This document shows, piece by piece, positions 1 through 64,000 of a stretch of DNA of 64,000 bases. The notes beneath the pieces are model-generated. The model had not been told where the DNA came from. It saw nothing but the letters and a program-made list of their open reading frames with translations, and searched no databases. How positions within the stretch are numbered: position 1 is the stretch's first letter; each line of letters starts with the position of its first letter. The position numbers and the translations under genes are program-made. The stretch lies in contig JAFYHQ010000029.1 in the NCBI GenBank assembly GCA_017539105.1, positions 1-64,000 of the forward strand, read 5' to 3'. The stretch is from Erysipelotrichaceae bacterium. GTDB taxonomy: Bacteria > Bacillota_I > Bacilli_A > Erysipelotrichales > Erysipelotrichaceae.

Positions 1-2
1 AC

Positions 3-140
3 GATGCGGTACTGTGGGCATACTCCACAGGCATCACCACAGGAGTAAACAACAATACACAGTTCGGTGTGGGACAGAACTGCGTCAGGGGAATGGTGGT
101 GACATTCCTCAAGAGATACAAAGACGCATATCCGGATTAG
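3..140 (+). CDS. C-terminal end of a surface protein with an S-layer-homology-like repeat (partial)
   Basis: This is the last 45 codons of a gene that enters from outside the window, read in frame 3 up to the TAG at 138-140. The tail reads AVLWAYSTGITTGVNN, then Phe-Gly-x-Gly, a Cys-x-Arg and a VVTFLKRY end. This is the pattern of the short SLH-like repeats (A-x-WA-x-GIT-x-G ... C-x-R-x-x-VTFL) found in tandem at the C-termini of many secreted Bacillota proteins, where they are thought to hold the protein at the cell wall. Only one repeat is visible, so the protein's main function cannot be told. Confidence 0.6.
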   Translation, partial: DAVLWAYSTGITTGVNNNTQFGVGQNCVRGMVVTFLKRYKDAYPD

Positions 141-167
141 ACGTAAATAAAACCAATATCAGTTGAA

Positions 168-202
168 GAAAACCCTTTCAATCCATGGAAGGGATTTCTT
201 TT
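168..202 (+). terminator. Probable intrinsic terminator of the partial surface-protein gene
   Basis: Arms GAAAACCCTTTC (168-179) and GAAGGGATTTC (188-198) pair with one A-A mismatch and one bulged T around an 8-nt loop. TTTT follows. It lies 28 nt after the stop of the partial gene. Confidence 0.45.
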
Positions 203-272
203 GAGCCATTTCCTTGAAACAAAAGAATAAAAACACGATAATATTAAATTAGACAGTAAGTCGGAGGTTTTT

Positions 273-1832
273 GTGTCGCGTAACAACATTAAGATGACAA
301 CACTATTGAAAACCTGTTTACGTTTCAGCTTAAGTATGTTTTTGTTGTGTGCATGCTTCGGATGCGATACAGAAACATCAAACTCTTCTTCCGGCATCAT
401 ACATTACCAGGAAGATGACGGTCAGGATTCGGATGATGTATGCCTGAACGATGTCTTGCTTCTTCAGAACGACTATACCGTGAATCTGTCGCTCTTGTCT
501 CTTTCGAACCCTGTTTCTGACAGTCTGCTGTATGAAGACCTTCGTCTGTATCTGTCACAGGGAGATAATAAAATCTCCGGTATGGAGACCGAACAAAGGG
601 ATACGGCTCTGCAATGGATGATGGACCGGGTGAATCAGGTGCAGGAAGGCATGTGTGCGCGTATGGTATCCGAGGCGCTGACGGCTGCCGGATTAAGAAG
701 CGGTACGCATTTCCGTTATACGCCGATCGCTGCGGCAGGAAGCAGCTGCTTCAATTTCGTCAACGAGAGCACAGGCGCTTTGAACTATAAATGTGAAGCT
801 TATACCTGGAGGGATCTTTTGAATCATGATTATGCCCCTAGAAAAGGCGATGTCGTCTTCTTTGGGCTCATCTCCAGTGCCGATATGACGATGGAACAGT
901 ATGCCAAGTACAGCGATGGCAACGGCTATCATGTGGGCATGATGCGTACGGACAACAGCTCCATCAACAAGATCTCTACCGTCGATGGCGGGCAGGGCGC
1001 CGATCTGTTGCATATCCGGACGATCGATCGTTCCGTCAATCCGGCAAACGGCATTTTCAATATCGGACATGAACTGAATATCTATACGACGATTTTCGTC
1101 CGTCCGTGTTATCAGGCGACTTATGTGATGAATGCCTATCTCAACTACAGCAATAAGAATTATGTCTACAGCTCTGATTTCAACGAGCTGGATAAGGACT
1201 ACTATTTCAGTAGCGATCCTGCATATCAGACGTTATCCATCGATGAGACTGAGAAACATGATGGCTACAATTCTTTGAAGATCGAAAATCATCAGGCCGG
1301 CGCTGCCGATAAGTCTGCCATCATCAGGACACTGACGATGGGCGCTTCGAACCATGGCGATTACGTGGGAGACGATCGGGCTATGACTTTAAGCTTCTAT
1401 GCGAAAGCCGACAGCAAGGATACGAATCTGTACTTCCGCTGGGGCTATGAAAGCACCGTGGATGAAAGAAGCGTCACTCTGACTTCAGATTGGCAGAAGT
1501 ATACGATACGCATGGACAAGAAAGTGGCATATGACTATTTCATGCATATTTATGCGGATAAGGCGGGAACGGTATGGCTGTCCGAGATACAGCTGGAAGA
1601 TGGCAAGGAAGCGACCGATTTTGCCGCGGAAAGCGAAAGCTGGTATGCGTCGACCCTGAATACCTACAATCTTTCTTCGATCGCCTATAAGCTTCCGGAA
1701 GAGCCAACCAGAGACGGATACATCTTCGATGGCTGGTACGACCAGGCAAGCGGAGGAACCAGGATCGATGATACGGTCGATGTCCGCAACGGCAATCTCA
1801 ATGTGTTCGCGCATTGGACGAAAGAAGACTGA
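273..1832 (+). CDS. Secreted lipoprotein with NlpC/P60-like region, carbohydrate-binding-like domain and Flg_new repeat
   Basis: 519 residues from a GTG start, with GGAGG five bases upstream at 263-267. The N-terminus is a lipoprotein signal ending CACFGC, so Cys31 would be lipidated and the protein held outside the membrane. Residues about 115-260 contain a Cys (C128) in a C-A-x-x-V helix, then KGDVVFF, then a His (H220) in YHVGMM. This is the Cys-His spacing of NlpC/P60-CHAP cysteine peptidases or amidases. Residues about 310-455 look like a beta-sandwich carbohydrate-binding domain (GYNSLKI ... WQKYTIRM ... WLSEIQLEDG). The last 60 residues match the Listeria-Bacteroides (Flg_new) repeat, with GYIFDGWYD and FAHW. 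The gene is monocistronic, with a terminator just after it. A role in cell-wall or surface-glycan remodelling is inferred; the third catalytic residue was not identified. Confidence 0.6.
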   Translation: MSRNNIKMTTLLKTCLRFSLSMFLLCACFGCDTETSNSSSGIIHYQEDDGQDSDDVCLNDVLLLQNDYTVNLSLLSLSNPVSDSLLYEDLRLYLSQGDNKISGMETEQRDTALQWMMDRVNQVQEGMCARMVSEALTAAGLRSGTHFRYTPIAAAGSSCFNFVNESTGALNYKCEAYTWRDLLNHDYAPRKGDVVFFGLISSADMTMEQYAKYSDGNGYHVGMMRTDNSSINKISTVDGGQGADLLHIRTIDRSVNPANGIFNIGHELNIYTTIFVRPCYQATYVMNAYLNYSNKNYVYSSDFNELDKDYYFSSDPAYQTLSIDETEKHDGYNSLKIENHQAGAADKSAIIRTLTMGASNHGDYVGDDRAMTLSFYAKADSKDTNLYFRWGYESTVDERSVTLTSDWQKYTIRMDKKVAYDYFMHIYADKAGTVWLSEIQLEDGKEATDFAAESESWYASTLNTYNLSSIAYKLPEEPTRDGYIFDGWYDQASGGTRIDDTVDVRNGNLNVFAHWTKED

Positions 1833-1852
1833 TACATAATAAACATACGAAG

Positions 1853-1878
1853 AGTTATCCTAAAAGGATAACTTTTTT
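1853..1878 (+). terminator. Intrinsic terminator
   Basis: Perfect 8-bp stem AGTTATCC/GGATAACT around a 5-nt loop (1861-1865), running into six T. It ends the lipoprotein gene. Confidence 0.8.
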
Positions 1879-1973
1879 GTTAGAAGAGAAAATTATAAAA
1901 CAATGCATTTATTTTGATTTTCTTGAAAAATAGGGATTGTTATGCTGAAGATGAAAAGAAACGAGGTTTTAGT

Positions 1974-2834
1974 ATGCACGAAATCAAAACGATCAAAGTC
2001 AATGGCGTAACGTTAGCTTACCGGGAATACGGTTCAGGAGACAAGTATCTGCTGTCGACTCAGAATTTCTTCTTTAAAGATTCCCACATGGCTCTGCTGG
2101 GTCAGCCGCCCTATGACTATCACTGCTTCCTGGTCTATATGAGAGGCTATGGCGAATCCGAGCACATCTTCGATCAGACCAGAAAAGATTATGCCAAGAT
2201 CTGGGGTGAAGATCTGATGGCCTTTGCGGAAGCGATGAATATTCCGTCTTTCTACTATACCGGTATTTCCCATGGAAACTGGGCAAGCTGGTATATCGCG
2301 TTCCATAAGCCGGAACTGATCCGCGCCTATGTCTGCTGCGACGGCATCACCCAGTACCATGAACAGCGCGATCTGCCTGCGCCTTTGGCTAAGATGAGAG
2401 ACCGTGCGAAAGAATTCGTAGGAAACGAGGAACAGCTGCGTAAGACCGCCTGGATCGAAACCTGGCCGACCGAGAATCCGCAAAGACTCGCAAGACGTCA
2501 GGCGAACTTCGAGGAACATCTCGATATCCTGATGCATCGCAAGGAAGAAGAATTTGCTTTGCCGATGCTGGGGGATATGACGGGCTGCGAAGCGAAATCG
2601 CAGGAAGAGCTGTTGGAGAGGCTGCATGAAATCAGTTTCCCGGTCATGATCTGGGAAGGCGGACTGGATCCGCTGGCGACACCGGAAGCGGCTTTGGAAG
2701 TTGCGAAAGCGATCCCTGGCGCGCAGTATCTGATGTATCAGCATCTCGGTCATGGCGGTGCTGATGAAATGCCGGAACTGACTGCAAGAGACTGCGACCG
2801 TTTCTTTAAGGATGTCGAAGGAAGGATCTTATAA
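1974..2834 (+). CDS. Alpha/beta hydrolase, first gene of the glycan operon
   Basis: 286 residues. I chose ATG 1974 because CGAGG lies seven bases upstream; an in-frame ATG at 1914 has no ribosome site. The protein has an alpha/beta-hydrolase fold: nucleophile elbow G-I-S-H-G with Ser99, the acid probably the Asp in GGLDPLATPEA, and the catalytic His in HLGHGG. Substrate specificity cannot be read from the sequence. Proline iminopeptidase-like and small-ester hydrolases share this layout. Its stop directly abuts the start of the next gene, so it heads an operon of seven genes rich in esterases. A role in removing an ester group from an imported or surface glycan is inferred from those neighbours. 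Confidence 0.75.
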   Translation: MHEIKTIKVNGVTLAYREYGSGDKYLLSTQNFFFKDSHMALLGQPPYDYHCFLVYMRGYGESEHIFDQTRKDYAKIWGEDLMAFAEAMNIPSFYYTGISHGNWASWYIAFHKPELIRAYVCCDGITQYHEQRDLPAPLAKMRDRAKEFVGNEEQLRKTAWIETWPTENPQRLARRQANFEEHLDILMHRKEEEFALPMLGDMTGCEAKSQEELLERLHEISFPVMIWEGGLDPLATPEAALEVAKAIPGAQYLMYQHLGHGGADEMPELTARDCDRFFKDVEGRIL

Positions 2835-4364
2835 ATGAAACTCCGGCTGGGTCAGTTATTCGGGGAACACATGGTCCTGCAGCAGGGGAAGAATATCCCT
2901 GTCTGGGGGACTTCCGTAAACAGGGATGAGATCACTGTTATATTGAATGGGATCGAAAAGAAGACAGAAACCGTCAACGGACGTTTTGAAGTCTGTTTCG
3001 ATCCGATGGAAGCGGTCAGTAAAACCTCATTGACCGTCAGATCAGAAAAACTGGACGAAGAGATCTGTTTCAAAGATGTCGCCATCGGCGAAGTATGGCT
3101 GGCAGGCGGCCAGTCCAATATGGAATTCCTTTTCAAATATGATTTCGATCGCGAAGAAACCATGAAAACGGAAGATGATGATCTGCTGCGTTGTTTCACC
3201 TGTCCGCAGACCCCGTTCACAGGTTTTGAAGAAAAGGAAGTTCTGCCTGATTACGGATTCTGGAGACGCTGGAAAGACGAGGAAGAACGGATCATGTTCA
3301 GTGCGGTAGGAGCCTATATGGGAAGGATCCTGCGTGAGAAACTGCATGTACCTGTCGGGATCATCAGCTGCAACTGGGGAGGCACTCCTGCAGCAGCCTG
3401 GACGGCAATGGAAGAACTTTCAGCGAACGAGAAACTGAAACCGATCTTCGAGGAATATGAAGAGAGTCTGAAACAGATCGATTTAAGGAAATACTACGAA
3501 AGCGCCGCAAAGCCTCTGCCTCTTCCTACTAAGCAAATGCTGGAATTTACCGACAGGTTCATGATGGGCGAAGACATGACAGAATTCTTCAAGAATATGG
3601 GGAATATGCCGAAACCGGATCCGAGTCTTTGGAATGCCTATACGATCTCGCCGTTATCGGCAGTGAAACATTGCTCATTGTATGAGAATATGTTGAAGAA
3701 AGTCGCTCCGTATGCGATCAAAGGCTTCCTGTGGTATCAGGGAGAAGACGATGACGCCAGAGAGCGGATCGATTACTATGACGAAAGCATGATCGCTTTG
3801 ATCAAAAGCTGGCGCGGATTGTGGAAGGAGGAACTGCCTTTCTATCAGGTGGAACTGGCTCCGTTTAGGGGCGTAGGCATCACGGCGGCCAAACGCTACC
3901 ATGTCATGCGTGAGAAACAGTACGAAGCTTCCAGAGCCTTGCCTGAGGTCTATGAGATCTGCATCTTGGATGCCGGAGAAGAATACAATATCCATCCGCG
4001 TCACAAGAAGATCGTCGGAGAACGGCTGGGTCGTATCGTGATGAAACACAGCTATGGCGATGAATCGCTGACTGCGGACTGTCCGCGTTTCGTAGATGCG
4101 ATAAGAGAAGATCATAAGATCGTGATCCGTTTCGACAACTGTGCCGATGGTTTGAAAACGGAAGGAAATCTGAAAGAGTCTCTGTTCCTGGAGGAACAGG
4201 ATCGGGCCATCGACTATGATTATGAAACAGACAGGGATGAACTGATCCTGAAAGGTTCTTTCTCTGAGAAAGTGAGCATTTCTTACTGCTACAGCAATTA
4301 CTGCGTTGCGGTCTTATATAATTCCGAAGGTCAGCCGGCCTTTGGCTTTGCCTGCGAGGTGTAA
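2835..4364 (+). CDS. Sialate O-acetylesterase-like SGNH esterase
   Basis: 509 residues. It matches the sialate-O-acetylesterase/acetylxylan-esterase family: N-terminal LRLGQLFGEHMVLQQ and PVWG, the nucleophile block GGQSNME with Ser94, the GxWGG-type block in CNWGGTPAAAWT, and FLWYQGEDD followed by a late His region (IHPRHK). Members remove O-acetyl groups from sialic acids or from plant glycans. No signal peptide is visible, so it should act in the cytoplasm on imported sugars. It starts immediately after the preceding stop and ends two bases before the next ATG. The exact acetylated substrate is unknown. Confidence 0.8.
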   Translation: MKLRLGQLFGEHMVLQQGKNIPVWGTSVNRDEITVILNGIEKKTETVNGRFEVCFDPMEAVSKTSLTVRSEKLDEEICFKDVAIGEVWLAGGQSNMEFLFKYDFDREETMKTEDDDLLRCFTCPQTPFTGFEEKEVLPDYGFWRRWKDEEERIMFSAVGAYMGRILREKLHVPVGIISCNWGGTPAAAWTAMEELSANEKLKPIFEEYEESLKQIDLRKYYESAAKPLPLPTKQMLEFTDRFMMGEDMTEFFKNMGNMPKPDPSLWNAYTISPLSAVKHCSLYENMLKKVAPYAIKGFLWYQGEDDDARERIDYYDESMIALIKSWRGLWKEELPFYQVELAPFRGVGITAAKRYHVMREKQYEASRALPEVYEICILDAGEEYNIHPRHKKIVGERLGRIVMKHSYGDESLTADCPRFVDAIREDHKIVIRFDNCADGLKTEGNLKESLFLEEQDRAIDYDYETDRDELILKGSFSEKVSISYCYSNYCVAVLYNSEGQPAFGFACEV

Positions 4365-4366
4365 CG

Positions 4367-5233
4367 ATGAAAATAAAAGACGTCATCAGCAAGATCCTTG
4401 ATTACCATCCGCATTTTCCGGACAGCTACGATGGCTGCGATGCGTACAAGTGCGGAAACCCTGAAGCGGAATGTACCGGCGTGGTCACGGCAATGGTACC
4501 GACCATCAATGTCATAAGAAAAGCGATCGCATTGAACGTCAACCTGATCGTCGTCCATGAACCAGCTTTCTATACTTCGGAAGATCGGGGCGGATGGTTC
4601 GAAGACTATCCGAATGCAGTCTATGAAGAAAAAAGAAAACTGCTTGATGATCATGGGATCGTCATCTGGCGCGATCACGACCATATGCATGCCCATCAGC
4701 CGGATGCCATTTTTACTGGCGTGCTGAAGTATATGGGATGGGAAGAGAATTCCCATGTGGATCTGGATACCGGCTTGTTTGCGCATTTCATCATCGATAC
4801 GGATCCGATGAAAGTGAAAGAGGTCGCGAAAGAACTGATCGAAAAGATCGGACTCAATGGGGTACGTATCGTCGGAGATCCGGAAGCAGTCGTCAGGAAG
4901 ATCGCTCTGGTCGGACACCTGTTCCCGAATGAATATCACAAGAAAGACGGACGGACCGGAGAGTATTCGGTCAGTATCATTGAAACATTGGAGAAGGATG
5001 TCGATCTTATCATTCCGGGCGAGGTGATCGACTGGACCGTACTGTCTTATATCCGCGATGCGAAGCAGCTGGGAAAGAATAAGGCAGCCATCTGTATCGG
5101 CCATTTCAACTGGGAAGAACTGGGAATGAAATATATGAGAGACTGGCTGAGCGGATTATTGGAAAATCAACTTGAAGTTACCTATGTGCCAAGTGAAGAT
5201 ATGTATGACTTTATCGTCAAAGGAGGAGAATAA
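4367..5233 (+). CDS. NIF3-like dinuclear-metal protein
   Basis: 288 residues, ATG preceded by GAGGTG. The N-terminal half has the NIF3/YqfO signature: VVTAMVPTINVIRKAI, then LIVVHEPAFY, where the His is a metal ligand. The C-terminal half has the second conserved block, GHFNWEELGMKYM. NIF3 proteins form hexamers with two metal ions per subunit; their reaction is still unclear, and annotations as GTP cyclohydrolase are weakly supported. The usual genomic partner is a tRNA/Zn-ribbon gene, so its position between two carbohydrate esterases is unusual. A hydrolase role on a sugar derivative is possible but only inferred. Confidence 0.75.
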   Translation: MKIKDVISKILDYHPHFPDSYDGCDAYKCGNPEAECTGVVTAMVPTINVIRKAIALNVNLIVVHEPAFYTSEDRGGWFEDYPNAVYEEKRKLLDDHGIVIWRDHDHMHAHQPDAIFTGVLKYMGWEENSHVDLDTGLFAHFIIDTDPMKVKEVAKELIEKIGLNGVRIVGDPEAVVRKIALVGHLFPNEYHKKDGRTGEYSVSIIETLEKDVDLIIPGEVIDWTVLSYIRDAKQLGKNKAAICIGHFNWEELGMKYMRDWLSGLLENQLEVTYVPSEDMYDFIVKGGE

Positions 5234-5236
5234 AGA

Positions 5237-6325
5237 ATGCTGATAAAAGAAATCATGCCCTTGCTGAAGATCCATGGACGTACCGTCTATGATGAAGAGA
5301 AAGAAGCGTTATACTGCGACTGGTCCTGTTCCGGTTTCAGTCTGGGTGTAAAGGGGACTTATCTCAAGGCGAGAATATTGGCGGATTCCGATCAGATCGC
5401 AGGAATGCCGGGAATGCCTCAGCCACCGGCAGACTGGCCATGCGTCGCTGTCGCGGTAGGCGAGGAACTGACGTTCCGTTACGAATGCAAAGAGAAGGAA
5501 CAGTGGGTCACGCTGTGGGAAAGCGAAGAAGAAAAGAGCGAGACATTGCGTGTCATGAAACTGTCGGAAAACGCCAGAGGCAAGATGGCGTTCGCAGAAC
5601 TGGAAACCGATGGGGAATTCTTTAAAGTCGAAGATGACAGGCCGGTCATGGAGATCGTTGGCGATTCGATCACCTGCGGTTTCGGCAATGAAGCTCCGAA
5701 CAATGCTTTCGAATTCAAAACCAGCGAAGAGAATGGCTGGATCACTTATGGGGCTCTGGCTGCCAGAGAGCTTGGCTATGATTTCTCCATGGTCTGCGAA
5801 TCCGGAATCAGCGCTTCCAATCCGGAACATCCGATGTTCCCGATGCATGCGATGGATGACATCTACCGTTATACCGATGAGATGTATGCAAAGAAGTACG
5901 GCAAGGATCTTGAAGACTGGGATTTTCAGAAACATCACAACGATATCGTCGTGATCAATCTGGGTACCAATGATTCCAACCCGATCCGTTTCTATCGCGA
6001 TTTCAATCAGATCGAAGCGATGGAGAACTGGTTCCATAAACAGTACAAGGCATTCATTCAGCAGGTAAGAGAACTGAATGGTCCGGATACCTATATCTGC
6101 TGCAGCCTGGGTTCGATGGATTATTATCTTTACTATCACATCCGTGATATCGTGAATGAAATCAAGGAAGAAACAGGAGATCAGAAGATCTGCTGCTTCG
6201 AGTATATTCCGATCAATATGATGTTTGAAGGATATGGCGCTGCCGGACATCCGTCTGCCAAGACGCATGCGCGTATGGGCAAGGAACTGGCCGCCTACAT
6301 CCGTAAGTTCGTTTTAGGAGAATGA
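5237..6325 (+). CDS. CE2-like SGNH/GDSL carbohydrate acetylesterase
   Basis: 362 residues, ATG with AGGAGG ten bases upstream. The first about 130 residues look like the jelly-roll domain of carbohydrate esterase family 2. The SGNH domain follows: VGDSITCGFGNE with Ser144, VINLGTND as block III and GHPSAKTHARM with the catalytic His as block V. CE2 enzymes deacetylate gluco- and mannopyranosyl units. No export signal is visible, so action on imported oligosaccharides is likely. It is the second deacetylase of this operon. Confidence 0.8.
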   Translation: MLIKEIMPLLKIHGRTVYDEEKEALYCDWSCSGFSLGVKGTYLKARILADSDQIAGMPGMPQPPADWPCVAVAVGEELTFRYECKEKEQWVTLWESEEEKSETLRVMKLSENARGKMAFAELETDGEFFKVEDDRPVMEIVGDSITCGFGNEAPNNAFEFKTSEENGWITYGALAARELGYDFSMVCESGISASNPEHPMFPMHAMDDIYRYTDEMYAKKYGKDLEDWDFQKHHNDIVVINLGTNDSNPIRFYRDFNQIEAMENWFHKQYKAFIQQVRELNGPDTYICCSLGSMDYYLYYHIRDIVNEIKEETGDQKICCFEYIPINMMFEGYGAAGHPSAKTHARMGKELAAYIRKFVLGE

Positions 6326-6326
6326 T

Positions 6327-7238
6327 ATGCTGAAAGAGAAACTGGAACGTATCACGGACTGGGAAGCTCCTTCCTTAAGAGAAGACATGCCTCATGGCGA
6401 TATGCCGGGAGACAAGATCAAGATCGGCGAGGAGCACATAGATAAAGCGACGAAGATCTTTCCCAGACTGCTGGAGATACTGAAGGAATATGAAGACCGG
6501 GACAAGGTCGTGCTTTCCGTATTCGGAGGTTCCGGCGTAGGCAAGAGCGAGATCGCGTCGCTGCTGGCATATTATCTGAATGACAGCGGCATCAACGCTT
6601 ATGTCTTATCCGGAGACAATTATCCAAGACGCATCCCTTTGTACAACGATGCGGAACGTTTGTCGATCTTCCGCAGCGAAGGTCTGAAAGGACTGGTCGC
6701 TTCCGGCGCATATACGCCTGAGGTACAGAAGACACTGGATGAACTTTGGGCAAACGAGACCGATCCCGATCCTGCAAAGGCGGAAGAATATCCGTGGCTC
6801 TCTGTTTACCAGAAGGCCGGAAGAGATGCTTTAAGCGGATATTTAGGTACGCCGAAGGAACAGGACTATGAACAGCTGAACGCCATCCTGGATGCCTTTA
6901 AAAAGGGGCAGGAGAAGATCTGTCTCAAGCGCATGGGCCGCAGCGAAGAAGAACGCTGGTATGACGTTGTTGATTTCTCTGATACGGATGTGCTGATCAT
7001 CGAATGGACCCATGGCGGAAACAAGGATCTTCATGGCGTGGATATTCCGATATTGTTGAATTCCACTCCGGAAGAAACCAGGGAACACAGACGCTTAAGA
7101 GCCCGTGACGGAAAGACGGATTCCGCGTTCACTACGATGGTCCTGGAAATCGAACAGGCAGAACTCATGGAACGGGCAAAAACCGCAAAGATCATCCTTT
7201 CCAAGGGCGGGGATTTCCTGGATCCTGAAACCTTTTAG
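6327..7238 (+). CDS. P-loop kinase-like protein, probable sugar or acid kinase
   Basis: 303 residues, with AGGAG six bases before the ATG. A Walker A loop GGSGVGKSE lies near residue 70, following VVLSVF, and a Walker B-like strand DVLIIEW lies near residue 223. The layout (long insert after the P-loop, GDNYPRRIP and late Arg-rich RRLRARD) resembles the uridine-kinase/phosphoribulokinase group, but I do not recognise a named subfamily. It sits directly before the GH13 phosphorylase-like gene. An attractive inference is that it phosphorylates the acceptor or product of that enzyme, but the substrate is unknown. It could also be a regulatory NTPase. Confidence 0.6.
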   Translation: MLKEKLERITDWEAPSLREDMPHGDMPGDKIKIGEEHIDKATKIFPRLLEILKEYEDRDKVVLSVFGGSGVGKSEIASLLAYYLNDSGINAYVLSGDNYPRRIPLYNDAERLSIFRSEGLKGLVASGAYTPEVQKTLDELWANETDPDPAKAEEYPWLSVYQKAGRDALSGYLGTPKEQDYEQLNAILDAFKKGQEKICLKRMGRSEEERWYDVVDFSDTDVLIIEWTHGGNKDLHGVDIPILLNSTPEETREHRRLRARDGKTDSAFTTMVLEIEQAELMERAKTAKIILSKGGDFLDPETF

Positions 7239-7247
7239 GAGGCAATT

Positions 7248-8915
7248 ATGGAAGAAAGAAAAATGGGTATCGGAACCCTGCTGAACGCCTATCCCGATTC
7301 GGTGGGAGGCAGACTGTCCGATATCGTCATACTGCTGAAACGTCCGGAATTCAAAGATGTATTCCGTTCCTTCTATATCCTGCCTAGCGTTTTCAATACG
7401 GACCTGGACAGAGGCTTTTCTTTGATCGATTATGAATTAAGCGAAACCTATGCTTCAAAGCAGGATATCGAAGATCTCCATGAACTGCATATCGATCTGA
7501 TGATGGATTTTATTTTGAATCACATTTCGGTATTATCCCACCAGTTCCAGGACATCATCCGCAATGGCGATGAATCCAGATACCGCGATTTCTTTATCGA
7601 CTGGAACAAGTTCTGGGATGGCCATGGAACGATGAATGAAAAAGGCTACATCGAACCGGATCCGGAAATCATCAAAGACATGTTTTTCAGGAAAGCGGGA
7701 TTGCCTATTCTGATGGTCCGATTCCCGGATGGACGGGATGTGCCTTACTGGAATACGTTCTACCAGGAAGTGATCTATAATCCGGTCGATCCTCTGGCTC
7801 TGGTCCGTGAACTGGATATGCAGTATGAGACTGCGGTTTCCGTCAGCAAAATAGTCAATAAAGCTTTAGAAAATAAAACATCTCTGGAAGAACTGGATCT
7901 GAAAGATCAGAACCGTTATCTTGAGGAAATAAAGAATTATCTGAATGCGCATCGAAGCTACCTGGGTCAGATGGATCTGAACATCAAATCCCCTCTGGTC
8001 TGGGACTATTATCGCGATACTTTGAAGAAACTGTCCGACTATGGCGTAGCGATCGTAAGGCTGGATGCCTTTGCTTATGCTCCGAAAGAAGTCGGAGAAC
8101 GCAATTTCCTCAATGATCCGGGAACCTGGGATCTTTTGGAAAAGATCGATGGCATCGCATCCGGTCTAGGTCTGACATTGCTTCCGGAGATTCACGCTTC
8201 GTATGCGGAGAAGATCTATGAACTTCTGGCTGATAAGGGATACATGGTTTATGATTTCTTTCTGCCAGGTCTCTTGATCGATGCGTTCCTGAGAAAGAAT
8301 GGAACTTATCTGAAGAAATGGATCGATGAGATCACTGAAAACAAGATCCGTACCGTAAACATGCTGGGCTGCCATGACGGCATCCCGTTGCTGGATCTCA
8401 AAGGCTTGCTGCCGGAAGAGGATATTCAGACACTGATCAATGCGGTCGTAGGCAGAGGCGGTTATGTGAAAGATCTCCATGGCGCCAAGAATGTCTACTA
8501 TCAGGTCAATGCGACCTACTATTCCGCGCTGGGAGAGAACGACCAGAGAATGCTGACGGCACGGGCGATACAGATGTTCATGCCGGGCAAACCGCAGATC
8601 TGGTATCTGGATCTCTTTGCCGGGAAGAACGACTACGAGGCAATGAAGCGTGCAGGCGTCGGAGGCCATAAAGAGATCAACCGCACCAATCTGTCATTGC
8701 AGGATGCCGAAGCGTTACTGAATGAAGATGTAGTCCGGAAGCAGCTGGAACTCTTGCGTTTCCGTAATACCTGTCCGGTCTTTACCGAGGATGCGGAGAT
8801 TACCGTGGAATGCAATGAATCGCTGCTGGAAATCTGCTGGCAGAATGCCGCAGGCAAAGTCACATTGAAAGCCGATCTGGCGAAAGATACTTATGAGATA
8901 GAAAAGGAGTATTGA
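7248..8915 (+). CDS. GH13 sucrose-phosphorylase-like enzyme (GH13_18 type)
   Basis: 555 residues, with AGGAGG before the ATG. It has a (beta/alpha)8 amylase-family barrel. The likely catalytic set is the nucleophile Asp273 in VRLDAF, the acid/base Glu314 in LLPEIH and Asp377 in CHDG. The next stretches, IPLLDLKGLLPEEDI and PQIWYLDLFAGKNDYEAM, are characteristic of sucrose phosphorylases and relatives such as glucosylglycerate or sucrose-6-phosphate phosphorylases. The predicted reaction is reversible phosphorolysis of an alpha-glucoside to alpha-glucose-1-phosphate. The acceptor cannot be assigned from sequence. It is cytoplasmic and lies next to the P-loop kinase. Confidence 0.75.
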   Translation: MEERKMGIGTLLNAYPDSVGGRLSDIVILLKRPEFKDVFRSFYILPSVFNTDLDRGFSLIDYELSETYASKQDIEDLHELHIDLMMDFILNHISVLSHQFQDIIRNGDESRYRDFFIDWNKFWDGHGTMNEKGYIEPDPEIIKDMFFRKAGLPILMVRFPDGRDVPYWNTFYQEVIYNPVDPLALVRELDMQYETAVSVSKIVNKALENKTSLEELDLKDQNRYLEEIKNYLNAHRSYLGQMDLNIKSPLVWDYYRDTLKKLSDYGVAIVRLDAFAYAPKEVGERNFLNDPGTWDLLEKIDGIASGLGLTLLPEIHASYAEKIYELLADKGYMVYDFFLPGLLIDAFLRKNGTYLKKWIDEITENKIRTVNMLGCHDGIPLLDLKGLLPEEDIQTLINAVVGRGGYVKDLHGAKNVYYQVNATYYSALGENDQRMLTARAIQMFMPGKPQIWYLDLFAGKNDYEAMKRAGVGGHKEINRTNLSLQDAEALLNEDVVRKQLELLRFRNTCPVFTEDAEITVECNESLLEICWQNAAGKVTLKADLAKDTYEIEKEY

Positions 8916-8916
8916 T

Positions 8917-10563
8917 ATGGCGTTTAAACAGATCAAAAAGATGATCACAGCCGATAATGGCGACATCTACTACGAGTTCGAGGATCAGGGCTATCAGATC
9001 CTCTATACCCAGCCTGCGAATGAGATACAGTCCAATCTGATCAACTACGGGTTCACAGGTCCGACTTTCCTGGTCTTTCCGGATCAGAAGGTCGATTTTG
9101 TCGGATTAAAGAGACTGATCGAAGAGAGCGGACTGAAGAAGGCGGCCATGGAGAATGGCGTAGGCATCGCTCTGGTGAACCCGAAGACAGAAAACTGGAG
9201 CAACGAAGAAAAAGGCGCTTACGAGGCAGTCACTGCCAATCTGGGCATCGCCCAGATGAATTTCAGGGATGGCCTTGCAATCATGAAGAACGAAGCCATT
9301 CCGGATGAACAGACCTATAATATCCTCGGTTCCTGCGTCAGGATGTATGCATATGGATTTGGAACCGGTGCCGATTATCTGGCAAAGCATTATCTGAAAA
9401 AAGTCAGCGGGAATATCCTGATGGGAGACCTGGGTACCGCGGATGTGACCCCGGTCTGCGTGACTTTGAAAGATCTCTCTGTTCTGCCGGAACCGGAGAA
9501 GACCGATATCCATGTGGTTTCCATCAGTAATACCGAGGAACAGAACGCGATCCTGAAAGAATACTGCGAAGATGTCCTGGTCAGAGACGACTTGGATCTG
9601 GAACGCGATTTCCAGGAATATGTCGGAAGCTACCGCCGCTGGGTGGGCCGTATCATGAAGGCTTACAACTATGATCAGGAAGGGATCGTATGCAAAGCGG
9701 AATCTGTGATGCTGCCGATCGCGGAAGACAATCAGAGCTTCCGCAGAGGTCCGTTCATGCGCAATACGGAACACAAAGTCGGTTATGTCACATTCTATGA
9801 CAAGAATATGGATGTATACAACGAGAAACATCCATTGATGCTGGTATTCCATGGAGGAGGCGATACGGCGATCGCTACCGCATCTCTGGCAGAATGGCCG
9901 GAAATCGGTCAGGAAGAGGGTTTCATGACCGTAGCGGTTGAGATGCATATGAATGTATCCGCATTGGAAGTCGTTTCTTTGATCAAACATCTGAAAGAAG
10001 AATATGCGATCGATGAAGAAAAGATCTATGCGACCGGATTCTCGATGGGCGGCATCAAGAGCTGGGATCTCTTCCAGCAGTGTCCGGAATACTTCGCATG
10101 TCTGATGCCGATGGATGCCGTGGATTATCCGGGAATGAACTGCTTCTTCGGTCATACCGAAAACATCAACCAGGATGTCATGGTGCCGCTGCTCTATGTG
10201 GGAGGTGTGGCTTCTCCGCTGGTCGAGCTTCCTTTCCAGCATGACCGCGGTTTGGCACGTATAAAATACCTTGCACAGGTCAACGATCTCAAACAGGACT
10301 TCGATCTGAAGATGGAAGACAAAGACAGCTGGGAGGATCCGTATCTTGGCTGCAAGGGTGAAAGGGTGGAAGAACTCCATGACGAGATGTTCCCGGAAAG
10401 CAGATATTTCGCCCACTACTATGATTCCAAGGATGGCAACTGCTACACCTGCCTGATCGCAATCACCGAACACAAGCACGAGATCCGTCCGTTCACGAAC
10501 CGTTACGCTTATCAGTTTGCGAAACAGTTCCGCAGAAAAGACGGAAAGATCGTCATTGAATGA
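8917..10563 (+). CDS. Two-domain esterase: degenerate N-terminal and active C-terminal alpha/beta-hydrolase halves
   Basis: 548 residues, last gene of the operon, with AAAGGAG upstream. The C-terminal half (about 270-548) is a PHB-depolymerase/feruloyl-esterase-like alpha/beta hydrolase: oxyanion segment LVFHGGG, nucleophile elbow GFSMGG with Ser376, and a His region near ITEHKHE. The N-terminal half (about 25-260) has the same general alternation, but its elbow at residues 147-151 reads G-F-G-T-G with Gly where the serine should be. It is therefore probably a non-catalytic, binding or structural duplicate. No signal peptide is seen. The function is probably removal of an acyl group from a sugar taken up by the system. 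Confidence 0.7.
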   Translation: MAFKQIKKMITADNGDIYYEFEDQGYQILYTQPANEIQSNLINYGFTGPTFLVFPDQKVDFVGLKRLIEESGLKKAAMENGVGIALVNPKTENWSNEEKGAYEAVTANLGIAQMNFRDGLAIMKNEAIPDEQTYNILGSCVRMYAYGFGTGADYLAKHYLKKVSGNILMGDLGTADVTPVCVTLKDLSVLPEPEKTDIHVVSISNTEEQNAILKEYCEDVLVRDDLDLERDFQEYVGSYRRWVGRIMKAYNYDQEGIVCKAESVMLPIAEDNQSFRRGPFMRNTEHKVGYVTFYDKNMDVYNEKHPLMLVFHGGGDTAIATASLAEWPEIGQEEGFMTVAVEMHMNVSALEVVSLIKHLKEEYAIDEEKIYATGFSMGGIKSWDLFQQCPEYFACLMPMDAVDYPGMNCFFGHTENINQDVMVPLLYVGGVASPLVELPFQHDRGLARIKYLAQVNDLKQDFDLKMEDKDSWEDPYLGCKGERVEELHDEMFPESRYFAHYYDSKDGNCYTCLIAITEHKHEIRPFTNRYAYQFAKQFRRKDGKIVIE

Positions 10564-10588
10564 ACGAAAGGCAACGTCAATAAACTGT

Positions 10589-10618
10589 AAAGATGTCAGA
10601 ATCACCTGACATCTTTTT
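10589..10618 (+). terminator. Intrinsic terminator of the esterase operon
   Basis: An 11-bp stem AAAGATGTCAG/CTGACATCTTT around AATCAC, ending in a T run. It closes the operon that began at 1974. Confidence 0.85.
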
Positions 10619-10623
10619 ATAAG

Positions 10624-10632
10624 TGCTAACAT
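10624..10632 (+). promoter_or_regulatory. Possible extended -10 promoter, leaderless with the MATE gene
   Basis: TGCTAACAT, a TGn-extended -10 with a 4/6 hexamer, ends seven bases before the ATG at 10640. No Shine-Dalgarno site lies between them. Confidence 0.35.
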
Positions 10633-10639
10633 AGTATTG

Positions 10640-11989
10640 ATGAACAGACTCAGAAAAAGTGTAGATATGCTGAATGGCAATCTCTGCAGCAATATCCTGT
10701 TATTCTCTTTGCCGGTCATGGCTTCCGGAATCATACAGCTGCTTTTTAATACGATCGATATGATCGTGATCGGCAAGTTTTCGGGGAGCGCTTCGATGGC
10801 GGCAGTCAGTTCGACAGGATCACTGGTCTCGCTGATGACCAATCTGTTCATCGGCTTATCGGTAGGCAGCAGCGTATGTATCGCCAAGCGGATCGGTTCC
10901 GGGGATTATGACCATATCTATAAGGCGGTACAGACTTCTATTGCGATGGCGCTGCTGTTTGGAGTCATCCTGATGGCAGGAGGGATCGCTTTCTCCAGGA
11001 GCTTGCTGGTGATGATGAAATCGCCTGAGGATGTCATCGATCTGAGTGCTTTATATCTGAGAGTCTACTTTGTCGGCATGCCTGCGACCATGGTGTATAA
11101 CTTTGCTGCCGCGGTGTTGAGAGCCAAAGGAGACACGAAACGTCCTTTGATCATCCTGCTGATTGCAGGCGTGACGAATGTCGTTCTGAATCTGTTTTTT
11201 GTGCTTGCAGCGAAGATGGATGTGGCAGGGGTGGCTTTAGCCAGCGCGATCTCTTCCTATGTGTCCGCTGCCATGGTTCTGACCGTTCTGATTACGGATC
11301 CGGGCTATACCCGTCTGTATCCGAAAGATCTTTTTATCGATAAAGAGGCTCTGCTTGAAATCTCCAGAGTAGGGATCCCCGCAGGGATACAATCCACATT
11401 GTTTTCCTTAAGCAATGTCGTCATTCAGTCATCGATCAACGAGTTCGGAAGCATCGTCATGGCAGGCAACGGCGCAGCGTCTTCGGTTTCCAATTTCGTC
11501 TACAGCATCATGAACGCTTTCTCTCAAAGCTGCCTGACTTTTACCAGCCAGAATATCGGCGCCAGGAAGATCGATCGGGTAGGAAAGATATTGCTGGTGT
11601 CGATCCTGTTTGTGGCGTTGTTTGGAGGAATGGCAGGAAACCTGTTCTATCTGTTTGGCAAAAATCTGTTACATTTCTATTCGAATGATCCGGAAGTCAT
11701 TGCCGCAGGCATGGTCAGACTGGCGTATATCTGCATCCCATATTTCATCTTCGGCATGATGGATGTGTTTGTGGGATCGCTGAGAGGAATGGGAAATTCT
11801 TTCCTGCCGATGGCAGTCTCCCTTCTGGGTATCTGCGCATTCCGTCTTCTGTGGGTCGATACTTATTTCCAGATGCACCATACCGTCGAAGGTTTATACT
11901 TTTCCTATCCGGTCAGCTGGATCATGACCTGCACAGTCCAGGGCCTGATCTGTCTGTATACCTACAGGAGGCTGAAGAAAACAGTCTGA
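10640..11989 (+). CDS. MATE-family efflux transporter
   Basis: 449 residues from ATG 10640; a TTG directly before it is an alternative start. Neither has a ribosome site. About twelve hydrophobic segments form two similar halves. The N-terminal LFSLPVMASGIIQLLFNTIDMIVIG and the mid-protein VGIPAGIQSTLFSLSNVVIQ are typical of the NorM/DinF-like MATE superfamily of Na+ or H+ antiporters. Substrates (drugs, metabolites) cannot be assigned. It is transcribed alone between two terminators. Confidence 0.85.
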   Translation: MNRLRKSVDMLNGNLCSNILLFSLPVMASGIIQLLFNTIDMIVIGKFSGSASMAAVSSTGSLVSLMTNLFIGLSVGSSVCIAKRIGSGDYDHIYKAVQTSIAMALLFGVILMAGGIAFSRSLLVMMKSPEDVIDLSALYLRVYFVGMPATMVYNFAAAVLRAKGDTKRPLIILLIAGVTNVVLNLFFVLAAKMDVAGVALASAISSYVSAAMVLTVLITDPGYTRLYPKDLFIDKEALLEISRVGIPAGIQSTLFSLSNVVIQSSINEFGSIVMAGNGAASSVSNFVYSIMNAFSQSCLTFTSQNIGARKIDRVGKILLVSILFVALFGGMAGNLFYLFGKNLLHFYSNDPEVIAAGMVRLAYICIPYFIFGMMDVFVGSLRGMGNSFLPMAVSLLGICAFRLLWVDTYFQMHHTVEGLYFSYPVSWIMTCTVQGLICLYTYRRLKKTV

Positions 11990-12043
11990 AAGCATCGTCG
12001 TATATACCATCAGCTATGATCCTGACAACAAAGATGAACTGAT

Positions 12044-12073
12044 AAAAAACTCTGAGCGATCTCAGAGTTTTTT
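12044..12073. terminator. Bidirectional terminator between convergent genes
   Basis: AAAAAACTCTGAG, loop CGAT, CTCAGAGTTTTTT. The A run on the left and T run on the right let it serve both the MATE gene (+) and the oligoendopeptidase (-). Confidence 0.85.
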
Positions 12074-12115
12074 TGTTCAGTATTCAATATGTAACTGCAG
12101 ATCCAAAGATTGATT

Positions 12116-13816
12116 TTATAACGTCTGTTCCATTTCCTTCAGGATTTCTGTGACTCCATTTGCAACCTCTTTGATCGTTTCTTCTTCAAAAGGATTCTTC
12201 AGATCTGCCTCTTTCAGCAAGTCGAAGTAGCCAAGAGAACCGCCTAGCGAACAAAGCTTCATATAATCATTCCAGGCGCTTTCTCTGTCCTTGCGCATCC
12301 TGAGGTAGAACTGCAAAGCGCAGATCATGGCCAAAGCATAGTCCACATAATAGAACGGATACATGAAGATATGCTGCTTCTGCATCCAGAAACCGCCATT
12401 GTTCAGGAAATCATTGTCGCCATAGCTGCGCCAAGGCATGAATTTTTCTTCGATGTTTTTCCAGATTTTACGCAGTTCCTGTGCCGAAGGCTGATCGTTT
12501 TCGAAGACCTTATGCTGGAATTCATCGACACTGACCAGGTAAGTGATATTGGCGAGGCTTTCTGCCAGATGTTCATAGACATAGCGGCTTCCTTCGCCTT
12601 TCGGATAGAACAGCGGATACCACGGTTCCGTGAAGAATTCCATGGACATGGAATGGATCTCATTGATCTCTGAAGTGGAATGGGTATATTCCATCAGGAC
12701 CTGGTTCCGGTTGGCGATATAGGATTCGAAAGCATGTCCTGCTTCATGGGTCAGCACTTCCGTGTCGGCACTGGTTTTATTGAAATTAGAGAAGATGAAA
12801 GGCGCTTTGTATTTGGGAAGTCCGCTGCAGTAACCGCCCAGACGCTTGTTTGGCTTGGTCTCAAGATCAAAGAGATCATGCTTCACCATGAAATCAAAGA
12901 ATTCCCCGGTTTCTGCAGACAGTTCATGATACATGATGCTGGCCGCCTGTATCATGCCAGCGGTATCTTTATCCGGCGTGGAATTGCCATCCGGGAAGAA
13001 CAGCTGCTCGTCATAGTATTCCAGTTTGTCAAGACCGAGCCTCTGTCTCTGCTTTTCATGGATCTTTTCAGCGACCGGGACGAAATAAGACGCCACCGCT
13101 TTGCGGAAGCGTTCGATATCCTTTGGCGTATAGTCGAAACGGTGACGGGAAAGATAGGCGAAAGCGATGTAGCTGTCAAAGCCGAGCTTGACCGCGATCT
13201 TCCGACGTACGGCGCATAATCTGGCATAGACATCATCCAGCTGATCGGATACGGATTCATATAAAGCCGCCCAGCTTTCCAGGGCTTCTTTTCTTTCGTT
13301 GCGGTCGGTCGAAAGCATATGCTTCAGCAAGCCATAGAAGTTGCACTCTTCGCCTCTGAAGTCTGTTTTGCACGAAGCGGCGATCTTGGAATACTCGTTG
13401 ACCAGAGCGGCTTCCTCGACCCTTTCTTCGATGATCTCGCTGCTGTTGGTGCGGATATCCGCATCCAGAAGTTTGAACAGCTGGTCCCCGAATTCGTTCT
13501 CGAAGTTTTTTCTGAATCTTGAAGAAGCCAGCGCTTCATTGAATTCCTTCATGATGACCGCTATTTTCGGCGATACCGCATTCAGATACCGGATCTCTTC
13601 ATCATAGAAAGGATCAGCCATGTTGATGTCATGACGGATATGGGCGATCGATGCCATCGTTCTGAATCCGTTGCTTATCGTCTGCTTCTTCAGCAATGCT
13701 TTTTTCGCTGTTTCATAATCAGCTGCTTCATTGAACTCTTTCAATGCCGCATAAATGTCTTTTTCCGTTTCCTCAAAACTAGGACGGATATATTCCAGAT
13801 CTTGAAACTTTTCCAT
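12116..13816 (-). CDS. pepF: Oligoendopeptidase F (M3 family metallopeptidase)
   Basis: 566 residues. I chose the start at 13816 because AGGAGG lies eight bases upstream; a longer frame reaching 13855 has no such site. The zinc motif HEAGH (in VLTHEAGHAFESY) with a downstream glutamate (STSEINEIHSMSMEFF) is the M3 signature. The length and the N-terminal helical region fit PepF, a cytoplasmic enzyme that trims peptides of about 7-17 residues. It is transcribed alone on the minus strand and ends at the shared terminator at 12044-12073. Confidence 0.88.
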   Translation of the reverse strand: MEKFQDLEYIRPSFEETEKDIYAALKEFNEAADYETAKKALLKKQTISNGFRTMASIAHIRHDINMADPFYDEEIRYLNAVSPKIAVIMKEFNEALASSRFRKNFENEFGDQLFKLLDADIRTNSSEIIEERVEEAALVNEYSKIAASCKTDFRGEECNFYGLLKHMLSTDRNERKEALESWAALYESVSDQLDDVYARLCAVRRKIAVKLGFDSYIAFAYLSRHRFDYTPKDIERFRKAVASYFVPVAEKIHEKQRQRLGLDKLEYYDEQLFFPDGNSTPDKDTAGMIQAASIMYHELSAETGEFFDFMVKHDLFDLETKPNKRLGGYCSGLPKYKAPFIFSNFNKTSADTEVLTHEAGHAFESYIANRNQVLMEYTHSTSEINEIHSMSMEFFTEPWYPLFYPKGEGSRYVYEHLAESLANITYLVSVDEFQHKVFENDQPSAQELRKIWKNIEEKFMPWRSYGDNDFLNNGGFWMQKQHIFMYPFYYVDYALAMICALQFYLRMRKDRESAWNDYMKLCSLGGSLGYFDLLKEADLKNPFEEETIKEVANGVTEILKEMEQTL

Positions 13817-13855
13817 TCTGTTGCCTCCTGTCTGATTGGCACCATTATGACACAA

Positions 13856-13893
13856 CTATAAAAGCCCTGCGGAGTTTACGCTCTCGCAGGGCT
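13856..13893 (-). terminator. Terminator of the minus-strand esterase operon
   Basis: AGCCCTGCGGAG (13863-13874) pairs with CTCTCGCAGGGCT (13881-13893). On the minus strand the hairpin is followed by TTTATAG. It lies 23 bases after the stop of the DUF3237 gene. Confidence 0.65.
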
Positions 13894-13915
13894 GTAGTGC
13901 AACATCAGGATCGTA

Positions 13916-14332
13916 TCATGCTTCGATCTCGTAGAAACGGATCCAGAGCCCGTCCTGTTCGACGTTTCCGGTACCGATGAAATGATTCTTATGCAGGATC
14001 GGTGCCAGATAAGGGCTGTCGGTCAGGAAGGTAGGAATGGTTTTGAAGGATCTGGAAGGCTCGTTGGTCATCCAGCCGTTGTTTTCGATATAGATATGGC
14101 AGTCATTGCCTTCCTTATCTTTGCCGGTCAGGATATATCTGGCGGAGAGATGACGCATATTCGTCTGATCGACGATCTGCGTATCGACGCCCCATGGTTC
14201 CACGATTCCTTTGAACAGTTCGCAATCCACGGTTCCCGCAAAGGGGATCATCGATACTTCGCCGAGTTCCGTTTCCATCCGGAATCCTTTCTGGCTGATA
14301 TCGATATGGATCTCCAGCAATGGATTATTCAT
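13916..14332 (-). CDS. DUF3237-family protein
   Basis: 138 residues from the ATG at 14332, which overlaps the last codons of the upstream carboxylesterase by eight bases. This points to coupled translation and argues against the longer frame from 14374. The sequence fits the small beta-barrel DUF3237 family: a MIPFAGTVDCELFKGIVEPWG-like centre (quoted in part), an RHLSARYILTGKD strand and a closing WIRFYEIEA. The family's biochemical role is unknown. It is often found next to esterases and ring-cleaving enzymes. Here it is the last gene of a minus-strand operon with two esterases, so an accessory function in the same catabolism is inferred. Confidence 0.65.
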   Translation of the reverse strand: MNNPLLEIHIDISQKGFRMETELGEVSMIPFAGTVDCELFKGIVEPWGVDTQIVDQTNMRHLSARYILTGKDKEGNDCHIYIENNGWMTNEPSRSFKTIPTFLTDSPYLAPILHKNHFIGTGNVEQDGLWIRFYEIEA

Positions 14333-15923
14333 CTTTTGGAGAGAAACGCGGTGCGCCGAAGAGCCGTACGACATAGTTGTTGCTTAAAAGCTTGTCGTAG
14401 TAGTAATAGTATTTTTCCTGTTCCTCTGCCGGGATCATGGCGGAATGATTGTTCAGGTTGATGATATCGAACTTATCCGCATATGCTTTCCATTCAGGGA
14501 GACCAGGACCATTCGGATCGCCGGTTGCCGCGAAGTTGTACCAGTAGTTCTGGATCAGTTCCATGAAGTCATAGTCCGCGCCTACCCAGTGGTAAGGGAA
14601 GAACGGGTTTCTCTCGCCATGATCGACTCTGCCGAATACATAAGGCATTTCCGCACAGTGAGGCGAACCGTCGTTGTGACCTCTTTCGGTCTCATTTTCC
14701 TTGCTCATAAGCCAGATGAAAGCTTTATTGACGCCTTTGGCATGCGTGAGTTCACCCAGTTTTGCCGAACCCAGCAGCATGATGTCCGACGCGATCGTCG
14801 AGACCTGTTTTGCCGCTTCGATCGCATTGGAAGCAGGATACCATCTCTTCATATCTTCATAGGAATCTGCGAAAGCATCTTTCAGATATTCGTCGTATTT
14901 TTCTACGGAATACTCATCGACTTTGACAGCCGGGAATTCCTGGGCGCAGGAACCCATCAGGACATCGAAATCATTGAATTCATGATTGTCCATGATCTCG
15001 GAATAAGGTTTCGGAATGAATTCGCCATCCACACAGAACGAGAAGCCGAAGCCCATCGGACCGATCCCCTTGGATTTCTGGAATGCCTCGTAAGAATCAA
15101 AGAGTTCCCAGGCATCTTTTCTTCTGATCTCATCGATGCTCTTGCAGCCGATGAAATTCATGTATTCGACACCGAGATCCTCCATGTTCTTTCTCGGACC
15201 CGGCTGCATGAAGCCCCAGTAGATCGGACCGCTTTCGATGGATACTCTGCTGATGATACCTTTCATCAGAGGCGAAGCATGCAGAGCGCCTGTACCGGCA
15301 GCGCCGCCCGACTGGCCCGCGACCGTGATACGATCCGGATCGCCGCCGAATTTAGCGATGTTTTCTTTGACCCACATGCAGGCTTTACGCATATCATACA
15401 ATGCATAGTTTCCGCTGGTCCCGCCTGCTTCGGCAGTCAGTTCCGGATGAGCGAAGAAACCGAAGAAGCCCAGACGGTAGTTGATCGTAACGACGACGAT
15501 GTCTTTTCTCTTGGCAAAACCGATACCGTCGCAGACCACTTCGCAGCCTGATCCTGCGACCATGCCGCCGCCATGGATCCAGATAAAGACAGGAAGCTTG
15601 TCTTCCGGTGTCTTGGCAGGTGTCCAGACATTCAGATAGAGGCAGTCTTCTTCATACTGGGAAGGTGCCAGAAACTGCGGAACGCCATGGACATTGGCAG
15701 GAAGGTCTTCCTGTTCCATGACATGCTGGATGGCGGCTGCGGAATACTGCGTCGCTTTCCGTACGCCTCTCCATTTTCCCGGATCTTCCGGATGCTTGAA
15801 ACGGCGGTCGCCGATCGGCGGAGCGGCATAAGGGATTCCCTTGAAGATTTTGACGTTCTCTTCGATGTAGCCCTGCAGCCATCCTTGTTTGACTTGTACT
15901 TTTGCGTTTTCAAAATTTGACAT
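14325..15923 (-). CDS. Type B carboxylesterase (large)
   Basis: 532 residues, ATG preceded by GGAGAAA. It has all the landmarks of the carboxylesterase/cholinesterase family: N-terminal FKGIPYAAPPIGDRRF, EDCLYLNVW, oxyanion IHGGGM, nucleophile elbow AGQSGGA, and a late His near GHNDGSPHC. No signal peptide is present. The substrates are probably acylated or aromatic esters of sugars. It begins eleven bases after the stop of the CE1-like esterase. A shorter relative is encoded at 28722-30068, so two type B esterases flank the ABC-transporter locus. Confidence 0.85.
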   Translation of the reverse strand: MSNFENAKVQVKQGWLQGYIEENVKIFKGIPYAAPPIGDRRFKHPEDPGKWRGVRKATQYSAAAIQHVMEQEDLPANVHGVPQFLAPSQYEEDCLYLNVWTPAKTPEDKLPVFIWIHGGGMVAGSGCEVVCDGIGFAKRKDIVVVTINYRLGFFGFFAHPELTAEAGGTSGNYALYDMRKACMWVKENIAKFGGDPDRITVAGQSGGAAGTGALHASPLMKGIISRVSIESGPIYWGFMQPGPRKNMEDLGVEYMNFIGCKSIDEIRRKDAWELFDSYEAFQKSKGIGPMGFGFSFCVDGEFIPKPYSEIMDNHEFNDFDVLMGSCAQEFPAVKVDEYSVEKYDEYLKDAFADSYEDMKRWYPASNAIEAAKQVSTIASDIMLLGSAKLGELTHAKGVNKAFIWLMSKENETERGHNDGSPHCAEMPYVFGRVDHGERNPFFPYHWVGADYDFMELIQNYWYNFAATGDPNGPGLPEWKAYADKFDIINLNNHSAMIPAEEQEKYYYYYDKLLSNNYVVRLFGAPRFSPKDE

Positions 15924-15933
15924 ATGTTTCTCC

Positions 15934-16740
15934 TTATTTATTGTTCAACAGATATTCGATGCCCTTATAGGCATGAGGTGTCCAGAAATTCCAGTCGTGG
16001 ATGCCGGGAGCTTCTACATAGGTGAAATCGGCATTCTGATCTTTGAGGAAATCACGCATCTTGTGATTCGGTTCCAACAGGAAGTCTTCGCTTCCGCAAG
16101 CCATGAAGATCTTTGGATTCGTGATTCCTTTTTCCTTATTCTTCAGATACAGGACTTCAGGATTATGATCGGATTTCTCTGCTTCCTGCAGATCGCCGAA
16201 GGCATTCACGTAGTACTCGTAGTTGGCCATGACCGGATCTTTCATATCCGGTTTCATATCCTTGAGATTGTAGATGATCAGCGCGGATGACAGTGCCATG
16301 ATGCCTCCGAAGGTTTCCGGATAGGTCAGACCCGTGTGCAGCGCACCGAAGCCTCCCATGGACAATCCTCCGATCAGAGTATCCTCTTTGCTTAAGGCAA
16401 TATTGAAAGTATCACGCAGGTAATTGACCAGGTCTTCGCCGATGAACTCGCAATAGTGATGGCCTGTCGCTTTCTTATCCAGATAGAAATCCAATCCGCC
16501 GCTTGGCATGACGACATTGAGATTGTATTTCAGACAGAAATCCGCAGCATTGGAATTATAGAGCCAGTCTGTGCAGTCTCCGCTGTAGCCATGCAGGAGG
16601 ATGATCGTCTTTGCCTTGCGTTTATAGTATGGATTGTTGGCAACCATAAACTCAGGCATGTTCTTTTCAGCCAGATGAACGTAGAACTCGCCGTTTCGGG
16701 CAAGAGCGTTCGACCGGAATTTGACATAATGTGTGGACAT
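15934..16740 (-). CDS. CE1-like esterase (tributyrin/feruloyl esterase family)
   Basis: 268 residues, first gene of the minus-strand operon, with a GAAGGAGAG site 11 bases before the ATG. It shows the esterase-D-like alpha/beta fold: ILLHGYSGDCTDW, nucleophile elbow GGLSMGGFG, a late Asp in ACGSEDFLLE and His in GIHDWNFW. This pattern is shared by S-formylglutathione hydrolase, EstA tributyrin esterase and CE1 feruloyl/acetyl-xylan esterases. It is cytoplasmic. It is divergently transcribed from the ABC-transporter lipoprotein gene across a 209-bp region. Confidence 0.8.
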   Translation of the reverse strand: MSTHYVKFRSNALARNGEFYVHLAEKNMPEFMVANNPYYKRKAKTIILLHGYSGDCTDWLYNSNAADFCLKYNLNVVMPSGGLDFYLDKKATGHHYCEFIGEDLVNYLRDTFNIALSKEDTLIGGLSMGGFGALHTGLTYPETFGGIMALSSALIIYNLKDMKPDMKDPVMANYEYYVNAFGDLQEAEKSDHNPEVLYLKNKEKGITNPKIFMACGSEDFLLEPNHKMRDFLKDQNADFTYVEAPGIHDWNFWTPHAYKGIEYLLNNK

Positions 16741-16893
16741 GATGAAAACTCTCCTTCAGCATCATTGTAGAAAAAGCCGCGATGCGTTCATATCAAAAAA
16801 GTGTCATCGGTTTTTAAGTTTCACTTTTCTCTTCTATAAAAGAGCGTCAGTGCATTTAATTTTGAAATACCAGTGCTTTTTTTTGAAAGTAAT

Positions 16894-16907
16894 TGATAGC
16901 GGTTACA
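16894..16907 (+). promoter_or_regulatory. Probable catabolite-responsive element (cre)
   Basis: TGATAGCGGTTACA fits the CcpA operator consensus TGWAANCGNTNWCA at 13 of 14 positions; only the fourth base differs. It lies 43 bases before the start of the sugar-binding lipoprotein and within the divergent intergenic region. CcpA-type glucose repression of the importer, and perhaps of the esterases, is inferred. A local LacI-family operator would look similar, but no such regulator is in the window. Confidence 0.55.
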
Positions 16908-16949
16908 TGGTTAAATGAATTTACAAAGAACAACAAGGAGGCTTTTTTA

Positions 16950-18449
16950 ATGAAAAAACTAATCGTTCTTTTATTGACTGTTCTTATGGTCTTCTCGCTT
17001 GCAGGATGCGGCGGCAAGGAAGAGAACAACACCGGAGAAGTCCCGACAATCACTCTTGATATGTCCACTCTCTTCATCGTTCCTTCTTTGGAAGCAACTC
17101 AGAAGGTTGAAGATCAGTTGAATGACTATCTGCTGAATACTTTGCATGAAGATTTCAAAGTTCATCTGGTAATCACGGCAATCGGCGACTACTTCTCAAA
17201 AATCCCGATGGAACTCGCCAGCGGCGGCGATGATGCACCGGATGTAGTACAGGTCTTCTCAGTTTCCGACTGGGCAAACCAGGGTTACATTCTTCCGTTG
17301 GATGACTACCTCGACAACGAACTGAAACCTACTTATGAACTGATCAAGCCGATCATGGGCAATGGTAGAGTAGCTGGCAAGACTTATATGATGCCTCGTT
17401 ACTTCGGTACCGTTCTTGACTGGAAGTGGATCTACAACAAGGAACTGGTAGAAGCTGCCGGTATCGATGTTTCCAAGATCAACGACCTGGATACGCTGGG
17501 CGATGCTCTGGCTGAACTGAAAGTCGCTTATCCTGATGAGCACTTCCTGGTTTACTGCAACCAGTTCGACAGAATCCTTCAGTCCAAGAGCCATACTTCT
17601 CAGGTAGGTACGTATACGGCTACTGTCGGCGACAGCACGACGCTGTACAACTACTATGAGACAGATGCATTCAAGGATGCCATCTACAAGGCTTATGATT
17701 TCCGTCAGAAGGGCTATGCTGATCCGGAAGGTTCCGCAAATACATTGAGCCACGACGCAGTCGTCATGGGCGGTTCTTCAAAGGGTGTCATCATGGGTCA
17801 CTCCAACGATGTTGATTCGATCGCATATATGTTCACACAGACTGCGGACTATGGCGATGGCCAGACTCATGAATTCGGTGCTGTCACGATCGCGATCGAC
17901 GATCTGGCAACAGATACGTTAGGTATCGGTATCGCTCACTACTGCAAGAACCCTGATAAGGCAGCGAAATTCATCAACCTGCTTTACACGGATCAGTTTG
18001 TCTGGGATACGATCATCTATGGTGCTGAAGGTCAGGACTACGAATGGAATGAAGATCATACAAAGATCAGATATCCGGAAGGCTTAGACTTCAACTCCGT
18101 ACCTTACAACTGCATGTATTCCTGCGGTATGATCGGTAACGGCTTCGACTTCTTCCTCGAGCAGGAAAGCGGAAACGAATCCGGTTCGAACGGCGAATAC
18201 GGCAAGATTCTGTTTGAATCAGCTGGCGTACCTCCACTCTATGGCTTCATCCCTGACAGCACGCCTGTCATGAATGAAACGACTGCTGTATCCAACGTTG
18301 TTGAACAGTATGTCAACGTTCTGACTTATGGCGATGTCAATCCTGATGAGAAGTATCCGGAATTCCTGGCTGCTTTGAAGGATGCAGGTATCGACAAGAT
18401 CGTTGCTGAATACCAGGCACAGGCTGATGCTTGGCTGAAAGGCGAATAA
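16950..18449 (+). CDS. ABC-transporter sugar-binding lipoprotein (LplA-like)
   Basis: 499 residues. I chose ATG 16950, which has AAGGAGG eight bases upstream; the open frame extends further 5' without a site. The signal peptide ends LAGC, a clear lipobox with Cys21 as the lipidated residue. The mature part is a large extracellular solute-binding protein (family 1, LplA/YtcQ type): an SGGDDAPDV-type N-lobe loop, MMPRYFGTVLDWKWIYNKEL and a long C-lobe. It should capture an oligosaccharide outside the cell and pass it to the permeases at 22540 and 23515. A terminator directly after it probably keeps its mRNA more abundant than the downstream genes. Confidence 0.85.
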   Translation: MKKLIVLLLTVLMVFSLAGCGGKEENNTGEVPTITLDMSTLFIVPSLEATQKVEDQLNDYLLNTLHEDFKVHLVITAIGDYFSKIPMELASGGDDAPDVVQVFSVSDWANQGYILPLDDYLDNELKPTYELIKPIMGNGRVAGKTYMMPRYFGTVLDWKWIYNKELVEAAGIDVSKINDLDTLGDALAELKVAYPDEHFLVYCNQFDRILQSKSHTSQVGTYTATVGDSTTLYNYYETDAFKDAIYKAYDFRQKGYADPEGSANTLSHDAVVMGGSSKGVIMGHSNDVDSIAYMFTQTADYGDGQTHEFGAVTIAIDDLATDTLGIGIAHYCKNPDKAAKFINLLYTDQFVWDTIIYGAEGQDYEWNEDHTKIRYPEGLDFNSVPYNCMYSCGMIGNGFDFFLEQESGNESGSNGEYGKILFESAGVPPLYGFIPDSTPVMNETTAVSNVVEQYVNVLTYGDVNPDEKYPEFLAALKDAGIDKIVAEYQAQADAWLKGE

Positions 18450-18472
18450 TCGTTATTCAGTAATCTGAAACG

Positions 18473-18504
18473 AAAAGCGGGTGGTTTCGACCATCCGCTT
18501 TTTT
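18473..18504 (+). terminator. Terminator after the binding-protein gene
   Basis: A ten-pair stem AAGCGGGTGG/CCATCCGCTT with one G-T pair, loop TTTCGA, then six T. It lies between the lipoprotein and the sensor kinase and probably sets the expression ratio. Confidence 0.8.
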
Positions 18505-18507
18505 GTA

Positions 18508-18513
18508 TATAAT
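18508..18513 (+). promoter_or_regulatory. -10 box just before the histidine-kinase start
   Basis: Perfect TATAAT eight bases before the ATG at 18522, immediately after the terminator's T run. No good -35 is visible. Transcription from it would give an almost leaderless mRNA. Confidence 0.45.
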
Positions 18514-18521
18514 GAAGAGAG

Positions 18522-20231
18522 ATGAAGAATTCGTTTATCCGTAAAGTAGCCATCCTGCTGGCAGGCGTGCTGATCACTTCGCTGCTGTTTTTTGTGGCGA
18601 TGTCGGTCACGTATAAGACCTTCTATGAACAGAGTGTTTTAAACGTTGCCGAAAAGATTTCTTACAGCTGGGCCAGCGATATTGACAGGCGTCTGTATAC
18701 GATCTATGAACACATCTATGACCTGTGTGCGACTGTATATAACAGCGGTGCCGTCCACAGCGGTTCGGAGGAAATGGATCTGACCACAAGGAAGACCGTA
18801 CAGGATGCGATGCAGTCCAAACTGATGGCATCCTCTGACCTTTCCGTCGTTTTCCTGGTCGATACGGAGAGCGATCTTTATTTCTATTACAGCAATGGCA
18901 CTTTATCGCAGACTCAGAACAGCGCACTGAAACTCTTTGTCCGGCAGTACTGTCTGGAACATTCTTCTTCGATCGGAAACAAGATCTGGGAGATCGTTCA
19001 TGTGCTGGATGAAGGGTACTATTACAAAGCGGTAAAACTGGGAAAATATTATATTGGCGCTTTGAGCGACTGCAAAACATACCGCCTGAACGATACGCTG
19101 GATTCGCTGATGAACGATACCTGCATGATCATGGATGAGGAAGGTTTCATCCTTTGTCAGGGCGATGAATCGTTAAGCGGATATGTCGATGAAGACAGGA
19201 CGGGCTCCTATATCAGCAAGGGTTTCGCGGTCTGCACGAGTACGCAGAAATACGCCGATGCGACGGCCGTATATATCCGTAAGAACGAAGGAACGGACAT
19301 CCCCTGGAAGATCGTTTCCCTCTTTCTGATCGCCGATAGCGCTTTGTGCGTTTTTCTGGTCGGTCTTTCGATCCACAATCTGAACCACAGGGTCCGTATT
19401 CCGATCAGTCAGCTGGTTACGGCGGACAAACAGCTTGCGGATGGCAATTTTGACTACAAGCTTGATATCGGCGAAGCAGGCAGCAGCGAATTCGAAGAAC
19501 TCTATTCCAGTTTCAATGACATGAGCGATCAGATCGAACATCTGACGATCGAAACCTATGATGCGGAAATCAAGCGGCAGCAGAACCAGCTGAAGATGCT
19601 CAGAGCCCAGGTCAAGCCGCATACGTTCCTGAATGCGATCAACACGATCAATAATATGACTTATACTTCCGATCCCGAACAGATGCGAAGATACATCCAG
19701 GCATTTGCTTCGTTTACCAGATATATGCTGAATAAGTCCGCGGACTGGTCTACGGTCAATGACGAGCTGAAACATATCGACAGTTATGTGGAAATGCAGA
19801 AGATACGATTCCCGCATTCGATCGAAATCAGCTATGACTGTTCCCCGGAGGTCTTGATTGAAAAGATTCCATATCTGACACTGTTTTCCCTGGTGGAGAA
19901 CTCCTTTAAGCATGCCATGACGCTGGTGGATACGATGTATGTATCGATCAAAGGAGAATCCTATGAGGAAGAGGGATTCAAGGGAATCCGGCTGATCGAG
20001 GAGGATAACGGTCCCGGTTTCACGAAAGAAGCACTGGACAAGCTTGCGAATGTCGACAGGGATGATCTTTTCACCAAGGAACATCTCGGTCTGACCAATG
20101 TCCGTTACAGCATGAATCTGATCTATCATCGTGACGACCTGCTGCGTTTATCGAATAAGCCGGAAGGCGGAGCCCGTATCGAACTGCTGATTCCGGAAGG
20201 AGACAACGAAGATGAAACTGCTGATCTGTGA
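18522..20231 (+). CDS. YesM-type sensor histidine kinase
   Basis: 569 residues. An N-terminal membrane segment (about 8-28), a long extracellular sensor region and a second membrane segment near 265-285 lead into a HAMP-like linker. The kinase is of the His_kinase (LytS/YesM) type: the phospho-accepting His is in the block QVKPHTFLNAINTINN, and the ATP-binding domain has LVENSFKHAM and EEDNGPGF, and late HLGLTNVRYSM. These kinases sense sugars or binding proteins outside the cell. The start has no proper ribosome site; GAGAG directly abuts the ATG. The gene overlaps the response regulator by 20 bases, so the pair is co-translated. Confidence 0.85.
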   Translation: MKNSFIRKVAILLAGVLITSLLFFVAMSVTYKTFYEQSVLNVAEKISYSWASDIDRRLYTIYEHIYDLCATVYNSGAVHSGSEEMDLTTRKTVQDAMQSKLMASSDLSVVFLVDTESDLYFYYSNGTLSQTQNSALKLFVRQYCLEHSSSIGNKIWEIVHVLDEGYYYKAVKLGKYYIGALSDCKTYRLNDTLDSLMNDTCMIMDEEGFILCQGDESLSGYVDEDRTGSYISKGFAVCTSTQKYADATAVYIRKNEGTDIPWKIVSLFLIADSALCVFLVGLSIHNLNHRVRIPISQLVTADKQLADGNFDYKLDIGEAGSSEFEELYSSFNDMSDQIEHLTIETYDAEIKRQQNQLKMLRAQVKPHTFLNAINTINNMTYTSDPEQMRRYIQAFASFTRYMLNKSADWSTVNDELKHIDSYVEMQKIRFPHSIEISYDCSPEVLIEKIPYLTLFSLVENSFKHAMTLVDTMYVSIKGESYEEEGFKGIRLIEEDNGPGFTKEALDKLANVDRDDLFTKEHLGLTNVRYSMNLIYHRDDLLRLSNKPEGGARIELLIPEGDNEDETADL

Positions 20232-21792
20232 TGACGATATTTCGACGATCGATGTGATACAGAGCCAGCTGGATTATAAGGAACTGGGGATTTCCCAGAT
20301 CTTTCGCGCGTATAACGGACAGATGGCAAAGGATATCATCGACAAGGAAGATCCCGATCTGATCCTTTGTGATATCGAAATGCCGATGGGCAATGGCATC
20401 GAGGTCCTGAAACATGCCTATGAAAAAGACAAAGAGATCGAATTCTCTTTCCTGACCTGTTACGAATCCTTTGAATATGCCCAGAAAGCGATACAGTACG
20501 GGGTGACCAGTTATCTGACCAAGCCATTGGATCTTGAAGAAGTCAAAGTCTGTATCCAGAAGATGGCTGCCAATGTGCGCAAGAATCAGCTTGCGGAGAA
20601 CGAGAAGCCGCATAATCAGTACGATTCCCTGATGTCTTCCATCTTCCGGCAGGCGAGCGATGGGGTTCTTGGCTCGAACAAAGAGATCGTGGAAGCCGGT
20701 TTAAAGGCCAACGGAATCGATTTTTCTGCCGACAGTCTCTGGCGTATCGTCTTTACCTGTGCCGATATGACGGATGCCATCCGCAAGACTTGGAACAAGG
20801 ATCTTCTTTTGTATACCTTCTCAAAGCTTCACGATGAGGCTCTGTTAGACTATGTCGGTTCCGCTCACAGTGTCATCAATTCGGATGACCGTTTCCTGTG
20901 GTGCCTGTGCTTCGTGCCGGGTTGCGAGGAGGATGCGATCCTGAAAGAGAAATGCGAGAAACTGATCGGCTTCTCCGACCGCTACATGTCTCTGGTTCCG
21001 GTCGCCCTGATCAGCGGATCGTTCCATTTCTATGAAGCAGGGAATGTTGTCGCGAATCTCTATGATGAAATGCGCAAGATCCGTTATTTCTCCGGAAAGA
21101 TCTTTTTCCTGGATCAGGAGATCAGCGTGGATGATCTTGATCCGATCCGTCTCAATGAGAACCAGGTACTGTGGTATCTCAAGAAGCGCGATGAAGCAGG
21201 ATACAGCGAATACATCTTTAATCGCATCGAAAACCTGAATGATACATCGGAGAATCTGGATCGTTTCCGTAAGGAACTGATCAATATCTTTATCACGCAT
21301 TTCCGCGACAATGGCATGAGTTCCAACATCATTTTCATGAATCCGGCGATCATGGCTTTGGATGAGAAAGCGACAGCTTCGCGCAAGGGACTGATGAACT
21401 ATGCGATGGAACTTTTCCGGATCCAGCAGGATAAATTAAGGGAGTCCGTCGATTCCGAAGATATCATCGTACGGGCCAAGAAGTATATCGATGAAAACTA
21501 TAGGGAAAACATCGACCGCAACGATGTGGCGGCTGTCACGTTCGTGACCCCGAATTATCTTTCCAAGCTCTTTAAGAACAACATGAATATGAACCTGAGA
21601 GAGTACATCAATCAGCTGAGAATCGAAGAAGCGAAACGCTTGCTGCTGTCGACATCGATGTCGGTATCGGAGATCGCTTCCAATGTAGGCTACTATAACA
21701 TTTCTTATTTCTCGACGGTATTCCATAAGCTGGTAGGTGTCAGCCCGTTCGACTGGCGCAATCAGAAGGGAGGGCAAGATGAAACTGAATGA
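20212..21792 (+). CDS. YesN-type AraC-family response regulator
   Basis: 526 residues, AAGGAGA upstream of the ATG. There is an N-terminal receiver domain with acidic pair DD near residue 8, the phosphorylated Asp in LILCDIEMP (about residue 54) and Lys in LTKPL. A long middle region follows. The last 100 residues are an AraC-type double helix-turn-helix (NVGYYNISYFSTVFHKLVGVSPFDWR). It should activate the adjacent transporter and hydrolase genes when the YesM-like kinase is stimulated. Its 3' end overlaps the start of the next gene by 14 bases. Confidence 0.88.
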   Translation: MKLLICDDDISTIDVIQSQLDYKELGISQIFRAYNGQMAKDIIDKEDPDLILCDIEMPMGNGIEVLKHAYEKDKEIEFSFLTCYESFEYAQKAIQYGVTSYLTKPLDLEEVKVCIQKMAANVRKNQLAENEKPHNQYDSLMSSIFRQASDGVLGSNKEIVEAGLKANGIDFSADSLWRIVFTCADMTDAIRKTWNKDLLLYTFSKLHDEALLDYVGSAHSVINSDDRFLWCLCFVPGCEEDAILKEKCEKLIGFSDRYMSLVPVALISGSFHFYEAGNVVANLYDEMRKIRYFSGKIFFLDQEISVDDLDPIRLNENQVLWYLKKRDEAGYSEYIFNRIENLNDTSENLDRFRKELINIFITHFRDNGMSSNIIFMNPAIMALDEKATASRKGLMNYAMELFRIQQDKLRESVDSEDIIVRAKKYIDENYRENIDRNDVAAVTFVTPNYLSKLFKNNMNMNLREYINQLRIEEAKRLLLSTSMSVSEIASNVGYYNISYFSTVFHKLVGVSPFDWRNQKGGQDETE

Positions 21793-22453
21793 GCTTCTGA
21801 AACAGGATAGGGAACGTTTTTCTAAGCTGCCTGATCGTCAAAGCAAGCTGAATTTCATTTGGGATTACTACAAGATCCCGATCATCGTCGCGTTATGCGC
21901 GTTATGTCTGATCGCAATCACCTTGCTGTTTCGTACGGATCATGATGTTTCCATGCATGTGATCCTTTTGAACAATGATTCATTGATCGTGGAATGCGAT
22001 GAAACGGTTTTCGATCGGCTTCTGGAAGAAGGCGGACATGATCCGCAGGGCAAAACAGCCGATGTCAACGTGAATTATTCCATCGGCAGGGAAGGCAGCG
22101 AAAACGAAGATTCTGAAACAATACAAGTATTATCAGCCATGTTTGCGTTGGACGATATCGATCTTTTTGTATCGGATCAGTATTATTTCGATTATTTCGC
22201 GGAAGTGGATGCTTTCCACGACCTCAGCGTACTGCTTCCGGAAGAAGTCATCCAAGCCCATGAAGACGAACTCTACCGTTACGACAACTCTTTCGGACAG
22301 TCCATCATCGGCGGAATCTTTCTTCATGATGGCTCTGCTTTGCATGAAGCAGGCTACTACCATGACGATGTCGTTCTGGGCATTGCGACCAACTGCGGCA
22401 ATCTGGAAGCGGCGCAGGCCTTTATCCTTCGTATTTTAAGTGATAGAAATTGA
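21779..22453 (+). CDS. Single-pass membrane protein of unknown function within the sugar-transport locus
   Basis: 224 residues. I chose ATG 21779, with GAAGGGAGGG upstream and overlapping the regulator's end. A charged cytoplasmic N-terminus (about 1-32) has a KLNFIWDYYK motif. One membrane segment lies at about 33-53, and an acidic extracellular domain is rich in Asp and Glu. I recognise no family. The extracellular part, with its alternating strands and DDIDLFVSDQYYFDYF, could be a small solute-sensing or binding domain. Its place between the two-component system and the permease suggests it helps sensing or transport. That is inference from position only. Confidence 0.5.
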   Translation: MKLNELLKQDRERFSKLPDRQSKLNFIWDYYKIPIIVALCALCLIAITLLFRTDHDVSMHVILLNNDSLIVECDETVFDRLLEEGGHDPQGKTADVNVNYSIGREGSENEDSETIQVLSAMFALDDIDLFVSDQYYFDYFAEVDAFHDLSVLLPEEVIQAHEDELYRYDNSFGQSIIGGIFLHDGSALHEAGYYHDDVVLGIATNCGNLEAAQAFILRILSDRN

Positions 22454-22539
22454 TAAATGCAGTGTACTTTTTTTAATGAATGACCGACTCCGTTTCGTTA
22501 CCATGAGAATATAGAGAATTCTACAGGTAAGGAGGAGTT

Positions 22540-23505
22540 ATGTCCGAAAAAAAGACAAAAAGCTCGGAGTTCGATGACGTTCTGAAAGAACAGAAAAAAC
22601 TCCAGCGTAAAGAACAACTGAAGAATGATCTCCCGCTGTATCTGATGATGCTGCCGGGAATGATTTATCTCATCTGTAACAACTACCTGCCGATGTTCGG
22701 TATTCTTTTGGCGTTCAAGAGAATCAACTATGCGATGGGCATCTTAAAGAGCCCATGGGTAAAATTCGACAACTTTGAGTATCTGTTCAAGACCAAAGAC
22801 GCCTTCACCATGATCCGTAACACCGTCGCCTATAACCTGGTGTGGATCGTCATGGACCTGGCAATCGCCGTCTTTATCGCTCTGTGCATGAACGAGATCG
22901 CTCAAAGAAAGATCGCCAAAGTCATTCAGCCGATCATCTGCTTCCCATCCATGGTTTCGGCAGTCATTCTGTCGTTCCTGGTCTACGCGTTCCTGTCGCA
23001 GAGCTACGGCTATCTGAATACTGTATTTTTCCCGGATAACCCGGTACAGTGGTATACGACAGCGAAATATTGGCCGTTCATCCTGACGATCGTCCATATC
23101 TGGCAAAGCGCCGGACAGAGTTCCGTCATCTACATGGCTTCGATCGGCGGTATCGACAAGAGCTTGTATGAGTCCGCAAGAATCGACGGCGCAAACAAAC
23201 TGGAGCAGATCCGTTACATCACGCTGCCATTGCTGAAGCCGATGATCATCATGATGCTGCTGCTGTCGATCGGACGTATCTTCAATTCTGACTTCGGTCT
23301 GTTCTATCAGGTTCCGTTAGGAAACGGCATGCTGTATGAAACGACACAGACGATCGATACCTTCGTGTATCGTGCCCTGATCATAAACAACAACGTAGGA
23401 CAGTCTTCGGCTGCCAGCGTGTTCCAGGCCGTGATCGGCTTTATCCTGGTCATGATCTCCAACCTGCTGGTACGTAAGATCAACCCGGAGAACTCGCTGT
23501 TCTAG
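22540..23505 (+). CDS. ABC sugar permease, LplB type
   Basis: 321 residues, TAAGGAGG before the ATG. Six membrane segments are expected, and the binding-protein-dependent transport signature (EAA loop) reads ESARIDGANKLEQIRYITLPLLKP. The N-terminal LYLMMLPGMIYLICNNYLPMFGILLAFK is typical of the LplB/YtcP-like sugar permeases. It pairs with the permease encoded nine bases downstream and probably with the lipoprotein at 16950 and the ATPase at 27568. An 86-bp gap upstream contains no clear promoter. Confidence 0.9.
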   Translation: MSEKKTKSSEFDDVLKEQKKLQRKEQLKNDLPLYLMMLPGMIYLICNNYLPMFGILLAFKRINYAMGILKSPWVKFDNFEYLFKTKDAFTMIRNTVAYNLVWIVMDLAIAVFIALCMNEIAQRKIAKVIQPIICFPSMVSAVILSFLVYAFLSQSYGYLNTVFFPDNPVQWYTTAKYWPFILTIVHIWQSAGQSSVIYMASIGGIDKSLYESARIDGANKLEQIRYITLPLLKPMIIMMLLLSIGRIFNSDFGLFYQVPLGNGMLYETTQTIDTFVYRALIINNNVGQSSAASVFQAVIGFILVMISNLLVRKINPENSLF

Positions 23506-23514
23506 GAGGATAAC

Positions 23515-24429
23515 ATGGCTAAGAGAAAGAATAAGATAAAACTGATGAAAGGCGAAGCCGGTTTCCACTATGTTTCGCTGGTCATCATGATCCTGCTGAT
23601 GCTGTTCTGCATCATTCCGCTGATCCTGATGCTGACGGTCTCACTGTCTTCGGAAGCTTCGCTGGTCAAGGGCTACCGTTTCATCCCTGCCCAGTGGTCG
23701 CTGGATGCCTACTTCTTCATGTGGGCGAAGCGCGCAACCATCTTAAGAGCCTATGGCCTGACGATCGTGGTCACCGTGATCGGTACGATCATTTCCCTGA
23801 TCATGACCTCGATGTTCGCCTATCCTCTGTCCAGAAAAGACTTCAAACCGAGAAATGTCGTTGCCTTCATCCTCTTCTTCACGATGCTGTTCAACGGCGG
23901 TATGGTCGCATCCTACATGGTCTGGACCAGACTCTTCCACATCAAAGATTCCCTGCTCGCTTACCTGCTTCCGGGATCTCTGATGGGCGGCATGAACGTC
24001 CTGCTGGTCAGAAACTACTTCAATGCGAATATCCCTTATTCCATCATTGAAGCGGCACGTCTGGATGGCGCCAATGACTGGACCATCTATTCCAAGATCA
24101 TGGTTCCGCTGTCCAAGCCGATCATGATCACCATCGGCCTGTTCTCTGCTCTGGGTTACTGGAACAACTGGACAGCCGGTATCTACTACATCAACAACCC
24201 GAAACTTTACACCATCCAGGTCTATCTGAAGAAGCTGATGGATTCCATCCAGTTCCTGAAGACGACCGACCTATCCAACGAAGCCGTCCTGCTGGCATCG
24301 CGTTCCTTACCTACCGAGTCGGCACGTATGGCGGTTGCGATCATCGCTTTGATTCCTGTCCTGGCGGTCTATCCGTTCATTCAGAAGGAACTGATCAAAG
24401 GCATGGTCGTCGGTGGCGTCAAGGGTTAA
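23515..24429 (+). CDS. ABC sugar permease, LplC type
   Basis: 304 residues, with AGGAGG upstream. Six membrane segments and the EAA loop EAARLDGANDWTIYSKIMVPLSKP identify the second permease of the importer. The N-terminal block IPLILMLTVSLSSEASLVKGYRF is the usual LplC/YtcP start. It forms a heterodimeric channel with the preceding protein. The C-terminal KELIKGMVVGGVKG tail is characteristic of this permease class. Confidence 0.9.
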   Translation: MAKRKNKIKLMKGEAGFHYVSLVIMILLMLFCIIPLILMLTVSLSSEASLVKGYRFIPAQWSLDAYFFMWAKRATILRAYGLTIVVTVIGTIISLIMTSMFAYPLSRKDFKPRNVVAFILFFTMLFNGGMVASYMVWTRLFHIKDSLLAYLLPGSLMGGMNVLLVRNYFNANIPYSIIEAARLDGANDWTIYSKIMVPLSKPIMITIGLFSALGYWNNWTAGIYYINNPKLYTIQVYLKKLMDSIQFLKTTDLSNEAVLLASRSLPTESARMAVAIIALIPVLAVYPFIQKELIKGMVVGGVKG

Positions 24430-24448
24430 GCAACAGGAGCAATACTTT

Positions 24449-25948
24449 ATGGAAAAAAGAAAACCGTTTGAAACTGCACGCCCCGAAGAAGTGGGCGTCA
24501 GCAGCAAATCGATATTGGAATATATTTCCGATCTGGAGCATAGCCAGACGGAGATGCATGGTCTGATGATCATGCGCCACAACAAGCTGATCACCGAAGG
24601 CTGGTGGACTCCGTATGGTCCGAATATCCGTCATGGTCTGCAGTCTCATACCAAGACGTATGCGGCGACCGCAGTCGGTATCGCTTATACCGAAGGCTTG
24701 CTGAAGCTGGATGAAAGAGTCATCGATATCTTCCCGGATGAAGCTCCGGAAAATCCAAGCGAGAATCTTCAGCTGCTGACTGTCAGGGATGTCCTGTGCA
24801 TGGGCTGTGGCATGGATACGATGCCGAGACCTTCCAAAGAATGGATCAAAGACTTCCTGGCGACGCCGGTCAATCACAAGCCTGGCACGACCTACATGTA
24901 CAACTCGACGGGTTCGACCCTGCTGGGTGCGATCGTCCGTCAGAAGACAGGTTTAGGTCTCTTTGATTATCTGAAACCGCGTCTGTTCGACAAGATCGGT
25001 ATCAACTACGACAACCTGCGCTGCATGTGCATGCCGGATGGCATGGAGATCGGCGGAGGCGGCATGTATGCTACGACCGAAGACAACTTCCGTCTGATGA
25101 AGCTTTATGCCGATGGCGGCGTCTGGGAAGGTGAAAGGATCCTGGCTGAAGATTATGTTCAACTGGCAACCACGAATCAGAACGATTCCGCTACTGAATC
25201 CATCAACAACCCTGAGGCTTCGGATAACTTCCTGGGCTACGGCTTCCAGATCTGGATGTGCAAGCCGCATCGCACATACCGTGCCGATGGCGCCATGGGC
25301 CAGTTTACGATCGTGTTCCCTGATCAGGATATGGAGATCGCGATCACCGAGACCACAGTCGGAGCGCACTGGGCACAGTCTACACTGGATATCACCTGGA
25401 AATTCATTGAAAAGGTCACAGGCGACGAAGTGCTTCCTGCTGATGATGAAGCTTATGATACATTGCAGCGCAAGCTTCATACTTTGAACATCGGAAATCC
25501 GGAATGTCAGCCATTCAGCCCGCTGGTCAAAGAAATCAATGGAAAGAAATATGAGATCCTGAGCGGAAATATCACGCCGTTTGGCGGAAACTTCATGTCC
25601 GGACAGGGTCCTGACAGTATCAAGGAGTTCTCTTTCGATTTCGATGATTACGGGTTCGTCTGGAACATCAGGACCAACAGCGGAAGAGAAGAAAAGATCC
25701 GCTTCTCGACCAATGGCGTACGTTTCAGCAATCTTCTGGGCAAACCGGAAGATCTGACACAGCTCTATCTGGGCGATGCCTACTGGAAGCAAGACAATGT
25801 CCTTGTCCTGCATGGACGCTGGGTCGAGACCTGCATCCAGGATACGTATACCTTTACCTTCGATGGAGACAGGATCAAGATCGATGCCGACAACAACTCT
25901 GCATGGAAGTTCGGCAATCCTGAGGATATCACCGCAAAGGCAATCTAA
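24449..25948 (+). CDS. Serine beta-lactamase-fold hydrolase (class C/EstB-like esterase)
   Basis: 499 residues. I chose ATG 24449, with CAGGAGC upstream. The N-terminal about 340 residues have the penicillin-binding-protein fold: active motif S-H-T-K (LQSHTKTYAAT), the Tyr of Y-x-N in YMYNSTGSTLL and a late HRTYRADGAMGQF region. There is no signal peptide, so it acts in the cytoplasm. This group includes carboxylesterases and D-aminopeptidases as well as beta-lactamases, and an esterase acting on the imported glycan fits the neighbours best. The last 150 residues form an extra beta-rich domain. Confidence 0.75.
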   Translation: MEKRKPFETARPEEVGVSSKSILEYISDLEHSQTEMHGLMIMRHNKLITEGWWTPYGPNIRHGLQSHTKTYAATAVGIAYTEGLLKLDERVIDIFPDEAPENPSENLQLLTVRDVLCMGCGMDTMPRPSKEWIKDFLATPVNHKPGTTYMYNSTGSTLLGAIVRQKTGLGLFDYLKPRLFDKIGINYDNLRCMCMPDGMEIGGGGMYATTEDNFRLMKLYADGGVWEGERILAEDYVQLATTNQNDSATESINNPEASDNFLGYGFQIWMCKPHRTYRADGAMGQFTIVFPDQDMEIAITETTVGAHWAQSTLDITWKFIEKVTGDEVLPADDEAYDTLQRKLHTLNIGNPECQPFSPLVKEINGKKYEILSGNITPFGGNFMSGQGPDSIKEFSFDFDDYGFVWNIRTNSGREEKIRFSTNGVRFSNLLGKPEDLTQLYLGDAYWKQDNVLVLHGRWVETCIQDTYTFTFDGDRIKIDADNNSAWKFGNPEDITAKAI

Positions 25949-25954
25949 AAAAAC

Positions 25955-25977
25955 AGCCCACAAGAAAGTGGGCTTTT
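25955..25977 (+). terminator. Weak internal terminator or processing hairpin
   Basis: AGCCCAC, loop AAGAAA, GTGGGCT, then only four T before A-rich sequence holding the next ribosome site. It probably lowers rather than stops downstream transcription. Confidence 0.5.
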
Positions 25978-25992
25978 AAAAAAGGAGGAAAC

Positions 25993-26853
25993 ATGGGCAA
26001 GCGATTTGATTCATTACTGTTTCCGGGATTCAGAACCAAAGCATTCACTTTAAGCTACGATGATGGCGTCCATCAGGATCGTCGTCTGGTGAAACTGTTC
26101 GATGACTATAAAGTCAAGGGAACTTTCAATCTGAATTACGGGACTCTGGATCACGAAGAAATCGTAGAATTCCCCGGAAGACCGAAGATCGATATTTCCC
26201 GCGTAAGCAAAGAAGAAGTAAAGACGCTTTATCAGAATCAGGAAGTCGGGGGACACGGTTTGTATCATTCGGATCTGGCTTCTTTGGGCGAACCTTATGC
26301 GATGTATGAGATCATCGAAGACAAGGCAGATCTGGAGAAGCTTGTCGGGAAGCCGTTACAGATGTTTGCGTATCCGTTTGGGATCTATGACGACAAAGTC
26401 ATCGATCTGTTAAAGAAAGCCGGCTATAAAGGCGCAAGAACGATCAAATCGACCCATTCCTTTGAATTGCCTGAGAATCCATTCGTTCTCGATCCGACCT
26501 GTCATCACAATGATGAGAAACTCATGGAACTGGCAGATCAGTTCCTGCATGGAAGGGCCTTTAGATCGCAGCTTTTCTATGTATGGGGACATGGCTATGA
26601 ATTTGATGGTTCGAACAACTGGGAGAGGATCGAAGAACTCGTATCATACATGAGCGGACATGAGGATGTCTGGTATGCGACAAACGGAGAGATCCTGTCT
26701 TATCTGAAAGCATATGAGATGCTGGAATACAGTGCAGACGGTTCCATCATCTACAATCCTTCCTGCACGGATGTTTATCTTATGACTTCGTTCCAGACGA
26801 AAGAAGAACTCAAAGCAGGAACCCATACGCAGATCAAGGAAACGGCACTGTAA
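25993..26853 (+). CDS. Polysaccharide-deacetylase (NodB-like) family protein
   Basis: 286 residues, AGGAGG before the ATG. It has the NodB homology fold: first motif KAFTLSYDDGVHQDRRL (with the catalytic and metal Asp pair), second motif GGHGLYHSDL (metal His pair) and FAYPFGIYDD as motif 3. A later LFYVWGHGYEF also contributes a His. No signal peptide is present, so the substrate is a cytoplasmic acylated sugar or oligosaccharide rather than peptidoglycan. It belongs to the transporter operon. Confidence 0.85.
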   Translation: MGKRFDSLLFPGFRTKAFTLSYDDGVHQDRRLVKLFDDYKVKGTFNLNYGTLDHEEIVEFPGRPKIDISRVSKEEVKTLYQNQEVGGHGLYHSDLASLGEPYAMYEIIEDKADLEKLVGKPLQMFAYPFGIYDDKVIDLLKKAGYKGARTIKSTHSFELPENPFVLDPTCHHNDEKLMELADQFLHGRAFRSQLFYVWGHGYEFDGSNNWERIEELVSYMSGHEDVWYATNGEILSYLKAYEMLEYSADGSIIYNPSCTDVYLMTSFQTKEELKAGTHTQIKETAL

Positions 26854-26854
26854 T

Positions 26855-27565
26855 ATGAACTACAACAATCCTTTTATCAAAACGCTGGAAACACTTGCGA
26901 ATATGGCCATCGTCAGCTTCTTGTGGCTGGTATTTTCTTTGCCTGTACTGACGATCGTTCCGTCTTCTGCCGCGCTGTTTCATACCACCAGCAAGATCAT
27001 TTTCGGTTCCGGCAAAGGCAACGGCGTATTCAAAGATTTCTTTGATTCTTTCAAAGAGAATCTGAAAGAAGGAGCCATCCTGAGCCTGATCATGATTATC
27101 GCCGCACTGTTTATTGCCGAAGGACTCTGGACCGGTTTCCAGTTCCATAAAGTCAGTCTCTGGGGCATGGCATATTTCGTGCTGGGAATCGTGATCGCAT
27201 TCTTTTTTGTGACAGCTCTGGTTCATATCGCTCCGGTCCTGTCCAGATTCGAAGCTCCGGTTTCTTCCATCATAAGAATGGCAGTCTATTTTGCGATACG
27301 CAAACCGCTTCGTAGCATCCTGTTCTGCATTCTGTTTGTGGCAATGGTTCTCTGTGTCTATGCGTTCCCCTTGGCTTTGCTGATGGTGCCGGCAGTCTAT
27401 GCGGATTTCCAGCGCGGACCGCTGGACAAGGATTTCGACCTGTTTGCCGAAGAAAACGGATTGCTGGAAGAAGAAACCGAGGAAACGGAAGAAAACATAG
27501 AGAAGAAACAGGAAGATGCTTCGATCGTTGATCTGGAAGAACGTTTCAGCAAGGAAAGGAAATAG
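26855..27565 (+). CDS. yesL: YesL-family (DUF624) membrane protein
   Basis: 236 residues with four to five hydrophobic segments. The start NNPFIKTLETLANMAIVSFLW and SLPVLTIVPSSAALFHT match the YesL/DUF624 family, which is regularly found next to LplABC/YesMN sugar-import systems. Its biochemical role is unknown; an accessory transport or sensing role is inferred. The last 40 residues are a very acidic cytoplasmic tail (EEETEETEE). It starts one base after the deacetylase stop. Confidence 0.85.
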   Translation: MNYNNPFIKTLETLANMAIVSFLWLVFSLPVLTIVPSSAALFHTTSKIIFGSGKGNGVFKDFFDSFKENLKEGAILSLIMIIAALFIAEGLWTGFQFHKVSLWGMAYFVLGIVIAFFFVTALVHIAPVLSRFEAPVSSIIRMAVYFAIRKPLRSILFCILFVAMVLCVYAFPLALLMVPAVYADFQRGPLDKDFDLFAEENGLLEEETEETEENIEKKQEDASIVDLEERFSKERK

Positions 27566-27567
27566 CC

Positions 27568-28725
27568 ATGCCTGATATCACCCTGAAAGATGTTACGATG
27601 ATCTATCCTTTCCAGAAAGTGACAGGACTGATCGGACGGAAACAGAAACAGCTCATCCTGAAGCAGCAGCAGGAGATGCCTTACACTTCCAACGAAGGCG
27701 TCATCGCTCTTCAGCATTTCGATTGCGTGTTTGAAGATGGAACATTCACGGTGATCCTTGGACCATCGGGTTCCGGAAAAAGCACTTTGCTGAGGATCAT
27801 TGCCGGACTGGAACGGCCTGTATTAGGTGAAGTTTGGTTTGATGATGTGCTTTATAACGATGTCCAGGCCCAGGAAAGGGATGTAGCTATGGTGTTCCAG
27901 AACTATTCCCTGTATCCCAATCAGACGGTCTATCAGAATATTGCGTTCCCTTTGGAGGTGAAACATATTCCAAGAGAAGAGATCGAAGAAGAAGTAAAGA
28001 AGATCGCAGGATTGCTGAGGCTGGAGGAGAAGCTGAACCGTCTTCCTCAGGAACTCTCGGGAGGCGAAAAGCAGCGGGTGGCGATTGCCAGGTCTTTGAT
28101 CCGCAAGCCGGCAGTGCTGCTGTTTGATGAACCGTTCTCGAATCTCGATGTCCTGATGCGTAAGGAATTAAGAAATGAACTGAAAAAGATCCATGAGATC
28201 TATAAGACGACATTCATCTACGTGACCCATGACCAGTATGATGCCTTGTATCTGGCGGAAAGGATCGTCATCTTAAAGGATGGCATCAAACAGATGGATG
28301 CTTCGGCTGCCGATGTCTACAACTATCCTGTCAACCGTTTCTGCGCGGAATTCATCGGTTCTTCGACCTTTAATCTGTTCGAAGATATCCCAGTCAGCAA
28401 AGACGGTAAATACAAGCTGTTCGGAGAGACTTACGAGCTTACGAACAAGCAGCAGAAACAGCTGGGAAAAGAGAAGATGCTTGATCTGGGGATACGCGGG
28501 ACAAATCTGGCGGTTGCCAATGATGGGGTCGATGCGATCATTGAATATACGGAGATGATTGAAACCGATCTGATCCTGCATGCGAAAGCAGAGGAAAAAG
28601 AGATCATCCTTGTCGAAAAGATGGATGGAAACAATGAAATGAAATATATGCGTGGCCAGGAGATCAGGATCGCTCTCGATCCGAAGTATTTCCATCTGTT
28701 CAACAAGAAAGGGGAAAGGATATGA
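27568..28725 (+). CDS. ABC sugar-importer ATPase (MsmX/UgpC-like)
   Basis: 385 residues. Walker A is GPSGSGKST (Lys71), the Q-loop lies in VFQNYSLYPNQTV, the signature is LSGGEKQRVAIARSL and Walker B is VLLFDEPFSNLD. The last 120 residues form the regulatory OB-fold domain of MalK-type ATPases. Compared with MsmX there is an extra segment of about 25 residues between strands 1 and 2 (residues about 15-42). Importers of the LplB type usually borrow a shared ATPase encoded elsewhere, so having one in the operon is noteworthy. Confidence 0.85.
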   Translation: MPDITLKDVTMIYPFQKVTGLIGRKQKQLILKQQQEMPYTSNEGVIALQHFDCVFEDGTFTVILGPSGSGKSTLLRIIAGLERPVLGEVWFDDVLYNDVQAQERDVAMVFQNYSLYPNQTVYQNIAFPLEVKHIPREEIEEEVKKIAGLLRLEEKLNRLPQELSGGEKQRVAIARSLIRKPAVLLFDEPFSNLDVLMRKELRNELKKIHEIYKTTFIYVTHDQYDALYLAERIVILKDGIKQMDASAADVYNYPVNRFCAEFIGSSTFNLFEDIPVSKDGKYKLFGETYELTNKQQKQLGKEKMLDLGIRGTNLAVANDGVDAIIEYTEMIETDLILHAKAEEKEIILVEKMDGNNEMKYMRGQEIRIALDPKYFHLFNKKGERI

Positions 28726-30068
28726 AACTGAGAATCGCGGAAACGAAATATGGAAGCTATCAGGCAGTCGATTCCAATGCCGGTTATTCACTGTTCCGGG
28801 GGATCGCTTATGCCAAGCCTCCGATTGGAGATCGGCGCTGGAAGGCTCCGGAAGATCCGGAACCGTTTGAAGGCATCAGGATCTGCGATACATTCGGACC
28901 TGCCTGTGTGCAGTATGACCGCTGGTCGGATGCGATCGACGATGTGACCGATTCCGATGAACATCCTTATATCCTCATTCCAAACTATCCTTATCCTCCG
29001 AAGATGTCTGAGGATTGTCTCTATCTGAACATCTATACACCCGCGGAATCGAAGCAAGACAGGCTGCCGGTTCTGTTTTATATCCATGGCGGAGGCTGCC
29101 AGCAATGGTACGGTTCCGATTATGAGTACTGCGGTGACGCGTTCTGTTCAAAGGGATGTATCGTCGTTTCGATCACGTACCGTCTGAATGTGTTTGGTTT
29201 CTTTACGCATCCGGAACTCGCAAAAGAAAGTCCGACCGGTACGAGTGGAAACTATGGCCTGATGGATCAGATCCAGGCATTGAAATGGGTCTATGAGAAT
29301 ATTGAAGCGTTCGGCGGAGATCCGAAAAATATCACAGTTTTCGGACAGTCTTCCGGAGGGAGATCGACCTTATCGCTGCTGTGTTCGCTATTGACCAGAG
29401 GCATGATCCGGCATGTTTCGATACAGTCGGCAGGCGGTCTGGGACGTTTCATGGCAGAACGAAGCAGAGAAGAGATGGAACAGATGGGTCTGGAATTCAT
29501 GGAAATGACAGGCTGCAGGACGATCGAAGAAATGCGCCGTCTTGATGCCAATACGTTAAGGATCGCCAACGACAGGCTCGGTTTCATGCGCGGTTTCAAC
29601 ATCTATACCGATGGCTATGTGCTTACCGATAATATCGATACCTGCATCCGCGAAGATCTGCTTCCGGATACCGCGGATATCATTATCGGCTGTACCGCGG
29701 ATGAAGGAGCCAATGACAAGCCGGCGTTCATGGGCATGGACATGTATGGCCAGATCCGGGATCTCTGTAATGTTTATTATGAGAACAAGCACAAGAATAT
29801 CTACATGTATGTTTTTGATCAGCAGCAGCCCGGGGATGACGCAGGGGTTCCGCATTCCTGTGACAACCGCTACCAGTTCAAGACCCTGGATGGCTGCTGG
29901 AGGCCATATACGCGGGAAGATTACGATCTCAGCGAACAGATGAATCGTTACTGGGCGAACTTTGCTTTGACAGGAGATCCCAATGGAGAAGGATTGCCTT
30001 GCTGGGAAGCTTTCCATGTGAAAAACCAGGCGATGTGGTTCCATGGCAAAGCCAGCGAGATGAAATAG
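28722..30068 (+). CDS. Type B carboxylesterase (short form)
   Basis: 448 residues; its ATG overlaps the ATPase stop (ATGA). It has FRGIAYAKPPIGDRRW, EDCLYLNIY, oxyanion FYIHGGGC, elbow FGQSSGGRS and a late HSCD. It is about 80 residues shorter than the paralogue at 14325-15923. The missing part lies mainly between the elbow and the late His, where the other has a long cap. No signal peptide. It is the last gene of the operon and is followed by a strong terminator. It probably removes acyl groups from the imported sugar. Confidence 0.85.
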   Translation: MKLRIAETKYGSYQAVDSNAGYSLFRGIAYAKPPIGDRRWKAPEDPEPFEGIRICDTFGPACVQYDRWSDAIDDVTDSDEHPYILIPNYPYPPKMSEDCLYLNIYTPAESKQDRLPVLFYIHGGGCQQWYGSDYEYCGDAFCSKGCIVVSITYRLNVFGFFTHPELAKESPTGTSGNYGLMDQIQALKWVYENIEAFGGDPKNITVFGQSSGGRSTLSLLCSLLTRGMIRHVSIQSAGGLGRFMAERSREEMEQMGLEFMEMTGCRTIEEMRRLDANTLRIANDRLGFMRGFNIYTDGYVLTDNIDTCIREDLLPDTADIIIGCTADEGANDKPAFMGMDMYGQIRDLCNVYYENKHKNIYMYVFDQQQPGDDAGVPHSCDNRYQFKTLDGCWRPYTREDYDLSEQMNRYWANFALTGDPNGEGLPCWEAFHVKNQAMWFHGKASEMK

Positions 30069-30094
30069 CGGATCTGCTCGTATCTGCCTGATTC

Positions 30095-30122
30095 AAGATA
30101 AACGAAAGTTTATCTTTTTTTA
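30095..30122 (+). terminator. Intrinsic terminator of the transporter operon
   Basis: AAGATAAAC, loop GAAA, GTTTATCTT then a T run. A perfect nine-pair stem with a GNRA tetraloop. Confidence 0.9.
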
Positions 30123-30246
30123 TATAATTTTTCTTAAAACAATACTGAAATGGCTCATGCATTCTACTAAAAATTTATGTATTTTACCTTTATATTTATG
30201 TTTTTTTGATTTATCTTTAAGCAGCTCTTCTTTTAGAATGGAATCA

Positions 30247-30291
30247 TAAGAAACGATCGCTATGCTTTCATGCTGAGAAAATCGTTTCTTA
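30247..30291. repeat. 11-bp perfect inverted repeat upstream of the pilus genes
   Basis: TAAGAAACGAT (30247-30257) and ATCGTTTCTTA (30281-30291) enclose 23 bases. No T run follows, so it is not a standard terminator. It could be an RNA hairpin or a protein-binding site. Confidence 0.6.
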
Positions 30292-30317
30292 GTCCCCTGC
30301 TAATATATATAAAAATA

Positions 30318-30345
30318 TTGTTATTTAGCGGGTTTGTGTTAAAAT
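30318..30345 (+). promoter_or_regulatory. Probable sigma-A promoter of the signal-peptidase/pilus operon
   Basis: TTGTTA, 16 bases, TAAAAT, with TGTG directly before the -10. Transcription would start near 30352, just before the hairpin at 30354. Confidence 0.5.
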
Positions 30346-30353
30346 TATTGTGG

Positions 30354-30379
30354 AAAACTATATATGCATATAGTTTTTT
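30354..30379 (+). terminator. Terminator-like hairpin at the start of the pilus leader
   Basis: AAAACTATAT, loop ATGC, ATATAGTTTT, then TT. The ten-pair stem begins about two bases after the predicted transcription start, so it would act as an attenuator or a 5'-end stabiliser. The A-T-rich stem is weak. Confidence 0.4.
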
Positions 30380-30471
30380 GAGGACGATAGGATCTGAAGC
30401 GATATCGGGCAATTCGTTCATCGGTACCTTGTCTGTTTTATATCTCTCATATCTGTAAGAAAGGCGTATTA

Positions 30472-31041
30472 ATGGAAAAGTTACCTTCAAGCGAACAGTT
30501 GGGCAATGAATTAGCCAGAGAAAAATATCGCATCAGTTTCCGTAAAGCGATCCGGTCCACGATTTATGCTTTAGTTACGGTAGCAGCGGTTGCGGTACTG
30601 GTAGCGGTATTGTTTCTGCCGGTGCTGAGGATCTATGGAACTTCGATGACACCTACGGTAGATGAAGGCAATTATGTCGTTTCGATCAAAGGAACGGACT
30701 TCGAGACCGGGGATGTGATCGCGTTCTATTACAACAACAAGATCCTGGTCAAACGGGTCATCGCCAAGAGCGGCGACTGGGTCGATATCGATCCTGAAGG
30801 CAATGTCTATGTGAACAATGAACTGCTGGAGGAACCGTATCTTACGGAAAAAGCATTCGGAGATTGCAACATTGCTCTTCCTTATCAGGTTCCTGAAGAA
30901 AGAGTATTCGTAATGGGAGATCACCGCAGCGTTTCCGTTGATTCGCGGAATACTGCAGTAGGCTGCGTAGCAGATGAACAGATCGTAGGAAAGATCGTTT
31001 TCCGGGTCTGGCCATTAAGCGCAATAGGCGCAATAAAGTAG
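30472..31041 (+). CDS. lepB: Signal peptidase I (active, S26 type)
   Basis: 189 residues, AAAGG before the ATG. One N-terminal membrane anchor (about 31-52) is followed by the catalytic domain outside the membrane. The serine is Ser58 in YGTSMTPT and the general base Lys94 in ILVKRVIA; boxes D and E are present (GDHRSVSVDSR). It cleaves signal peptides of exported proteins and, as the first gene of the pilus locus, probably those of the pilin subunits. A close paralogue at 40405 has lost both catalytic residues. Confidence 0.88.
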   Translation: MEKLPSSEQLGNELAREKYRISFRKAIRSTIYALVTVAAVAVLVAVLFLPVLRIYGTSMTPTVDEGNYVVSIKGTDFETGDVIAFYYNNKILVKRVIAKSGDWVDIDPEGNVYVNNELLEEPYLTEKAFGDCNIALPYQVPEERVFVMGDHRSVSVDSRNTAVGCVADEQIVGKIVFRVWPLSAIGAIK

Positions 31042-31162
31042 TACAGATTTGGTTGCTTCCGATACGAAAACGATCCTGATGAGGGACTTACTGATGTATG
31101 AATACAGTCTGATGCGTGAAAAAAGAAAGGAGGAAATAAATAACTGCGCACAATGAAACTGA

Positions 31163-31192
31163 TTCAGAATAAATCGAAAAAATTTATATTAT
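31163..31192 (+). promoter_or_regulatory. Possible promoter of the major pilin gene
   Basis: TTCAGA, 18 bases, TATTAT. It lies 26 bases before the pilin ATG and in an AT-rich stretch. AGAAAGGG (31202-31209) is the ribosome site. Confidence 0.35.
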
Positions 31193-31218
31193 AGTTATTT
31201 AAGAAAGGGTTTTATAAG

Positions 31219-32853
31219 ATGATGAAAAAAATATTGACATTGTTGGTCACTGTACTGATGGTGTTCTCGTTTACTGCAAAAGTAAATGCGGATACCTACA
31301 CAATCGAAATCGACAATGCGGTTGAAGGCGAAACTTACAACGCATACAAGATTTTTGATGTTACTTATGCAGAGCCTAAAGATCCGGCTCCGGAATCTCC
31401 ATCCGATGATGCACCTGCACCAGATGCATCGAATATGCATAAAGCTTATTCATACACGATCGAAAAGGGTAGCTACTGGTGGACAGTTATCGTTGGAACT
31501 GCAACTGCAACGGATGGCGTTTATACTGCGAACGGCTTGAAGTTCAGCCCGACTGCGAATGGAACGACTTATGTTGTTGAAGCAACCGAAGACTTTGATG
31601 CTGCTGCTTTCGCTGCAGTATTGAATGCTGCCGAAAACAAGCCGGATGCCGATGCAACAGGCACAGGTCCGGATGCAGACAATCTGCCTCTGGTTTTAAC
31701 AGTAACAGAACCTGGTTACTATTTCGTTGATACGACTTTAGGTTCTCTCTGTTCATTAGACACGACAGAACCGAAAGCAACTATCCGTGAAAAGAACCTC
31801 ACTACTTCAGTTGTAAAGTATGTGAAAGAAGATTCTGCTCAGGGCGATGCTGCATGGGGCAAATGGAATGATGCCGATTATGGACAGGTAGTTGAATTCA
31901 AATCCGTTATTACTATCGGTGCTCATCAGAAGAATGTCGTTTACCATGATATCCTTCAGACCGCAAAATTAGCGTTGGATACTACTTCGATCACCGTTAC
32001 CGGTGCAACTGTATCAAATGCGGATAAATTCACCGTTGTCACCAGCGGCAATGACCTTCCTACAGGCGATACGTTTGCTGTCTTCTTCGATACCGAATGG
32101 ACCGAAGGCTTAACAGAAGCAACAACAGTAACGATCACTTACAAAGCAACTGTTACTTTAGATGCGATCATTGGCGAACAGCTGGATAATAACGGCGATC
32201 CGTTGGCAATGGGCCAAGGCAATGACAACCAGTGCAAAGTCACTTATGGTAAGGCTCAGGAAACGAACTGGGATTGGACCCGTACTTATGTCTGGGAATT
32301 CGATCTCTTCAAGTTCCATTTAGACGACGAGAACAATCAGATTCCGTTAGCAGATGCGAAATTCAATCTCTTATATGGCGATAATGCTTTACAGTTTGTA
32401 CAGCTGGATGATGAAACAATCGTTGTTGGCGAAGGCCAGAACGCTAAAGAAATCACCGTAGCGGTTTACAGACTGGCAGTCGATGGCGATTCTGAAGATG
32501 ATATTACTACAGAACTGGTAACGCCTGAAAGCGGTATTGTCATCGTAAGAGGCTTGGATGCCGATGAGTATGTTTTAAAAGAAACAGAAGCTCCTAAAGG
32601 TTACAACAAGCTGAAAGAAGATTTAACTGTCACTTTAACAAGCGAAGGTTCTGAAACTGTTGGTGAAGAACAATTAGCTGAACTGACTGTAACTCCGAAC
32701 TCCGATGAAGGACATGTTGAAATTGAAAACAAGACCGGTGCTGAATTACCTTCAACCGGTGGTATCGGTACTACGATCTTCCGTGTTGCCGGTGCATTAA
32801 TGGTACTTGGCGCCGGAATCATCTTAATTGCAAAAAAGAAAGCAAATAACTAG
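31219..32853 (+). CDS. Major pilin with LPSTG sorting signal
   Basis: 544 residues. The Sec signal peptide covers residues 1-24 (cleavage after NADT is likely near Ala24). The body has beta-sandwich domains of the SpaA/isopeptide type. VVKYVKED near residue 200 supplies a Lys that may be the polymerisation residue. The C-terminal CnaB-like domain ends in the E-box YVLKETEAPKGYN, whose Glu is expected to form an internal Lys-Asn isopeptide bond. The protein ends with the sorting signal ELPSTGG, a hydrophobic helix and KKK. The class C sortase downstream should polymerise it into a covalent pilus shaft. Two hairpins follow the gene. Confidence 0.88.
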   Translation: MMKKILTLLVTVLMVFSFTAKVNADTYTIEIDNAVEGETYNAYKIFDVTYAEPKDPAPESPSDDAPAPDASNMHKAYSYTIEKGSYWWTVIVGTATATDGVYTANGLKFSPTANGTTYVVEATEDFDAAAFAAVLNAAENKPDADATGTGPDADNLPLVLTVTEPGYYFVDTTLGSLCSLDTTEPKATIREKNLTTSVVKYVKEDSAQGDAAWGKWNDADYGQVVEFKSVITIGAHQKNVVYHDILQTAKLALDTTSITVTGATVSNADKFTVVTSGNDLPTGDTFAVFFDTEWTEGLTEATTVTITYKATVTLDAIIGEQLDNNGDPLAMGQGNDNQCKVTYGKAQETNWDWTRTYVWEFDLFKFHLDDENNQIPLADAKFNLLYGDNALQFVQLDDETIVVGEGQNAKEITVAVYRLAVDGDSEDDITTELVTPESGIVIVRGLDADEYVLKETEAPKGYNKLKEDLTVTLTSEGSETVGEEQLAELTVTPNSDEGHVEIENKTGAELPSTGGIGTTIFRVAGALMVLGAGIILIAKKKANN

Positions 32854-32876
32854 TTAATATATCGACATATATTACC

Positions 32877-32904
32877 AGGGAGTCCTGATCTTTCAGGACT
32901 CCCT
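32877..32904 (+). terminator. Strong 12-bp hairpin after the pilin gene
   Basis: AGGGAGTCCTGA, loop TCTT, TCAGGACTCCCT. It has no T run (TATAGG follows), so partial termination or 3'-end protection of the pilin mRNA is more likely than full termination. Confidence 0.6.
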
Positions 32905-32935
32905 ATAGGTTATTTATTCGATGCTTCCGTTGTGC

Positions 32936-32972
32936 CAAGATATTTGTAGTTATCTTGGATACAAATATCTTG
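32936..32972 (+). repeat. 13-bp perfect inverted repeat before the sortase gene
   Basis: CAAGATATTTGTA and TACAAATATCTTG enclose 11 bases. It lies 24 bases before the sortase start. It may be an RNA processing or translation-control hairpin, or an operator. Confidence 0.6.
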
Positions 32973-32995
32973 TTACAAGGAAAATGGAGTAGTTA

Positions 32996-33934
32996 ATGTT
33001 TAAGAAAAAAGAGAAGAGTGAAAAAACGACTGCTCCGGAAAACTGGTTCAAGAAAAACTGGAGTACGATACTAATTGCCGGCATATTCATAACGGGATTA
33101 TGCATCTTCATTTATCCGAGCTTTGCAGATTATTGGAACTCGTTCCATCAGACCAGGGCGATCATGTCATATTCCGATGCAGTTTCTAAACTTTCGAAAG
33201 AAGACTATACGAAGGAAATAGAAAAAGCGCTGGAATACAATCGCGATATGGCTCCAAACGGAATGAGATGGGAGATGACGGATCCTGAGAAGGAAGAGTA
33301 TAACGATACGTTGAATTTTACCGGTAATGGTATCATGGGTTACATTACGATCGATAAGATCAAGGTCACCTTGCCGATCTATCATGGCACGAATGAGAGC
33401 GTCTTACAGACGAGTATCGGTCATCTTGAGTCATCCAGCCTTCCTGTCGGAGCTTATGCTTATGATTACGAGGAAGGAAGAGTCACGGATTCCGAGGATG
33501 GTTCACATTGCATTTTGACCGGACACAGAGGATTGCCCAGTGCCAAACTGTTTTCAGATCTGGATAAGCTGAACGAAGGAGATATCTTCACATTGAATAT
33601 CCTGGGTGAGACTTATACTTATCAGGTAGACCAGATCAGAGTCGTGGAACCATCGGATCTGAGCGAACTGATGATCGTTCCCGGCATGGATTACTGTACC
33701 TTGGTGACATGTACGCCTTATGGTATCAACACGCACAGGCTGCTTGTGAGAGGTCACAGGACAGCGAATCCGCAAGGCGATGTCATGATCATTGCGGATG
33801 CGATTCTGATCGATAGCGTATATGTAGCGCCATTTATTGCCGCACCGATCATTCTGGTTCTGGTGCTGGCTGTATTATTTGAAAGTAAAAAAAGAGGAAA
33901 GGAGCGGAAAGATGAATCGAAAACATTTCTTTAG
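32996..33934 (+). CDS. Class C (pilus) sortase
   Basis: 312 residues, GGAG seven bases before the ATG. An N-terminal membrane anchor (about 22-44) and a C-terminal membrane segment flank the catalytic barrel. The triad is clear: His in LTGHRGLPSA, Cys in LVTCTPYG, Arg in HRLLVRGHR. LPIYHGTNE and GHLESSSLPVG are characteristic of class C enzymes, and a TDPEKEEY segment occupies the place of the family's lid. It joins pilin monomers by Lys-Thr isopeptide bonds. Its 3' end overlaps the next gene by 23 bases. Confidence 0.92.
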   Translation: MFKKKEKSEKTTAPENWFKKNWSTILIAGIFITGLCIFIYPSFADYWNSFHQTRAIMSYSDAVSKLSKEDYTKEIEKALEYNRDMAPNGMRWEMTDPEKEEYNDTLNFTGNGIMGYITIDKIKVTLPIYHGTNESVLQTSIGHLESSSLPVGAYAYDYEEGRVTDSEDGSHCILTGHRGLPSAKLFSDLDKLNEGDIFTLNILGETYTYQVDQIRVVEPSDLSELMIVPGMDYCTLVTCTPYGINTHRLLVRGHRTANPQGDVMIIADAILIDSVYVAPFIAAPIILVLVLAVLFESKKRGKERKDESKTFL

Positions 33935-35060
33935 AGATGTGTTCCTTGTAGCTGTCCTTATCTTGGGGCATCTTTCCTGCGGTCTTGTATATGCCGAAAA
34001 TAAGGAAGTCACATTTAAGATAGAATATCCGCAAGGCGAGGAGGTTTTGGATGGTCTCGTCTTTGATTTTTATCGCGTAGCGGATATCGAATGGGATGGA
34101 ACAGGTAATAATCCGAAAGAACAGGCTACGTATCTTGTCAAGAATGTCAAAGAATCTTTTGCGAGTCTAGGCATCGAAGGTAAGGATGTCGGATATTATG
34201 AAGGCGAATTCACGAATGTCAATAATGATGAAATGAGTTATCAGAAGCTTCAGGAAATCGCCAGCAATGCTTTAGCGATCGTGTTTGAGAATGAAGTAAC
34301 CAAGACGGAACCGATCAGTACAAGCAGCTCGTTGGAAGGTAATGTCCTGACTTATAAAGCCGTTTTACCGGAAGGCTTGTATCTGGCCGTTGCCCGTCGT
34401 TCGACAAAAACGGTGAAAACAGATTATATCATTACCGATAAAGACAGCAATAACAACACCGTTTATCGTACGAAAGCGGAATCAGAGCATTGGATTTATG
34501 TCTTCCAGCCTTATTTGGTGTTCGTTGACAGCATGAAGTCAGGAACGATTGATCTTGATGATTCAACGATCATGACCAAGTACAACATGAAGGTAAGAAC
34601 AGGCAAACTCAAGATCGAAAAAGAGCTGGAAGCTTTCAGCACGTATGCGACTTTCGTGTTTACCGTTGAATGGTTTAAGAATTACGATGCTGAAACCGGT
34701 GAATTATCCGGTATGATCGACTGGAAGTATGCCACGACGGATACCAGTGATCTGGAGACGATTGTCGAGAATATTCCGGTAGGCGCTTATGTGCGGGTTA
34801 CCGAATACTATACCGGAGCCGGATATGAACCGGTAAAAGTTGTTACTGTCTTAAAGGATGGCACCATAGTACAGTCGGATAGCAAGACCAGGATAGGTCA
34901 GGATGGTTCCGTTGTCATTTTCATCGATGAAGAAAATGAGGAACATATCGCCAAGGTGATCTTTACGAATAAGCCATCTGTTCCGGTATTTGGCTATGGT
35001 TTCAACAACCGTTTCGTTAAGGAAGACGGTCATTGGACACATATTGAGGAGGAACAATAA
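33912..35060 (+). CDS. Secreted pilus-associated protein with Cna-B-like domain, no sorting motif
   Basis: 382 residues. I chose ATG 33912 (AGGAAAGGAG just upstream), inside the sortase gene. The signal peptide ends near CGLVYAE (about residue 27). The N-terminal half resembles pilin N-domains (GLVFDFYRVADIEWDG). The C-terminal half is a Cna-B/DUF5979-type fold: KIEKELEAFSTYATFVF and VRVTEYYTGAGYEPVKV. It ends with a Tyr-Gly-rich tail, FGYGFNNRF, and no LPxTG. A role as minor or basal subunit is inferred. Confidence 0.65.
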   Translation: MNRKHFFRDVFLVAVLILGHLSCGLVYAENKEVTFKIEYPQGEEVLDGLVFDFYRVADIEWDGTGNNPKEQATYLVKNVKESFASLGIEGKDVGYYEGEFTNVNNDEMSYQKLQEIASNALAIVFENEVTKTEPISTSSSLEGNVLTYKAVLPEGLYLAVARRSTKTVKTDYIITDKDSNNNTVYRTKAESEHWIYVFQPYLVFVDSMKSGTIDLDDSTIMTKYNMKVRTGKLKIEKELEAFSTYATFVFTVEWFKNYDAETGELSGMIDWKYATTDTSDLETIVENIPVGAYVRVTEYYTGAGYEPVKVVTVLKDGTIVQSDSKTRIGQDGSVVIFIDEENEEHIAKVIFTNKPSVPVFGYGFNNRFVKEDGHWTHIEEEQ

Positions 35061-35665
35061 TGAAGAAGAATAAGATTATTGTTCTGGTTGCGGCAGTATT
35101 GCTGCTGATTGCTTCGGTTCCTTCTGTTCTGGCTTATATCTTTACTTATACGGAAGTAAAGATGGATAAAGACATCACTTTATACTACAAAGAGCCTAAA
35201 TTCAATGAGACCGTGGATGGCGCCAAGCATCTGAAGATCACGGCGACCGAGGACAGCGAATACATGTTTGTCCGTGTTCTGGCTATCACCGATGATGAAA
35301 GCAGGGAGCAGTATCTGATACCTCCTTACAGTTTCTCAAGCGAGGACGATCCTGCCACGACGACGCCGAATCCGGAAAACGCCAATAACGACTGGGTCTA
35401 TAACGAAGAAGATGGTTACTGGTACTACTACAAGCCGATCAAAAAAGGCGAAGAGACCAGCAGCTGGCTGCATATCTATTACGGCGAGCTTGATGATACG
35501 CAAGGCGAGGATAACGATGATTTCCATGTGATCGTTCTTTATGAAGCGGTCGCAGCTCATTTTTCGAATGAAGAGATCAGCGCGAAATCTGTCTGGTATG
35601 ATGAAGAAAATGATGGCTACTGGTACTCGCAGTGGACCGATTCATTTATTGTGGAGGAGGATTAA
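35060..35665 (+). CDS. Small secreted protein, TasA/camelysin-like
   Basis: 201 residues; ATG overlaps the stop of the upstream gene (TAATG). The signal is a long hydrophobic stretch ending PSVLAYIFTYTEVK. That resembles the SipW-processed signal of TasA/camelysin proteins. The mature part is very acidic and aromatic (Trp and Tyr repeats such as DGYWYYYK and DGYWYSQW). It is probably cleaved by the SipW-type peptidase at 38193 and held in a surface fibre. I do not recognise a precise family. Confidence 0.55.
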   Translation: MKKNKIIVLVAAVLLLIASVPSVLAYIFTYTEVKMDKDITLYYKEPKFNETVDGAKHLKITATEDSEYMFVRVLAITDDESREQYLIPPYSFSSEDDPATTTPNPENANNDWVYNEEDGYWYYYKPIKKGEETSSWLHIYYGELDDTQGEDNDDFHVIVLYEAVAAHFSNEEISAKSVWYDEENDGYWYSQWTDSFIVEED

Positions 35666-35666
35666 C

Positions 35667-36446
35667 ATGAAACAGAATAAGATCCTTCCACCTGTTTATC
35701 TGATATTGCTGTTGATTACGATCGTTTTGCTTGGCATGACAACAATCAGCGGAGCCAGAGCGACTTTGTCGGTGAATTCCGAGGAATATGTCAGCAATAT
35801 GCAGGTCAGAAAGATGGGTATCGCTATTTATGATGTTCCGAGTGAAACGATCCTGGCTGAAAAGTATTTTGCCGAAGGCGCTTGGCAGAAAGATGGAGAA
35901 GGCAAGGTATTCACGGATATTTCCGGAGAGGGCTTTATCATCGGCAAGCGTTATGATGAAAACGTGACTGTGGCTAATGTAGGAACGATGGCGGAATATG
36001 TACGTGTCGTTGTCTATAAATACTGGGTCGACAGTCAGGGTAACAAACGTACTGATCTTGATCCGGAACTGATTCATATCGTGTTTGATGATGAAGCGTG
36101 GTATCTGGATGAGTCTTCTGTCACAGAAGAGAGATCGATCCTGTATTATCGCGGCATCCTGGATGCGCCAGAAGAAGATGCGCTTTCGATGACGCCTTCC
36201 TTCGTTCATTCCGTCATGCTGGATGATGGGATCAGAAGCTTATACATCTCCCGCGATGGCACGGATGAAAATGGGAATCCGATCATTGAGTATATCTATG
36301 ATTATGATGGCATGCATTTTATCATTGAAATCGAAGCGGATTCCGTTCAGACGCATAATGCGCTTGATTCGATCAAATCTGCTTGGGGCGTTTCTGATGA
36401 AACGGATGCCGGTAAAGCGGTTTTAGAAGCTTTGGGGGTGAATTAA
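35667..36446 (+). CDS. Second secreted protein with SipW-type signal
   Basis: 259 residues. I chose ATG 35667, with GGAGGAGG eight bases upstream; the frame is open further 5' but lies inside the previous gene. The N-terminal hydrophobic stretch is followed by SGARATLSVNSEEY, the pattern seen after SipW-dependent signals. The mature part has TasA-like features: VTVANVGTMAEYVRVVVYKYW. Function unknown. It lies next to a similar but shorter protein, suggesting two related fibre or matrix subunits. Confidence 0.55.
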   Translation: MKQNKILPPVYLILLLITIVLLGMTTISGARATLSVNSEEYVSNMQVRKMGIAIYDVPSETILAEKYFAEGAWQKDGEGKVFTDISGEGFIIGKRYDENVTVANVGTMAEYVRVVVYKYWVDSQGNKRTDLDPELIHIVFDDEAWYLDESSVTEERSILYYRGILDAPEEDALSMTPSFVHSVMLDDGIRSLYISRDGTDENGNPIIEYIYDYDGMHFIIEIEADSVQTHNALDSIKSAWGVSDETDAGKAVLEALGVN

Positions 36447-36449
36447 CAG

Positions 36450-37196
36450 ATGAAGAAGTTGTTTGTATGTCTGTCCATATGTCTGCTGATGCTAGGCGCA
36501 TTTACCCGCAAAGCGGATGCGGAATACTATTCGGGCGATGATTACACTTTCGAAGTATACTATGATGGCAAAGAGCTGAGCATGAGCGACAGCGATTTGA
36601 AGAAGCTCAAAGATCTCGACGACGCTTTGGCTGATTTCCAGCCCGGCGACAGCATCCTTCTTACTTTCGATATCGTCAACCGCAGTACGAATAAGACAGT
36701 CGACTGGTATATGCGTAACGATTCGGAAAGTTTTGAGGATGGCGATAAGACGTTAGGTGCCATTTATACGTATATCCTTTCTTATGGCTCGAAAGAGTTT
36801 TATAACAGTGATATCGTCGGCGGTGAAGACGAAGGTACGGACGGTCCTTCCGGTATCGAGACCGCAACCATCGATCTGGAGAATTACTTCATTCTTGATC
36901 GTCTGGCTCCGGGAGATAACGGTACTGTTACGATCTACCTGAAGGTCGATGGCGAAACGCAGATCGATGTCTATCAGGAAAAACTGAGCAGTCTGATCGC
37001 ACAGTTCGCGATCGAAGTCGTACCTGATCCGGAACACAAAGAGGAGCATAAGGAGAAGATCATTTATATTCCTTATACCGGCGATGATACGGATTTCTCT
37101 TACTACATGATTGCGGAACTGATCGCATTGCTGCTGATGGCAGCCGTAGTCTATGCCTATTACCGTTACCGTCAGAAACAGGAGGGTGCAAGATAA
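36450..37196 (+). CDS. Surface protein with IPYTG sorting signal
   Basis: 248 residues with a signal peptide ending near RKADAEY (about residue 24). The extracellular domain is beta-rich (LTFDIVNRSTNKTVDWYM). The end reads IPYTGDD, then a hydrophobic segment and a Arg/Lys-rich tail (YRYRQKQEGAR). That is the layout of an LPxTG signal with Ile replacing Leu. The class B sortase at 38690 is a plausible enzyme for the variant motif; this is inference. Its stop overlaps the next ATG. Confidence 0.6.
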   Translation: MKKLFVCLSICLLMLGAFTRKADAEYYSGDDYTFEVYYDGKELSMSDSDLKKLKDLDDALADFQPGDSILLTFDIVNRSTNKTVDWYMRNDSESFEDGDKTLGAIYTYILSYGSKEFYNSDIVGGEDEGTDGPSGIETATIDLENYFILDRLAPGDNGTVTIYLKVDGETQIDVYQEKLSSLIAQFAIEVVPDPEHKEEHKEKIIYIPYTGDDTDFSYYMIAELIALLLMAAVVYAYYRYRQKQEGAR

Positions 37197-38200
37197 TGAA
37201 GAAACTGTTACAGCTTACTGCGATATCTTTGCTGATCCTGATGACGATGACCAGCAAAGTCAGCGCTTATGCGTATGAAGTCGTTTTGAATGCCGGTCTT
37301 TATGGAGCGATCGACGACAGTCAGGAGATCGTTCTGGACTGTGCCTTGAATGACAGGGTGGAAGTGACTGTCAATAGCGACGCTTCTACCGCGGTGATCC
37401 AGCTTAGAGATTCCAATGGCGATGCCAAAGGAGATGCGCATACTCTGGTTCTCAATGATGAGAAGTACTATATCAAGGGAATGCATATTTCCGGTCAGGA
37501 ATTTACGGAAACGAACGCGTTCAACTATCCGGTTGAAAAAGATGCAAAACTGGTATTCGCATATGGCTCGAAAGCGAAGGAACAGATCCGTTATTTCGTT
37601 TACTATGTCGATCCCGATATGAATCCTTTAACGGATGATGATGGCAATCCTTTGCTGGATGACAATGGCGATCCTGTTCCGGAAAGAGAAGTCTTCATGG
37701 GTAATCCGGGCAGTCATCCGGTCGTTGCCTATAAGCATATCGATGGCTATCAGCCGCAGGCTTATCAGCAGACGGCCAGCACGCGTGTCCTGGAAGACTG
37801 GGGCGACGATGAAAACGACCCGAGATGTCTGAAGTTCTACTTCATTTATACGAAACTGGAAGCCGAAAGCGACACTACCACGGTTTATGATGAAACATAT
37901 AAGTATGAATATCTGCCGGGTGGCGGCGGAACCGGTGGCGGAACCGGCGGCGGAGGCGGCAATACGGAACCATCGCAGATCATCGATATCGACGATCCTG
38001 AACCGCCGGTAACACCTACTCCGGACCCTGAACCGGGACCGAATCCGGAACCGGAACCTGAACCTGAACCGACCCCTGATCCGACGTTCTGGCAGATGCT
38101 GCTTGAACATCCTTGGCTGCTGGCGGGTATTGGCGGAGGCTCTGTACTGTTGCTGATATTCCTCTTGCTGCTTTTCAGAAGAAGGAGAAGGAATGACTAA
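37196..38200 (+). CDS. Membrane-anchored surface protein with Gly-rich and Pro-rich linker
   Basis: 334 residues. A signal peptide ends near SKVSAYA. A MucBP-like or collagen-binding-like domain is possible (YFVYYVD and KFYFIYTKLE). From residue 242 it has a linker of Gly-Thr (GGGTGGGTGGGGG) then an EP-rich stretch (PDPEPGPNPEPEPEPEPTP). A single membrane segment and RRRRR end it, with no LPxTG. Long low-complexity linkers usually hold an adhesin domain away from the wall. Function unknown. Confidence 0.6.
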   Translation: MKKLLQLTAISLLILMTMTSKVSAYAYEVVLNAGLYGAIDDSQEIVLDCALNDRVEVTVNSDASTAVIQLRDSNGDAKGDAHTLVLNDEKYYIKGMHISGQEFTETNAFNYPVEKDAKLVFAYGSKAKEQIRYFVYYVDPDMNPLTDDDGNPLLDDNGDPVPEREVFMGNPGSHPVVAYKHIDGYQPQAYQQTASTRVLEDWGDDENDPRCLKFYFIYTKLEAESDTTTVYDETYKYEYLPGGGGTGGGTGGGGGNTEPSQIIDIDDPEPPVTPTPDPEPGPNPEPEPEPEPTPDPTFWQMLLEHPWLLAGIGGGSVLLLIFLLLLFRRRRRND

Positions 38201-38693
38201 GAAGAGTTCTCTTCAGAAGTCATTGATCATATTCGCAAAAACAATCGCAAGTCTTGTCATCATCGGTGTTATCTTGGTTCTGATACCGCTGAGCGTGCCA
38301 AGACTTTTAGGTTATGAAACGTTCAATGTCATATCCGGAAGCATGGAACCGGAACTGCCTGTCGGAAGCCTTTTGCTGGTAAAGAAAACTTCGGAAGCGG
38401 AACTTTCGCAAGGAGATATCATCGCTTTCTATTCTAATGGTACGATCGTGACGCATCGCGTCGTCAGTAACAATGTCTATGAACAGAAACTGAAGACCAA
38501 AGGAGATGCGAACGCGGATGAAGATATCGGCGATGTGGCTTATTCCGAGGTTATCGGCAAGGTCATGCATCATTATCCTTATCTCGGTTCCTTGGGCGAG
38601 TATTTCAGTTCGGTTTCCGGGAAGCTGTCGCTAGCGGAATTGCTGATCTGTGCCGTGCTTGTATATGTCGTTGCCGGAAGGATAAGGACATGA
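38193..38693 (+). CDS. sipW: SipW-type signal peptidase
   Basis: 166 residues, overlapping the upstream and downstream genes by a few bases. The serine is in ISGSMEP and the general base is a His in VTHRVV, so this is the archaeal/ER-like Ser-His type, not the Ser-Lys type. SipW in Bacillus processes TasA and TapA. Here it probably cleaves the two TasA-like proteins upstream. The locus therefore has two signal peptidases of different kinds and one inactive relative. Confidence 0.8.
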   Translation: MTKKSSLQKSLIIFAKTIASLVIIGVILVLIPLSVPRLLGYETFNVISGSMEPELPVGSLLLVKKTSEAELSQGDIIAFYSNGTIVTHRVVSNNVYEQKLKTKGDANADEDIGDVAYSEVIGKVMHHYPYLGSLGEYFSSVSGKLSLAELLICAVLVYVVAGRIRT

Positions 38694-39421
38694 AGAAGAG
38701 GACTGTAACGTATCTGTTTGTTATCGCCATCATCCTGATCCTGATTTTCATGGCTTATATTGCGCTGCAGATGGTAAAAGGAACGCAGGAATATGATGCA
38801 GGCAATGAAGTGTATGACGAGATACGAACGATTGCCCAGAATGAAGATAACGGGGAAACTGCAATCGATTTTGTTGCATTGCAGGAGATCAACGATGATA
38901 TCGTCGGTTGGCTGATCCTTCCTGATACGATCATTGATTATCCGGTCGTAAAGGGAGAGGATAATGATTATTATCTGCATCATCTTTTCGATAAGACATA
39001 TAACTTTCTGGGAACCTTGTTTGTCGATTTCCGTAACAGCGATCCTTTTGAAGATCGGATCACTGCCATTTATGGACATGCGATGCTGAATGGTTCGATG
39101 TTTGCCGTGCTGGAACAGTACAAGAAACAGGATTTCTATGAAGGGCATCGGCAGTTCATATACGAAAGTAAAGACAAGTCTTATGTGTTTGAGCCGTTCG
39201 CGGGAAAAGTCATGGATGCGGCAACACCTTTCCTGCAGTTCAATTTCACGGATGATCAGGAATTTCTTGATTATGTCAATGAATATATCGAACATTCGAC
39301 GTTCAGATCGGATGTTTCCATAAGCAAAGACGATAAGATCGTCATGATGATCAAATGTTCCAAGGATTTTGAAACAGCCCGTTATGTGCTTCTGTGTAAA
39401 GTGACAGAAACGCAGCGATAG
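38690..39421 (+). CDS. Class B sortase
   Basis: 243 residues, ATG overlaps the SipW gene (ATGA). An N-terminal membrane anchor precedes the sortase barrel. Family blocks are present: VGWLILPDTIIDYPVVKG, then IYGHAML (catalytic His) and IKCSKDFETARYVLLCKV, with the Cys and Arg. SrtB enzymes anchor specific wall proteins or assemble some pili. The IPYTG protein nearby is a likely substrate. It gives the locus both class C and class B sortases. Confidence 0.88.
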   Translation: MKKRTVTYLFVIAIILILIFMAYIALQMVKGTQEYDAGNEVYDEIRTIAQNEDNGETAIDFVALQEINDDIVGWLILPDTIIDYPVVKGEDNDYYLHHLFDKTYNFLGTLFVDFRNSDPFEDRITAIYGHAMLNGSMFAVLEQYKKQDFYEGHRQFIYESKDKSYVFEPFAGKVMDAATPFLQFNFTDDQEFLDYVNEYIEHSTFRSDVSISKDDKIVMMIKCSKDFETARYVLLCKVTETQR

Positions 39422-39469
39422 CATCCGCAGGGATCTGCTGTCTTGAATCCCTATAAGGAGGATACGGAA

Positions 39470-40009
39470 ATGAAACTGATGATCGCTTCAGATATCCATG
39501 GTTCAGCGAAATACTGCAAAGAACTGCTGGAAGCTTATGAAAAAGAAAAAGCGGACAGATTGCTGCTGCTGGGGGATATTCTGTACCATGGTCCAAGAAA
39601 CGATCTTCCGGAAGGATATGATCCCAGACAGGTAATCGCTTTATTGAATGAAAAGAAAGACGAGATCTTTGCGGTCAGGGGAAACTGCGAAGCGGAAGTC
39701 GATCAGGCGGTACTGGAATTTCCTGTGCTTGCGGACTATGCTTTGCTTCCTTTGCAGAAGCGCATGATCTATGTCACCCATGGCCACATCTACAACAGGG
39801 ATCATCTTCCTCCGATGAAAGCAGGCGATATTCTCCTTCATGGCCATACGCATATCCCGGCGTGTGAAGAATTCGATGGCTTCGTCTATATGAACCCCGG
39901 TTCCGTAGCGATCCCCAAGAACGGTACTCCAAGGGGATATATGATCCTTGAAAATGAAACATTTATTTGGAAAACGTTGGATGGAGAAGCGTACAGAACG
40001 TTTGCGTAA
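39470..40009 (+). CDS. YfcE-like metallophosphodiesterase
   Basis: 179 residues. I chose ATG 39470, nine bases after AAGGAGG. It has the calcineurin-fold metal motifs of the YfcE/MJ0936 family: SDIHGS, LGDILYHG, RGNCEAE, THGHIYN and HGHTHIP. These cytoplasmic enzymes hydrolyse phosphodiesters; the physiological substrate is unknown. It follows the pilus genes by 48 bases and is probably a separate housekeeping gene. Confidence 0.85.
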   Translation: MKLMIASDIHGSAKYCKELLEAYEKEKADRLLLLGDILYHGPRNDLPEGYDPRQVIALLNEKKDEIFAVRGNCEAEVDQAVLEFPVLADYALLPLQKRMIYVTHGHIYNRDHLPPMKAGDILLHGHTHIPACEEFDGFVYMNPGSVAIPKNGTPRGYMILENETFIWKTLDGEAYRTFA

Positions 40010-40073
40010 AAAAACGGCATTTGGCGGATAGATGTGAATGTGATAAAATGAATTGAAACAGAAACAGAAAATT

Positions 40074-40403
40074 ATGGCAAGCGAAGATTTAAAGAACATG
40101 AAACGTGTTGAACTGCTGGAATTGCTTTATCAGCAGCAGCAACATATCGAAGACTTGGAAAAAGAGAATGAACAGCTGCGTCAGAAGGTCGAAGAACGGC
40201 AGATCATCATGAAGAATACCGGATCGATCGCCAGCGCTTCTTTGGCATTGACGAATGTTTTTGAAGAAGCTCAGAAAGCGGCAGATATGTATCTGCGCAG
40301 CATTCAGGAAATATACGAGAAAGCCAGAGAAGGCAAATATATCAACGGTCTGCAGACTCCGGCAAGCCATGATTCTCCGAAAGGACGTCATTCCGCTAAA
40401 TAA
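40074..40403 (+). CDS. Small coiled-coil protein of unknown function
   Basis: 109 residues from ATG 40074, without a Shine-Dalgarno site; TAAAAT at 40044-40049 could be its -10. An initial helix (MKRVELLELLYQQQ) leads to a coiled coil, then GSIASASLALTNVFEEAQKAADMYL. Similar short proteins are found next to signal-peptidase genes in other Bacillota. Their function is unknown. Its stop lies one base before the SPase-like gene at 40405, which suggests a functional link. Confidence 0.5.
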   Translation: MASEDLKNMKRVELLELLYQQQQHIEDLEKENEQLRQKVEERQIIMKNTGSIASASLALTNVFEEAQKAADMYLRSIQEIYEKAREGKYINGLQTPASHDSPKGRHSAK

Positions 40404-40404
40404 G

Positions 40405-41004
40405 ATGAGAGAACTGCCATCCACGACTGAGCTCCGCAAGGAACTGTCCAGAGAGATCGTACGCTCGCATATCCGTAAGAAAGCCCTACTGATCGCGATG
40501 ATCCTGCTGGGGTTTTTGTTTATGGTGGTCATCTTCAACATGTCTTTTGCATATAAAGTAAAAGACAGCGATATGTCTCCGACTTTGAATGAAAAAGACA
40601 TTCTGATAATGAAAGGGAAGAAAGACTACGGATCCGGAGATCTGGTCGTATTGGAATATGAAGATCAGAAGATCGTACGGCGTATCGTTGCGGCAGGAAA
40701 CGACTGGATCGATTTCGATCGCAACGGCAACGTTTATGTGAATAATAAGCTTCTGGAAGAATCTTATGTGGATGAAAAATCGTTAGGGAACTGCGATATC
40801 GATCTTCCTTATCAGATTCCGGAAGGACAGTTCTTTGTTTTGGCGGATGAACGGCTGGAAGCCATGGATTCGCGCAAGAAGGCATTCGGCTGCATCGATG
40901 CGGATGAGATCGAAGGCAAGATCGTCTTAAGGATCTGGCCGATGAAAAATATCACTCTCTTCGGAAGAGAGAAGGATAGCCAGACAGAAAAGAACAATGA
41001 TTAA
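40405..41004 (+). CDS. Catalytically dead signal-peptidase paralogue (SipA-like)
   Basis: 199 residues from ATG 40405. It aligns along its whole length with the active signal peptidase at 30472, including NVYVNN.LLEE, DLPYQIPE and GKIVLRIWP. But the catalytic serine position reads Asp56 (in KDSDMSPT against YGTSMTPT) and the catalytic lysine is Arg92 (IVRRIVA against LVKRVIA). Box E also differs (LADERLEAMDSR). It therefore cannot be a normal SPase. The SipA/LepA pilus proteins of streptococci are signal-peptidase folds lacking Ser and Lys that are needed for pilus assembly. A chaperone-like role in pilus building is inferred. Confidence 0.75.
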   Translation: MRELPSTTELRKELSREIVRSHIRKKALLIAMILLGFLFMVVIFNMSFAYKVKDSDMSPTLNEKDILIMKGKKDYGSGDLVVLEYEDQKIVRRIVAAGNDWIDFDRNGNVYVNNKLLEESYVDEKSLGNCDIDLPYQIPEGQFFVLADERLEAMDSRKKAFGCIDADEIEGKIVLRIWPMKNITLFGREKDSQTEKNND

Positions 41005-41029
41005 AATAAAATATCTTTAAGTGTATAAT
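41001..41029 (+). promoter_or_regulatory. Promoter of the MscS/STAS cassette
   Basis: TTAAAA, 17 bases, TATAAT. The -10 ends eight bases before the ATG at 41038, so the transcript would be leaderless or nearly so. No Shine-Dalgarno site is present. Confidence 0.55.
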
Positions 41030-41037
41030 GATAACGT

Positions 41038-41865
41038 ATGGATACTTTAGGCAAAGATTACAGTAAATTAATGGCATATCTGCAGTCCGGAACATTTCTT
41101 GGAAGCATAGTGATTCTGAGCGTCGCTTTGATTATGTTGCGCTTCATCAAACAGTATCTGATCAAGAAGGTCGCTTATTCCGGCAAAGATGAACAGCACA
41201 AGAATACCTTTATCGGTATGATTTTCGGCGTGTTGCAGTATATCGTCATGATCTGTGCCGTCGTCCTTATCCTGCATCTGAATGGCGTCAATGTCGCCAG
41301 CATCCTTGCGGGTTTAGGTATCATGGCTACGATCATCGGTTTGGCTTTGCAGGATACTCTGAAAGATATCATTGCCGGTATCAGCATCTATAACAACAAC
41401 TTTTATAAAGTCGGCGATATGGTCCGGTGGAATGGCGAGATGTGCGATGTATCGTACTTCAGCGCCAGAGTGACAAAATTCCGTTCCGTTACCACGAATT
41501 CGACATATACGGTAAACAATTCGGTGGTCACTTCGATCGAAAAGATCAAGGATCAGTTCTTTTTGAGCTATAATTTCGAATTCGAAACACCGAAAGAAAA
41601 GATCGATAAAGCCATGGAGCGGATCTGCGAACGGGCCAGGGAAGAAGTGAAATACCTGAAGAAGATCAGTTATGCCGGCATTGTCGCAATCGATGAAGAG
41701 GGTGTACGTTATTCGCTGATGCTGAACTGTCCCGCACATAAGGCAGGCCTGATCCGGATACAGGTGACACAGATCGTTTATGAAGAACTGAAAGCGCACA
41801 AGCTCAGGCCGCTGTTCTTCATGGATTCGTTATTTGATGAAAAACCAAAGAAAAAGAAACAATAG
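41038..41865 (+). CDS. MscS-family mechanosensitive channel
   Basis: 275 residues with three hydrophobic segments (about 17-38, 55-77 and 82-110). The third carries the pore-lining Gly/Ala helix typical of MscS (ILAGLGIMATIIGLALQDTLKDIIAG). Then follow the beta domain (YKVGDMVRWNG) and a C-terminal alpha/beta cytoplasmic part. These channels open on membrane tension and release osmolytes. It starts the STAS cassette with a 47-bp gap to the first STAS gene. Co-regulation with a stress-signalling module is inferred. Confidence 0.88.
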   Translation: MDTLGKDYSKLMAYLQSGTFLGSIVILSVALIMLRFIKQYLIKKVAYSGKDEQHKNTFIGMIFGVLQYIVMICAVVLILHLNGVNVASILAGLGIMATIIGLALQDTLKDIIAGISIYNNNFYKVGDMVRWNGEMCDVSYFSARVTKFRSVTTNSTYTVNNSVVTSIEKIKDQFFLSYNFEFETPKEKIDKAMERICERAREEVKYLKKISYAGIVAIDEEGVRYSLMLNCPAHKAGLIRIQVTQIVYEELKAHKLRPLFFMDSLFDEKPKKKKQ

Positions 41866-41912
41866 ACAGACTTGGCAGAGAGAAGCAATATCTGCAGAAA
41901 GCGAGGTAGAAG

Positions 41913-42209
41913 ATGGAAATTAACAAGATTTTGGAAGAAAACAAGCTTACATTAGCTGTAAAGGGAAGAGTGGATTCAGTCAGTGCGCCTGAACTGGAAG
42001 CTGTACTGGAGGAATCGCTGGAAGGCGTAGAGGAACTGGTTTTTGATTTCAGTGAACTCGAATATATCTCTTCCGCCGGTTTGCGTGTCCTTTTGACTTC
42101 ATATAAGAAAATGGCAGAGAAAGGCACCATGAAGATCATCAACATCAATGATGTGATCAGGGAGATTTTTGAAGTCACAGGATTTGCGGATATCTTTACG
42201 ATCGAGTAA
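41913..42209 (+). CDS. Stand-alone STAS protein (anti-sigma-factor-antagonist type)
   Basis: 98 residues, GAGG six bases before the ATG. A SpoIIAA/RsbV-like STAS fold with the phosphorylation-site loop ISSAGLR; Ser54 aligns with the phosphorylated Ser of RsbV. In known partner switching the unphosphorylated form binds the anti-sigma kinase. Here the kinase domain is in the protein at 43306. It is one of three STAS domains in this cassette, and the only one not fused to an enzyme. Confidence 0.85.
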   Translation: MEINKILEENKLTLAVKGRVDSVSAPELEAVLEESLEGVEELVFDFSELEYISSAGLRVLLTSYKKMAEKGTMKIININDVIREIFEVTGFADIFTIE

Positions 42210-42214
42210 AAGAT

Positions 42215-43297
42215 ATGAAGTTTGAAAAAGAAGTAAATGACCAGCAAATCATCATCCGACCTTGCGGCAGGATCGACAGCAATACTTCAGAGGAATTTGA
42301 AGCGTTTGTGAATGCCAATCTCGATGATGAACATGATATCGTTTTTGATTTCAAAGAAACGGAATATATTTCTTCTTCCGGATTGAGGGTCATTCTATTT
42401 CTTAGAAAAGCTTACGCCAGCAGCAAGGTCACTTTTATGAATGTCAACGATGTCGTTTATGATGTCTTTGACCTGTCGGGATTCACGGGATTGTTTACGG
42501 TAATGAAAGCAAGCGATTCCGCGCCTGATACGAAAGTGATTTTTTTTGATATCGATGGCACATTGCTGTCTCCTGCCACGGGACAGGTTCCTGAAAGCAC
42601 CAAGGAAGCCATCCGGATGGTTCAGGAAAAAGGCGTCCAAGCCGTTATCGCAACCGGCAGAGATATCGCGGAAGTCAAGAAACTGCCGCTGGATGGCATC
42701 CGTTTCGATGGCTATCTGACTTTGAACGGTAATATCTGTCTGGATGAGAACGAACATATGTTCGCAGGGAATGCGATCATCCCGGAAGAACTGGATGTGC
42801 TGGTCAATATCTTTAAAGCAGGAAAGATCCCGTTCGTACTGATCGGCGAGAAACAGCGTTACATCAATTATGTCGATGATGTCGTGATACAGACGCAGCT
42901 GTCGACCCATGGAACCGTTCCGGATATCGGGGAATATCAGGGAGAGAACATCTATCAGTGTCTTGCTTTCGTAGATAGCGATGTCAGACGGAAACTGGAA
43001 GACATGCTGGATCACTGCACGATCACAAGCTGGAATGAGACCGGCATCGATATCATTGCCAAGACCGGAGGAAAGGCGGCAGGCATACAGCACTTCCTGG
43101 ATAAGGAGGATCTGACCCGTTCGCAGTCCATGGCGTTTGGCGATGGCGAGAATGATATGGATATGCTGCGCTATGTAGGCGTCGGTGTAGCAATGGGCAA
43201 CTCCAAAGAAATACTGAAACAGAAAGCGGATTATGTCACTACGTCGGTCGATGAAGATGGCATCATGAATGCTTTGAAACATTTCGGTCTGATATAG
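42215..43297 (+). CDS. STAS domain fused to a HAD (Cof-type) phosphatase
   Basis: 360 residues, ATG five bases after the preceding stop. Residues 1-100 are a STAS domain with the site ISSSGLR (Ser54). Residues about 105-360 are a HAD-IIB/Cof hydrolase: motif I DIDGTLLS (nucleophile Asp and acid/base Asp), motif II ATGR, motif IV GDGENDMDML. HAD-IIB enzymes dephosphorylate sugar phosphates and similar molecules. This fusion is not one I know. Phosphorylation of the STAS part could control the hydrolase or tether it to its partner. No ribosome site is visible, so translation may be coupled. Confidence 0.85.
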   Translation: MKFEKEVNDQQIIIRPCGRIDSNTSEEFEAFVNANLDDEHDIVFDFKETEYISSSGLRVILFLRKAYASSKVTFMNVNDVVYDVFDLSGFTGLFTVMKASDSAPDTKVIFFDIDGTLLSPATGQVPESTKEAIRMVQEKGVQAVIATGRDIAEVKKLPLDGIRFDGYLTLNGNICLDENEHMFAGNAIIPEELDVLVNIFKAGKIPFVLIGEKQRYINYVDDVVIQTQLSTHGTVPDIGEYQGENIYQCLAFVDSDVRRKLEDMLDHCTITSWNETGIDIIAKTGGKAAGIQHFLDKEDLTRSQSMAFGDGENDMDMLRYVGVGVAMGNSKEILKQKADYVTTSVDEDGIMNALKHFGLI

Positions 43298-43305
43298 GAG
43301 AGAAA

Positions 43306-45417
43306 ATGAAGAAAAGCGTCCGGGACATGAATTATCTTGAGCGTCTCCATTATTCTTTGAGCGCCAAGATGTTTCATACGATAATGATGTTTTCAACGGT
43401 GCTTGCGCTGGTAGCGCTTGTTTTTGGTCTGGTTTTCTATTCGAACAGTCTCAAGTCCCAATACAGCGAAAAAGCAACCGTATTGGCTGACAATATCGTA
43501 TTGACGATCGATCCCGATCTGTTTGGAAGGATCGTGAAAGAAGCGGAAAGCATCTATGACGATCTGGATGAATCGGTTCGCAACGAACATGACAGTCCTG
43601 CCTACTACAAGGCTTTCGAACCGTTGAAAGATATCCGCTACAACAAGATCCATGATATCCTGAATGAATTCATGTTAAAGGACAAAGCGGAATCGATCGT
43701 GATCGGACAGATGGTAGATGACAGCCATTTCCTGTATCTGTTTGAAGTGAATCGGAACCGGGAAGCATATCCGCTGGGTCATGTCGAAGAAGTCAGTCAG
43801 GAAACGATTAGTGCATTTGAGAAACTGGGTTCCCTGATGCCGGTCATTTTCGATCGAAGCGATGGACAATACAGCTGTACAGGCGCAGGAACGATCCGAA
43901 GCGGCAACAGAGAGATCGCTACGATCGTGACCGCCTATTCTCTGAATGACGTCGCAAAACGGGTCAGGGCATATCTGCTGCAGTTCTTTATTCTGATGCT
44001 TCTGGTAACGGTCTTTATCGATTCTATCATCATCAGGAAGATGAAACGCACCGTCGTCACGCCTATACTGGAACTCAACGAAGCGGCCCGTGCCTATGTA
44101 CAGGATCAGGACGATGAAATGAATACCCTGCATTTCAGCAATCTGAAGATCGATACAGGCGACGAGATCGAAAGCCTGGCTCTGATCATGACAGACATGG
44201 AGAAACAGCTGCAGGAGAATATCCGGGATCTGACCAGGATCACTGCCGATCGCGAAAGGATCGCAACCGAACTGAATGTCGCTTCCCAGATCCAGGAAGG
44301 CATGCTGCCGAACGTGTTCCCGCCATTCCCGGAACGGAAAGAATTTGATATTTATGCTTCGATGTATTCGGCCAAGGAAGTCGGAGGAGACTTCTATGAT
44401 TTCTTCCTTATCGATGACGATCACCTGGCTCTGGTCATTGCGGACGTTTCAGGCAAAGGCATTCCTGCCGCATTGTTCATGATGGCATCCAAGATCATCA
44501 TCAGCAATCTTGCGACGATCGGCATTACCGATCCGGGAACGATTCTGGAAGAAGTCAACAAGCGTATCGTCAGAAACAATCCGATGGAGATGTTTGTCAC
44601 GGTATGGCTGGGTATCCTGGAGATTTCCACCGGCACCCTGAGAGCATCCAACGGCGGACACGAATATCCGTTTGTCCTTCTGAAAGACGACAGGTATGGC
44701 TTGTTCAAGGACAGACACGGCTTTGTTTTAGGCGGGATCGATAACAGCACGTATTCGACTTATGAACTGAAGCTGGAAAAAGGAAACCGTATCTTCGTAT
44801 ATACCGACGGCGTCACGGATGCCACAAACAAAGAAAAAGAACTCTTTGGCGATCAGCGTCTTCTGCAGGCTTTGAATGACAAGCCGGACGCTTCGGTCAG
44901 AGAACTGCTTGAACATATGAAACAGAAGATCGATGAATTCGTACAGGATGCACCGCAATTCGACGATATAACGATGCTGGCGTTACAATATAATGGAGGA
45001 TCAAAGATGGAAGAATTAACGATAGAAGCGACGATCGACAACATTCCTTTCGTAACGGAATTTGTGGATCAGAAACTGGAGGCGCTGGACTGTCCTATCA
45101 AAGCCCAGATGCAGATCGATGTCGCGATCGATGAGCTTTTCAGCAACATCGCCAAATTTGCCTATCATCCGGAAACGGGTCCGGCAACGGTAAGAGTGGA
45201 AGTCGAGGAAGATCCGATGGCGGTGATCATCACTTTTATCGATCACGGCATGCCTTATGATCCTTTGCTGAATGAAGATCCGGATGTAACGCTGAATATC
45301 GAAGACCGGATGGTAGGCGGATTGGGCGTATATCTGGTTAAGAAAACGATGGATGATGTGTCCTATGAATATAAAGACGGACAGAATATCCTGAAAATAA
45401 AGAAGAATCTTTCGTAG
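43306..45417 (+). CDS. Membrane SpoIIE-type phosphatase fused to an RsbW-like kinase
   Basis: 703 residues, AGGAGAG before the ATG. Domains in order: membrane segment (about 22-46), extracellular sensor (about 47-225), membrane segment (about 226-246), HAMP-like linker, PP2C/SpoIIE phosphatase (about 325-560; GGDFYDFF, ADVSGKGIPAAL, SNGGHEYP, TDGVTDA, DDITML), then from 568 a GHKL kinase domain like RsbW/SpoIIAB (DELFSNIAKFAY, DHGMPYDP, GGLGVYLVKKTMDD). The phosphatase would remove phosphate from STAS serines and the kinase would add it. Having both in one chain with a membrane sensor is unusual. An internal start for the kinase alone is at 45007. Confidence 0.85.
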   Translation: MKKSVRDMNYLERLHYSLSAKMFHTIMMFSTVLALVALVFGLVFYSNSLKSQYSEKATVLADNIVLTIDPDLFGRIVKEAESIYDDLDESVRNEHDSPAYYKAFEPLKDIRYNKIHDILNEFMLKDKAESIVIGQMVDDSHFLYLFEVNRNREAYPLGHVEEVSQETISAFEKLGSLMPVIFDRSDGQYSCTGAGTIRSGNREIATIVTAYSLNDVAKRVRAYLLQFFILMLLVTVFIDSIIIRKMKRTVVTPILELNEAARAYVQDQDDEMNTLHFSNLKIDTGDEIESLALIMTDMEKQLQENIRDLTRITADRERIATELNVASQIQEGMLPNVFPPFPERKEFDIYASMYSAKEVGGDFYDFFLIDDDHLALVIADVSGKGIPAALFMMASKIIISNLATIGITDPGTILEEVNKRIVRNNPMEMFVTVWLGILEISTGTLRASNGGHEYPFVLLKDDRYGLFKDRHGFVLGGIDNSTYSTYELKLEKGNRIFVYTDGVTDATNKEKELFGDQRLLQALNDKPDASVRELLEHMKQKIDEFVQDAPQFDDITMLALQYNGGSKMEELTIEATIDNIPFVTEFVDQKLEALDCPIKAQMQIDVAIDELFSNIAKFAYHPETGPATVRVEVEEDPMAVIITFIDHGMPYDPLLNEDPDVTLNIEDRMVGGLGVYLVKKTMDDVSYEYKDGQNILKIKKNLS
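44995..45009 (+). promoter_or_regulatory. Internal Shine-Dalgarno and ATG for a free kinase domain
   Basis: GGAGGA (44995-45000) lies six bases before an in-frame ATG (45007) exactly at the junction between the phosphatase and kinase domains. Initiation here would give a 136-residue RsbW-like protein beside the fusion. It may also mark a recent gene fusion. Confidence 0.55.
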
Positions 45418-45431
45418 ATGGAGGTGAAACG

Positions 45432-46613
45432 ATGGAACTGATCGATGTCAAGAAACACGAAAATGAATTCGTAGTCTGTCTGAAAGGACATATCGATTCA
45501 AATAATGCGTCAGAAGTAGAAAAAGAAATCACCGAAGCGCGTGCGGAACAAAACGGATTGCCTTTGGTGATCGACTGCTCCGATCTGGAGTATATTTCCA
45601 GTGCGGGATTAAGAATTATCCTGAGACTGAAAAAAGAATGCCCTGATCTCAGTGTCATCAATGTGAACAGCGAAGTTTATGAGATCTTTGATATCACCGG
45701 ATTCACCCAGATGATGTCCATCAGCAAGGCGTATCGCAAGGTTTCCATCGAAGGCTGCGAAGTCATCGGACAGGGAGCCAACGGCAAGGTCTACCGTATC
45801 GATCCGGATACGATCGTCAAAGTCTACTATGATTCTGATTCTCTTCCTGACATCCAACGCGAGCGTGAACTTGCAAGGACCGCGCTGATACTGGGAATTC
45901 CTACGGCGATCCCTTATGATGTCGTGAAAGTAGGAGACAGCTACGGTTCCGTCTATGAACTGCTGAACGCAAAATCTTTCGCTCAGCTGATTATCGAAGA
46001 TCCTTCGCGTCTGGATGAAGTGATCGGAATGTCGGTCGATCTTTTGAAAAAGATCCATGCTACAGAAGTCAATGAAGGCGTCATGCCGGATATGAAGGAA
46101 GTCATATTGAACTGGGCAGATTTCCTGAAAGATCATCTTCCTGAGGAACAGTCTGCGAAACTGCGCAAACTGATCGAAGAGGTTCCTTCCGATCTGCATA
46201 TGCTTCATGGCGACTATCATATCAAAAACGTCATGCTTCAGGATGATGAAGTGCTGCTGATCGATATGGACACGTTATGTACGGGCCATCCGATCTTTGA
46301 ATTCGCTTCGATCTTCAATGCCTACCAGGGTTATTGCGAACTGGATCATCAGAACATGATGGATTTCCTGGGAGTTTCATATGAAATCGGTACCGAGATC
46401 TGGAACAAGACACTGAAACTCTATTTCGATGGCAGGAGCGAAGAAGAGATCCTAGCGATCGCCGATAAGGCAAAACTGATCGGTTATTCCCGTATCTTGA
46501 GAAGAACCATCAGACGGAACGGTTACGATACAGAATCAGGCAGAGCGCTGATCGGACACTGCAAGAACCGTATCGGAGAACTGCTGGAAAGCGTCGACAC
46601 GCTGCTGTATTGA
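45432..46613 (+). CDS. STAS domain fused to an APH-like phosphotransferase
   Basis: 393 residues, GGAGGTG before the ATG. Residues 1-100 are a STAS domain with the site ISSAGLR (Ser57). Residues about 105-393 have an aminoglycoside-phosphotransferase/choline-kinase-like fold: nucleotide loop IGQGANGKVYRI, Lys in IVKVYY, catalytic loop HGDYHIKN and metal Asp in LLIDMDT. The kinase substrate may be a small molecule or a protein. It is the third STAS protein of the cassette. Control of the kinase by STAS phosphorylation is inferred. Confidence 0.85.
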   Translation: MELIDVKKHENEFVVCLKGHIDSNNASEVEKEITEARAEQNGLPLVIDCSDLEYISSAGLRIILRLKKECPDLSVINVNSEVYEIFDITGFTQMMSISKAYRKVSIEGCEVIGQGANGKVYRIDPDTIVKVYYDSDSLPDIQRERELARTALILGIPTAIPYDVVKVGDSYGSVYELLNAKSFAQLIIEDPSRLDEVIGMSVDLLKKIHATEVNEGVMPDMKEVILNWADFLKDHLPEEQSAKLRKLIEEVPSDLHMLHGDYHIKNVMLQDDEVLLIDMDTLCTGHPIFEFASIFNAYQGYCELDHQNMMDFLGVSYEIGTEIWNKTLKLYFDGRSEEEILAIADKAKLIGYSRILRRTIRRNGYDTESGRALIGHCKNRIGELLESVDTLLY

Positions 46614-46614
46614 G

Positions 46615-46950
46615 ATGCACAGTTCCAGACAAACGACAATATATATCGGGCTGAACGATTCCGTTTCCAAGCAGCAGAAATTCGACACGGAAAAGTATAT
46701 ATCGTTACTAAAGAGCGTCTGCCAGTCCTATCATGTGGCATTCTCGATGAATGCGACAACGGGAGGATATTTCCATGATGACGGAATCTATGTCGAAGAG
46801 AATACGCTGGTCCTGATGATGCTGGATGTACCGGATGAGATCGTTCAGGAAATCGCCAAAGACCTGTGCACGTTCTTTCATCAGGAAAGCGTCATGGTTA
46901 CCTATTCCGATGCGCAGGTACATTTCATCAAAGAAACGATCGAACTTTGA
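46615..46950 (+). CDS. Small protein of unknown function at the end of the STAS cassette
   Basis: 111 residues; the ATG lies two bases after the STAS-APH stop, without a ribosome site, so re-initiation is likely. It has no membrane segment. Features are an opening TTIYIGLNDS strand, GGYFHDDGIYVEENTLVLMMLDV and a closing VHFIKETIEL. It could be a compact alpha/beta domain. I do not recognise a family. The tight linkage suggests that it works with the STAS-APH protein. Confidence 0.5.
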   Translation: MHSSRQTTIYIGLNDSVSKQQKFDTEKYISLLKSVCQSYHVAFSMNATTGGYFHDDGIYVEENTLVLMMLDVPDEIVQEIAKDLCTFFHQESVMVTYSDAQVHFIKETIEL

Positions 46951-46966
46951 TGACAGAATGAACAAC

Positions 46967-46995
46967 AAAAAACTCAGCAAATGCTGAGTTTTTGT
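46967..46995. terminator. Bidirectional terminator between convergent genes
   Basis: AAAAAACTCAGC, loop AAAT, GCTGAGTTTTTG. It ends the STAS cassette on the plus strand and the nucleotidase gene on the minus strand. Confidence 0.85.
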
Positions 46996-47011
46996 TTCTG
47001 TGAACCGTTGC

Positions 47012-48643
47012 TTATTTCACGGTGATCCTGTCCTGTACTTCGCGGTAGGCTTCAAAAGAATCCTGATTCTTGAAGAAACGGATCAGCAGATCGACATCGG
47101 TCTCGCCATTGGCGATGATCCGCTCGCAGTCATGGAAGATCGTATTGCCATCGCCGTTTTTAAATAAGACATAATCGGTACTGCCAACCGTATAAAACAT
47201 TTCCGGATCGATCGGGACATATTCTCCGTCTTGCAGCACCAGAACATCTTTGACCCTGCGTTCGCCTTCGATCCCGATAAACATGCCATCATCATCCAGA
47301 AGAACGCCGGAAGGGATGGAAGTATCGATCGTGTATTTCAGGCCCGATACCTGCATGAATGCGCCGTTTTCTCCGACCGCATTTTCTTCAAAGACATAGA
47401 GGGCATCGGCAGAACGGGAAGCGAACTCCAATGCATCCAGGATCTGCTGTCCTGTCGCATAGCAGGAAGCCGTCGTATTGCCAAATGGCATGACATCCAG
47501 AAGATTGCCATAAGTGACATCGCCTGCCTCAACGGTTTTCCGTATTCCTCCGCCATTGACGATAGCGATATCGGTAAATAATTCAAATCGCAATGCATCT
47601 GCACAGAAATCACCCAGATTGGTTTCTCTGGAACGGACCTGACGGATTCCGTTTTCATCGCTGATCACCAGCGGGAATTCCAGTTCGCCGATCTTTTCAT
47701 TCAGCGTCACATTCAGTTCATCATAGATCGCCATGATCGAATTCGCGATTTCTTCATCCTCTTTGTCATATTCCGATATCAGCATCGCAGATATCGTTCC
47801 ATCCGTCGCAATGATCAGTTCTCCCAGATTCTCCAGCTTGGTTCCGCTCGCAGTCAGGATGACATCTTCGCCTGCCGCATTGGGATAAGGATCGCCATAT
47901 ACGACAGAATGCGAATGGCCATCGATCACGACATCGATGCCCGTGGTATTGCTGATGAGAGTAATGGCGTCATATGGCGCATATTGCGTTTCCGAACCGA
48001 GATGCGACAGTACCACGACATAGTCGGCTCCTTTGCTTCTGACTTCATCAACGGTCTTCTGGACCTGTTCGCTCAGATCCTTTCCGTTGTTTCCGCTATA
48101 GAAATCATAGACGAAGACATTATCTTCCATAAAATATACCGGAGTCGAAGACGTCAGGGTTTCCGGTGTCAGGACGCCCAGGAAGGCGACTTTGGTTCCT
48201 TGGAAGTCTTTGATGACATATGCCGGGACATTTTCAAACACGCTTGTCTTGCTTCCTGAATAAACGGCATTGCTGGCGATAAAACCGAATTCTGCCATGT
48301 CCATCAGTTCCGAGAGCCTGTCCATATCATAGTCGAACTCGTGATTGCCGAAAGTGACGAGATCATAATCCATCTGGTTCATCAGATCGACAATGTAGGA
48401 ACCTCTGCTCATGCTTCCGATCATGCCGCCCTGCAGGTAATCGCCGGTATCGACCAGCAGCACGTTGCTGTGTTCGGCTTTGGTTTCATCGACGATCGCT
48501 TTGACGGCGGGATAGCCGAGATTGCTATCGATGCCGCAATGGACATCGCCGGTATAGAAGATGTAGATGTCTTCTTTCGGCTTCTGACAGCCGCTTAACG
48601 TTAAAATAAGGATAATAATGATCAATGATAAGATTTTCTTCAT
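47012..48643 (-). CDS. 5'-nucleotidase/UshA-like lipoprotein
   Basis: 543 residues. I chose the ATG at 48643: an AGGAG site lies eight bases upstream, whereas an ATG two codons earlier is too near it. The signal ends LSGC, so it is a lipoprotein outside the membrane. The metallophosphatase domain has the metal motifs GDVHC, DTGDYLQGG, FGNHEFDYD, LSHLGSE and GHSHS. The C-terminal 5'-nucleotidase domain has NLGDFCADA, NGGGIRK and MPFGNT. It should hydrolyse nucleotides or 2',3'-cyclic nucleotides outside the cell, for phosphate or nucleoside salvage. Confidence 0.88.
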   Translation of the reverse strand: MKKILSLIIIILILTLSGCQKPKEDIYIFYTGDVHCGIDSNLGYPAVKAIVDETKAEHSNVLLVDTGDYLQGGMIGSMSRGSYIVDLMNQMDYDLVTFGNHEFDYDMDRLSELMDMAEFGFIASNAVYSGSKTSVFENVPAYVIKDFQGTKVAFLGVLTPETLTSSTPVYFMEDNVFVYDFYSGNNGKDLSEQVQKTVDEVRSKGADYVVVLSHLGSETQYAPYDAITLISNTTGIDVVIDGHSHSVVYGDPYPNAAGEDVILTASGTKLENLGELIIATDGTISAMLISEYDKEDEEIANSIMAIYDELNVTLNEKIGELEFPLVISDENGIRQVRSRETNLGDFCADALRFELFTDIAIVNGGGIRKTVEAGDVTYGNLLDVMPFGNTTASCYATGQQILDALEFASRSADALYVFEENAVGENGAFMQVSGLKYTIDTSIPSGVLLDDDGMFIGIEGERRVKDVLVLQDGEYVPIDPEMFYTVGSTDYVLFKNGDGNTIFHDCERIIANGETDVDLLIRFFKNQDSFEAYREVQDRITVK

Positions 48644-48664
48644 ACGCATCTCTCCTACTTCATC

Positions 48665-48673
48665 ATTTTAGCA
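48665..48673 (-). promoter_or_regulatory. Extended -10 promoter of the nucleotidase gene
   Basis: On the minus strand TGC precedes TAAAAT, a TGn-extended -10. The leader would be about 15 bases and still contains AGGAG. Confidence 0.45.
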
Positions 48674-49032
48674 GACTTTGTGTTCGTATGACATATATGC
48701 ATATATTCCGCGTAAAGATATGAAACAAGGCATTTCTGCGTCGTTTCATGAGTTGATGAGTAAATATCCATGTCGGAATAATCTTCTTTAAAACGCCTGA
48801 AAACAAGCCAGAGAGAAAGAACGATTGACTGTAAAATAGACATCTGAACATTTCACAAAAAGTCACCATCCATTGAAAATTTTTTCAAAAAATAACCCTA
48901 AAAACAAGTGTTTTCTCATGCTTCCTAAACACAAAAATCGTGAAAAATCAAGAGCTCTTTGAACGGTTTTTTACGGTTTTATTTCCGGGAAATTATTTGT
49001 GTCAAAAAAGATTTGCTTTGTGTATTATTTTA

Positions 49033-49046
49033 GTTGAAAGTTCAAC
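49033..49046 (+). promoter_or_regulatory. Palindromic operator overlapping the -35 box
   Basis: GTTGAA-AG-TTCAAC, a perfect 6-bp inverted repeat with a 2-bp centre. It contains the whole -35 (TTGAAA). Size and TTGAA/TTCAA half-sites are typical of MarR-family operators, and the gene that follows encodes a MarR domain. Confidence 0.55.
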
Positions 49047-49061
49047 CAATTGTTTTATAAT
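49034..49061 (+). promoter_or_regulatory. Promoter of the MarR-NrdG/nrdD operon
   Basis: TTGAAA (49034-49039), 16 bases, TATAAT (49056-49061). The start site should be near 49068, leaving about 12 bases with AAGG before the ATG at 49080. Confidence 0.65.
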
Positions 49062-49079
49062 ATGCTTACAAGGTACATT

Positions 49080-50225
49080 ATGAGTGAGAAAAATTATCTG
49101 AGTTTATCTTCCTCTATTTTGTATCGCTGCAATCAGAAACACTTCGATAAGCTGCTTTCGCGCTACGAGATCGGTTACACGCAATTGATATTACTGACCC
49201 AGATCTATGAAAAAGAGGGGATCTCGATGAACGGGCTGGCTTTGAATGGCGTCTTTGATAAGGGAACGATTACGAAATCTATTCAGAGGCTGGAACAGCT
49301 CTCCTATGTACGGATAGAGAGTAGTGAGGTCGATAAACGTTCAAAACTATTATTTACCACAGAGAAGGCACAGGAAATCATGCCTGATTTGTACAGAATG
49401 CGTTCCGAATGGAATTCCTATCTGTCATCGGGTCTGGATCAGAGCGAGATCGATGTCTACTATCGGGTCCAGAACCGGCTGATCGAGAAAGCCAGAGAAT
49501 ATACGGCAGAATTCGATGATGACATGGTTCCGTTCTATGGCTTGCAGAAACTGACCTTGCTGGACTTCCCCGGTAAAATGGCTTGTACGGTCTTTACCGG
49601 AGGATGCAATTTTCGTTGCCCGTACTGCCATAACCGCAGTCTCGTTTTTTTGAACGAAAACGATGGCGAGATCATGACAGAGGATATCCTGGATTATCTG
49701 GAAACGCGTAAGAAGATATTGGATGGCGTCTGCATCAGCGGGGGCGAACCGCTTCTGCACAAGGGGATAAAGGACTTTATCAGGAAAGTCCGAAGTCTGG
49801 GCCTGCTGGTGAAGGTCGATACCAACGGCTCAAACTATGACGCGTTGAAGGAACTGATCGATGAGGGACTGGTCGATTATGTTGCCATGGATATCAAACA
49901 GTATCCCGCAAAGTATCACAGAACCATTGGCGTAGAGAATATCGATCTGAAAGAGATCGAGAAGACCAAAGATCTGCTGCTGATGGGAAAGGTAGATTAT
50001 GAATTCCGCACGACGGTCGTGAAGGAGTTCCATGAAGTCGAAGATTTTGTGAAGATCGGCAAATGGATCCAGGGAGCCAGACGCTATTATCTGCAGAATT
50101 TCGAGGATCATGGAACCTGTATCCAGAATGGACTGAGTGAGGTCGGTCCAAAGGTTCTGGAAGAAATGAAGGAAACCGTACGGCCCTATGTGCAGGAAGT
50201 GGAGATTAGGGGAATAAAGGAGTAA
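49080..50225 (+). CDS. nrdG: MarR regulator fused to anaerobic RNR-activating radical-SAM protein (NrdG2 type)
   Basis: 381 residues. I chose ATG 49080: it has AAGG six bases upstream and lies after the predicted transcription start, unlike the ATG at 49062. Residues 1-140 form a MarR-type winged helix (GISMNGLALNGVFDKGTITKS; wing VDKRSKLLFTT). Residues about 150-381 are a radical-SAM activase of the NrdG2 kind: GLQKLTLLDFPGKMACTVF, then the cluster motif Cys176-x3-Cys180-x2-Cys183, and ISGGEPL. It should install the glycyl radical on NrdD using S-adenosylmethionine. The fused MarR domain suggests autoregulation, possibly through the oxidisable Fe-S cluster. Five bases separate it from nrdD. 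Confidence 0.88.
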   Translation: MSEKNYLSLSSSILYRCNQKHFDKLLSRYEIGYTQLILLTQIYEKEGISMNGLALNGVFDKGTITKSIQRLEQLSYVRIESSEVDKRSKLLFTTEKAQEIMPDLYRMRSEWNSYLSSGLDQSEIDVYYRVQNRLIEKAREYTAEFDDDMVPFYGLQKLTLLDFPGKMACTVFTGGCNFRCPYCHNRSLVFLNENDGEIMTEDILDYLETRKKILDGVCISGGEPLLHKGIKDFIRKVRSLGLLVKVDTNGSNYDALKELIDEGLVDYVAMDIKQYPAKYHRTIGVENIDLKEIEKTKDLLLMGKVDYEFRTTVVKEFHEVEDFVKIGKWIQGARRYYLQNFEDHGTCIQNGLSEVGPKVLEEMKETVRPYVQEVEIRGIKE

Positions 50226-50230
50226 GTACT

Positions 50231-52618
50231 ATGTACCGTGTATTGAAAAGAGATGGAAAAGTCGTTGATTTCGATCTGAGCAAGATCTCGGATGCGATCA
50301 CGAAAGCATTTGATGCGTGCAAGAAGGAGTATCATCCCGATGTGATCAATCTGCTGGCGTTAAGAGTGACGGCAGACTTCGCTTCGAAAGTGAAAGAGGA
50401 ACAGATCGCTGTCGAAGATATCCAGGATTCCGTGGAGAAGGTTCTTTCGGAAGCGGGATATCCGGATGTGGCGAAAGCATATATCCTTTACCGTAAACAG
50501 AGAGAAAAGGCCAGAAATCTGTCCTCAACGATGCTGGACTATAAGAAACTGGTGGATTCCTATGTGAATGCGATCGACTGGAGAGTCAAGGAAAATTCGA
50601 CCGTGACGTATTCGGTCGGCGGCCTGATCCTGTCCAACTCCGGCGCGGTCACAGCGAACTACTGGCTGTCCGAGGTCTATGACGAAGAGATCGGCAGCGC
50701 CCACAAGAATGGCGATATGCATATCCATGATTTGTCGATGCTGACGGGTTACTGCGCAGGCTGGTCATTGAAACAGCTGATCCAGGAAGGTCTGGGCGGC
50801 GTCAATGGAAAGATCACTTCCACACCTGCAAATCATTTAAGCACGTTATGCAACCAGATGGTCAACTTCTTAGGCATCATGCAGAATGAATGGGCAGGCG
50901 CACAGGCATTCAGTTCTTTCGATACCTATCTTGCTCCGTTCGTCAAGATCGATAACCTTTCTTACAAAGAAGTCAAACAGAACATCCAGTCGTTCATCTA
51001 CGGTGTCAATACGCCTTCCCGCTGGGGGACCCAGGCTCCTTTCACCAATGTCACTTTGGACTGGACCGTTCCGGAAGACCTTGCTGACCAGTACTGCATC
51101 GTCGGCGGCAAGACCTTGGATTTCAAATACAAAGACTGCAAGAAAGAAATGGACATGGTCAACAAGGCTTTCATCGAAGTCATGATCGAAGGCGATGCCA
51201 ATGGCAGAGGTTTCCAGTATCCGATCCCTACTTACTCCATTACAAGAGATTTCGACTGGTCCGATACCGAAAACAACAGAATGCTGTTTGAAATGACGGC
51301 GAAATATGGAACTCCTTACTTCTCCAACTATGTGAACTCCGACATGAAGCCATCCGACATCCGTTCGATGTGCTGCCGTCTGAGACTGGACCTGAGAGAA
51401 CTGAGAAAGAAATCCGGCGGATTCTTCGGTTCCGGCGAATCTACAGGTTCCGTAGGCGTCGTTACGATCAATATGCCGCGTATCGCTTATCTGGCAAAAG
51501 ACCGCGAAGACTTCTACAAGCGTCTCGACAACATGATGGACATTGCGGCAAGAAGCCTGCATGTCAAGCGTGAAGTCATCACCAAACTGATGGAGAATGG
51601 TCTCTATCCTTATACCAAACGTTATCTGGGAACCTTCAATAACCACTTCTCTACGATCGGTCTGGTCGGCATGAACGAAGCATGCCTGAATGCCAACTGG
51701 CTGAGAAAGGATCTTACCGATCCGGTTGCCCAGGAATTCGCGATCGAAGTGCTCAACTACATGCGCAAGCGCCTGATCATGTATCAGGAAATGTATCACG
51801 ATCTCTACAACCTGGAAGCGACTCCGGCAGAGTCGACCGCTTACCGTCTGGCAAAGCACGACAAGAAGAGATATCCGGATATCATCACAGCTGCCAAGGA
51901 AGGCGAAACGCCTTACTACACCAACAGCTCGCATCTGCCGGTAGGCTATACCGACGATATCTTCAGCGCATTGGATATCCAGGATAATTTCCAGACGCTA
52001 TATACTTCAGGAACTGTTTTCCATGCCTTCTTAGGCGAAAAACTCCCTGACTGGAGAGCTGCCGCAAGTCTGGTCAAGAAGATCTCCGATAACTACAAGC
52101 TTCCTTACTACACCCTGTCTCCGACGTATTCCATCTGTCCGGAGCACGGCTACATCAATGGCGAAGCCTATACCTGCCCGAAGTGCGGCAAGAAGACTGA
52201 AGTCTGGTCCAGAATCACCGGCTACTACCGTCCGGTTCAGAACTGGAACGATGGCAAGGTGCAGGAATTCCATCAGCGTAAGGAATACAATATCGAAACT
52301 TCTGTCATGAAGGCTCGCGATATCATGAACGAGGTCGTCGAAGCCAAGGAACAGCAGAAGGATGAGATCATCCAGGAAACGGTACATTTCGATATCCCGA
52401 CGATTTATGTCCAGGATCACTGTCCGAAATGCAAAGGCGCAGAACAGCGTCTGCAGGTCAGCGGGATCGAGCATAGAGTCGTCAACTGCAGCGAGGACAT
52501 GTCGGAAGCAGAAAAACTGAATCTGACGGAAACGCCGACGATCGTCGATCCGGACGGAACGATGTTTGTGGGAGCGAATGCCGCTGCCGAGTGGATGAAA
52601 TATCACAATACGAAATAA
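50231..52618 (+). CDS. nrdD: Anaerobic ribonucleoside-triphosphate reductase with C-terminal glutaredoxin-like domain
   Basis: 795 residues. N-terminal ATP-cone (about 1-95; RDGKVVDFDLSKISDAI). Then the ten-stranded barrel of class III reductases (NGDMHIHDLSMLTGYCAGW; YPIPTYSITRDFDW). The zinc ribbon has CPEHG and CPKCG. The glycyl-radical site is Gly664 in SRITGYYRP. Beyond the normal end, residues about 715-795 form a glutaredoxin-like domain with Cys731-P-K-Cys734, a cis-Pro region TETPTIVD and a final helix. It makes deoxynucleotides without oxygen. The redoxin domain and the flavoprotein gene after it suggest that electrons come from a thioredoxin-like chain rather than from formate. Confidence 0.9.
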   Translation: MYRVLKRDGKVVDFDLSKISDAITKAFDACKKEYHPDVINLLALRVTADFASKVKEEQIAVEDIQDSVEKVLSEAGYPDVAKAYILYRKQREKARNLSSTMLDYKKLVDSYVNAIDWRVKENSTVTYSVGGLILSNSGAVTANYWLSEVYDEEIGSAHKNGDMHIHDLSMLTGYCAGWSLKQLIQEGLGGVNGKITSTPANHLSTLCNQMVNFLGIMQNEWAGAQAFSSFDTYLAPFVKIDNLSYKEVKQNIQSFIYGVNTPSRWGTQAPFTNVTLDWTVPEDLADQYCIVGGKTLDFKYKDCKKEMDMVNKAFIEVMIEGDANGRGFQYPIPTYSITRDFDWSDTENNRMLFEMTAKYGTPYFSNYVNSDMKPSDIRSMCCRLRLDLRELRKKSGGFFGSGESTGSVGVVTINMPRIAYLAKDREDFYKRLDNMMDIAARSLHVKREVITKLMENGLYPYTKRYLGTFNNHFSTIGLVGMNEACLNANWLRKDLTDPVAQEFAIEVLNYMRKRLIMYQEMYHDLYNLEATPAESTAYRLAKHDKKRYPDIITAAKEGETPYYTNSSHLPVGYTDDIFSALDIQDNFQTLYTSGTVFHAFLGEKLPDWRAAASLVKKISDNYKLPYYTLSPTYSICPEHGYINGEAYTCPKCGKKTEVWSRITGYYRPVQNWNDGKVQEFHQRKEYNIETSVMKARDIMNEVVEAKEQQKDEIIQETVHFDIPTIYVQDHCPKCKGAEQRLQVSGIEHRVVNCSEDMSEAEKLNLTETPTIVDPDGTMFVGANAAAEWMKYHNTK

Positions 52619-52623
52619 TACAT

Positions 52624-52646
52624 AGCCCGCGGATCAGCGGGCTTTT
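52624..52646 (+). terminator. Partial terminator between nrdD and trxB-like gene
   Basis: AGCCCGC, loop GGATCA, GCGGGCT, then TTT. The T run is short and the next ribosome site follows at once, so read-through into the flavoprotein gene is likely. Confidence 0.55.
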
Positions 52647-52659
52647 AAAGGAGAGAGTT

Positions 52660-53574
52660 ATGGAAAAGATCTATGATGTCCTGGTCGTAGGCGGAGGCCC
52701 TGCAGGAATGAGCGCAGCGCTTTATGCCTTGCGTAATGGCAAGTCGGTTCTGATCGTTGAAAAAGAAGTCTTCGGGGGACAGATCGTGAACTCGCCTAAG
52801 GTGGAAAATATCCCGGGATTCAAAGAGATCGCAGGCGATGAATTTGGCGATCTGATGATGGAACAGGTGACTTATCAGGGAGGCGAAGTCCTTTTTGATG
52901 AAGTACTGGACATCGAAACAGAGAAAGATCTTGCGGTCGCTCATACCGATATGGGAGAAGAACTCAAAGCCCATACCATCATACTGGCGACAGGGACCAA
53001 ACACCGTTCCTTAGGTCTTAAGAATGAAGAATCCCTGATCGGCAAGAGCATTCATTTCTGTGCGGTCTGCGATGGGAATTTCTATCGCAACAAGAGAGTC
53101 GTTCTGATCGGCGGAGGAAATTCGGCATTCGTGGAAGCGGAACTTCTGGCGGATATCGTGGATAAGCTCATCATCCTTCAGGATATGCCTTTCTTTACGG
53201 CGGATCAGAAGCTGCAGGATCGGCTTCAGATCAAGAACAATATCGAGAAACATTGCGGCACAAAGGTGCTGGAATACGTCTTAACAGATGGAAAGCTGAC
53301 AGGAGTGAAATATCTTGAAGACGGCGAAGAAAAGACTATCGAGTGCGATGGCGTCTTCCTGGCAATCGGTCTGATTCCGGATAATAAGAACTTTACAAAT
53401 GTTGCTGCTTTGGACGAGAGAGGATACTTTATCGCGGATGAATATGGCCTGACCAAGACAGTGAATGTCTTTGTGGCAGGAGACTGCCGGACCAAGTCCT
53501 TAAGACAGGTCGCGACAGCCTGCAGCGATGGAGCGAATGCGGCAATCAAAGCCTGCGAATATCTGAATCAGTAA
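52660..53574 (+). CDS. trxB: Thioredoxin-reductase-like flavoprotein
   Basis: 304 residues. I chose ATG 52660, with AAAGGAGAG upstream. It has FAD motif VVGGGPAGMSAALYA, the redox-active CAVCD, NAD(P) motif VVLIGGGNSA and the C-terminal GDCRTKSLRQVATACSDGANAA. All are typical of low-molecular-weight TrxB or related flavoprotein reductases. As no thioredoxin gene accompanies it, the glutaredoxin-like tail of NrdD is a plausible electron acceptor. A general TrxB role cannot be excluded. Confidence 0.85.
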   Translation: MEKIYDVLVVGGGPAGMSAALYALRNGKSVLIVEKEVFGGQIVNSPKVENIPGFKEIAGDEFGDLMMEQVTYQGGEVLFDEVLDIETEKDLAVAHTDMGEELKAHTIILATGTKHRSLGLKNEESLIGKSIHFCAVCDGNFYRNKRVVLIGGGNSAFVEAELLADIVDKLIILQDMPFFTADQKLQDRLQIKNNIEKHCGTKVLEYVLTDGKLTGVKYLEDGEEKTIECDGVFLAIGLIPDNKNFTNVAALDERGYFIADEYGLTKTVNVFVAGDCRTKSLRQVATACSDGANAAIKACEYLNQ

Positions 53575-53606
53575 TATGTGGTAAAGAAAAACGCTTTAAA
53601 ACGGGT

Positions 53607-53612
53607 TATAAT
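53607..53612 (+). promoter_or_regulatory. -10 box for a possible antisense RNA
   Basis: TATAAT in GGGTTATAATAA. The -35 is poor. Transcription would start near 53619, inside the first direct repeat. Confidence 0.4.
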
Positions 53613-53615
53613 AAA

Positions 53616-53637
53616 ACTGCGGATAAAAACGCTTACC
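53616..53637 (+). repeat. Direct repeat copy A
   Basis: Starts ACTGCGGA and ends GCTTACC, with seven differing bases between. Copy B is at 53681-53701. Copy A would lie in the plus-strand RNA. Confidence 0.6.
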
Positions 53638-53676
53638 ATAAGAGAAAAGGTCGTCATGTCAGTGACGGCCTTTTCC
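53619..53676 (+). ncRNA. Possible antisense RNA of a type I toxin-antitoxin-like unit
   Basis: About 58 nt from the predicted start after TATAAT to the terminator at 53645-53674. It opens with repeat A, so its 5' end is complementary to the 3' untranslated part (copy B) of the peptide mRNA coming from the minus strand. The same hairpin may simply be the trxB terminator, so the call is tentative. Confidence 0.35.
53645..53674. terminator. Two-way terminator shared by convergent RNAs
   Basis: AAAAGGTCGTCA, loop TGTCAG, TGACGGCCTTTT: 12 pairs with one G-T. AAAA on one side and TTTT on the other make it work in both directions. It lies between the two direct repeats. Confidence 0.75.
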
Positions 53677-53680
53677 ATGG

Positions 53681-53701
53681 ACTGCGGACACATTGCTTAC
53701 C
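53681..53701 (+). repeat. Direct repeat copy B
   Basis: Starts ACTGCGGA and ends GCTTACC like copy A. It lies in the 3' untranslated part of the minus-strand peptide mRNA, ten bases after its stop. Confidence 0.6.
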
Positions 53702-53710
53702 TTAAACTGC

Positions 53711-53833
53711 TCAGGTAAGTAAAATCAGAATGATGGCGATAATCTGCAGAACAGCTGCGATTATCTTCAGAACCATGATACGGTCCATTCCGCTCCTTCC
53801 AAGAATTCCCGCAGTCCTTAGAAGATAACGCAT
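53711..53833 (-). CDS. Small hydrophobic peptide, possible type I toxin
   Basis: 40 residues from the ATG at 53833, with GGAGG eight bases upstream. A shorter start at 53788 (25 residues, opening MDRIMVLKII) has AAGGAG four bases upstream. It fits the predicted transcript better if transcription begins near 53844, which would cut the first ribosome site. Either way the C-terminal 19 residues are a single hydrophobic helix (KIIAAVLQIIAIILILL) ending LLT. A charged start plus one membrane helix is the shape of Fst/TxpA-type toxins. No family match is recognised. Confidence 0.5.
   Translation of the reverse strand: MRYLLRTAGILGRSGMDRIMVLKIIAAVLQIIAIILILLT
53808..53817 (-). repeat. Inverted-repeat arm for a 5'-3' foldback in the peptide mRNA
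   Basis: Minus-strand GGACTGCGGG near the mRNA 5' end can pair with TCCGCAGTCC at its 3' end (plus 53679-53688): nine Watson-Crick pairs and one G-U. The antisense RNA's 5' end carries the same ACTGCGG core. Confidence 0.45.
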
Positions 53834-53850
53834 GCCTTTATCCTCCATAC

Positions 53851-53879
53851 ATTATTCACAGAAAAAACAAGATTTTCTA
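53851..53879 (-). promoter_or_regulatory. Promoter of the hydrophobic-peptide gene
   Basis: Minus strand: TAGAAA, 17 bases, AATAAT. It places the start near 53844. Confidence 0.4.
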
Positions 53880-53883
53880 CAAA

Positions 53884-53906
53884 AAAAGATCGCCAGGCGA
53901 TCTTTT
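53884..53906 (-). terminator. Terminator of the ceramidase-like gene
   Basis: AAAAGATCG, CCAGG loop, CGATCTTTT; on the minus strand a further T run follows. It lies 27 bases after that gene's stop. Confidence 0.7.
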
Positions 53907-53933
53907 GATTATAGAAACTGTGCTGCTTCTGAA

Positions 53934-55097
53934 TCAGATATTCTCGAATACTTCGATCAATCTCTCTTTGGTTTCTTTCGTCAAGGTATCCAGGAATATC
54001 TCGTAGGTCACATAAGCGAAATCCGGCGGAAGGATGTATGGACCATAGCCATTGGAATAGCTTACCAGGAGCTCTTTTTCTTTGAGATGATTCATGTATT
54101 CCGTAAAGATCTCATTCGGGAAGAAGACCAGTTTCACGGAACCCAGATCCAGTGCGGAAATGACGATTTCTTTGATTGGAGTGCCAAACAGAGGGCTTCC
54201 CGAGCTTTCCATCTGTGCACGGACTTGCTGGCCGATGGCAATCGTTTCTTTTTCTCTGTCTGAGAGATCCGTTCTCATATTGGAGAGATCGATCGGCGTG
54301 AATTCGTGTTCATAAGCGAATGGTATTTCCTTATAAGACAGCTGCAGCGGTTCTTTCTGCGCATCTTCTTGGAACAATTCCTGAATCTCTGCGTACAGCT
54401 GATCGCCGCGTTCCATCAGAGCTTCATAGTCCTGTCCGGAACGGACGAAACGTGAAGAGATATCGCCGGCTGCGCCTTGGACGAAAGTAAAATCTGTTTC
54501 AGGATAGGCATCTTCCAGTTTCTTTAAGACATAACCGGGATATTCGGCAGAGAAGTATGGAACATTCGCGTTCAGTATCGTCGGATGACAGTTGCAGTAG
54601 ATGAGATTCAGGAAATTATGATCTTCTTCATAGAAACGGATCAGACCGAGATATTCATTGCCTGTATCATAGCCGGAGATGCGGGATCTGCCTATCGCTT
54701 CGCTGTGACGGATCTGGAACGCCGTTGAAAGATTCCCTGTTTCACGGTATTCCATCGTGACAGTCTCTTTCTTCAGAAGATCCAGCAGATACTTGACATA
54801 ACGGTCGTTACGTACGTCGTTGGCGTAATGGGTATGTGTCGTGGATGTGATCACATGGATCTGATCGTTCTGATAGCAGTCTCTGAGATATTCCTGCAGT
54901 TCGTTTCTGCTTGCCAGATCGAATGCCAGCAGATCAAAAGAATAATGGATGATCCAGCTGTTTTCATCCCGGAATGCCGTCACACGGGCATAAAGAGGAT
55001 CGTGACAGTCGGACAGCTCATAAGTCTGGCTGGAATGTCCGCATTGTCTGGTAGGAAACGGAGCAACAATGTTGATTTTCTTGAATGAGTATTTCAT
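53934..55097 (-). CDS. Neutral/alkaline non-lysosomal ceramidase-like protein
   Basis: 387 residues, AGGAGA seven bases before the ATG. It matches the N-terminal fold of neutral ceramidases: APFPTRQCGHSSQ, then DPLYARVTAF, a THTHY zinc motif and FVQGAAGDISSRF. No signal peptide is seen, so it is cytoplasmic. Bacterial members of this family often have unknown substrates; amidase action on acylated amino sugars or lipids is possible. It lies in an operon with the HAD phosphatase, with an 11-bp gap. Confidence 0.7.
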   Translation of the reverse strand: MKYSFKKINIVAPFPTRQCGHSSQTYELSDCHDPLYARVTAFRDENSWIIHYSFDLLAFDLASRNELQEYLRDCYQNDQIHVITSTTHTHYANDVRNDRYVKYLLDLLKKETVTMEYRETGNLSTAFQIRHSEAIGRSRISGYDTGNEYLGLIRFYEEDHNFLNLIYCNCHPTILNANVPYFSAEYPGYVLKKLEDAYPETDFTFVQGAAGDISSRFVRSGQDYEALMERGDQLYAEIQELFQEDAQKEPLQLSYKEIPFAYEHEFTPIDLSNMRTDLSDREKETIAIGQQVRAQMESSGSPLFGTPIKEIVISALDLGSVKLVFFPNEIFTEYMNHLKEKELLVSYSNGYGPYILPPDFAYVTYEIFLDTLTKETKERLIEVFENI

Positions 55098-55108
55098 AGG
55101 ATCTCCTC

Positions 55109-55882
55109 TTATATCAGCTCATAGCGTTTCAGCGCTTTATAGAAACCGTCATCATCGATATCATCGGTCACGTAGTCGGCTGCTTCTTTGACATAATCCG
55201 GACTGTTGCCCATAGCGATAGAGATGCTGCAGTGCCTGAACATTTCGATATCGTTTTCTCCATCTCCGATGCCCATCGTTTCAGATAGCTTTATGTCAAA
55301 CAGCTTCAGCACTTCATCGATGCCCAAAGCCTTGGATACGCCCCGAGGAACGATATCTACGGCGCCATCGTGCCAGAAGGTGATTTCCGCATCTTCTTTC
55401 AAAGCCATGACTTCTTTTCTGGCTGTTTCATCTCCAATAAAGGCGGAAGCCATATAGAAGTCTTCCCCTCCATACGCTTTCACGACAGGCATCTCGGAAT
55501 TGATTTCTTCCTGTACGGAAACGATGAAGTCATTCGTAAAATTCAATACGAGATCATCCTTGGTTCCCAGATAGAGAGGAACCCGCATTTCATTGAACAT
55601 TCTGATCATCTTCTCTTTCAGTTCGCCTCTGATGGGATTATGATAGATGATATCGCCCTGTCCATCGAGGATCAGCTGGCCATTGCTGAGGATCATCCCA
55701 TCCAGGATCAGCTCGCTTAAGTCGAACTGCCACAATTCCGGATAAGCCCGCCCCGTGCATAGGAAAACTTTGATGCCGTTTTCTCTGAGAGTTTTGATCG
55801 CATCGATCGTTGAAGCAGGAATGCCGTTGGCTTTATGGGAATAGACAGTCCCATCGAAATCCACGAAGATAGCTTTGATCAT
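55109..55882 (-). CDS. Cof-type HAD-IIB phosphatase
   Basis: 257 residues. Motif I is VDFDGTVYS, motif II CTGRAYPE, motif III has a Lys before GIDEVL and motif IV is GDGENDIEMF. This is the Cof/YidA group, which dephosphorylates sugar phosphates, FMN and pyridoxal phosphate. The specific substrate is unknown. The ATG has only a weak CAGG upstream. It is the first gene of the minus-strand pair. Confidence 0.88.
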   Translation of the reverse strand: MIKAIFVDFDGTVYSHKANGIPASTIDAIKTLRENGIKVFLCTGRAYPELWQFDLSELILDGMILSNGQLILDGQGDIIYHNPIRGELKEKMIRMFNEMRVPLYLGTKDDLVLNFTNDFIVSVQEEINSEMPVVKAYGGEDFYMASAFIGDETARKEVMALKEDAEITFWHDGAVDIVPRGVSKALGIDEVLKLFDIKLSETMGIGDGENDIEMFRHCSISIAMGNSPDYVKEAADYVTDDIDDDGFYKALKRYELI

Positions 55883-55987
55883 CGATTAACCTGTAAATGA
55901 CCGTCTTCAATCTGCAAAGAAAAAGCCTGTATATAAGCCTGTTGATTTGCGGAATGAAGGAGTCTGTTATCCATTTCACAATAATTA

Positions 55988-55993
55988 TATAAT
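55988..55993 (+). promoter_or_regulatory. -10 box six bases before the first Gfo/Idh gene
   Basis: Perfect TATAAT; the ATG at 56000 begins at the expected transcription start. No ribosome site is present, so the mRNA is probably leaderless. Confidence 0.5.
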
Positions 55994-55999
55994 AGAATC

Positions 56000-56974
56000 A
56001 TGAAAAAGATTCACATCGGTATCTTGGGTTCCGGGTTCATCGTGCCGGTTTTCATCGAGATATCCAAACGGTATAAGCAGTATCATTTACGTGCGATCTG
56101 GGGGCGTCATGAGGAGAAGCTTCTGACATTCAAGGATGAATTCGATTATTATACGACGGATCTGGAACGCATATTGAACGATGAAGAGATCGATGTCGTC
56201 TACATCGCTTTGCCCAACGCGCTGCATTACGAATATGCCTTAAAAGCCCTTCAGCATGATAAGCATGTCATCCTGGAGAAGCCATTTACGGTATATAAGA
56301 AAGATGCAAAGAAACTGATTGATCTGGCAAAGAAAAAGGATCTGATCCTGTTTGAAGCGATCACTACGGTGCATCATCCGACTTACCAGAGAATGGTGAA
56401 AGAGAAAGAAAAACTGGGCGATATCAAGCTTGTCTGTGCCAATTTCTCCCAGCAGTCGCGCCGTTATCAGCGTTTCAAGAACGGGGATCTGACGCCTGTA
56501 TTCACAAAGGAAATGGCAGGAGGAGCCTTGCTGGATCTGAATGTCTACAATATCCATTTCCTTGCCGGGATGTTCGGGAAACCGAAAACAGTACAGTATT
56601 ATCCCAACATGGAAAAGGGAATCGATACGTCGGGGATCCTGATGATGGATTATGGAACGTTCAAGGTTTCTTCGATTGCGGGCAAGGATTGCCAGGGAGA
56701 CAACTTCGTGCTGATCGAAGGGGAGAAAGGAAGCCTGCGCTGCAACACGACAGCGAGCCGCTGTGGGAATTATACCTTGCAGATCAATGGCGGCAAGACG
56801 GTCAGCTACGGCAAAGAGTATGATGAATTCAACGGATGGAAGTATGAACTGAAACGATTCATCGAACTCTATGAGAAGAACGATCTTGAGAAAGCTCAAG
56901 AGTATAATAAAGAAACATTGCTGGTGGTGGAGATCCTGGAAAAGGCTCTGGCATCGGCCGGATTACATTATTGA
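56000..56974 (+). CDS. Gfo/Idh/MocA-family oxidoreductase (first of a tandem pair)
   Basis: 324 residues. N-terminal Rossmann fold with GILGSGFIVPVF, then VVYIALPNALHYEYA and EKPFTV, which contains the conserved Lys. The C-terminal half has GGALLDLNVYNIHFLAGMF, where the Asp and His are the expected catalytic residues. It oxidises or reduces a sugar or related polyol with NAD(P). The specific substrate cannot be told. The next gene encodes a paralogue with the same residues, so a duplication is likely. Confidence 0.88.
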   Translation: MKKIHIGILGSGFIVPVFIEISKRYKQYHLRAIWGRHEEKLLTFKDEFDYYTTDLERILNDEEIDVVYIALPNALHYEYALKALQHDKHVILEKPFTVYKKDAKKLIDLAKKKDLILFEAITTVHHPTYQRMVKEKEKLGDIKLVCANFSQQSRRYQRFKNGDLTPVFTKEMAGGALLDLNVYNIHFLAGMFGKPKTVQYYPNMEKGIDTSGILMMDYGTFKVSSIAGKDCQGDNFVLIEGEKGSLRCNTTASRCGNYTLQINGGKTVSYGKEYDEFNGWKYELKRFIELYEKNDLEKAQEYNKETLLVVEILEKALASAGLHY

Positions 56975-56984
56975 GGAGAAAAGT

Positions 56985-57962
56985 ATGATCAATGTAGGCA
57001 TTATCGGTGCAGGTTTTATCGTTCCCAGTTTCATTGAAGCGACGAAGATGGTCAAGGGATTCCGTTATGTGGGAATCGCTTCGCTGAACGAAGAACAAGT
57101 CAAAGCAGTAAAAGAAAAATATGGCATCGGCTATTACACGTTAGACAATGATGTCGTCTTAAGCGATCCGGATATCGATGTCATCTATGTGGCTGTCCCC
57201 AATGGCGCGCATTACGAAATCGCCAAGAAAGCCTTGCTGAATGGCAAACATGTCATTGTGGAGAAGCCCTTCGTTCCTCACTATAAGCAGGCAAAAGAAC
57301 TGATCGATCTGGCAAAAAAGAAGGGTCTGATCATTTTTGATGCGGTGACACTGGTACATATGCCGAACTTCAGGAAGATGAAAGAAGAACTTCCGAAACT
57401 GGGCGAAATCAAGATGATCGATCTCAATTTCTCGCAGTACTCTTCCCGTTACGACAAACTCAAACAGGGCATCGTGCTTCCTGCTTTCGACCATAAGCAG
57501 GCAGGCGGAGCCATGATGGACCTGGGTATCTACAATATCAACTATATCGTCGGACTGTTTGGGGAGCCGAAGAAGGTCTTCTATTCCGCAAACATACATA
57601 AAAAGGTTGATACTTCCGGCGTACTGGTGCTGGATTATGGAAACTTCAAAGCGACCGCTGTCAGCGCGAAGGATTGTCGTGCTCCATTGTATGTGACGAT
57701 ACAGGGCGACAAGGGCTATCTGAGGTCGGACTATGCAAGTTCGGTCATCAGCGATTTCCATATCGTCGACAACAAAGGCAATACCAAAGAATACAAACTG
57801 AACAAACATATTGAAGAAACCCATTACCATGAGTTCGTTGAATTCAAACGTCTGTTCAACGAAAAAGATCTGGCAAAAGCCCAAGAGTATAACCAGCACA
57901 CATTAAAGACCATCAAAGTGCTTGAAAAAGCGCTTGCTTGCGCAGGCATCGTTTTCGATTAA
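56985..57962 (+). CDS. Gfo/Idh/MocA-family oxidoreductase (second of a tandem pair)
   Basis: 325 residues. I chose ATG 56985, with GAGGAG seven bases upstream; the longer frame lies inside the upstream gene. It has GIIGAGFIVPSF, VIYVAVPNGAHYE, EKPFVPHYKQ and GGAMMDLGIYNINYIVGLF; the final His of the paralogue's block is Asn here. It is closely related to the preceding protein. Both may form hetero- or homo-oligomers. The substrate is unknown. Confidence 0.85.
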   Translation: MINVGIIGAGFIVPSFIEATKMVKGFRYVGIASLNEEQVKAVKEKYGIGYYTLDNDVVLSDPDIDVIYVAVPNGAHYEIAKKALLNGKHVIVEKPFVPHYKQAKELIDLAKKKGLIIFDAVTLVHMPNFRKMKEELPKLGEIKMIDLNFSQYSSRYDKLKQGIVLPAFDHKQAGGAMMDLGIYNINYIVGLFGEPKKVFYSANIHKKVDTSGVLVLDYGNFKATAVSAKDCRAPLYVTIQGDKGYLRSDYASSVISDFHIVDNKGNTKEYKLNKHIEETHYHEFVEFKRLFNEKDLAKAQEYNQHTLKTIKVLEKALACAGIVFD

Positions 57963-57975
57963 AACAGCAACAAAC

Positions 57976-58004
57976 AAAAAAGCCAGGTGATTACCTGGCT
58001 TCTT
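57976..58004. terminator. Bidirectional terminator between convergent genes
   Basis: AAGCCAGGT, loop GATT, ACCTGGCTT, with A and T runs outside. The stop codon of the minus-strand gene lies in the hairpin. Confidence 0.8.
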
Positions 58005-58308
58005 TCATCGTATGACGGATGATGCGCCCGTCTCTGGTTTCAAAGGGATAGACCCCGACATCCGTGATCATGTCATATTCGGCAAGAGGCTTGCCTTCTT
58101 CGCTGAAATCATAATGATGGAACCTGACTTTGACCGTATTCGGATCATGGAAGTCGGTTCCTTTTTTCAGCATATTCATGGCCAGATTGATCAGGAATTT
58201 CTTCTGATCACTCTCATATGACCGTGTTTCTTTCTCATCCTTGATCGAACGGATGATGATATATATCGTCATGATAAACAAAGGCAGAAAATACAACAGC
58301 TTCAACAT
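57991..58308 (-). CDS. Small membrane protein of unknown function
   Basis: 105 residues. I chose the ATG at 58308, with GGAGG six bases upstream; the ATG four codons earlier overlaps that site. One membrane segment (about 2-20; LLYFLPLFIMTIYIII) is followed by a hydrophilic domain. No family is recognised. The C-terminal domain has a pattern of strands (VKVRFHHYDF and ITDVGVYPFETRDG). It is transcribed alone. Confidence 0.6.
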   Translation of the reverse strand: MLKLLYFLPLFIMTIYIIIRSIKDEKETRSYESDQKKFLINLAMNMLKKGTDFHDPNTVKVRFHHYDFSEEGKPLAEYDMITDVGVYPFETRDGRIIRHTMKEAR

Positions 58309-58330
58309 GTCTTCCTCCATCGCGCTTTCA

Positions 58331-58364
58331 TAAAAGTGGCTTCTATCGCTAGAAGACCACTTTA
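58331..58364 (-). terminator. Terminator of the DUF1508 gene
   Basis: TAAAAGTGG with inner TTCTA arm pairs with TAGAA and CCACTTTA around TCGC, with small bulge. On the minus strand TTTTATG follows. Confidence 0.6.
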
Positions 58365-58392
58365 TTTCCGATAAGACTATAACCGATGATTC

Positions 58393-58773
58393 TTATTCTT
58401 TTTCGGTTGCTTTTACGATCTCGGAATCAGCGTTGTTTACGACAGACTGAATACCATTCTTGCAGGCAGGCTTGCCATTATATCCTTCGGAACGACCGAT
58501 TGGCTGGCCATTGGCAGCGATCAGACGGAAATAGTATTTCTCATCTTTGCCCAGATAGATCTGGAACTTCGGATTCTTCTGTTCTACCGGTTTTTCCAGA
58601 GTCAGGTCCTCGATCGGAGCAACCGGCGCATTTGCCTTGACGCTTCTGATACCTTTCAAAGCGCCATTTCTAGCCTTGTACATCTGAGAAGTCAGGATGA
58701 TCTCCTTGTTCTTTGCATGTAAATTGAAATGATATTTGCCGCTATCAGACTTCTTAATAATATAACTGCCCAT
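58393..58773 (-). CDS. DUF1508 (YegP-like) two-repeat protein
   Basis: 126 residues with AGGAGG eight bases before the ATG. Two copies of the YegP/DUF1508 unit: KYHFNLHAKNKEIILTS then YKARNGALKGIRSV, and KYYFRLIAANGQPIGRSEGY then ACKNGIQSV. The family is widespread and small; its function is unknown. No signal peptide. It is transcribed alone on the minus strand. Confidence 0.85.
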   Translation of the reverse strand: MGSYIIKKSDSGKYHFNLHAKNKEIILTSQMYKARNGALKGIRSVKANAPVAPIEDLTLEKPVEQKNPKFQIYLGKDEKYYFRLIAANGQPIGRSEGYNGKPACKNGIQSVVNNADSEIVKATEKE

Positions 58774-58925
58774 TGTTTTCCTCCTGTATATTATTTCTTT
58801 AACTTTATTTTAAGATGGCACCAGTGCTTTTTTCAAGTGAAACCGCTTTCGGATGACAGGAATACCTGAAAGATGATAAAAAAGAAATGACTCTTGGACC
58901 GATTTAGTGTTATTATCATAGTGAT

Positions 58926-59001
58926 GGAGGATTAGCTCAGTCGGGAGAGCGCGCCCGTCACATGGGTGAGGTCGCAGGTTCAAGCCCTGTATCCTCCACC
59001 A
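58926..59001 (+). tRNA. tRNA-Val(CAC)
   Basis: 76 nt with CCA encoded. Acceptor GGAGGAT/ATCCTCC pairs fully. D-arm GCTC/GAGC. Anticodon stem CGCCC/GGGTG with loop GTCACAT gives anticodon CAC for Val codon GUG. T-arm GCAGG/CCTGT with loop TTCAAGC. Terminator follows at 59013. Confidence 0.85.
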
Positions 59002-59012
59002 TCGCAGCATTC

Positions 59013-59038
59013 CGGACTTCCTTGAGGAGTCCGTTTTT
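59013..59038 (+). terminator. Terminator of the tRNA gene
   Basis: CGGACTTC, loop CTTGA, GGAGTCCG, then five T. Eight pairs with one G-T. Confidence 0.85.
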
Positions 59039-59056
59039 ATTTCTTTGTTTTTATAT

Positions 59057-59062
59057 TAAAAT
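59057..59062 (+). promoter_or_regulatory. -10 box six bases before mnmE
   Basis: TAAAAT ends six bases before the ATG at 59069. No ribosome site is present, so a leaderless mRNA is likely. Confidence 0.45.
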
Positions 59063-59068
59063 GATGTT

Positions 59069-60379
59069 ATGTTGAATGATACGATCTGTGCGATATCTAC
59101 CGCGTTGAAAGATGGCGCCATTTCGATCGTCCGGATGTCCGGAGAGGATGCTTTTTCTATTATTAAAGAGATTTCCGATCTCAAAGAAACCGTTCCCAAC
59201 CGTATCGCATACGGACACATTATAGACAACGGCGAGATCATCGACGAGGTGCTGATTTCCTGCTTCGGCAAGGGTCATTCCTATACCTGCGAGGACATGG
59301 TGGAGATCAACTGCCACGGGGGAGTCTATGTGACGAAGATGATCCTGAATCTTTTGCTGCAGAAAGGCTGCAGGCTGGCGGAACCGGGAGAATTCACCAA
59401 GCGGGCCTATCTGAACGGGCGAATCGATCTGAGCGAAGCAGACGCGATCAACGACCTTGTACGGGCGGAGAGCGATATTCAGGCACGTTCGGCAATACGG
59501 GGCCTGAATGGTTCGATCGAACGCTTATTGACTCCATTGATGGATGAAATGAAAGATGTCTTATCCATGATCGAAGTCAATATCGATTATCCCGAATATG
59601 AAGATGAGAAACAGATGACCAATGATGTCATCAAACCATATATCCTGAAGTGGCAGAAACAGGCACAGGAAATGATTGAGAAAGCCGAGCGCTTTTCTCT
59701 GGTCAAAGACGGGATCGATACCGTTATCATCGGGAAACCGAATGTCGGAAAATCTTCGTTATTAAATGCTTTGCTGGAACAGGACAAAGCGATCGTCACG
59801 GACATCGAAGGAACGACCAGGGATCTGGTGGAAGGCAAGGTACGTCTAAAGGATATCACCCTGAATCTGATCGATACTGCTGGATTAAGAGAAACGCAAG
59901 AACGCATCGAACAGATCGGCATCGCCAAGACTTATGAAGCCATCGACAAGGCGGATCTGATCATTATCGTTCTTGACAGCGCCAATATCGATGAAAAGGA
60001 TAAAGAATTACTGGAAAGATACAAGGACCGCGATCATATCGTCGTCTACAATAAATCGGATCTGAAAGAAACCGGAGAGATCCGGATCAGCGCATTGCAT
60101 GCGGATATCGCATCGCTGACCGATTATCTCAACGACAAGTATCAGGAAGATATCGACCTGATCGATGAGGATGTCCTCAACAACGAGCGTCAGATCGCTT
60201 TGATGAAGCAGTGTCTCAATGAACTGGACCAGATGACCGTTCATATCGATGAGGCTCCTCTGGATATGGTTATCACCGATCTGGAGGAGGCATATCATTA
60301 CTTATGCCAGATACTGGGAAAGGAATATCAGGAGGATCTGATTGATCACATGTTCAGAAACTTCTGCCTGGGTAAATAA
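59069..60379 (+). CDS. mnmE: tRNA modification GTPase MnmE
   Basis: 436 residues. N-terminal folate-binding domain (TICAISTALKDGAISIVRMSGE). Central G domain: GKPNVGKSSLLNALL, TDIEGTTRD, DTAGLRETQ and NKSDL. The C-terminal end is the catalytic CLGK. With MnmG it modifies U34 of certain tRNAs. The start has no Shine-Dalgarno site. Its stop abuts the tatD-like start. Confidence 0.95.
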   Translation: MLNDTICAISTALKDGAISIVRMSGEDAFSIIKEISDLKETVPNRIAYGHIIDNGEIIDEVLISCFGKGHSYTCEDMVEINCHGGVYVTKMILNLLLQKGCRLAEPGEFTKRAYLNGRIDLSEADAINDLVRAESDIQARSAIRGLNGSIERLLTPLMDEMKDVLSMIEVNIDYPEYEDEKQMTNDVIKPYILKWQKQAQEMIEKAERFSLVKDGIDTVIIGKPNVGKSSLLNALLEQDKAIVTDIEGTTRDLVEGKVRLKDITLNLIDTAGLRETQERIEQIGIAKTYEAIDKADLIIIVLDSANIDEKDKELLERYKDRDHIVVYNKSDLKETGEIRISALHADIASLTDYLNDKYQEDIDLIDEDVLNNERQIALMKQCLNELDQMTVHIDEAPLDMVITDLEEAYHYLCQILGKEYQEDLIDHMFRNFCLGK

Positions 60380-61138
60380 ATGAACTGGCTGGATTCCCAT
60401 TGTCACATCAACGATGAAGCCTTCCGCGAGGATCTGCAGGATGTGCTGGATCGCATGGCAGAAAATGAAGTCACGAAAGCGATGATCATTTCTTCCTATC
60501 TCGAAGATTATGAATATGCGCTGCAGATTCATGATGAGCGTATCGCGTTCAAACGTTCCTTAGGCATCTATCCCGGAGATGTCGATGAGGTCGATGAAAA
60601 ACTCTTCGACAGCTACGTCCGGCATTACCATGATGAAGAATGCGTGGCGGTAGGCGAGATCGGTCTGGACTATCACTGGCAGAAGCACAACATTCTCCGT
60701 CAGAAAGAGATCTTCGCCCGACAGCTCGATATTGCCACACAGCTGAACAAGCCCGTCATCATCCACAGCCGGGATGCGATACAGGATACCTATGATGTCC
60801 TGAAAGCCCATCCCTGCAAAGCCGTCATGCATTGCTACTCCGACAGCATGGAGATGGCCAAAGAATTCGTCAGACTCGGCTGCTACATTTCTATCAGCGG
60901 GACCGTGACCTGGAAGAACGCAAAGGAACCTCTGAGAGTTATCCGAAACGTTCCCCTGGACCGCTTGCTGATCGAAACGGATTGTCCTTATCTGACGCCA
61001 TCACCCCATCGCGGAGAACGGAACGAACCTTCCTTTGTCGTCCATACCGGCAAAAAGATCTGCGAAGAACTGGGTCTGGAAGAAGAAACATTTAAAAAAC
61101 AGTTAAATGAAAATTATCATAGATTGTTTGGGTTATAA
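60380..61138 (+). CDS. tatD: TatD-family metal-dependent deoxyribonuclease
   Basis: 252 residues, starting one base after mnmE's stop. It has DSHCHINDEAF, EIGLDYHW, HSRDA, MHCYSDS and ETDCPYLTPSPHRG. These metal-binding motifs define TatD/YcfH-like nucleases acting on DNA ends. The usual role is DNA repair or processing. Translation is probably coupled to mnmE. Confidence 0.92.
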   Translation: MNWLDSHCHINDEAFREDLQDVLDRMAENEVTKAMIISSYLEDYEYALQIHDERIAFKRSLGIYPGDVDEVDEKLFDSYVRHYHDEECVAVGEIGLDYHWQKHNILRQKEIFARQLDIATQLNKPVIIHSRDAIQDTYDVLKAHPCKAVMHCYSDSMEMAKEFVRLGCYISISGTVTWKNAKEPLRVIRNVPLDRLLIETDCPYLTPSPHRGERNEPSFVVHTGKKICEELGLEEETFKKQLNENYHRLFGL

Positions 61139-61156
61139 TAGGAAAGAGGTATCGTT

Positions 61157-61903
61157 ATGGAATATGTAATTTATGCTTTGATGGTCATCCTGCTGCTTTA
61201 TATCATTTACCGCAACTATCAGATGATCAAGACATTCAAGAAAAACAAGAAATATATCGACTGCTACCAGTCGCTGCTTCGTTATGAAGAAGATGCCCCC
61301 GGCAAGATCGATGCGTTCCTGGCGGAACAGAAAGATGCCGAATATATCAATAAGGGCAAGATCCTTAAACTATATCAGCAGATCCGTAACGATGAGAGCT
61401 ATACGGATACGCTGAATGAGCTGGATCTCAACAGCATCTTTTTCCAAAAAGGGAAAGCATCGAAGCAGAAGATCAGTCTCAATGCGGATGTGTTTGTCTG
61501 GCTGTATCTGATTCTGGCGATTGCCCGCAAGAAATCCAAGTTCGATATCATTGATACGATGAAGGATAAGATCGAAGCATTGGGTCTGGAGAACCGTCTG
61601 GAAGTCAAAGAAACCAGAGCGATCCTGGATGCGCTGTATGAACGCGGAGATGGCGGAGCTGCTTTCCTGAATGATATCCTGGAAGGCAACTACATCGAAT
61701 ATGACTACGACAAGAACCTGATTGCTTTGTTCAAACGATTTGCAGCAGCGACGCTGGCATATGCTTCCGAACCGATCGAAGAGTACTATCAGGGAGAATT
61801 GCGCGATTTCGCAGGTACGCTGATCGGCGAGAACTACATGAACAATCTCGATATTATCGAGAAGTATCCGCCTCATACGAAGGAAGAAGAAAACAAAGAG
61901 TGA
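61157..61903 (+). CDS. N-terminally membrane-anchored protein of unknown function
   Basis: 248 residues, AAAGAGG before the ATG. One membrane helix at residues 3-17 (YVIYALMVILLLYIIY) and a cytoplasmic domain, probably alpha-helical (FLAEQKDAEYINKGKILKLYQ). No family is recognised. Its end overlaps the pth start (GTGA), so it is translated with pth. A housekeeping role is inferred from position. Confidence 0.6.
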   Translation: MEYVIYALMVILLLYIIYRNYQMIKTFKKNKKYIDCYQSLLRYEEDAPGKIDAFLAEQKDAEYINKGKILKLYQQIRNDESYTDTLNELDLNSIFFQKGKASKQKISLNADVFVWLYLILAIARKKSKFDIIDTMKDKIEALGLENRLEVKETRAILDALYERGDGGAAFLNDILEGNYIEYDYDKNLIALFKRFAAATLAYASEPIEEYYQGELRDFAGTLIGENYMNNLDIIEKYPPHTKEEENKE

Positions 61904-62457
61904 AACTGATCGTCGGTTTAGGAAATCCCGGAAAGCAGTATGAAAAGACCCGTCACAATGTGGGTTTTTTCGTCATAGATGAATTGTGCCAGAAACTGGG
62001 AGTGGAGCTGGATAAAAAGAAATGCAAGGCTATCTACGGAACATTTATGTACAAGGGAGAAAAAATCATACTGGCAAAGCCTCAGACCTATATGAACCTT
62101 TCCGGAGAATCCGTGCAGAGTCTGATGCATTTCTATCAGCTGTCAGAGGAAGATCTGATCGTAATCCATGATGATCTGGATCTGCCGGTAGGCAAGCTTC
62201 GTTTACGGATGAAAGGCTCTTCCGGAGGACAGAAAGGGATGGGGAATATCATCACCCATCTGCATAGTTCCGATATCAGCCGTATCCGTATCGGTATCGG
62301 GAACGATAAACAGATCGATACGAAAGATTACGTGCTTTCCCGTTTCCATAGGGAAGAAATACCCGCAATCAGAGAAGCCGTGAAAAAAGCGGCCGAGGCC
62401 GTGATCTATTCCTTTGACCATCGTTTCGATGAAGTCATGTCCATTTACAATCAATGA
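61900..62457 (+). CDS. pth: Peptidyl-tRNA hydrolase
   Basis: 185 residues from a GTG that overlaps the upstream stop. Motifs are GLGNPGKQYEKTRHNVGFFVID (quoted in part; His is catalytic), KPQTYMNLSGES and HDDLDLPVGKLRL. It frees tRNA from peptidyl-tRNA after abortive translation. Its stop overlaps the mfd start (ATGA). Confidence 0.95.
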   Translation: MKLIVGLGNPGKQYEKTRHNVGFFVIDELCQKLGVELDKKKCKAIYGTFMYKGEKIILAKPQTYMNLSGESVQSLMHFYQLSEEDLIVIHDDLDLPVGKLRLRMKGSSGGQKGMGNIITHLHSSDISRIRIGIGNDKQIDTKDYVLSRFHREEIPAIREAVKKAAEAVIYSFDHRFDEVMSIYNQ

Positions 62458-64000
62458 GAAACACCGTCCTGTTAGATGAGATCAAAGATATCCTGAATGA
62501 TGATTCAGGTTTTTTAAGTTACAGCAGTCTCATCGAAGAAGCATTGAAACTGGCGCTTCTGGCGAAAGAAAGCGATGTGCCGATCATTGCGGTCAAGGAA
62601 AACAATTATCTCGTAAACAAGCTGCAGGAGATCCTGTGGTCTTATTTTACGGAAGAAGAGATCGTCAGCTATCTGCCGGAAGAATCCCTCAGGGCAGAAG
62701 AGATCGCTTCCAGCTACGAGAACCGGGCCAACCGTCTGAACAGCCTGTACAGGATCATCCGCAGCGATCAGCTGAAGATCATCCTGATTTCTCCTTACGG
62801 ATTCATCCGGCATCTTCCTCATAAGAAAGAACTCCAAGGAAAGCTTCTGAAACTCTCCAAGGATATGGAATACCGCAAAGAGGATCTGATCAGGAAACTG
62901 ACCGAACTGGGCTACGAGAAAACCAATCATGTCGAGACGCCGATGACCTATGCCTCAAGAGGCTTCATCGTCGATGTGTATTCCGTCAATTACGATCATC
63001 CGATCCGTATCGAGTTCTTCGATGATATCATCGATTCCCTGCGTTTCTTCGATAACAGTACCCAGCGCACGATCAGCGAAGCGGAAGAAGTCGAGATCTG
63101 TTTTGCGAAAGACGTCTTTTTCGATGAGGATAAGAAACGTTACCTGGAAGACAATGTCCAGGCCTTGAGCGGACAGATGGAACTGGAACTGGAATACATC
63201 AAGTCGGATGTCTATCGACAGTCCCAGTATTTCTATTACTGCTACTTCGAACAGGAACATCTTAAGGATTATGTGAAGGATTTCAAGCTCTATCTTTCGG
63301 ATGAAGAAAAGATACGCTCTCATCTGAAACTGCTGAACGATGAAAGCATCGCTTATATCCAGGAGATGTATGACGAAAAGAAGCTTCCTTTGAGGTTTGC
63401 GGTCTATGCGGACTTCCATCGCGAATGCGCAAAACAGGAAATCATTGAAGGCCGTCCGTTTGCGGCTATCAGCCCATTAAGCGAGACCGATCTTCCTTAC
63501 GGCACTCTGGATTATATCATCAGTATCATTGCCAAGGAAAAGTATGAAAAGAAACTGATCGCGGTAGAAGAGAAGCAGTATGACGAGCTTCTGCATAGTC
63601 TGGAAAAGCAGGATCTTCCATATGCGGTATTCAAGAATCAGCTGAAGGAAGGACTGAATATCGCCAGAACGAATCTGTTTGGCGGTTTTGCGATCGATTC
63701 TCTTGATCTGGCTGTCTATACGCCAAGAGAAATCTTTAAGCAGAGAACGCATATCGGCCGTTTTGCGCACAAGTATGCCGAAGCGAGGACTCTGAACTCC
63801 TATGAAGAACTCAATCCCGGAGACTATGTCGTCCATGACCAGTACGGGATCGGACGTTTCGTGGCGATCGAACGCAGGGAAGTCAACGGAATCGAATGCG
63901 ACTACCTGAAAATCATCTATAAAGGAAACGATATCCTGCTGGTACCGCTGTCGCAGTTCTCTCTGGTCAGGAAGTATGTCTCCAGCGAAGGGGCTGTTCC
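62454..64000 (+). CDS. mfd: Transcription-repair coupling factor Mfd (5' part)
   Basis: ATG 62454 overlaps the pth stop. The gene runs off the window; 515 codons are seen. The N-terminal UvrB-homology part has FIVDVYSVNYDHPIRIEFFDD. Near the end comes the RNA-polymerase-interacting domain: NPGDYVVHDQYGIGRF and LKIIYKGNDILLVPLSQFSLV. The C-terminal translocase domain lies outside. It frees stalled polymerase and recruits repair enzymes. Confidence 0.95.
   Translation, partial: MRNTVLLDEIKDILNDDSGFLSYSSLIEEALKLALLAKESDVPIIAVKENNYLVNKLQEILWSYFTEEEIVSYLPEESLRAEEIASSYENRANRLNSLYRIIRSDQLKIILISPYGFIRHLPHKKELQGKLLKLSKDMEYRKEDLIRKLTELGYEKTNHVETPMTYASRGFIVDVYSVNYDHPIRIEFFDDIIDSLRFFDNSTQRTISEAEEVEICFAKDVFFDEDKKRYLEDNVQALSGQMELELEYIKSDVYRQSQYFYYCYFEQEHLKDYVKDFKLYLSDEEKIRSHLKLLNDESIAYIQEMYDEKKLPLRFAVYADFHRECAKQEIIEGRPFAAISPLSETDLPYGTLDYIISIIAKEKYEKKLIAVEEKQYDELLHSLEKQDLPYAVFKNQLKEGLNIARTNLFGGFAIDSLDLAVYTPREIFKQRTHIGRFAHKYAEARTLNSYEELNPGDYVVHDQYGIGRFVAIERREVNGIECDYLKIIYKGNDILLVPLSQFSLVRKYVSSEGAV

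Follow-up and report, generated by a model that had tools for sequence, protein, structure and literature searches.

Partner switching is a textbook mode of transcription control, and to our knowledge the targets of RsbW-class kinases are sigma factors of the SigB/F/G type. The Bacillus subtilis SpoIIAA/SpoIIAB/SpoIIE and RsbV/RsbW systems combine a PP2C-type phosphatase, a GHKL-type kinase, and a STAS protein whose serine motif is conserved. Enzyme outputs have also been published. SiaC of Pseudomonas aeruginosa, a separate protein with a DUF1987 domain, controls the diguanylate cyclase SiaD, and the phosphorylation state of a STAS protein governs a diguanylate cyclase in HsbA-HsbD and BgrV-BgrR. 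A preliminary description of the DNA studied here stated that known partner switches lead to sigma factors, which was therefore wrong.

In this work, we analyzed a window of 64,000 nt from an Erysipelotrichaceae genome (89% complete) that contains a six-gene cassette with the same phosphatase, kinase, and STAS components as the B. subtilis systems. In contrast to those systems, no SigB/F/G partner was found, the phosphatase and kinase form one membrane protein, and two of the STAS domains are fused to enzymes. The cassette resembles SiaABCD as a putative sigma-free switch with an enzyme output, although its SpoIIE part scores far below the cut-off of the SiaA model (68.6 of 700 bits). It resembles HsbA-HsbD and BgrV-BgrR in placing an enzyme under apparent STAS control; in those systems the STAS protein is separate and the enzyme is a diguanylate cyclase rather than a kinase or a HAD phosphatase. 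Searches of open-licence PubMed Central listed no description of this STAS-enzyme system. On the best reading, the cassette would add STAS-tagged enzymes and an RsbW-tagged transporter to the outputs of enzyme-directed partner switches.

Domain architecture of the cassette

The features are as follows (+, forward strand).

41,001–41,029, +: weak promoter-like site just 5′ of the MscS gene (TTAAAA, 17-nt spacer, TATAAT; 10/12 matches)
41,038–41,865, +: MscS-type channel, 275 aa (PF00924, MS_channel, 7.7e-8; dN/dS 0.116 against G189)
41,913–42,209, +: lone STAS protein, RsbV/SpoIIAA-like, 98 aa (PF01740, 6.9e-16; TIGR00377 above cut-off)
42,066–42,086, +: ISSAGLR phospho-site motif read from the sequence, lone STAS residues 52–58
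42,215–43,297, +: STAS-HAD, a STAS domain with a Cof-type HAD-IIB phosphatase, 360 aa (PF01740, 1.5e-12; PF08282, 1.6e-50; TIGR00099 above cut-off)
42,368–42,388, +: ISSSGLR motif, STAS-HAD residues 52–58 (both serines in 10/10 relatives used)
43,306–45,417, +: membrane protein of 703 aa joining a SpoIIE-type phosphatase to an RsbW-type kinase (PF07228, 4.8e-48; PF13581, HATPase_c_2, 1.1e-17)
45,432–46,613, +: STAS-APH, a STAS domain with an APH/choline-kinase-fold kinase, 393 aa (PF01740, 7.3e-16; APH, 1.4e-16)
45,594–45,614, +: ISSAGLR motif, STAS-APH residues 55–61 (all but A58 invariant in 29/29 A1 proteins)
46,206–46,265, +: APH catalytic stretch HGDYHIKN...ID, STAS-APH residues 259–278 (invariant residues in A1)
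46,615–46,950, +: small protein with a DUF3574/SAM-lyase-like fold, 111 aa (Pfam DUF3574 and SAM lyase matches just below cut-offs)
46,968–46,993, either strand: two-way terminator-like hairpin with an 11-pair stem, 3′ of the small-protein gene, closing the operon

The six genes form one run on the + strand (41,038–46,950) with intergenic gaps of 47, 5, 8, 14, and 1 nt. This arrangement agreed base for base with the preliminary description, and its domain identities were borne out by Pfam for MscS, the three STAS domains, HAD, SpoIIE, RsbW, and APH; the ISS(A/S)GLR motif that it assigned to all three STAS domains was likewise present (ISSAGLR, ISSSGLR, and ISSAGLR). Transcription from the promoter-like site would begin nearly at the annotated ATG, so that MscS may in fact start downstream of that codon; such sites are no commoner in the region than in shuffled sequences (12 found, 13.1 expected). 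By a simple count against G189, the nearest genome with an identical six-gene order, dN/dS was 0.02–0.12 across all six genes, which look to be under purifying selection. We considered an RNA regulator and rejected it, as the window has no match at an Rfam threshold other than the tRNA.

The components that partner switching requires are all found. The phosphatase part retains D362, D380, D501, D553, and D554, its presumed metal-site aspartates; of the 59 relatives used (of 64), no fewer than 58 share each of them. Its hydrophobic segments (residues 26–44 and 225–243) presumably flank an outside sensor region. The kinase part carries the ATP-site motifs DELFSN, DHG, and GGLG of GHKL kinases of the RsbW/SpoIIAB type, and E610 and N614 are kept in all 69 relatives in which the domain is not on APH or MATE. 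The three STAS domains with the conserved serine motif account for all STAS matches in the genome. Both motif serines of the lone STAS are kept in 68/68 relatives used (of 69), and the AlphaFold STAS domain superposes on RsbV of the RsbV/RsbW complex (6m36) at 1.9 Å over 97 residues.

The APH part has the HGDxxxxN and DxD motifs and the kinase fold of the APH/choline kinase superfamily. Residues K130, H259, G260, D261, N266, D278, and D280 are invariant in the 29 A1 sequences, the family STAS-APH proteins gathered by a whole-protein rather than a motif search. The folds closest to it are those of kinases acting on choline/ethanolamine, aminoglycosides, steroids, and other small molecules; a shared fold does not show function. 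Scores against the curated aminoglycoside-resistance models were far below cut-off (APH(6)-I, 23.8 bits against 325; APH(3′), 17.4 against 205). The best NCBIfam match is TIGR02172, a paralog family with no function in its name (1.1e-33; 117 bits, cut-off 228), and no paper found in open-licence PubMed Central names this family. For the HAD part, the nearest solved structure is the sugar-phosphatase BT4131 (1ymq, 1.9e-41). The small protein has a SAM-lyase-like fold, and Glu69, the critical residue of the phage SAM lyase Svi3-3, is matched in the alignment by its E62; unlike that enzyme, it is chromosomal and lies in a signaling operon, and the sequence match is weak (E 0.0093).

Distribution and gene partners in relatives

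Near full-length STAS-APH was found in 32 of 195 genomes of the same family and in 78 of the 80 loci retained after scanning named genomes, most of which are Bacillota of gut and rumen. The scan used two peptide patterns, ExxLIDMDT and YISSAGLR, and the conservation of motifs in these 80 loci partly reflects that choice; its 587 stretches can contain lone STAS genes and should not be taken as a tally of STAS-APH. Gene calls in the loci of relatives were mechanical. Plasmid spread was also considered and rejected, as no STAS-APH match at 1e-20 was found among plasmid records.

An RsbW domain is fused to STAS-APH or lies within five genes of it in 93/110 loci (92 on the same strand; MATE fusions excluded). 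For loci flanked by 4 kb or more on each side the count is 60/68, and the remaining eight suggest that STAS-APH may sometimes work without a nearby RsbW. Direct STAS-APH-RsbW fusions occur in 29/110 loci, all 29 with E610, N614, D646, and G648. Among the 195 family genomes, STAS-HAD is confined to those with STAS-APH but is mostly unlinked to it. An MscS gene lies within five genes in 5/110 loci. The suggested tie to membrane tension is accordingly weak, the phosphatase having a presumed transmembrane sensor region of its own.

The STAS-HAD fusion is present in 15 of the 195 family genomes, all 15 among the 32 with STAS-APH; it lies inside the cassette in three genomes, and the domain order is reversed (HAD-STAS) in 2/15. 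A MATE-type RsbW domain occurs, mostly unlinked, in 23 family genomes, again all among the 32, and reads as an intact fusion in 22 of them. The 195 genomes belong to one family and are related, so these counts are not independent; comparison within genera, which reduces the effect of kinship without removing it, gave 3/3 v 0/11, 2/2 v 0/5, 2/6 v 0/3, and 7/12 v 0/3 for STAS-HAD with and without STAS-APH, and a product of 2.9e-6 for MATE-RsbW. The genome studied here has two MATE-RsbW fusions. The MATE RsbW domain lacks the DxG and GGLG motifs and may therefore not be a kinase.

Two further enzymes are coupled to STAS-APH in relatives. An alarmone-hydrolase-like gene is coupled in 36/110 loci, directly upstream in 36/36 (gaps −71 to 59 nt), and a PHP phosphoesterase gene in 22/110. 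Published small alarmone hydrolases (Lmo0812, RelH, and MESH1) hydrolyze (p)ppGpp, (p)ppApp, and NADPH. The neighbor genes in relatives appear similar by sequence: the three scanned match PF13328 (HD_4; 6e-19, 1.8e-21, and 2e-18), the H, HD, ED, and D residues of the family are present (H32, H56, D57, E60, D61, and D124 in 36/36 used, of 37), and in the one searched, the ~190-aa neighbor of L040, residues 6–186 match 4yf1 (2.1e-27). The cassette in the window has no such gene. We rejected STAS-HAD as a plain stand-in for it, because L035 has both and six genomes (G015, G098, G135, G140, G148, and G153) combine the hydrolase in the cassette with STAS-HAD or HAD-STAS elsewhere.

Mutual exclusion of the hydrolase and PHP genes (both in 0/110 loci; ~7 expected by simple product) is statistically unsafe. 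A paired test on the tree (107 rows, with L036, L043, L104, L142, and L147 omitted before counting as near-copies or for broken or cut reading frames) gave a median p of 1, having too few informative pairs because most PHP loci (16/22) have RsbW fused to STAS-APH and the 29 fusions all belong to a single 35-row clade. A starred clade does group L116 (PHP) with L048 and L124 (hydrolase).

Candidate outputs of the switch

The absence of a sigma factor noted in the preliminary description extends to the whole contig of the window. The four Sigma70_r2 proteins of the genome, three of them small ECF-like sigma factors, all lie on other contigs, and none reaches the cut-off of the SigB/F/G model in this 89% complete genome. 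Among the family genomes, 36/195 have a match above cut-off, yet only 1/32 with STAS-APH (G119). Based on these searches of the genome and of the 195 family genomes, we rejected a sigma factor as the likely output. The Pfam scan of the unassigned operon neighbors took in 138 of 162 and listed the 25 commonest of 172 families, and a rare sigma gene is possible there.

We consider it probable, from gene content and conserved residues, that the cassette works as a partner-switching operon without a sigma factor, its outputs being enzymes with STAS tags and a MATE transporter with an RsbW tag. RsbW would phosphorylate the STAS domains, and a signal at the membrane SpoIIE phosphatase, or the ATP state, would set the extent to which this is reversed. 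The STAS domains on the APH-fold kinase and the HAD phosphatase would serve as regulatory tags, at which phosphorylation or RsbW binding switches the attached enzyme, presumably one acting on small molecules. The lone STAS would compete for the kinase and set a threshold, and MATE-RsbW, encoded elsewhere in the genome, may bind the unphosphorylated lone STAS and read it out. The direction of this control is our inference. Enzymes as the output, which had been suggested earlier, appear likely given the conserved fusions, the retained phospho-site and catalytic residues, and the loci in which the kinase is fused to STAS-APH.

A classical anti-sigma switch with an unlinked sigma factor, in which the STAS proteins are mere antagonists and the enzyme parts passengers, would fit the resemblance of the RsbW and STAS domains to the RsbW/SpoIIAB and RsbV/SpoIIAA families and could draw on the three ECF-like factors. 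We regard it as improbable, since 31/32 STAS-APH genomes have no SigB/F/G above cut-off, none of the four Sigma70_r2 matches is on the contig (0/4), the APH part has retained its catalytic residues, and 29/110 loci encode the kinase as a fusion with STAS-APH. Strongly disfavored, with hardly any chance of being correct, is the view that a sporulation or stress switch has lost its sigma factor and is now decaying: the SigB/F/G matches in 36 family genomes suggest that the ancestor may have had one, but the dN/dS values, the invariant catalytic residues, and the presence of the system in distant gut Bacillota all speak against decay.

Proteins can be phosphorylated by APH-fold kinases, and the APH part might act as a protein kinase within the switch, for example on its RsbW partner, the neighboring hydrolase, or a translation factor. 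The tight coupling to the hydrolase-like gene favors this, whereas the closest folds are small-molecule kinases, though fold shows no function; we give it a modest chance. The main output could instead be an unlinked diguanylate cyclase or MATE-RsbW acting through the lone STAS, with the STAS enzymes as side branches or feedback. Diguanylate cyclases are under STAS control in HsbA-HsbD and BgrV-BgrR, and the three GGDEF matches in the genome mean that the lone STAS could act on such an enzyme. These matches all lie on contig C35, and none is on C23, the contig of the window, so no cyclase is encoded with the switch as in SiaABCD, Hsb, or Bgr. The two MATE-RsbW fusions, and their co-occurrence with STAS-APH in 23/23 genomes, also agree with this alternative; the STAS-APH-RsbW fusions and conserved adjacency make the APH enzyme central in most loci, and we give the unlinked output a modest chance. 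A rather doubtful further possibility is a dedicated small-molecule signaling circuit, run by a partner switch and without a sigma factor, in which STAS-APH makes a phosphorylated, probably nucleotide-like signal that is removed or altered by the alarmone-hydrolase-like, PHP, STAS-HAD, and SAM-lyase-like enzymes, and MscS and MATE-RsbW act at the membrane.

Implications for gut and rumen Bacillota

The fusion set comprises STAS-APH, STAS-HAD, HAD-STAS, STAS-APH-RsbW, and MATE-RsbW, and in each the target is already attached to the switch, which makes sigma-free outputs directly testable. The work also connects a signaling operon with a gene resembling those of alarmone hydrolases and with a chromosomal protein resembling SAM lyases. 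Because many Bacillota of gut and rumen carry switch parts on enzymes and on a transporter, metabolism and transport could both come under the direct control of a single phosphorylation circuit.

The partner-switching cassette and its genome

The six genes of the cassette (41038-46950) occupy exactly the positions given in the preliminary description, all on the forward strand and separated by 47, 5, 8, 14, and 1 nt. Pfam and NCBIfam both agree with the domain assignments made there: MscS, a lone STAS protein, STAS fused to a HAD phosphatase (STAS-HAD), SpoIIE-RsbW, STAS fused to an APH-fold kinase (STAS-APH), and a small protein of 111 aa. The phospho-site motif was likewise borne out in the three STAS domains (ISSAGLR, ISSSGLR, and ISSAGLR). 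All parts of a partner switch are present except for a sigma factor, and two of the STAS parts are joined to enzymes. The SpoIIE-RsbW protein has hydrophobic segments at residues 26-44 and 225-243, which make it look, from its sequence, like a membrane receptor. The six-gene run ends at the following feature:

46968-46993: terminator-like hairpin

Genome G189 of the family shares the six-gene order, and in a comparison with it a simple count gave dN/dS values of 0.02-0.12 across all six genes, with dS of 0.7-1.5. The assembly that contains the window comprises 2.09 Mb in 48 contigs, with a completeness of 89%. Its three STAS matches are all inside the cassette. Of its three HATPase_c_2 matches, one is the kinase of the cassette, and the other two are MATE transporters that carry an RsbW-like domain at the C-terminus (MATE-RsbW). 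Upstream of the cassette (35541-39424), the genes resemble those for secreted surface proteins, together with a signal peptidase of the SipW type and an enzyme similar to sortases, as read from ORF translations alone.

The absence of a sigma factor that had been proposed for this system holds for the cassette itself, and sigma factors of the SigB/F/G type are rare in genomes with STAS-APH. Among the 195 genomes sampled from the family, the SigB/F/G model scored above its cut-off in 36, but in only one of the 32 that carry STAS-APH; that one is G119 (contamination 7%). The genome of the window has four Sigma70_r2 proteins, which we read as one RpoD-like and three ECF-like factors. One ECF-like sigma factor (461 aa; locus L007:385-1770) has a long C-terminal extension past its r2 and r4 regions.

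Distribution of STAS-APH and its linkage to RsbW

Near full-length STAS-APH (bits above 300) was found in 32 of the 195 family genomes. In a phylum-wide draw of 392 genomes, 12 had matches at E below 1e-50, and these 12 belong to four families. Of the 80 loci retained from a scan of named genomes, 78 have a near full-length match. The loci come mostly from gut and rumen Bacillota MAGs, and one is from a Spirochaetales MAG. The record titles include Erysipelotrichaceae, Lachnospiraceae, Oscillospiraceae, and Christensenella; among named records, the best match to STAS-APH comes from a Solobacterium MAG, with Erysipelotrichaceae MAGs next. In an alignment of 29 family proteins, invariant residues include those of the STAS motif (Y54, I55, S56, S57, G59, L60, and R61) and of the APH kinase (K130, H259, G260, D261, N266, D278, and D280).

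Across 110 STAS-APH loci (31 from the family and 79 from the scan), RsbW, not counting MATE fusions, is fused or located within five genes in 93, on the same strand in 92. For the 68 loci that are flanked by 4 kb or more on each side this number is 60, and no RsbW was found within five genes in the other eight (L057, L059, L061, L077, L080, L095, L113, and L146). RsbW is fused behind STAS-APH in 29 of the 110 loci, and the fused domain retains E610, N614, D646, and G648 in every case. Within five genes, SpoIIE is present on the same strand in 58 loci and a lone STAS in 62. A family of ~200 aa occurs in seven loci (L036:10962-11561, L140:4107-4712, and five others); two members were scanned with Pfam and had no match, and by appearance the family looks like a degenerate RsbW.

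Additional enzymes and transporters associated with STAS-APH

STAS-HAD fusions were found in 15 of the 195 family genomes, all among the 32 with STAS-APH (Fisher, 6e-14). The split also holds within genera (with versus without STAS-APH: 3/3 v 0/11, 2/2 v 0/5, 2/6 v 0/3, and 7/12 v 0/3; product 6.7e-6). STAS-HAD lies inside a STAS-APH cassette in only three genomes, though (G189, G121, and that of the window, G000). In two of the 15 genomes (G140 and G153) the domain order is reversed, which suggests that the HAD/STAS fusion had more than one origin or was reshuffled. At L062 and L064, where STAS-HAD lies outside a STAS-APH cassette, its surroundings include a separate pair of STAS and RsbW genes and a gene that resembles those for sensor histidine kinases.

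The RsbW domain of MATE-RsbW was found in 23 of the 195 genomes at E below 1e-12, all 23 among the 32 with STAS-APH (within-genus product 2.9e-6); the other nine of the 32 had no match at this threshold. Intact frames of 581-622 aa are present in 22 genomes, and G002 has only short RsbW frames (103 and 83 aa). In these proteins of ~590 aa, the C-terminal RsbW-like domain is without DxG and GGLG motifs. Of the 110 loci, 12 have MATE-RsbW no more than five genes away from STAS-APH. One cluster of dicarboxylate symporters takes in five operon neighbors of STAS-APH, and the three scanned singly belong to the SDF family. Their N-terminal parts aligned weakly with RsbW (one comparison; hhalign probability 79, E 1.7e-5) and, by sequence, look like a degenerate RsbW domain.

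A protein of ~190 aa with an HD_4 domain, similar to small alarmone hydrolases, is encoded directly upstream of STAS-APH (position -1; gaps of -71 to 59 nt) in all 36 of the 110 loci that have it nearby, and all 36 sequences used retain H32, H56, D57, E60, D61, and D124. Matches above 150 bits occur in 16 family genomes, 15 of which have STAS-APH; the sixteenth is G076, with a completeness of 66%. A PHP protein is near STAS-APH in 22 loci (at position +1 in 19), mostly where RsbW is fused, and its top models, below cut-off, are RNase RNM and 3',5'-nucleoside bisphosphate phosphatase. The two hydrolases were together in 0 of 110 loci, a pattern for which the tree does not allow a safe test of exclusion. 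Placing the label for the alarmone hydrolase-like gene on this tree (107 rows) requires 24 changes, and starred branches force no fewer than 10 of these; the gene was therefore gained or lost many times. The cassette in the window has neither HD_4 nor PHP gene, and HD_4 matches in its genome are one long RelA-like protein and one weak partial match.

Features at STAS-APH loci and related stretches
L068:5447-6535; L210:488-1606: HAD-STAS, reverse order, two genomes
L009:88-1857; L010:88-1854: MATE-RsbW transporters, genome of the window
L186-L206; L208: further MATE-RsbW transporters
L058:7255-8952; L074:4806-6458; L088:7328-8971; L093:7301-8908; L123:2900-4504: symporter-type neighbors
L084:7137-8003; L085:9800-10681; 20 other loci: PHP-domain phosphoesterase beside STAS-APH

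Enzymes as putative outputs of the switch

Known partner switching had been taken to end at a sigma factor. This is incorrect: SiaC-SiaD, HsbA-HsbD, and BgrV-BgrR end at an enzyme and control diguanylate cyclases, and a review describes STAS proteins with unknown targets. In those three systems the STAS or STAS-like partner is a protein of its own, whereas two STAS domains of the cassette are fused to enzymes. A search of the open-licence literature gave no account of a STAS domain joined to an APH kinase or a HAD phosphatase with RsbW, nor of MATE-RsbW.

The simplest reading is that the outputs are the STAS-tagged enzymes, which would be switched by phosphorylation of the STAS tag or by binding of RsbW to it; we infer the phosphorylation, the direction in which it would control the enzymes, and their substrates. 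The strongest support for enzyme outputs comes from the STAS-APH-RsbW fusions, in which the kinase and its presumed substrate share one chain. Phosphorylated nucleotides are the substrates of the families to which the HD_4 and PHP neighbors show similarity, and by this analogy a nucleotide-like substrate is an unproven but attractive guess; for STAS-HAD, the nearest match is a sugar-phosphatase.
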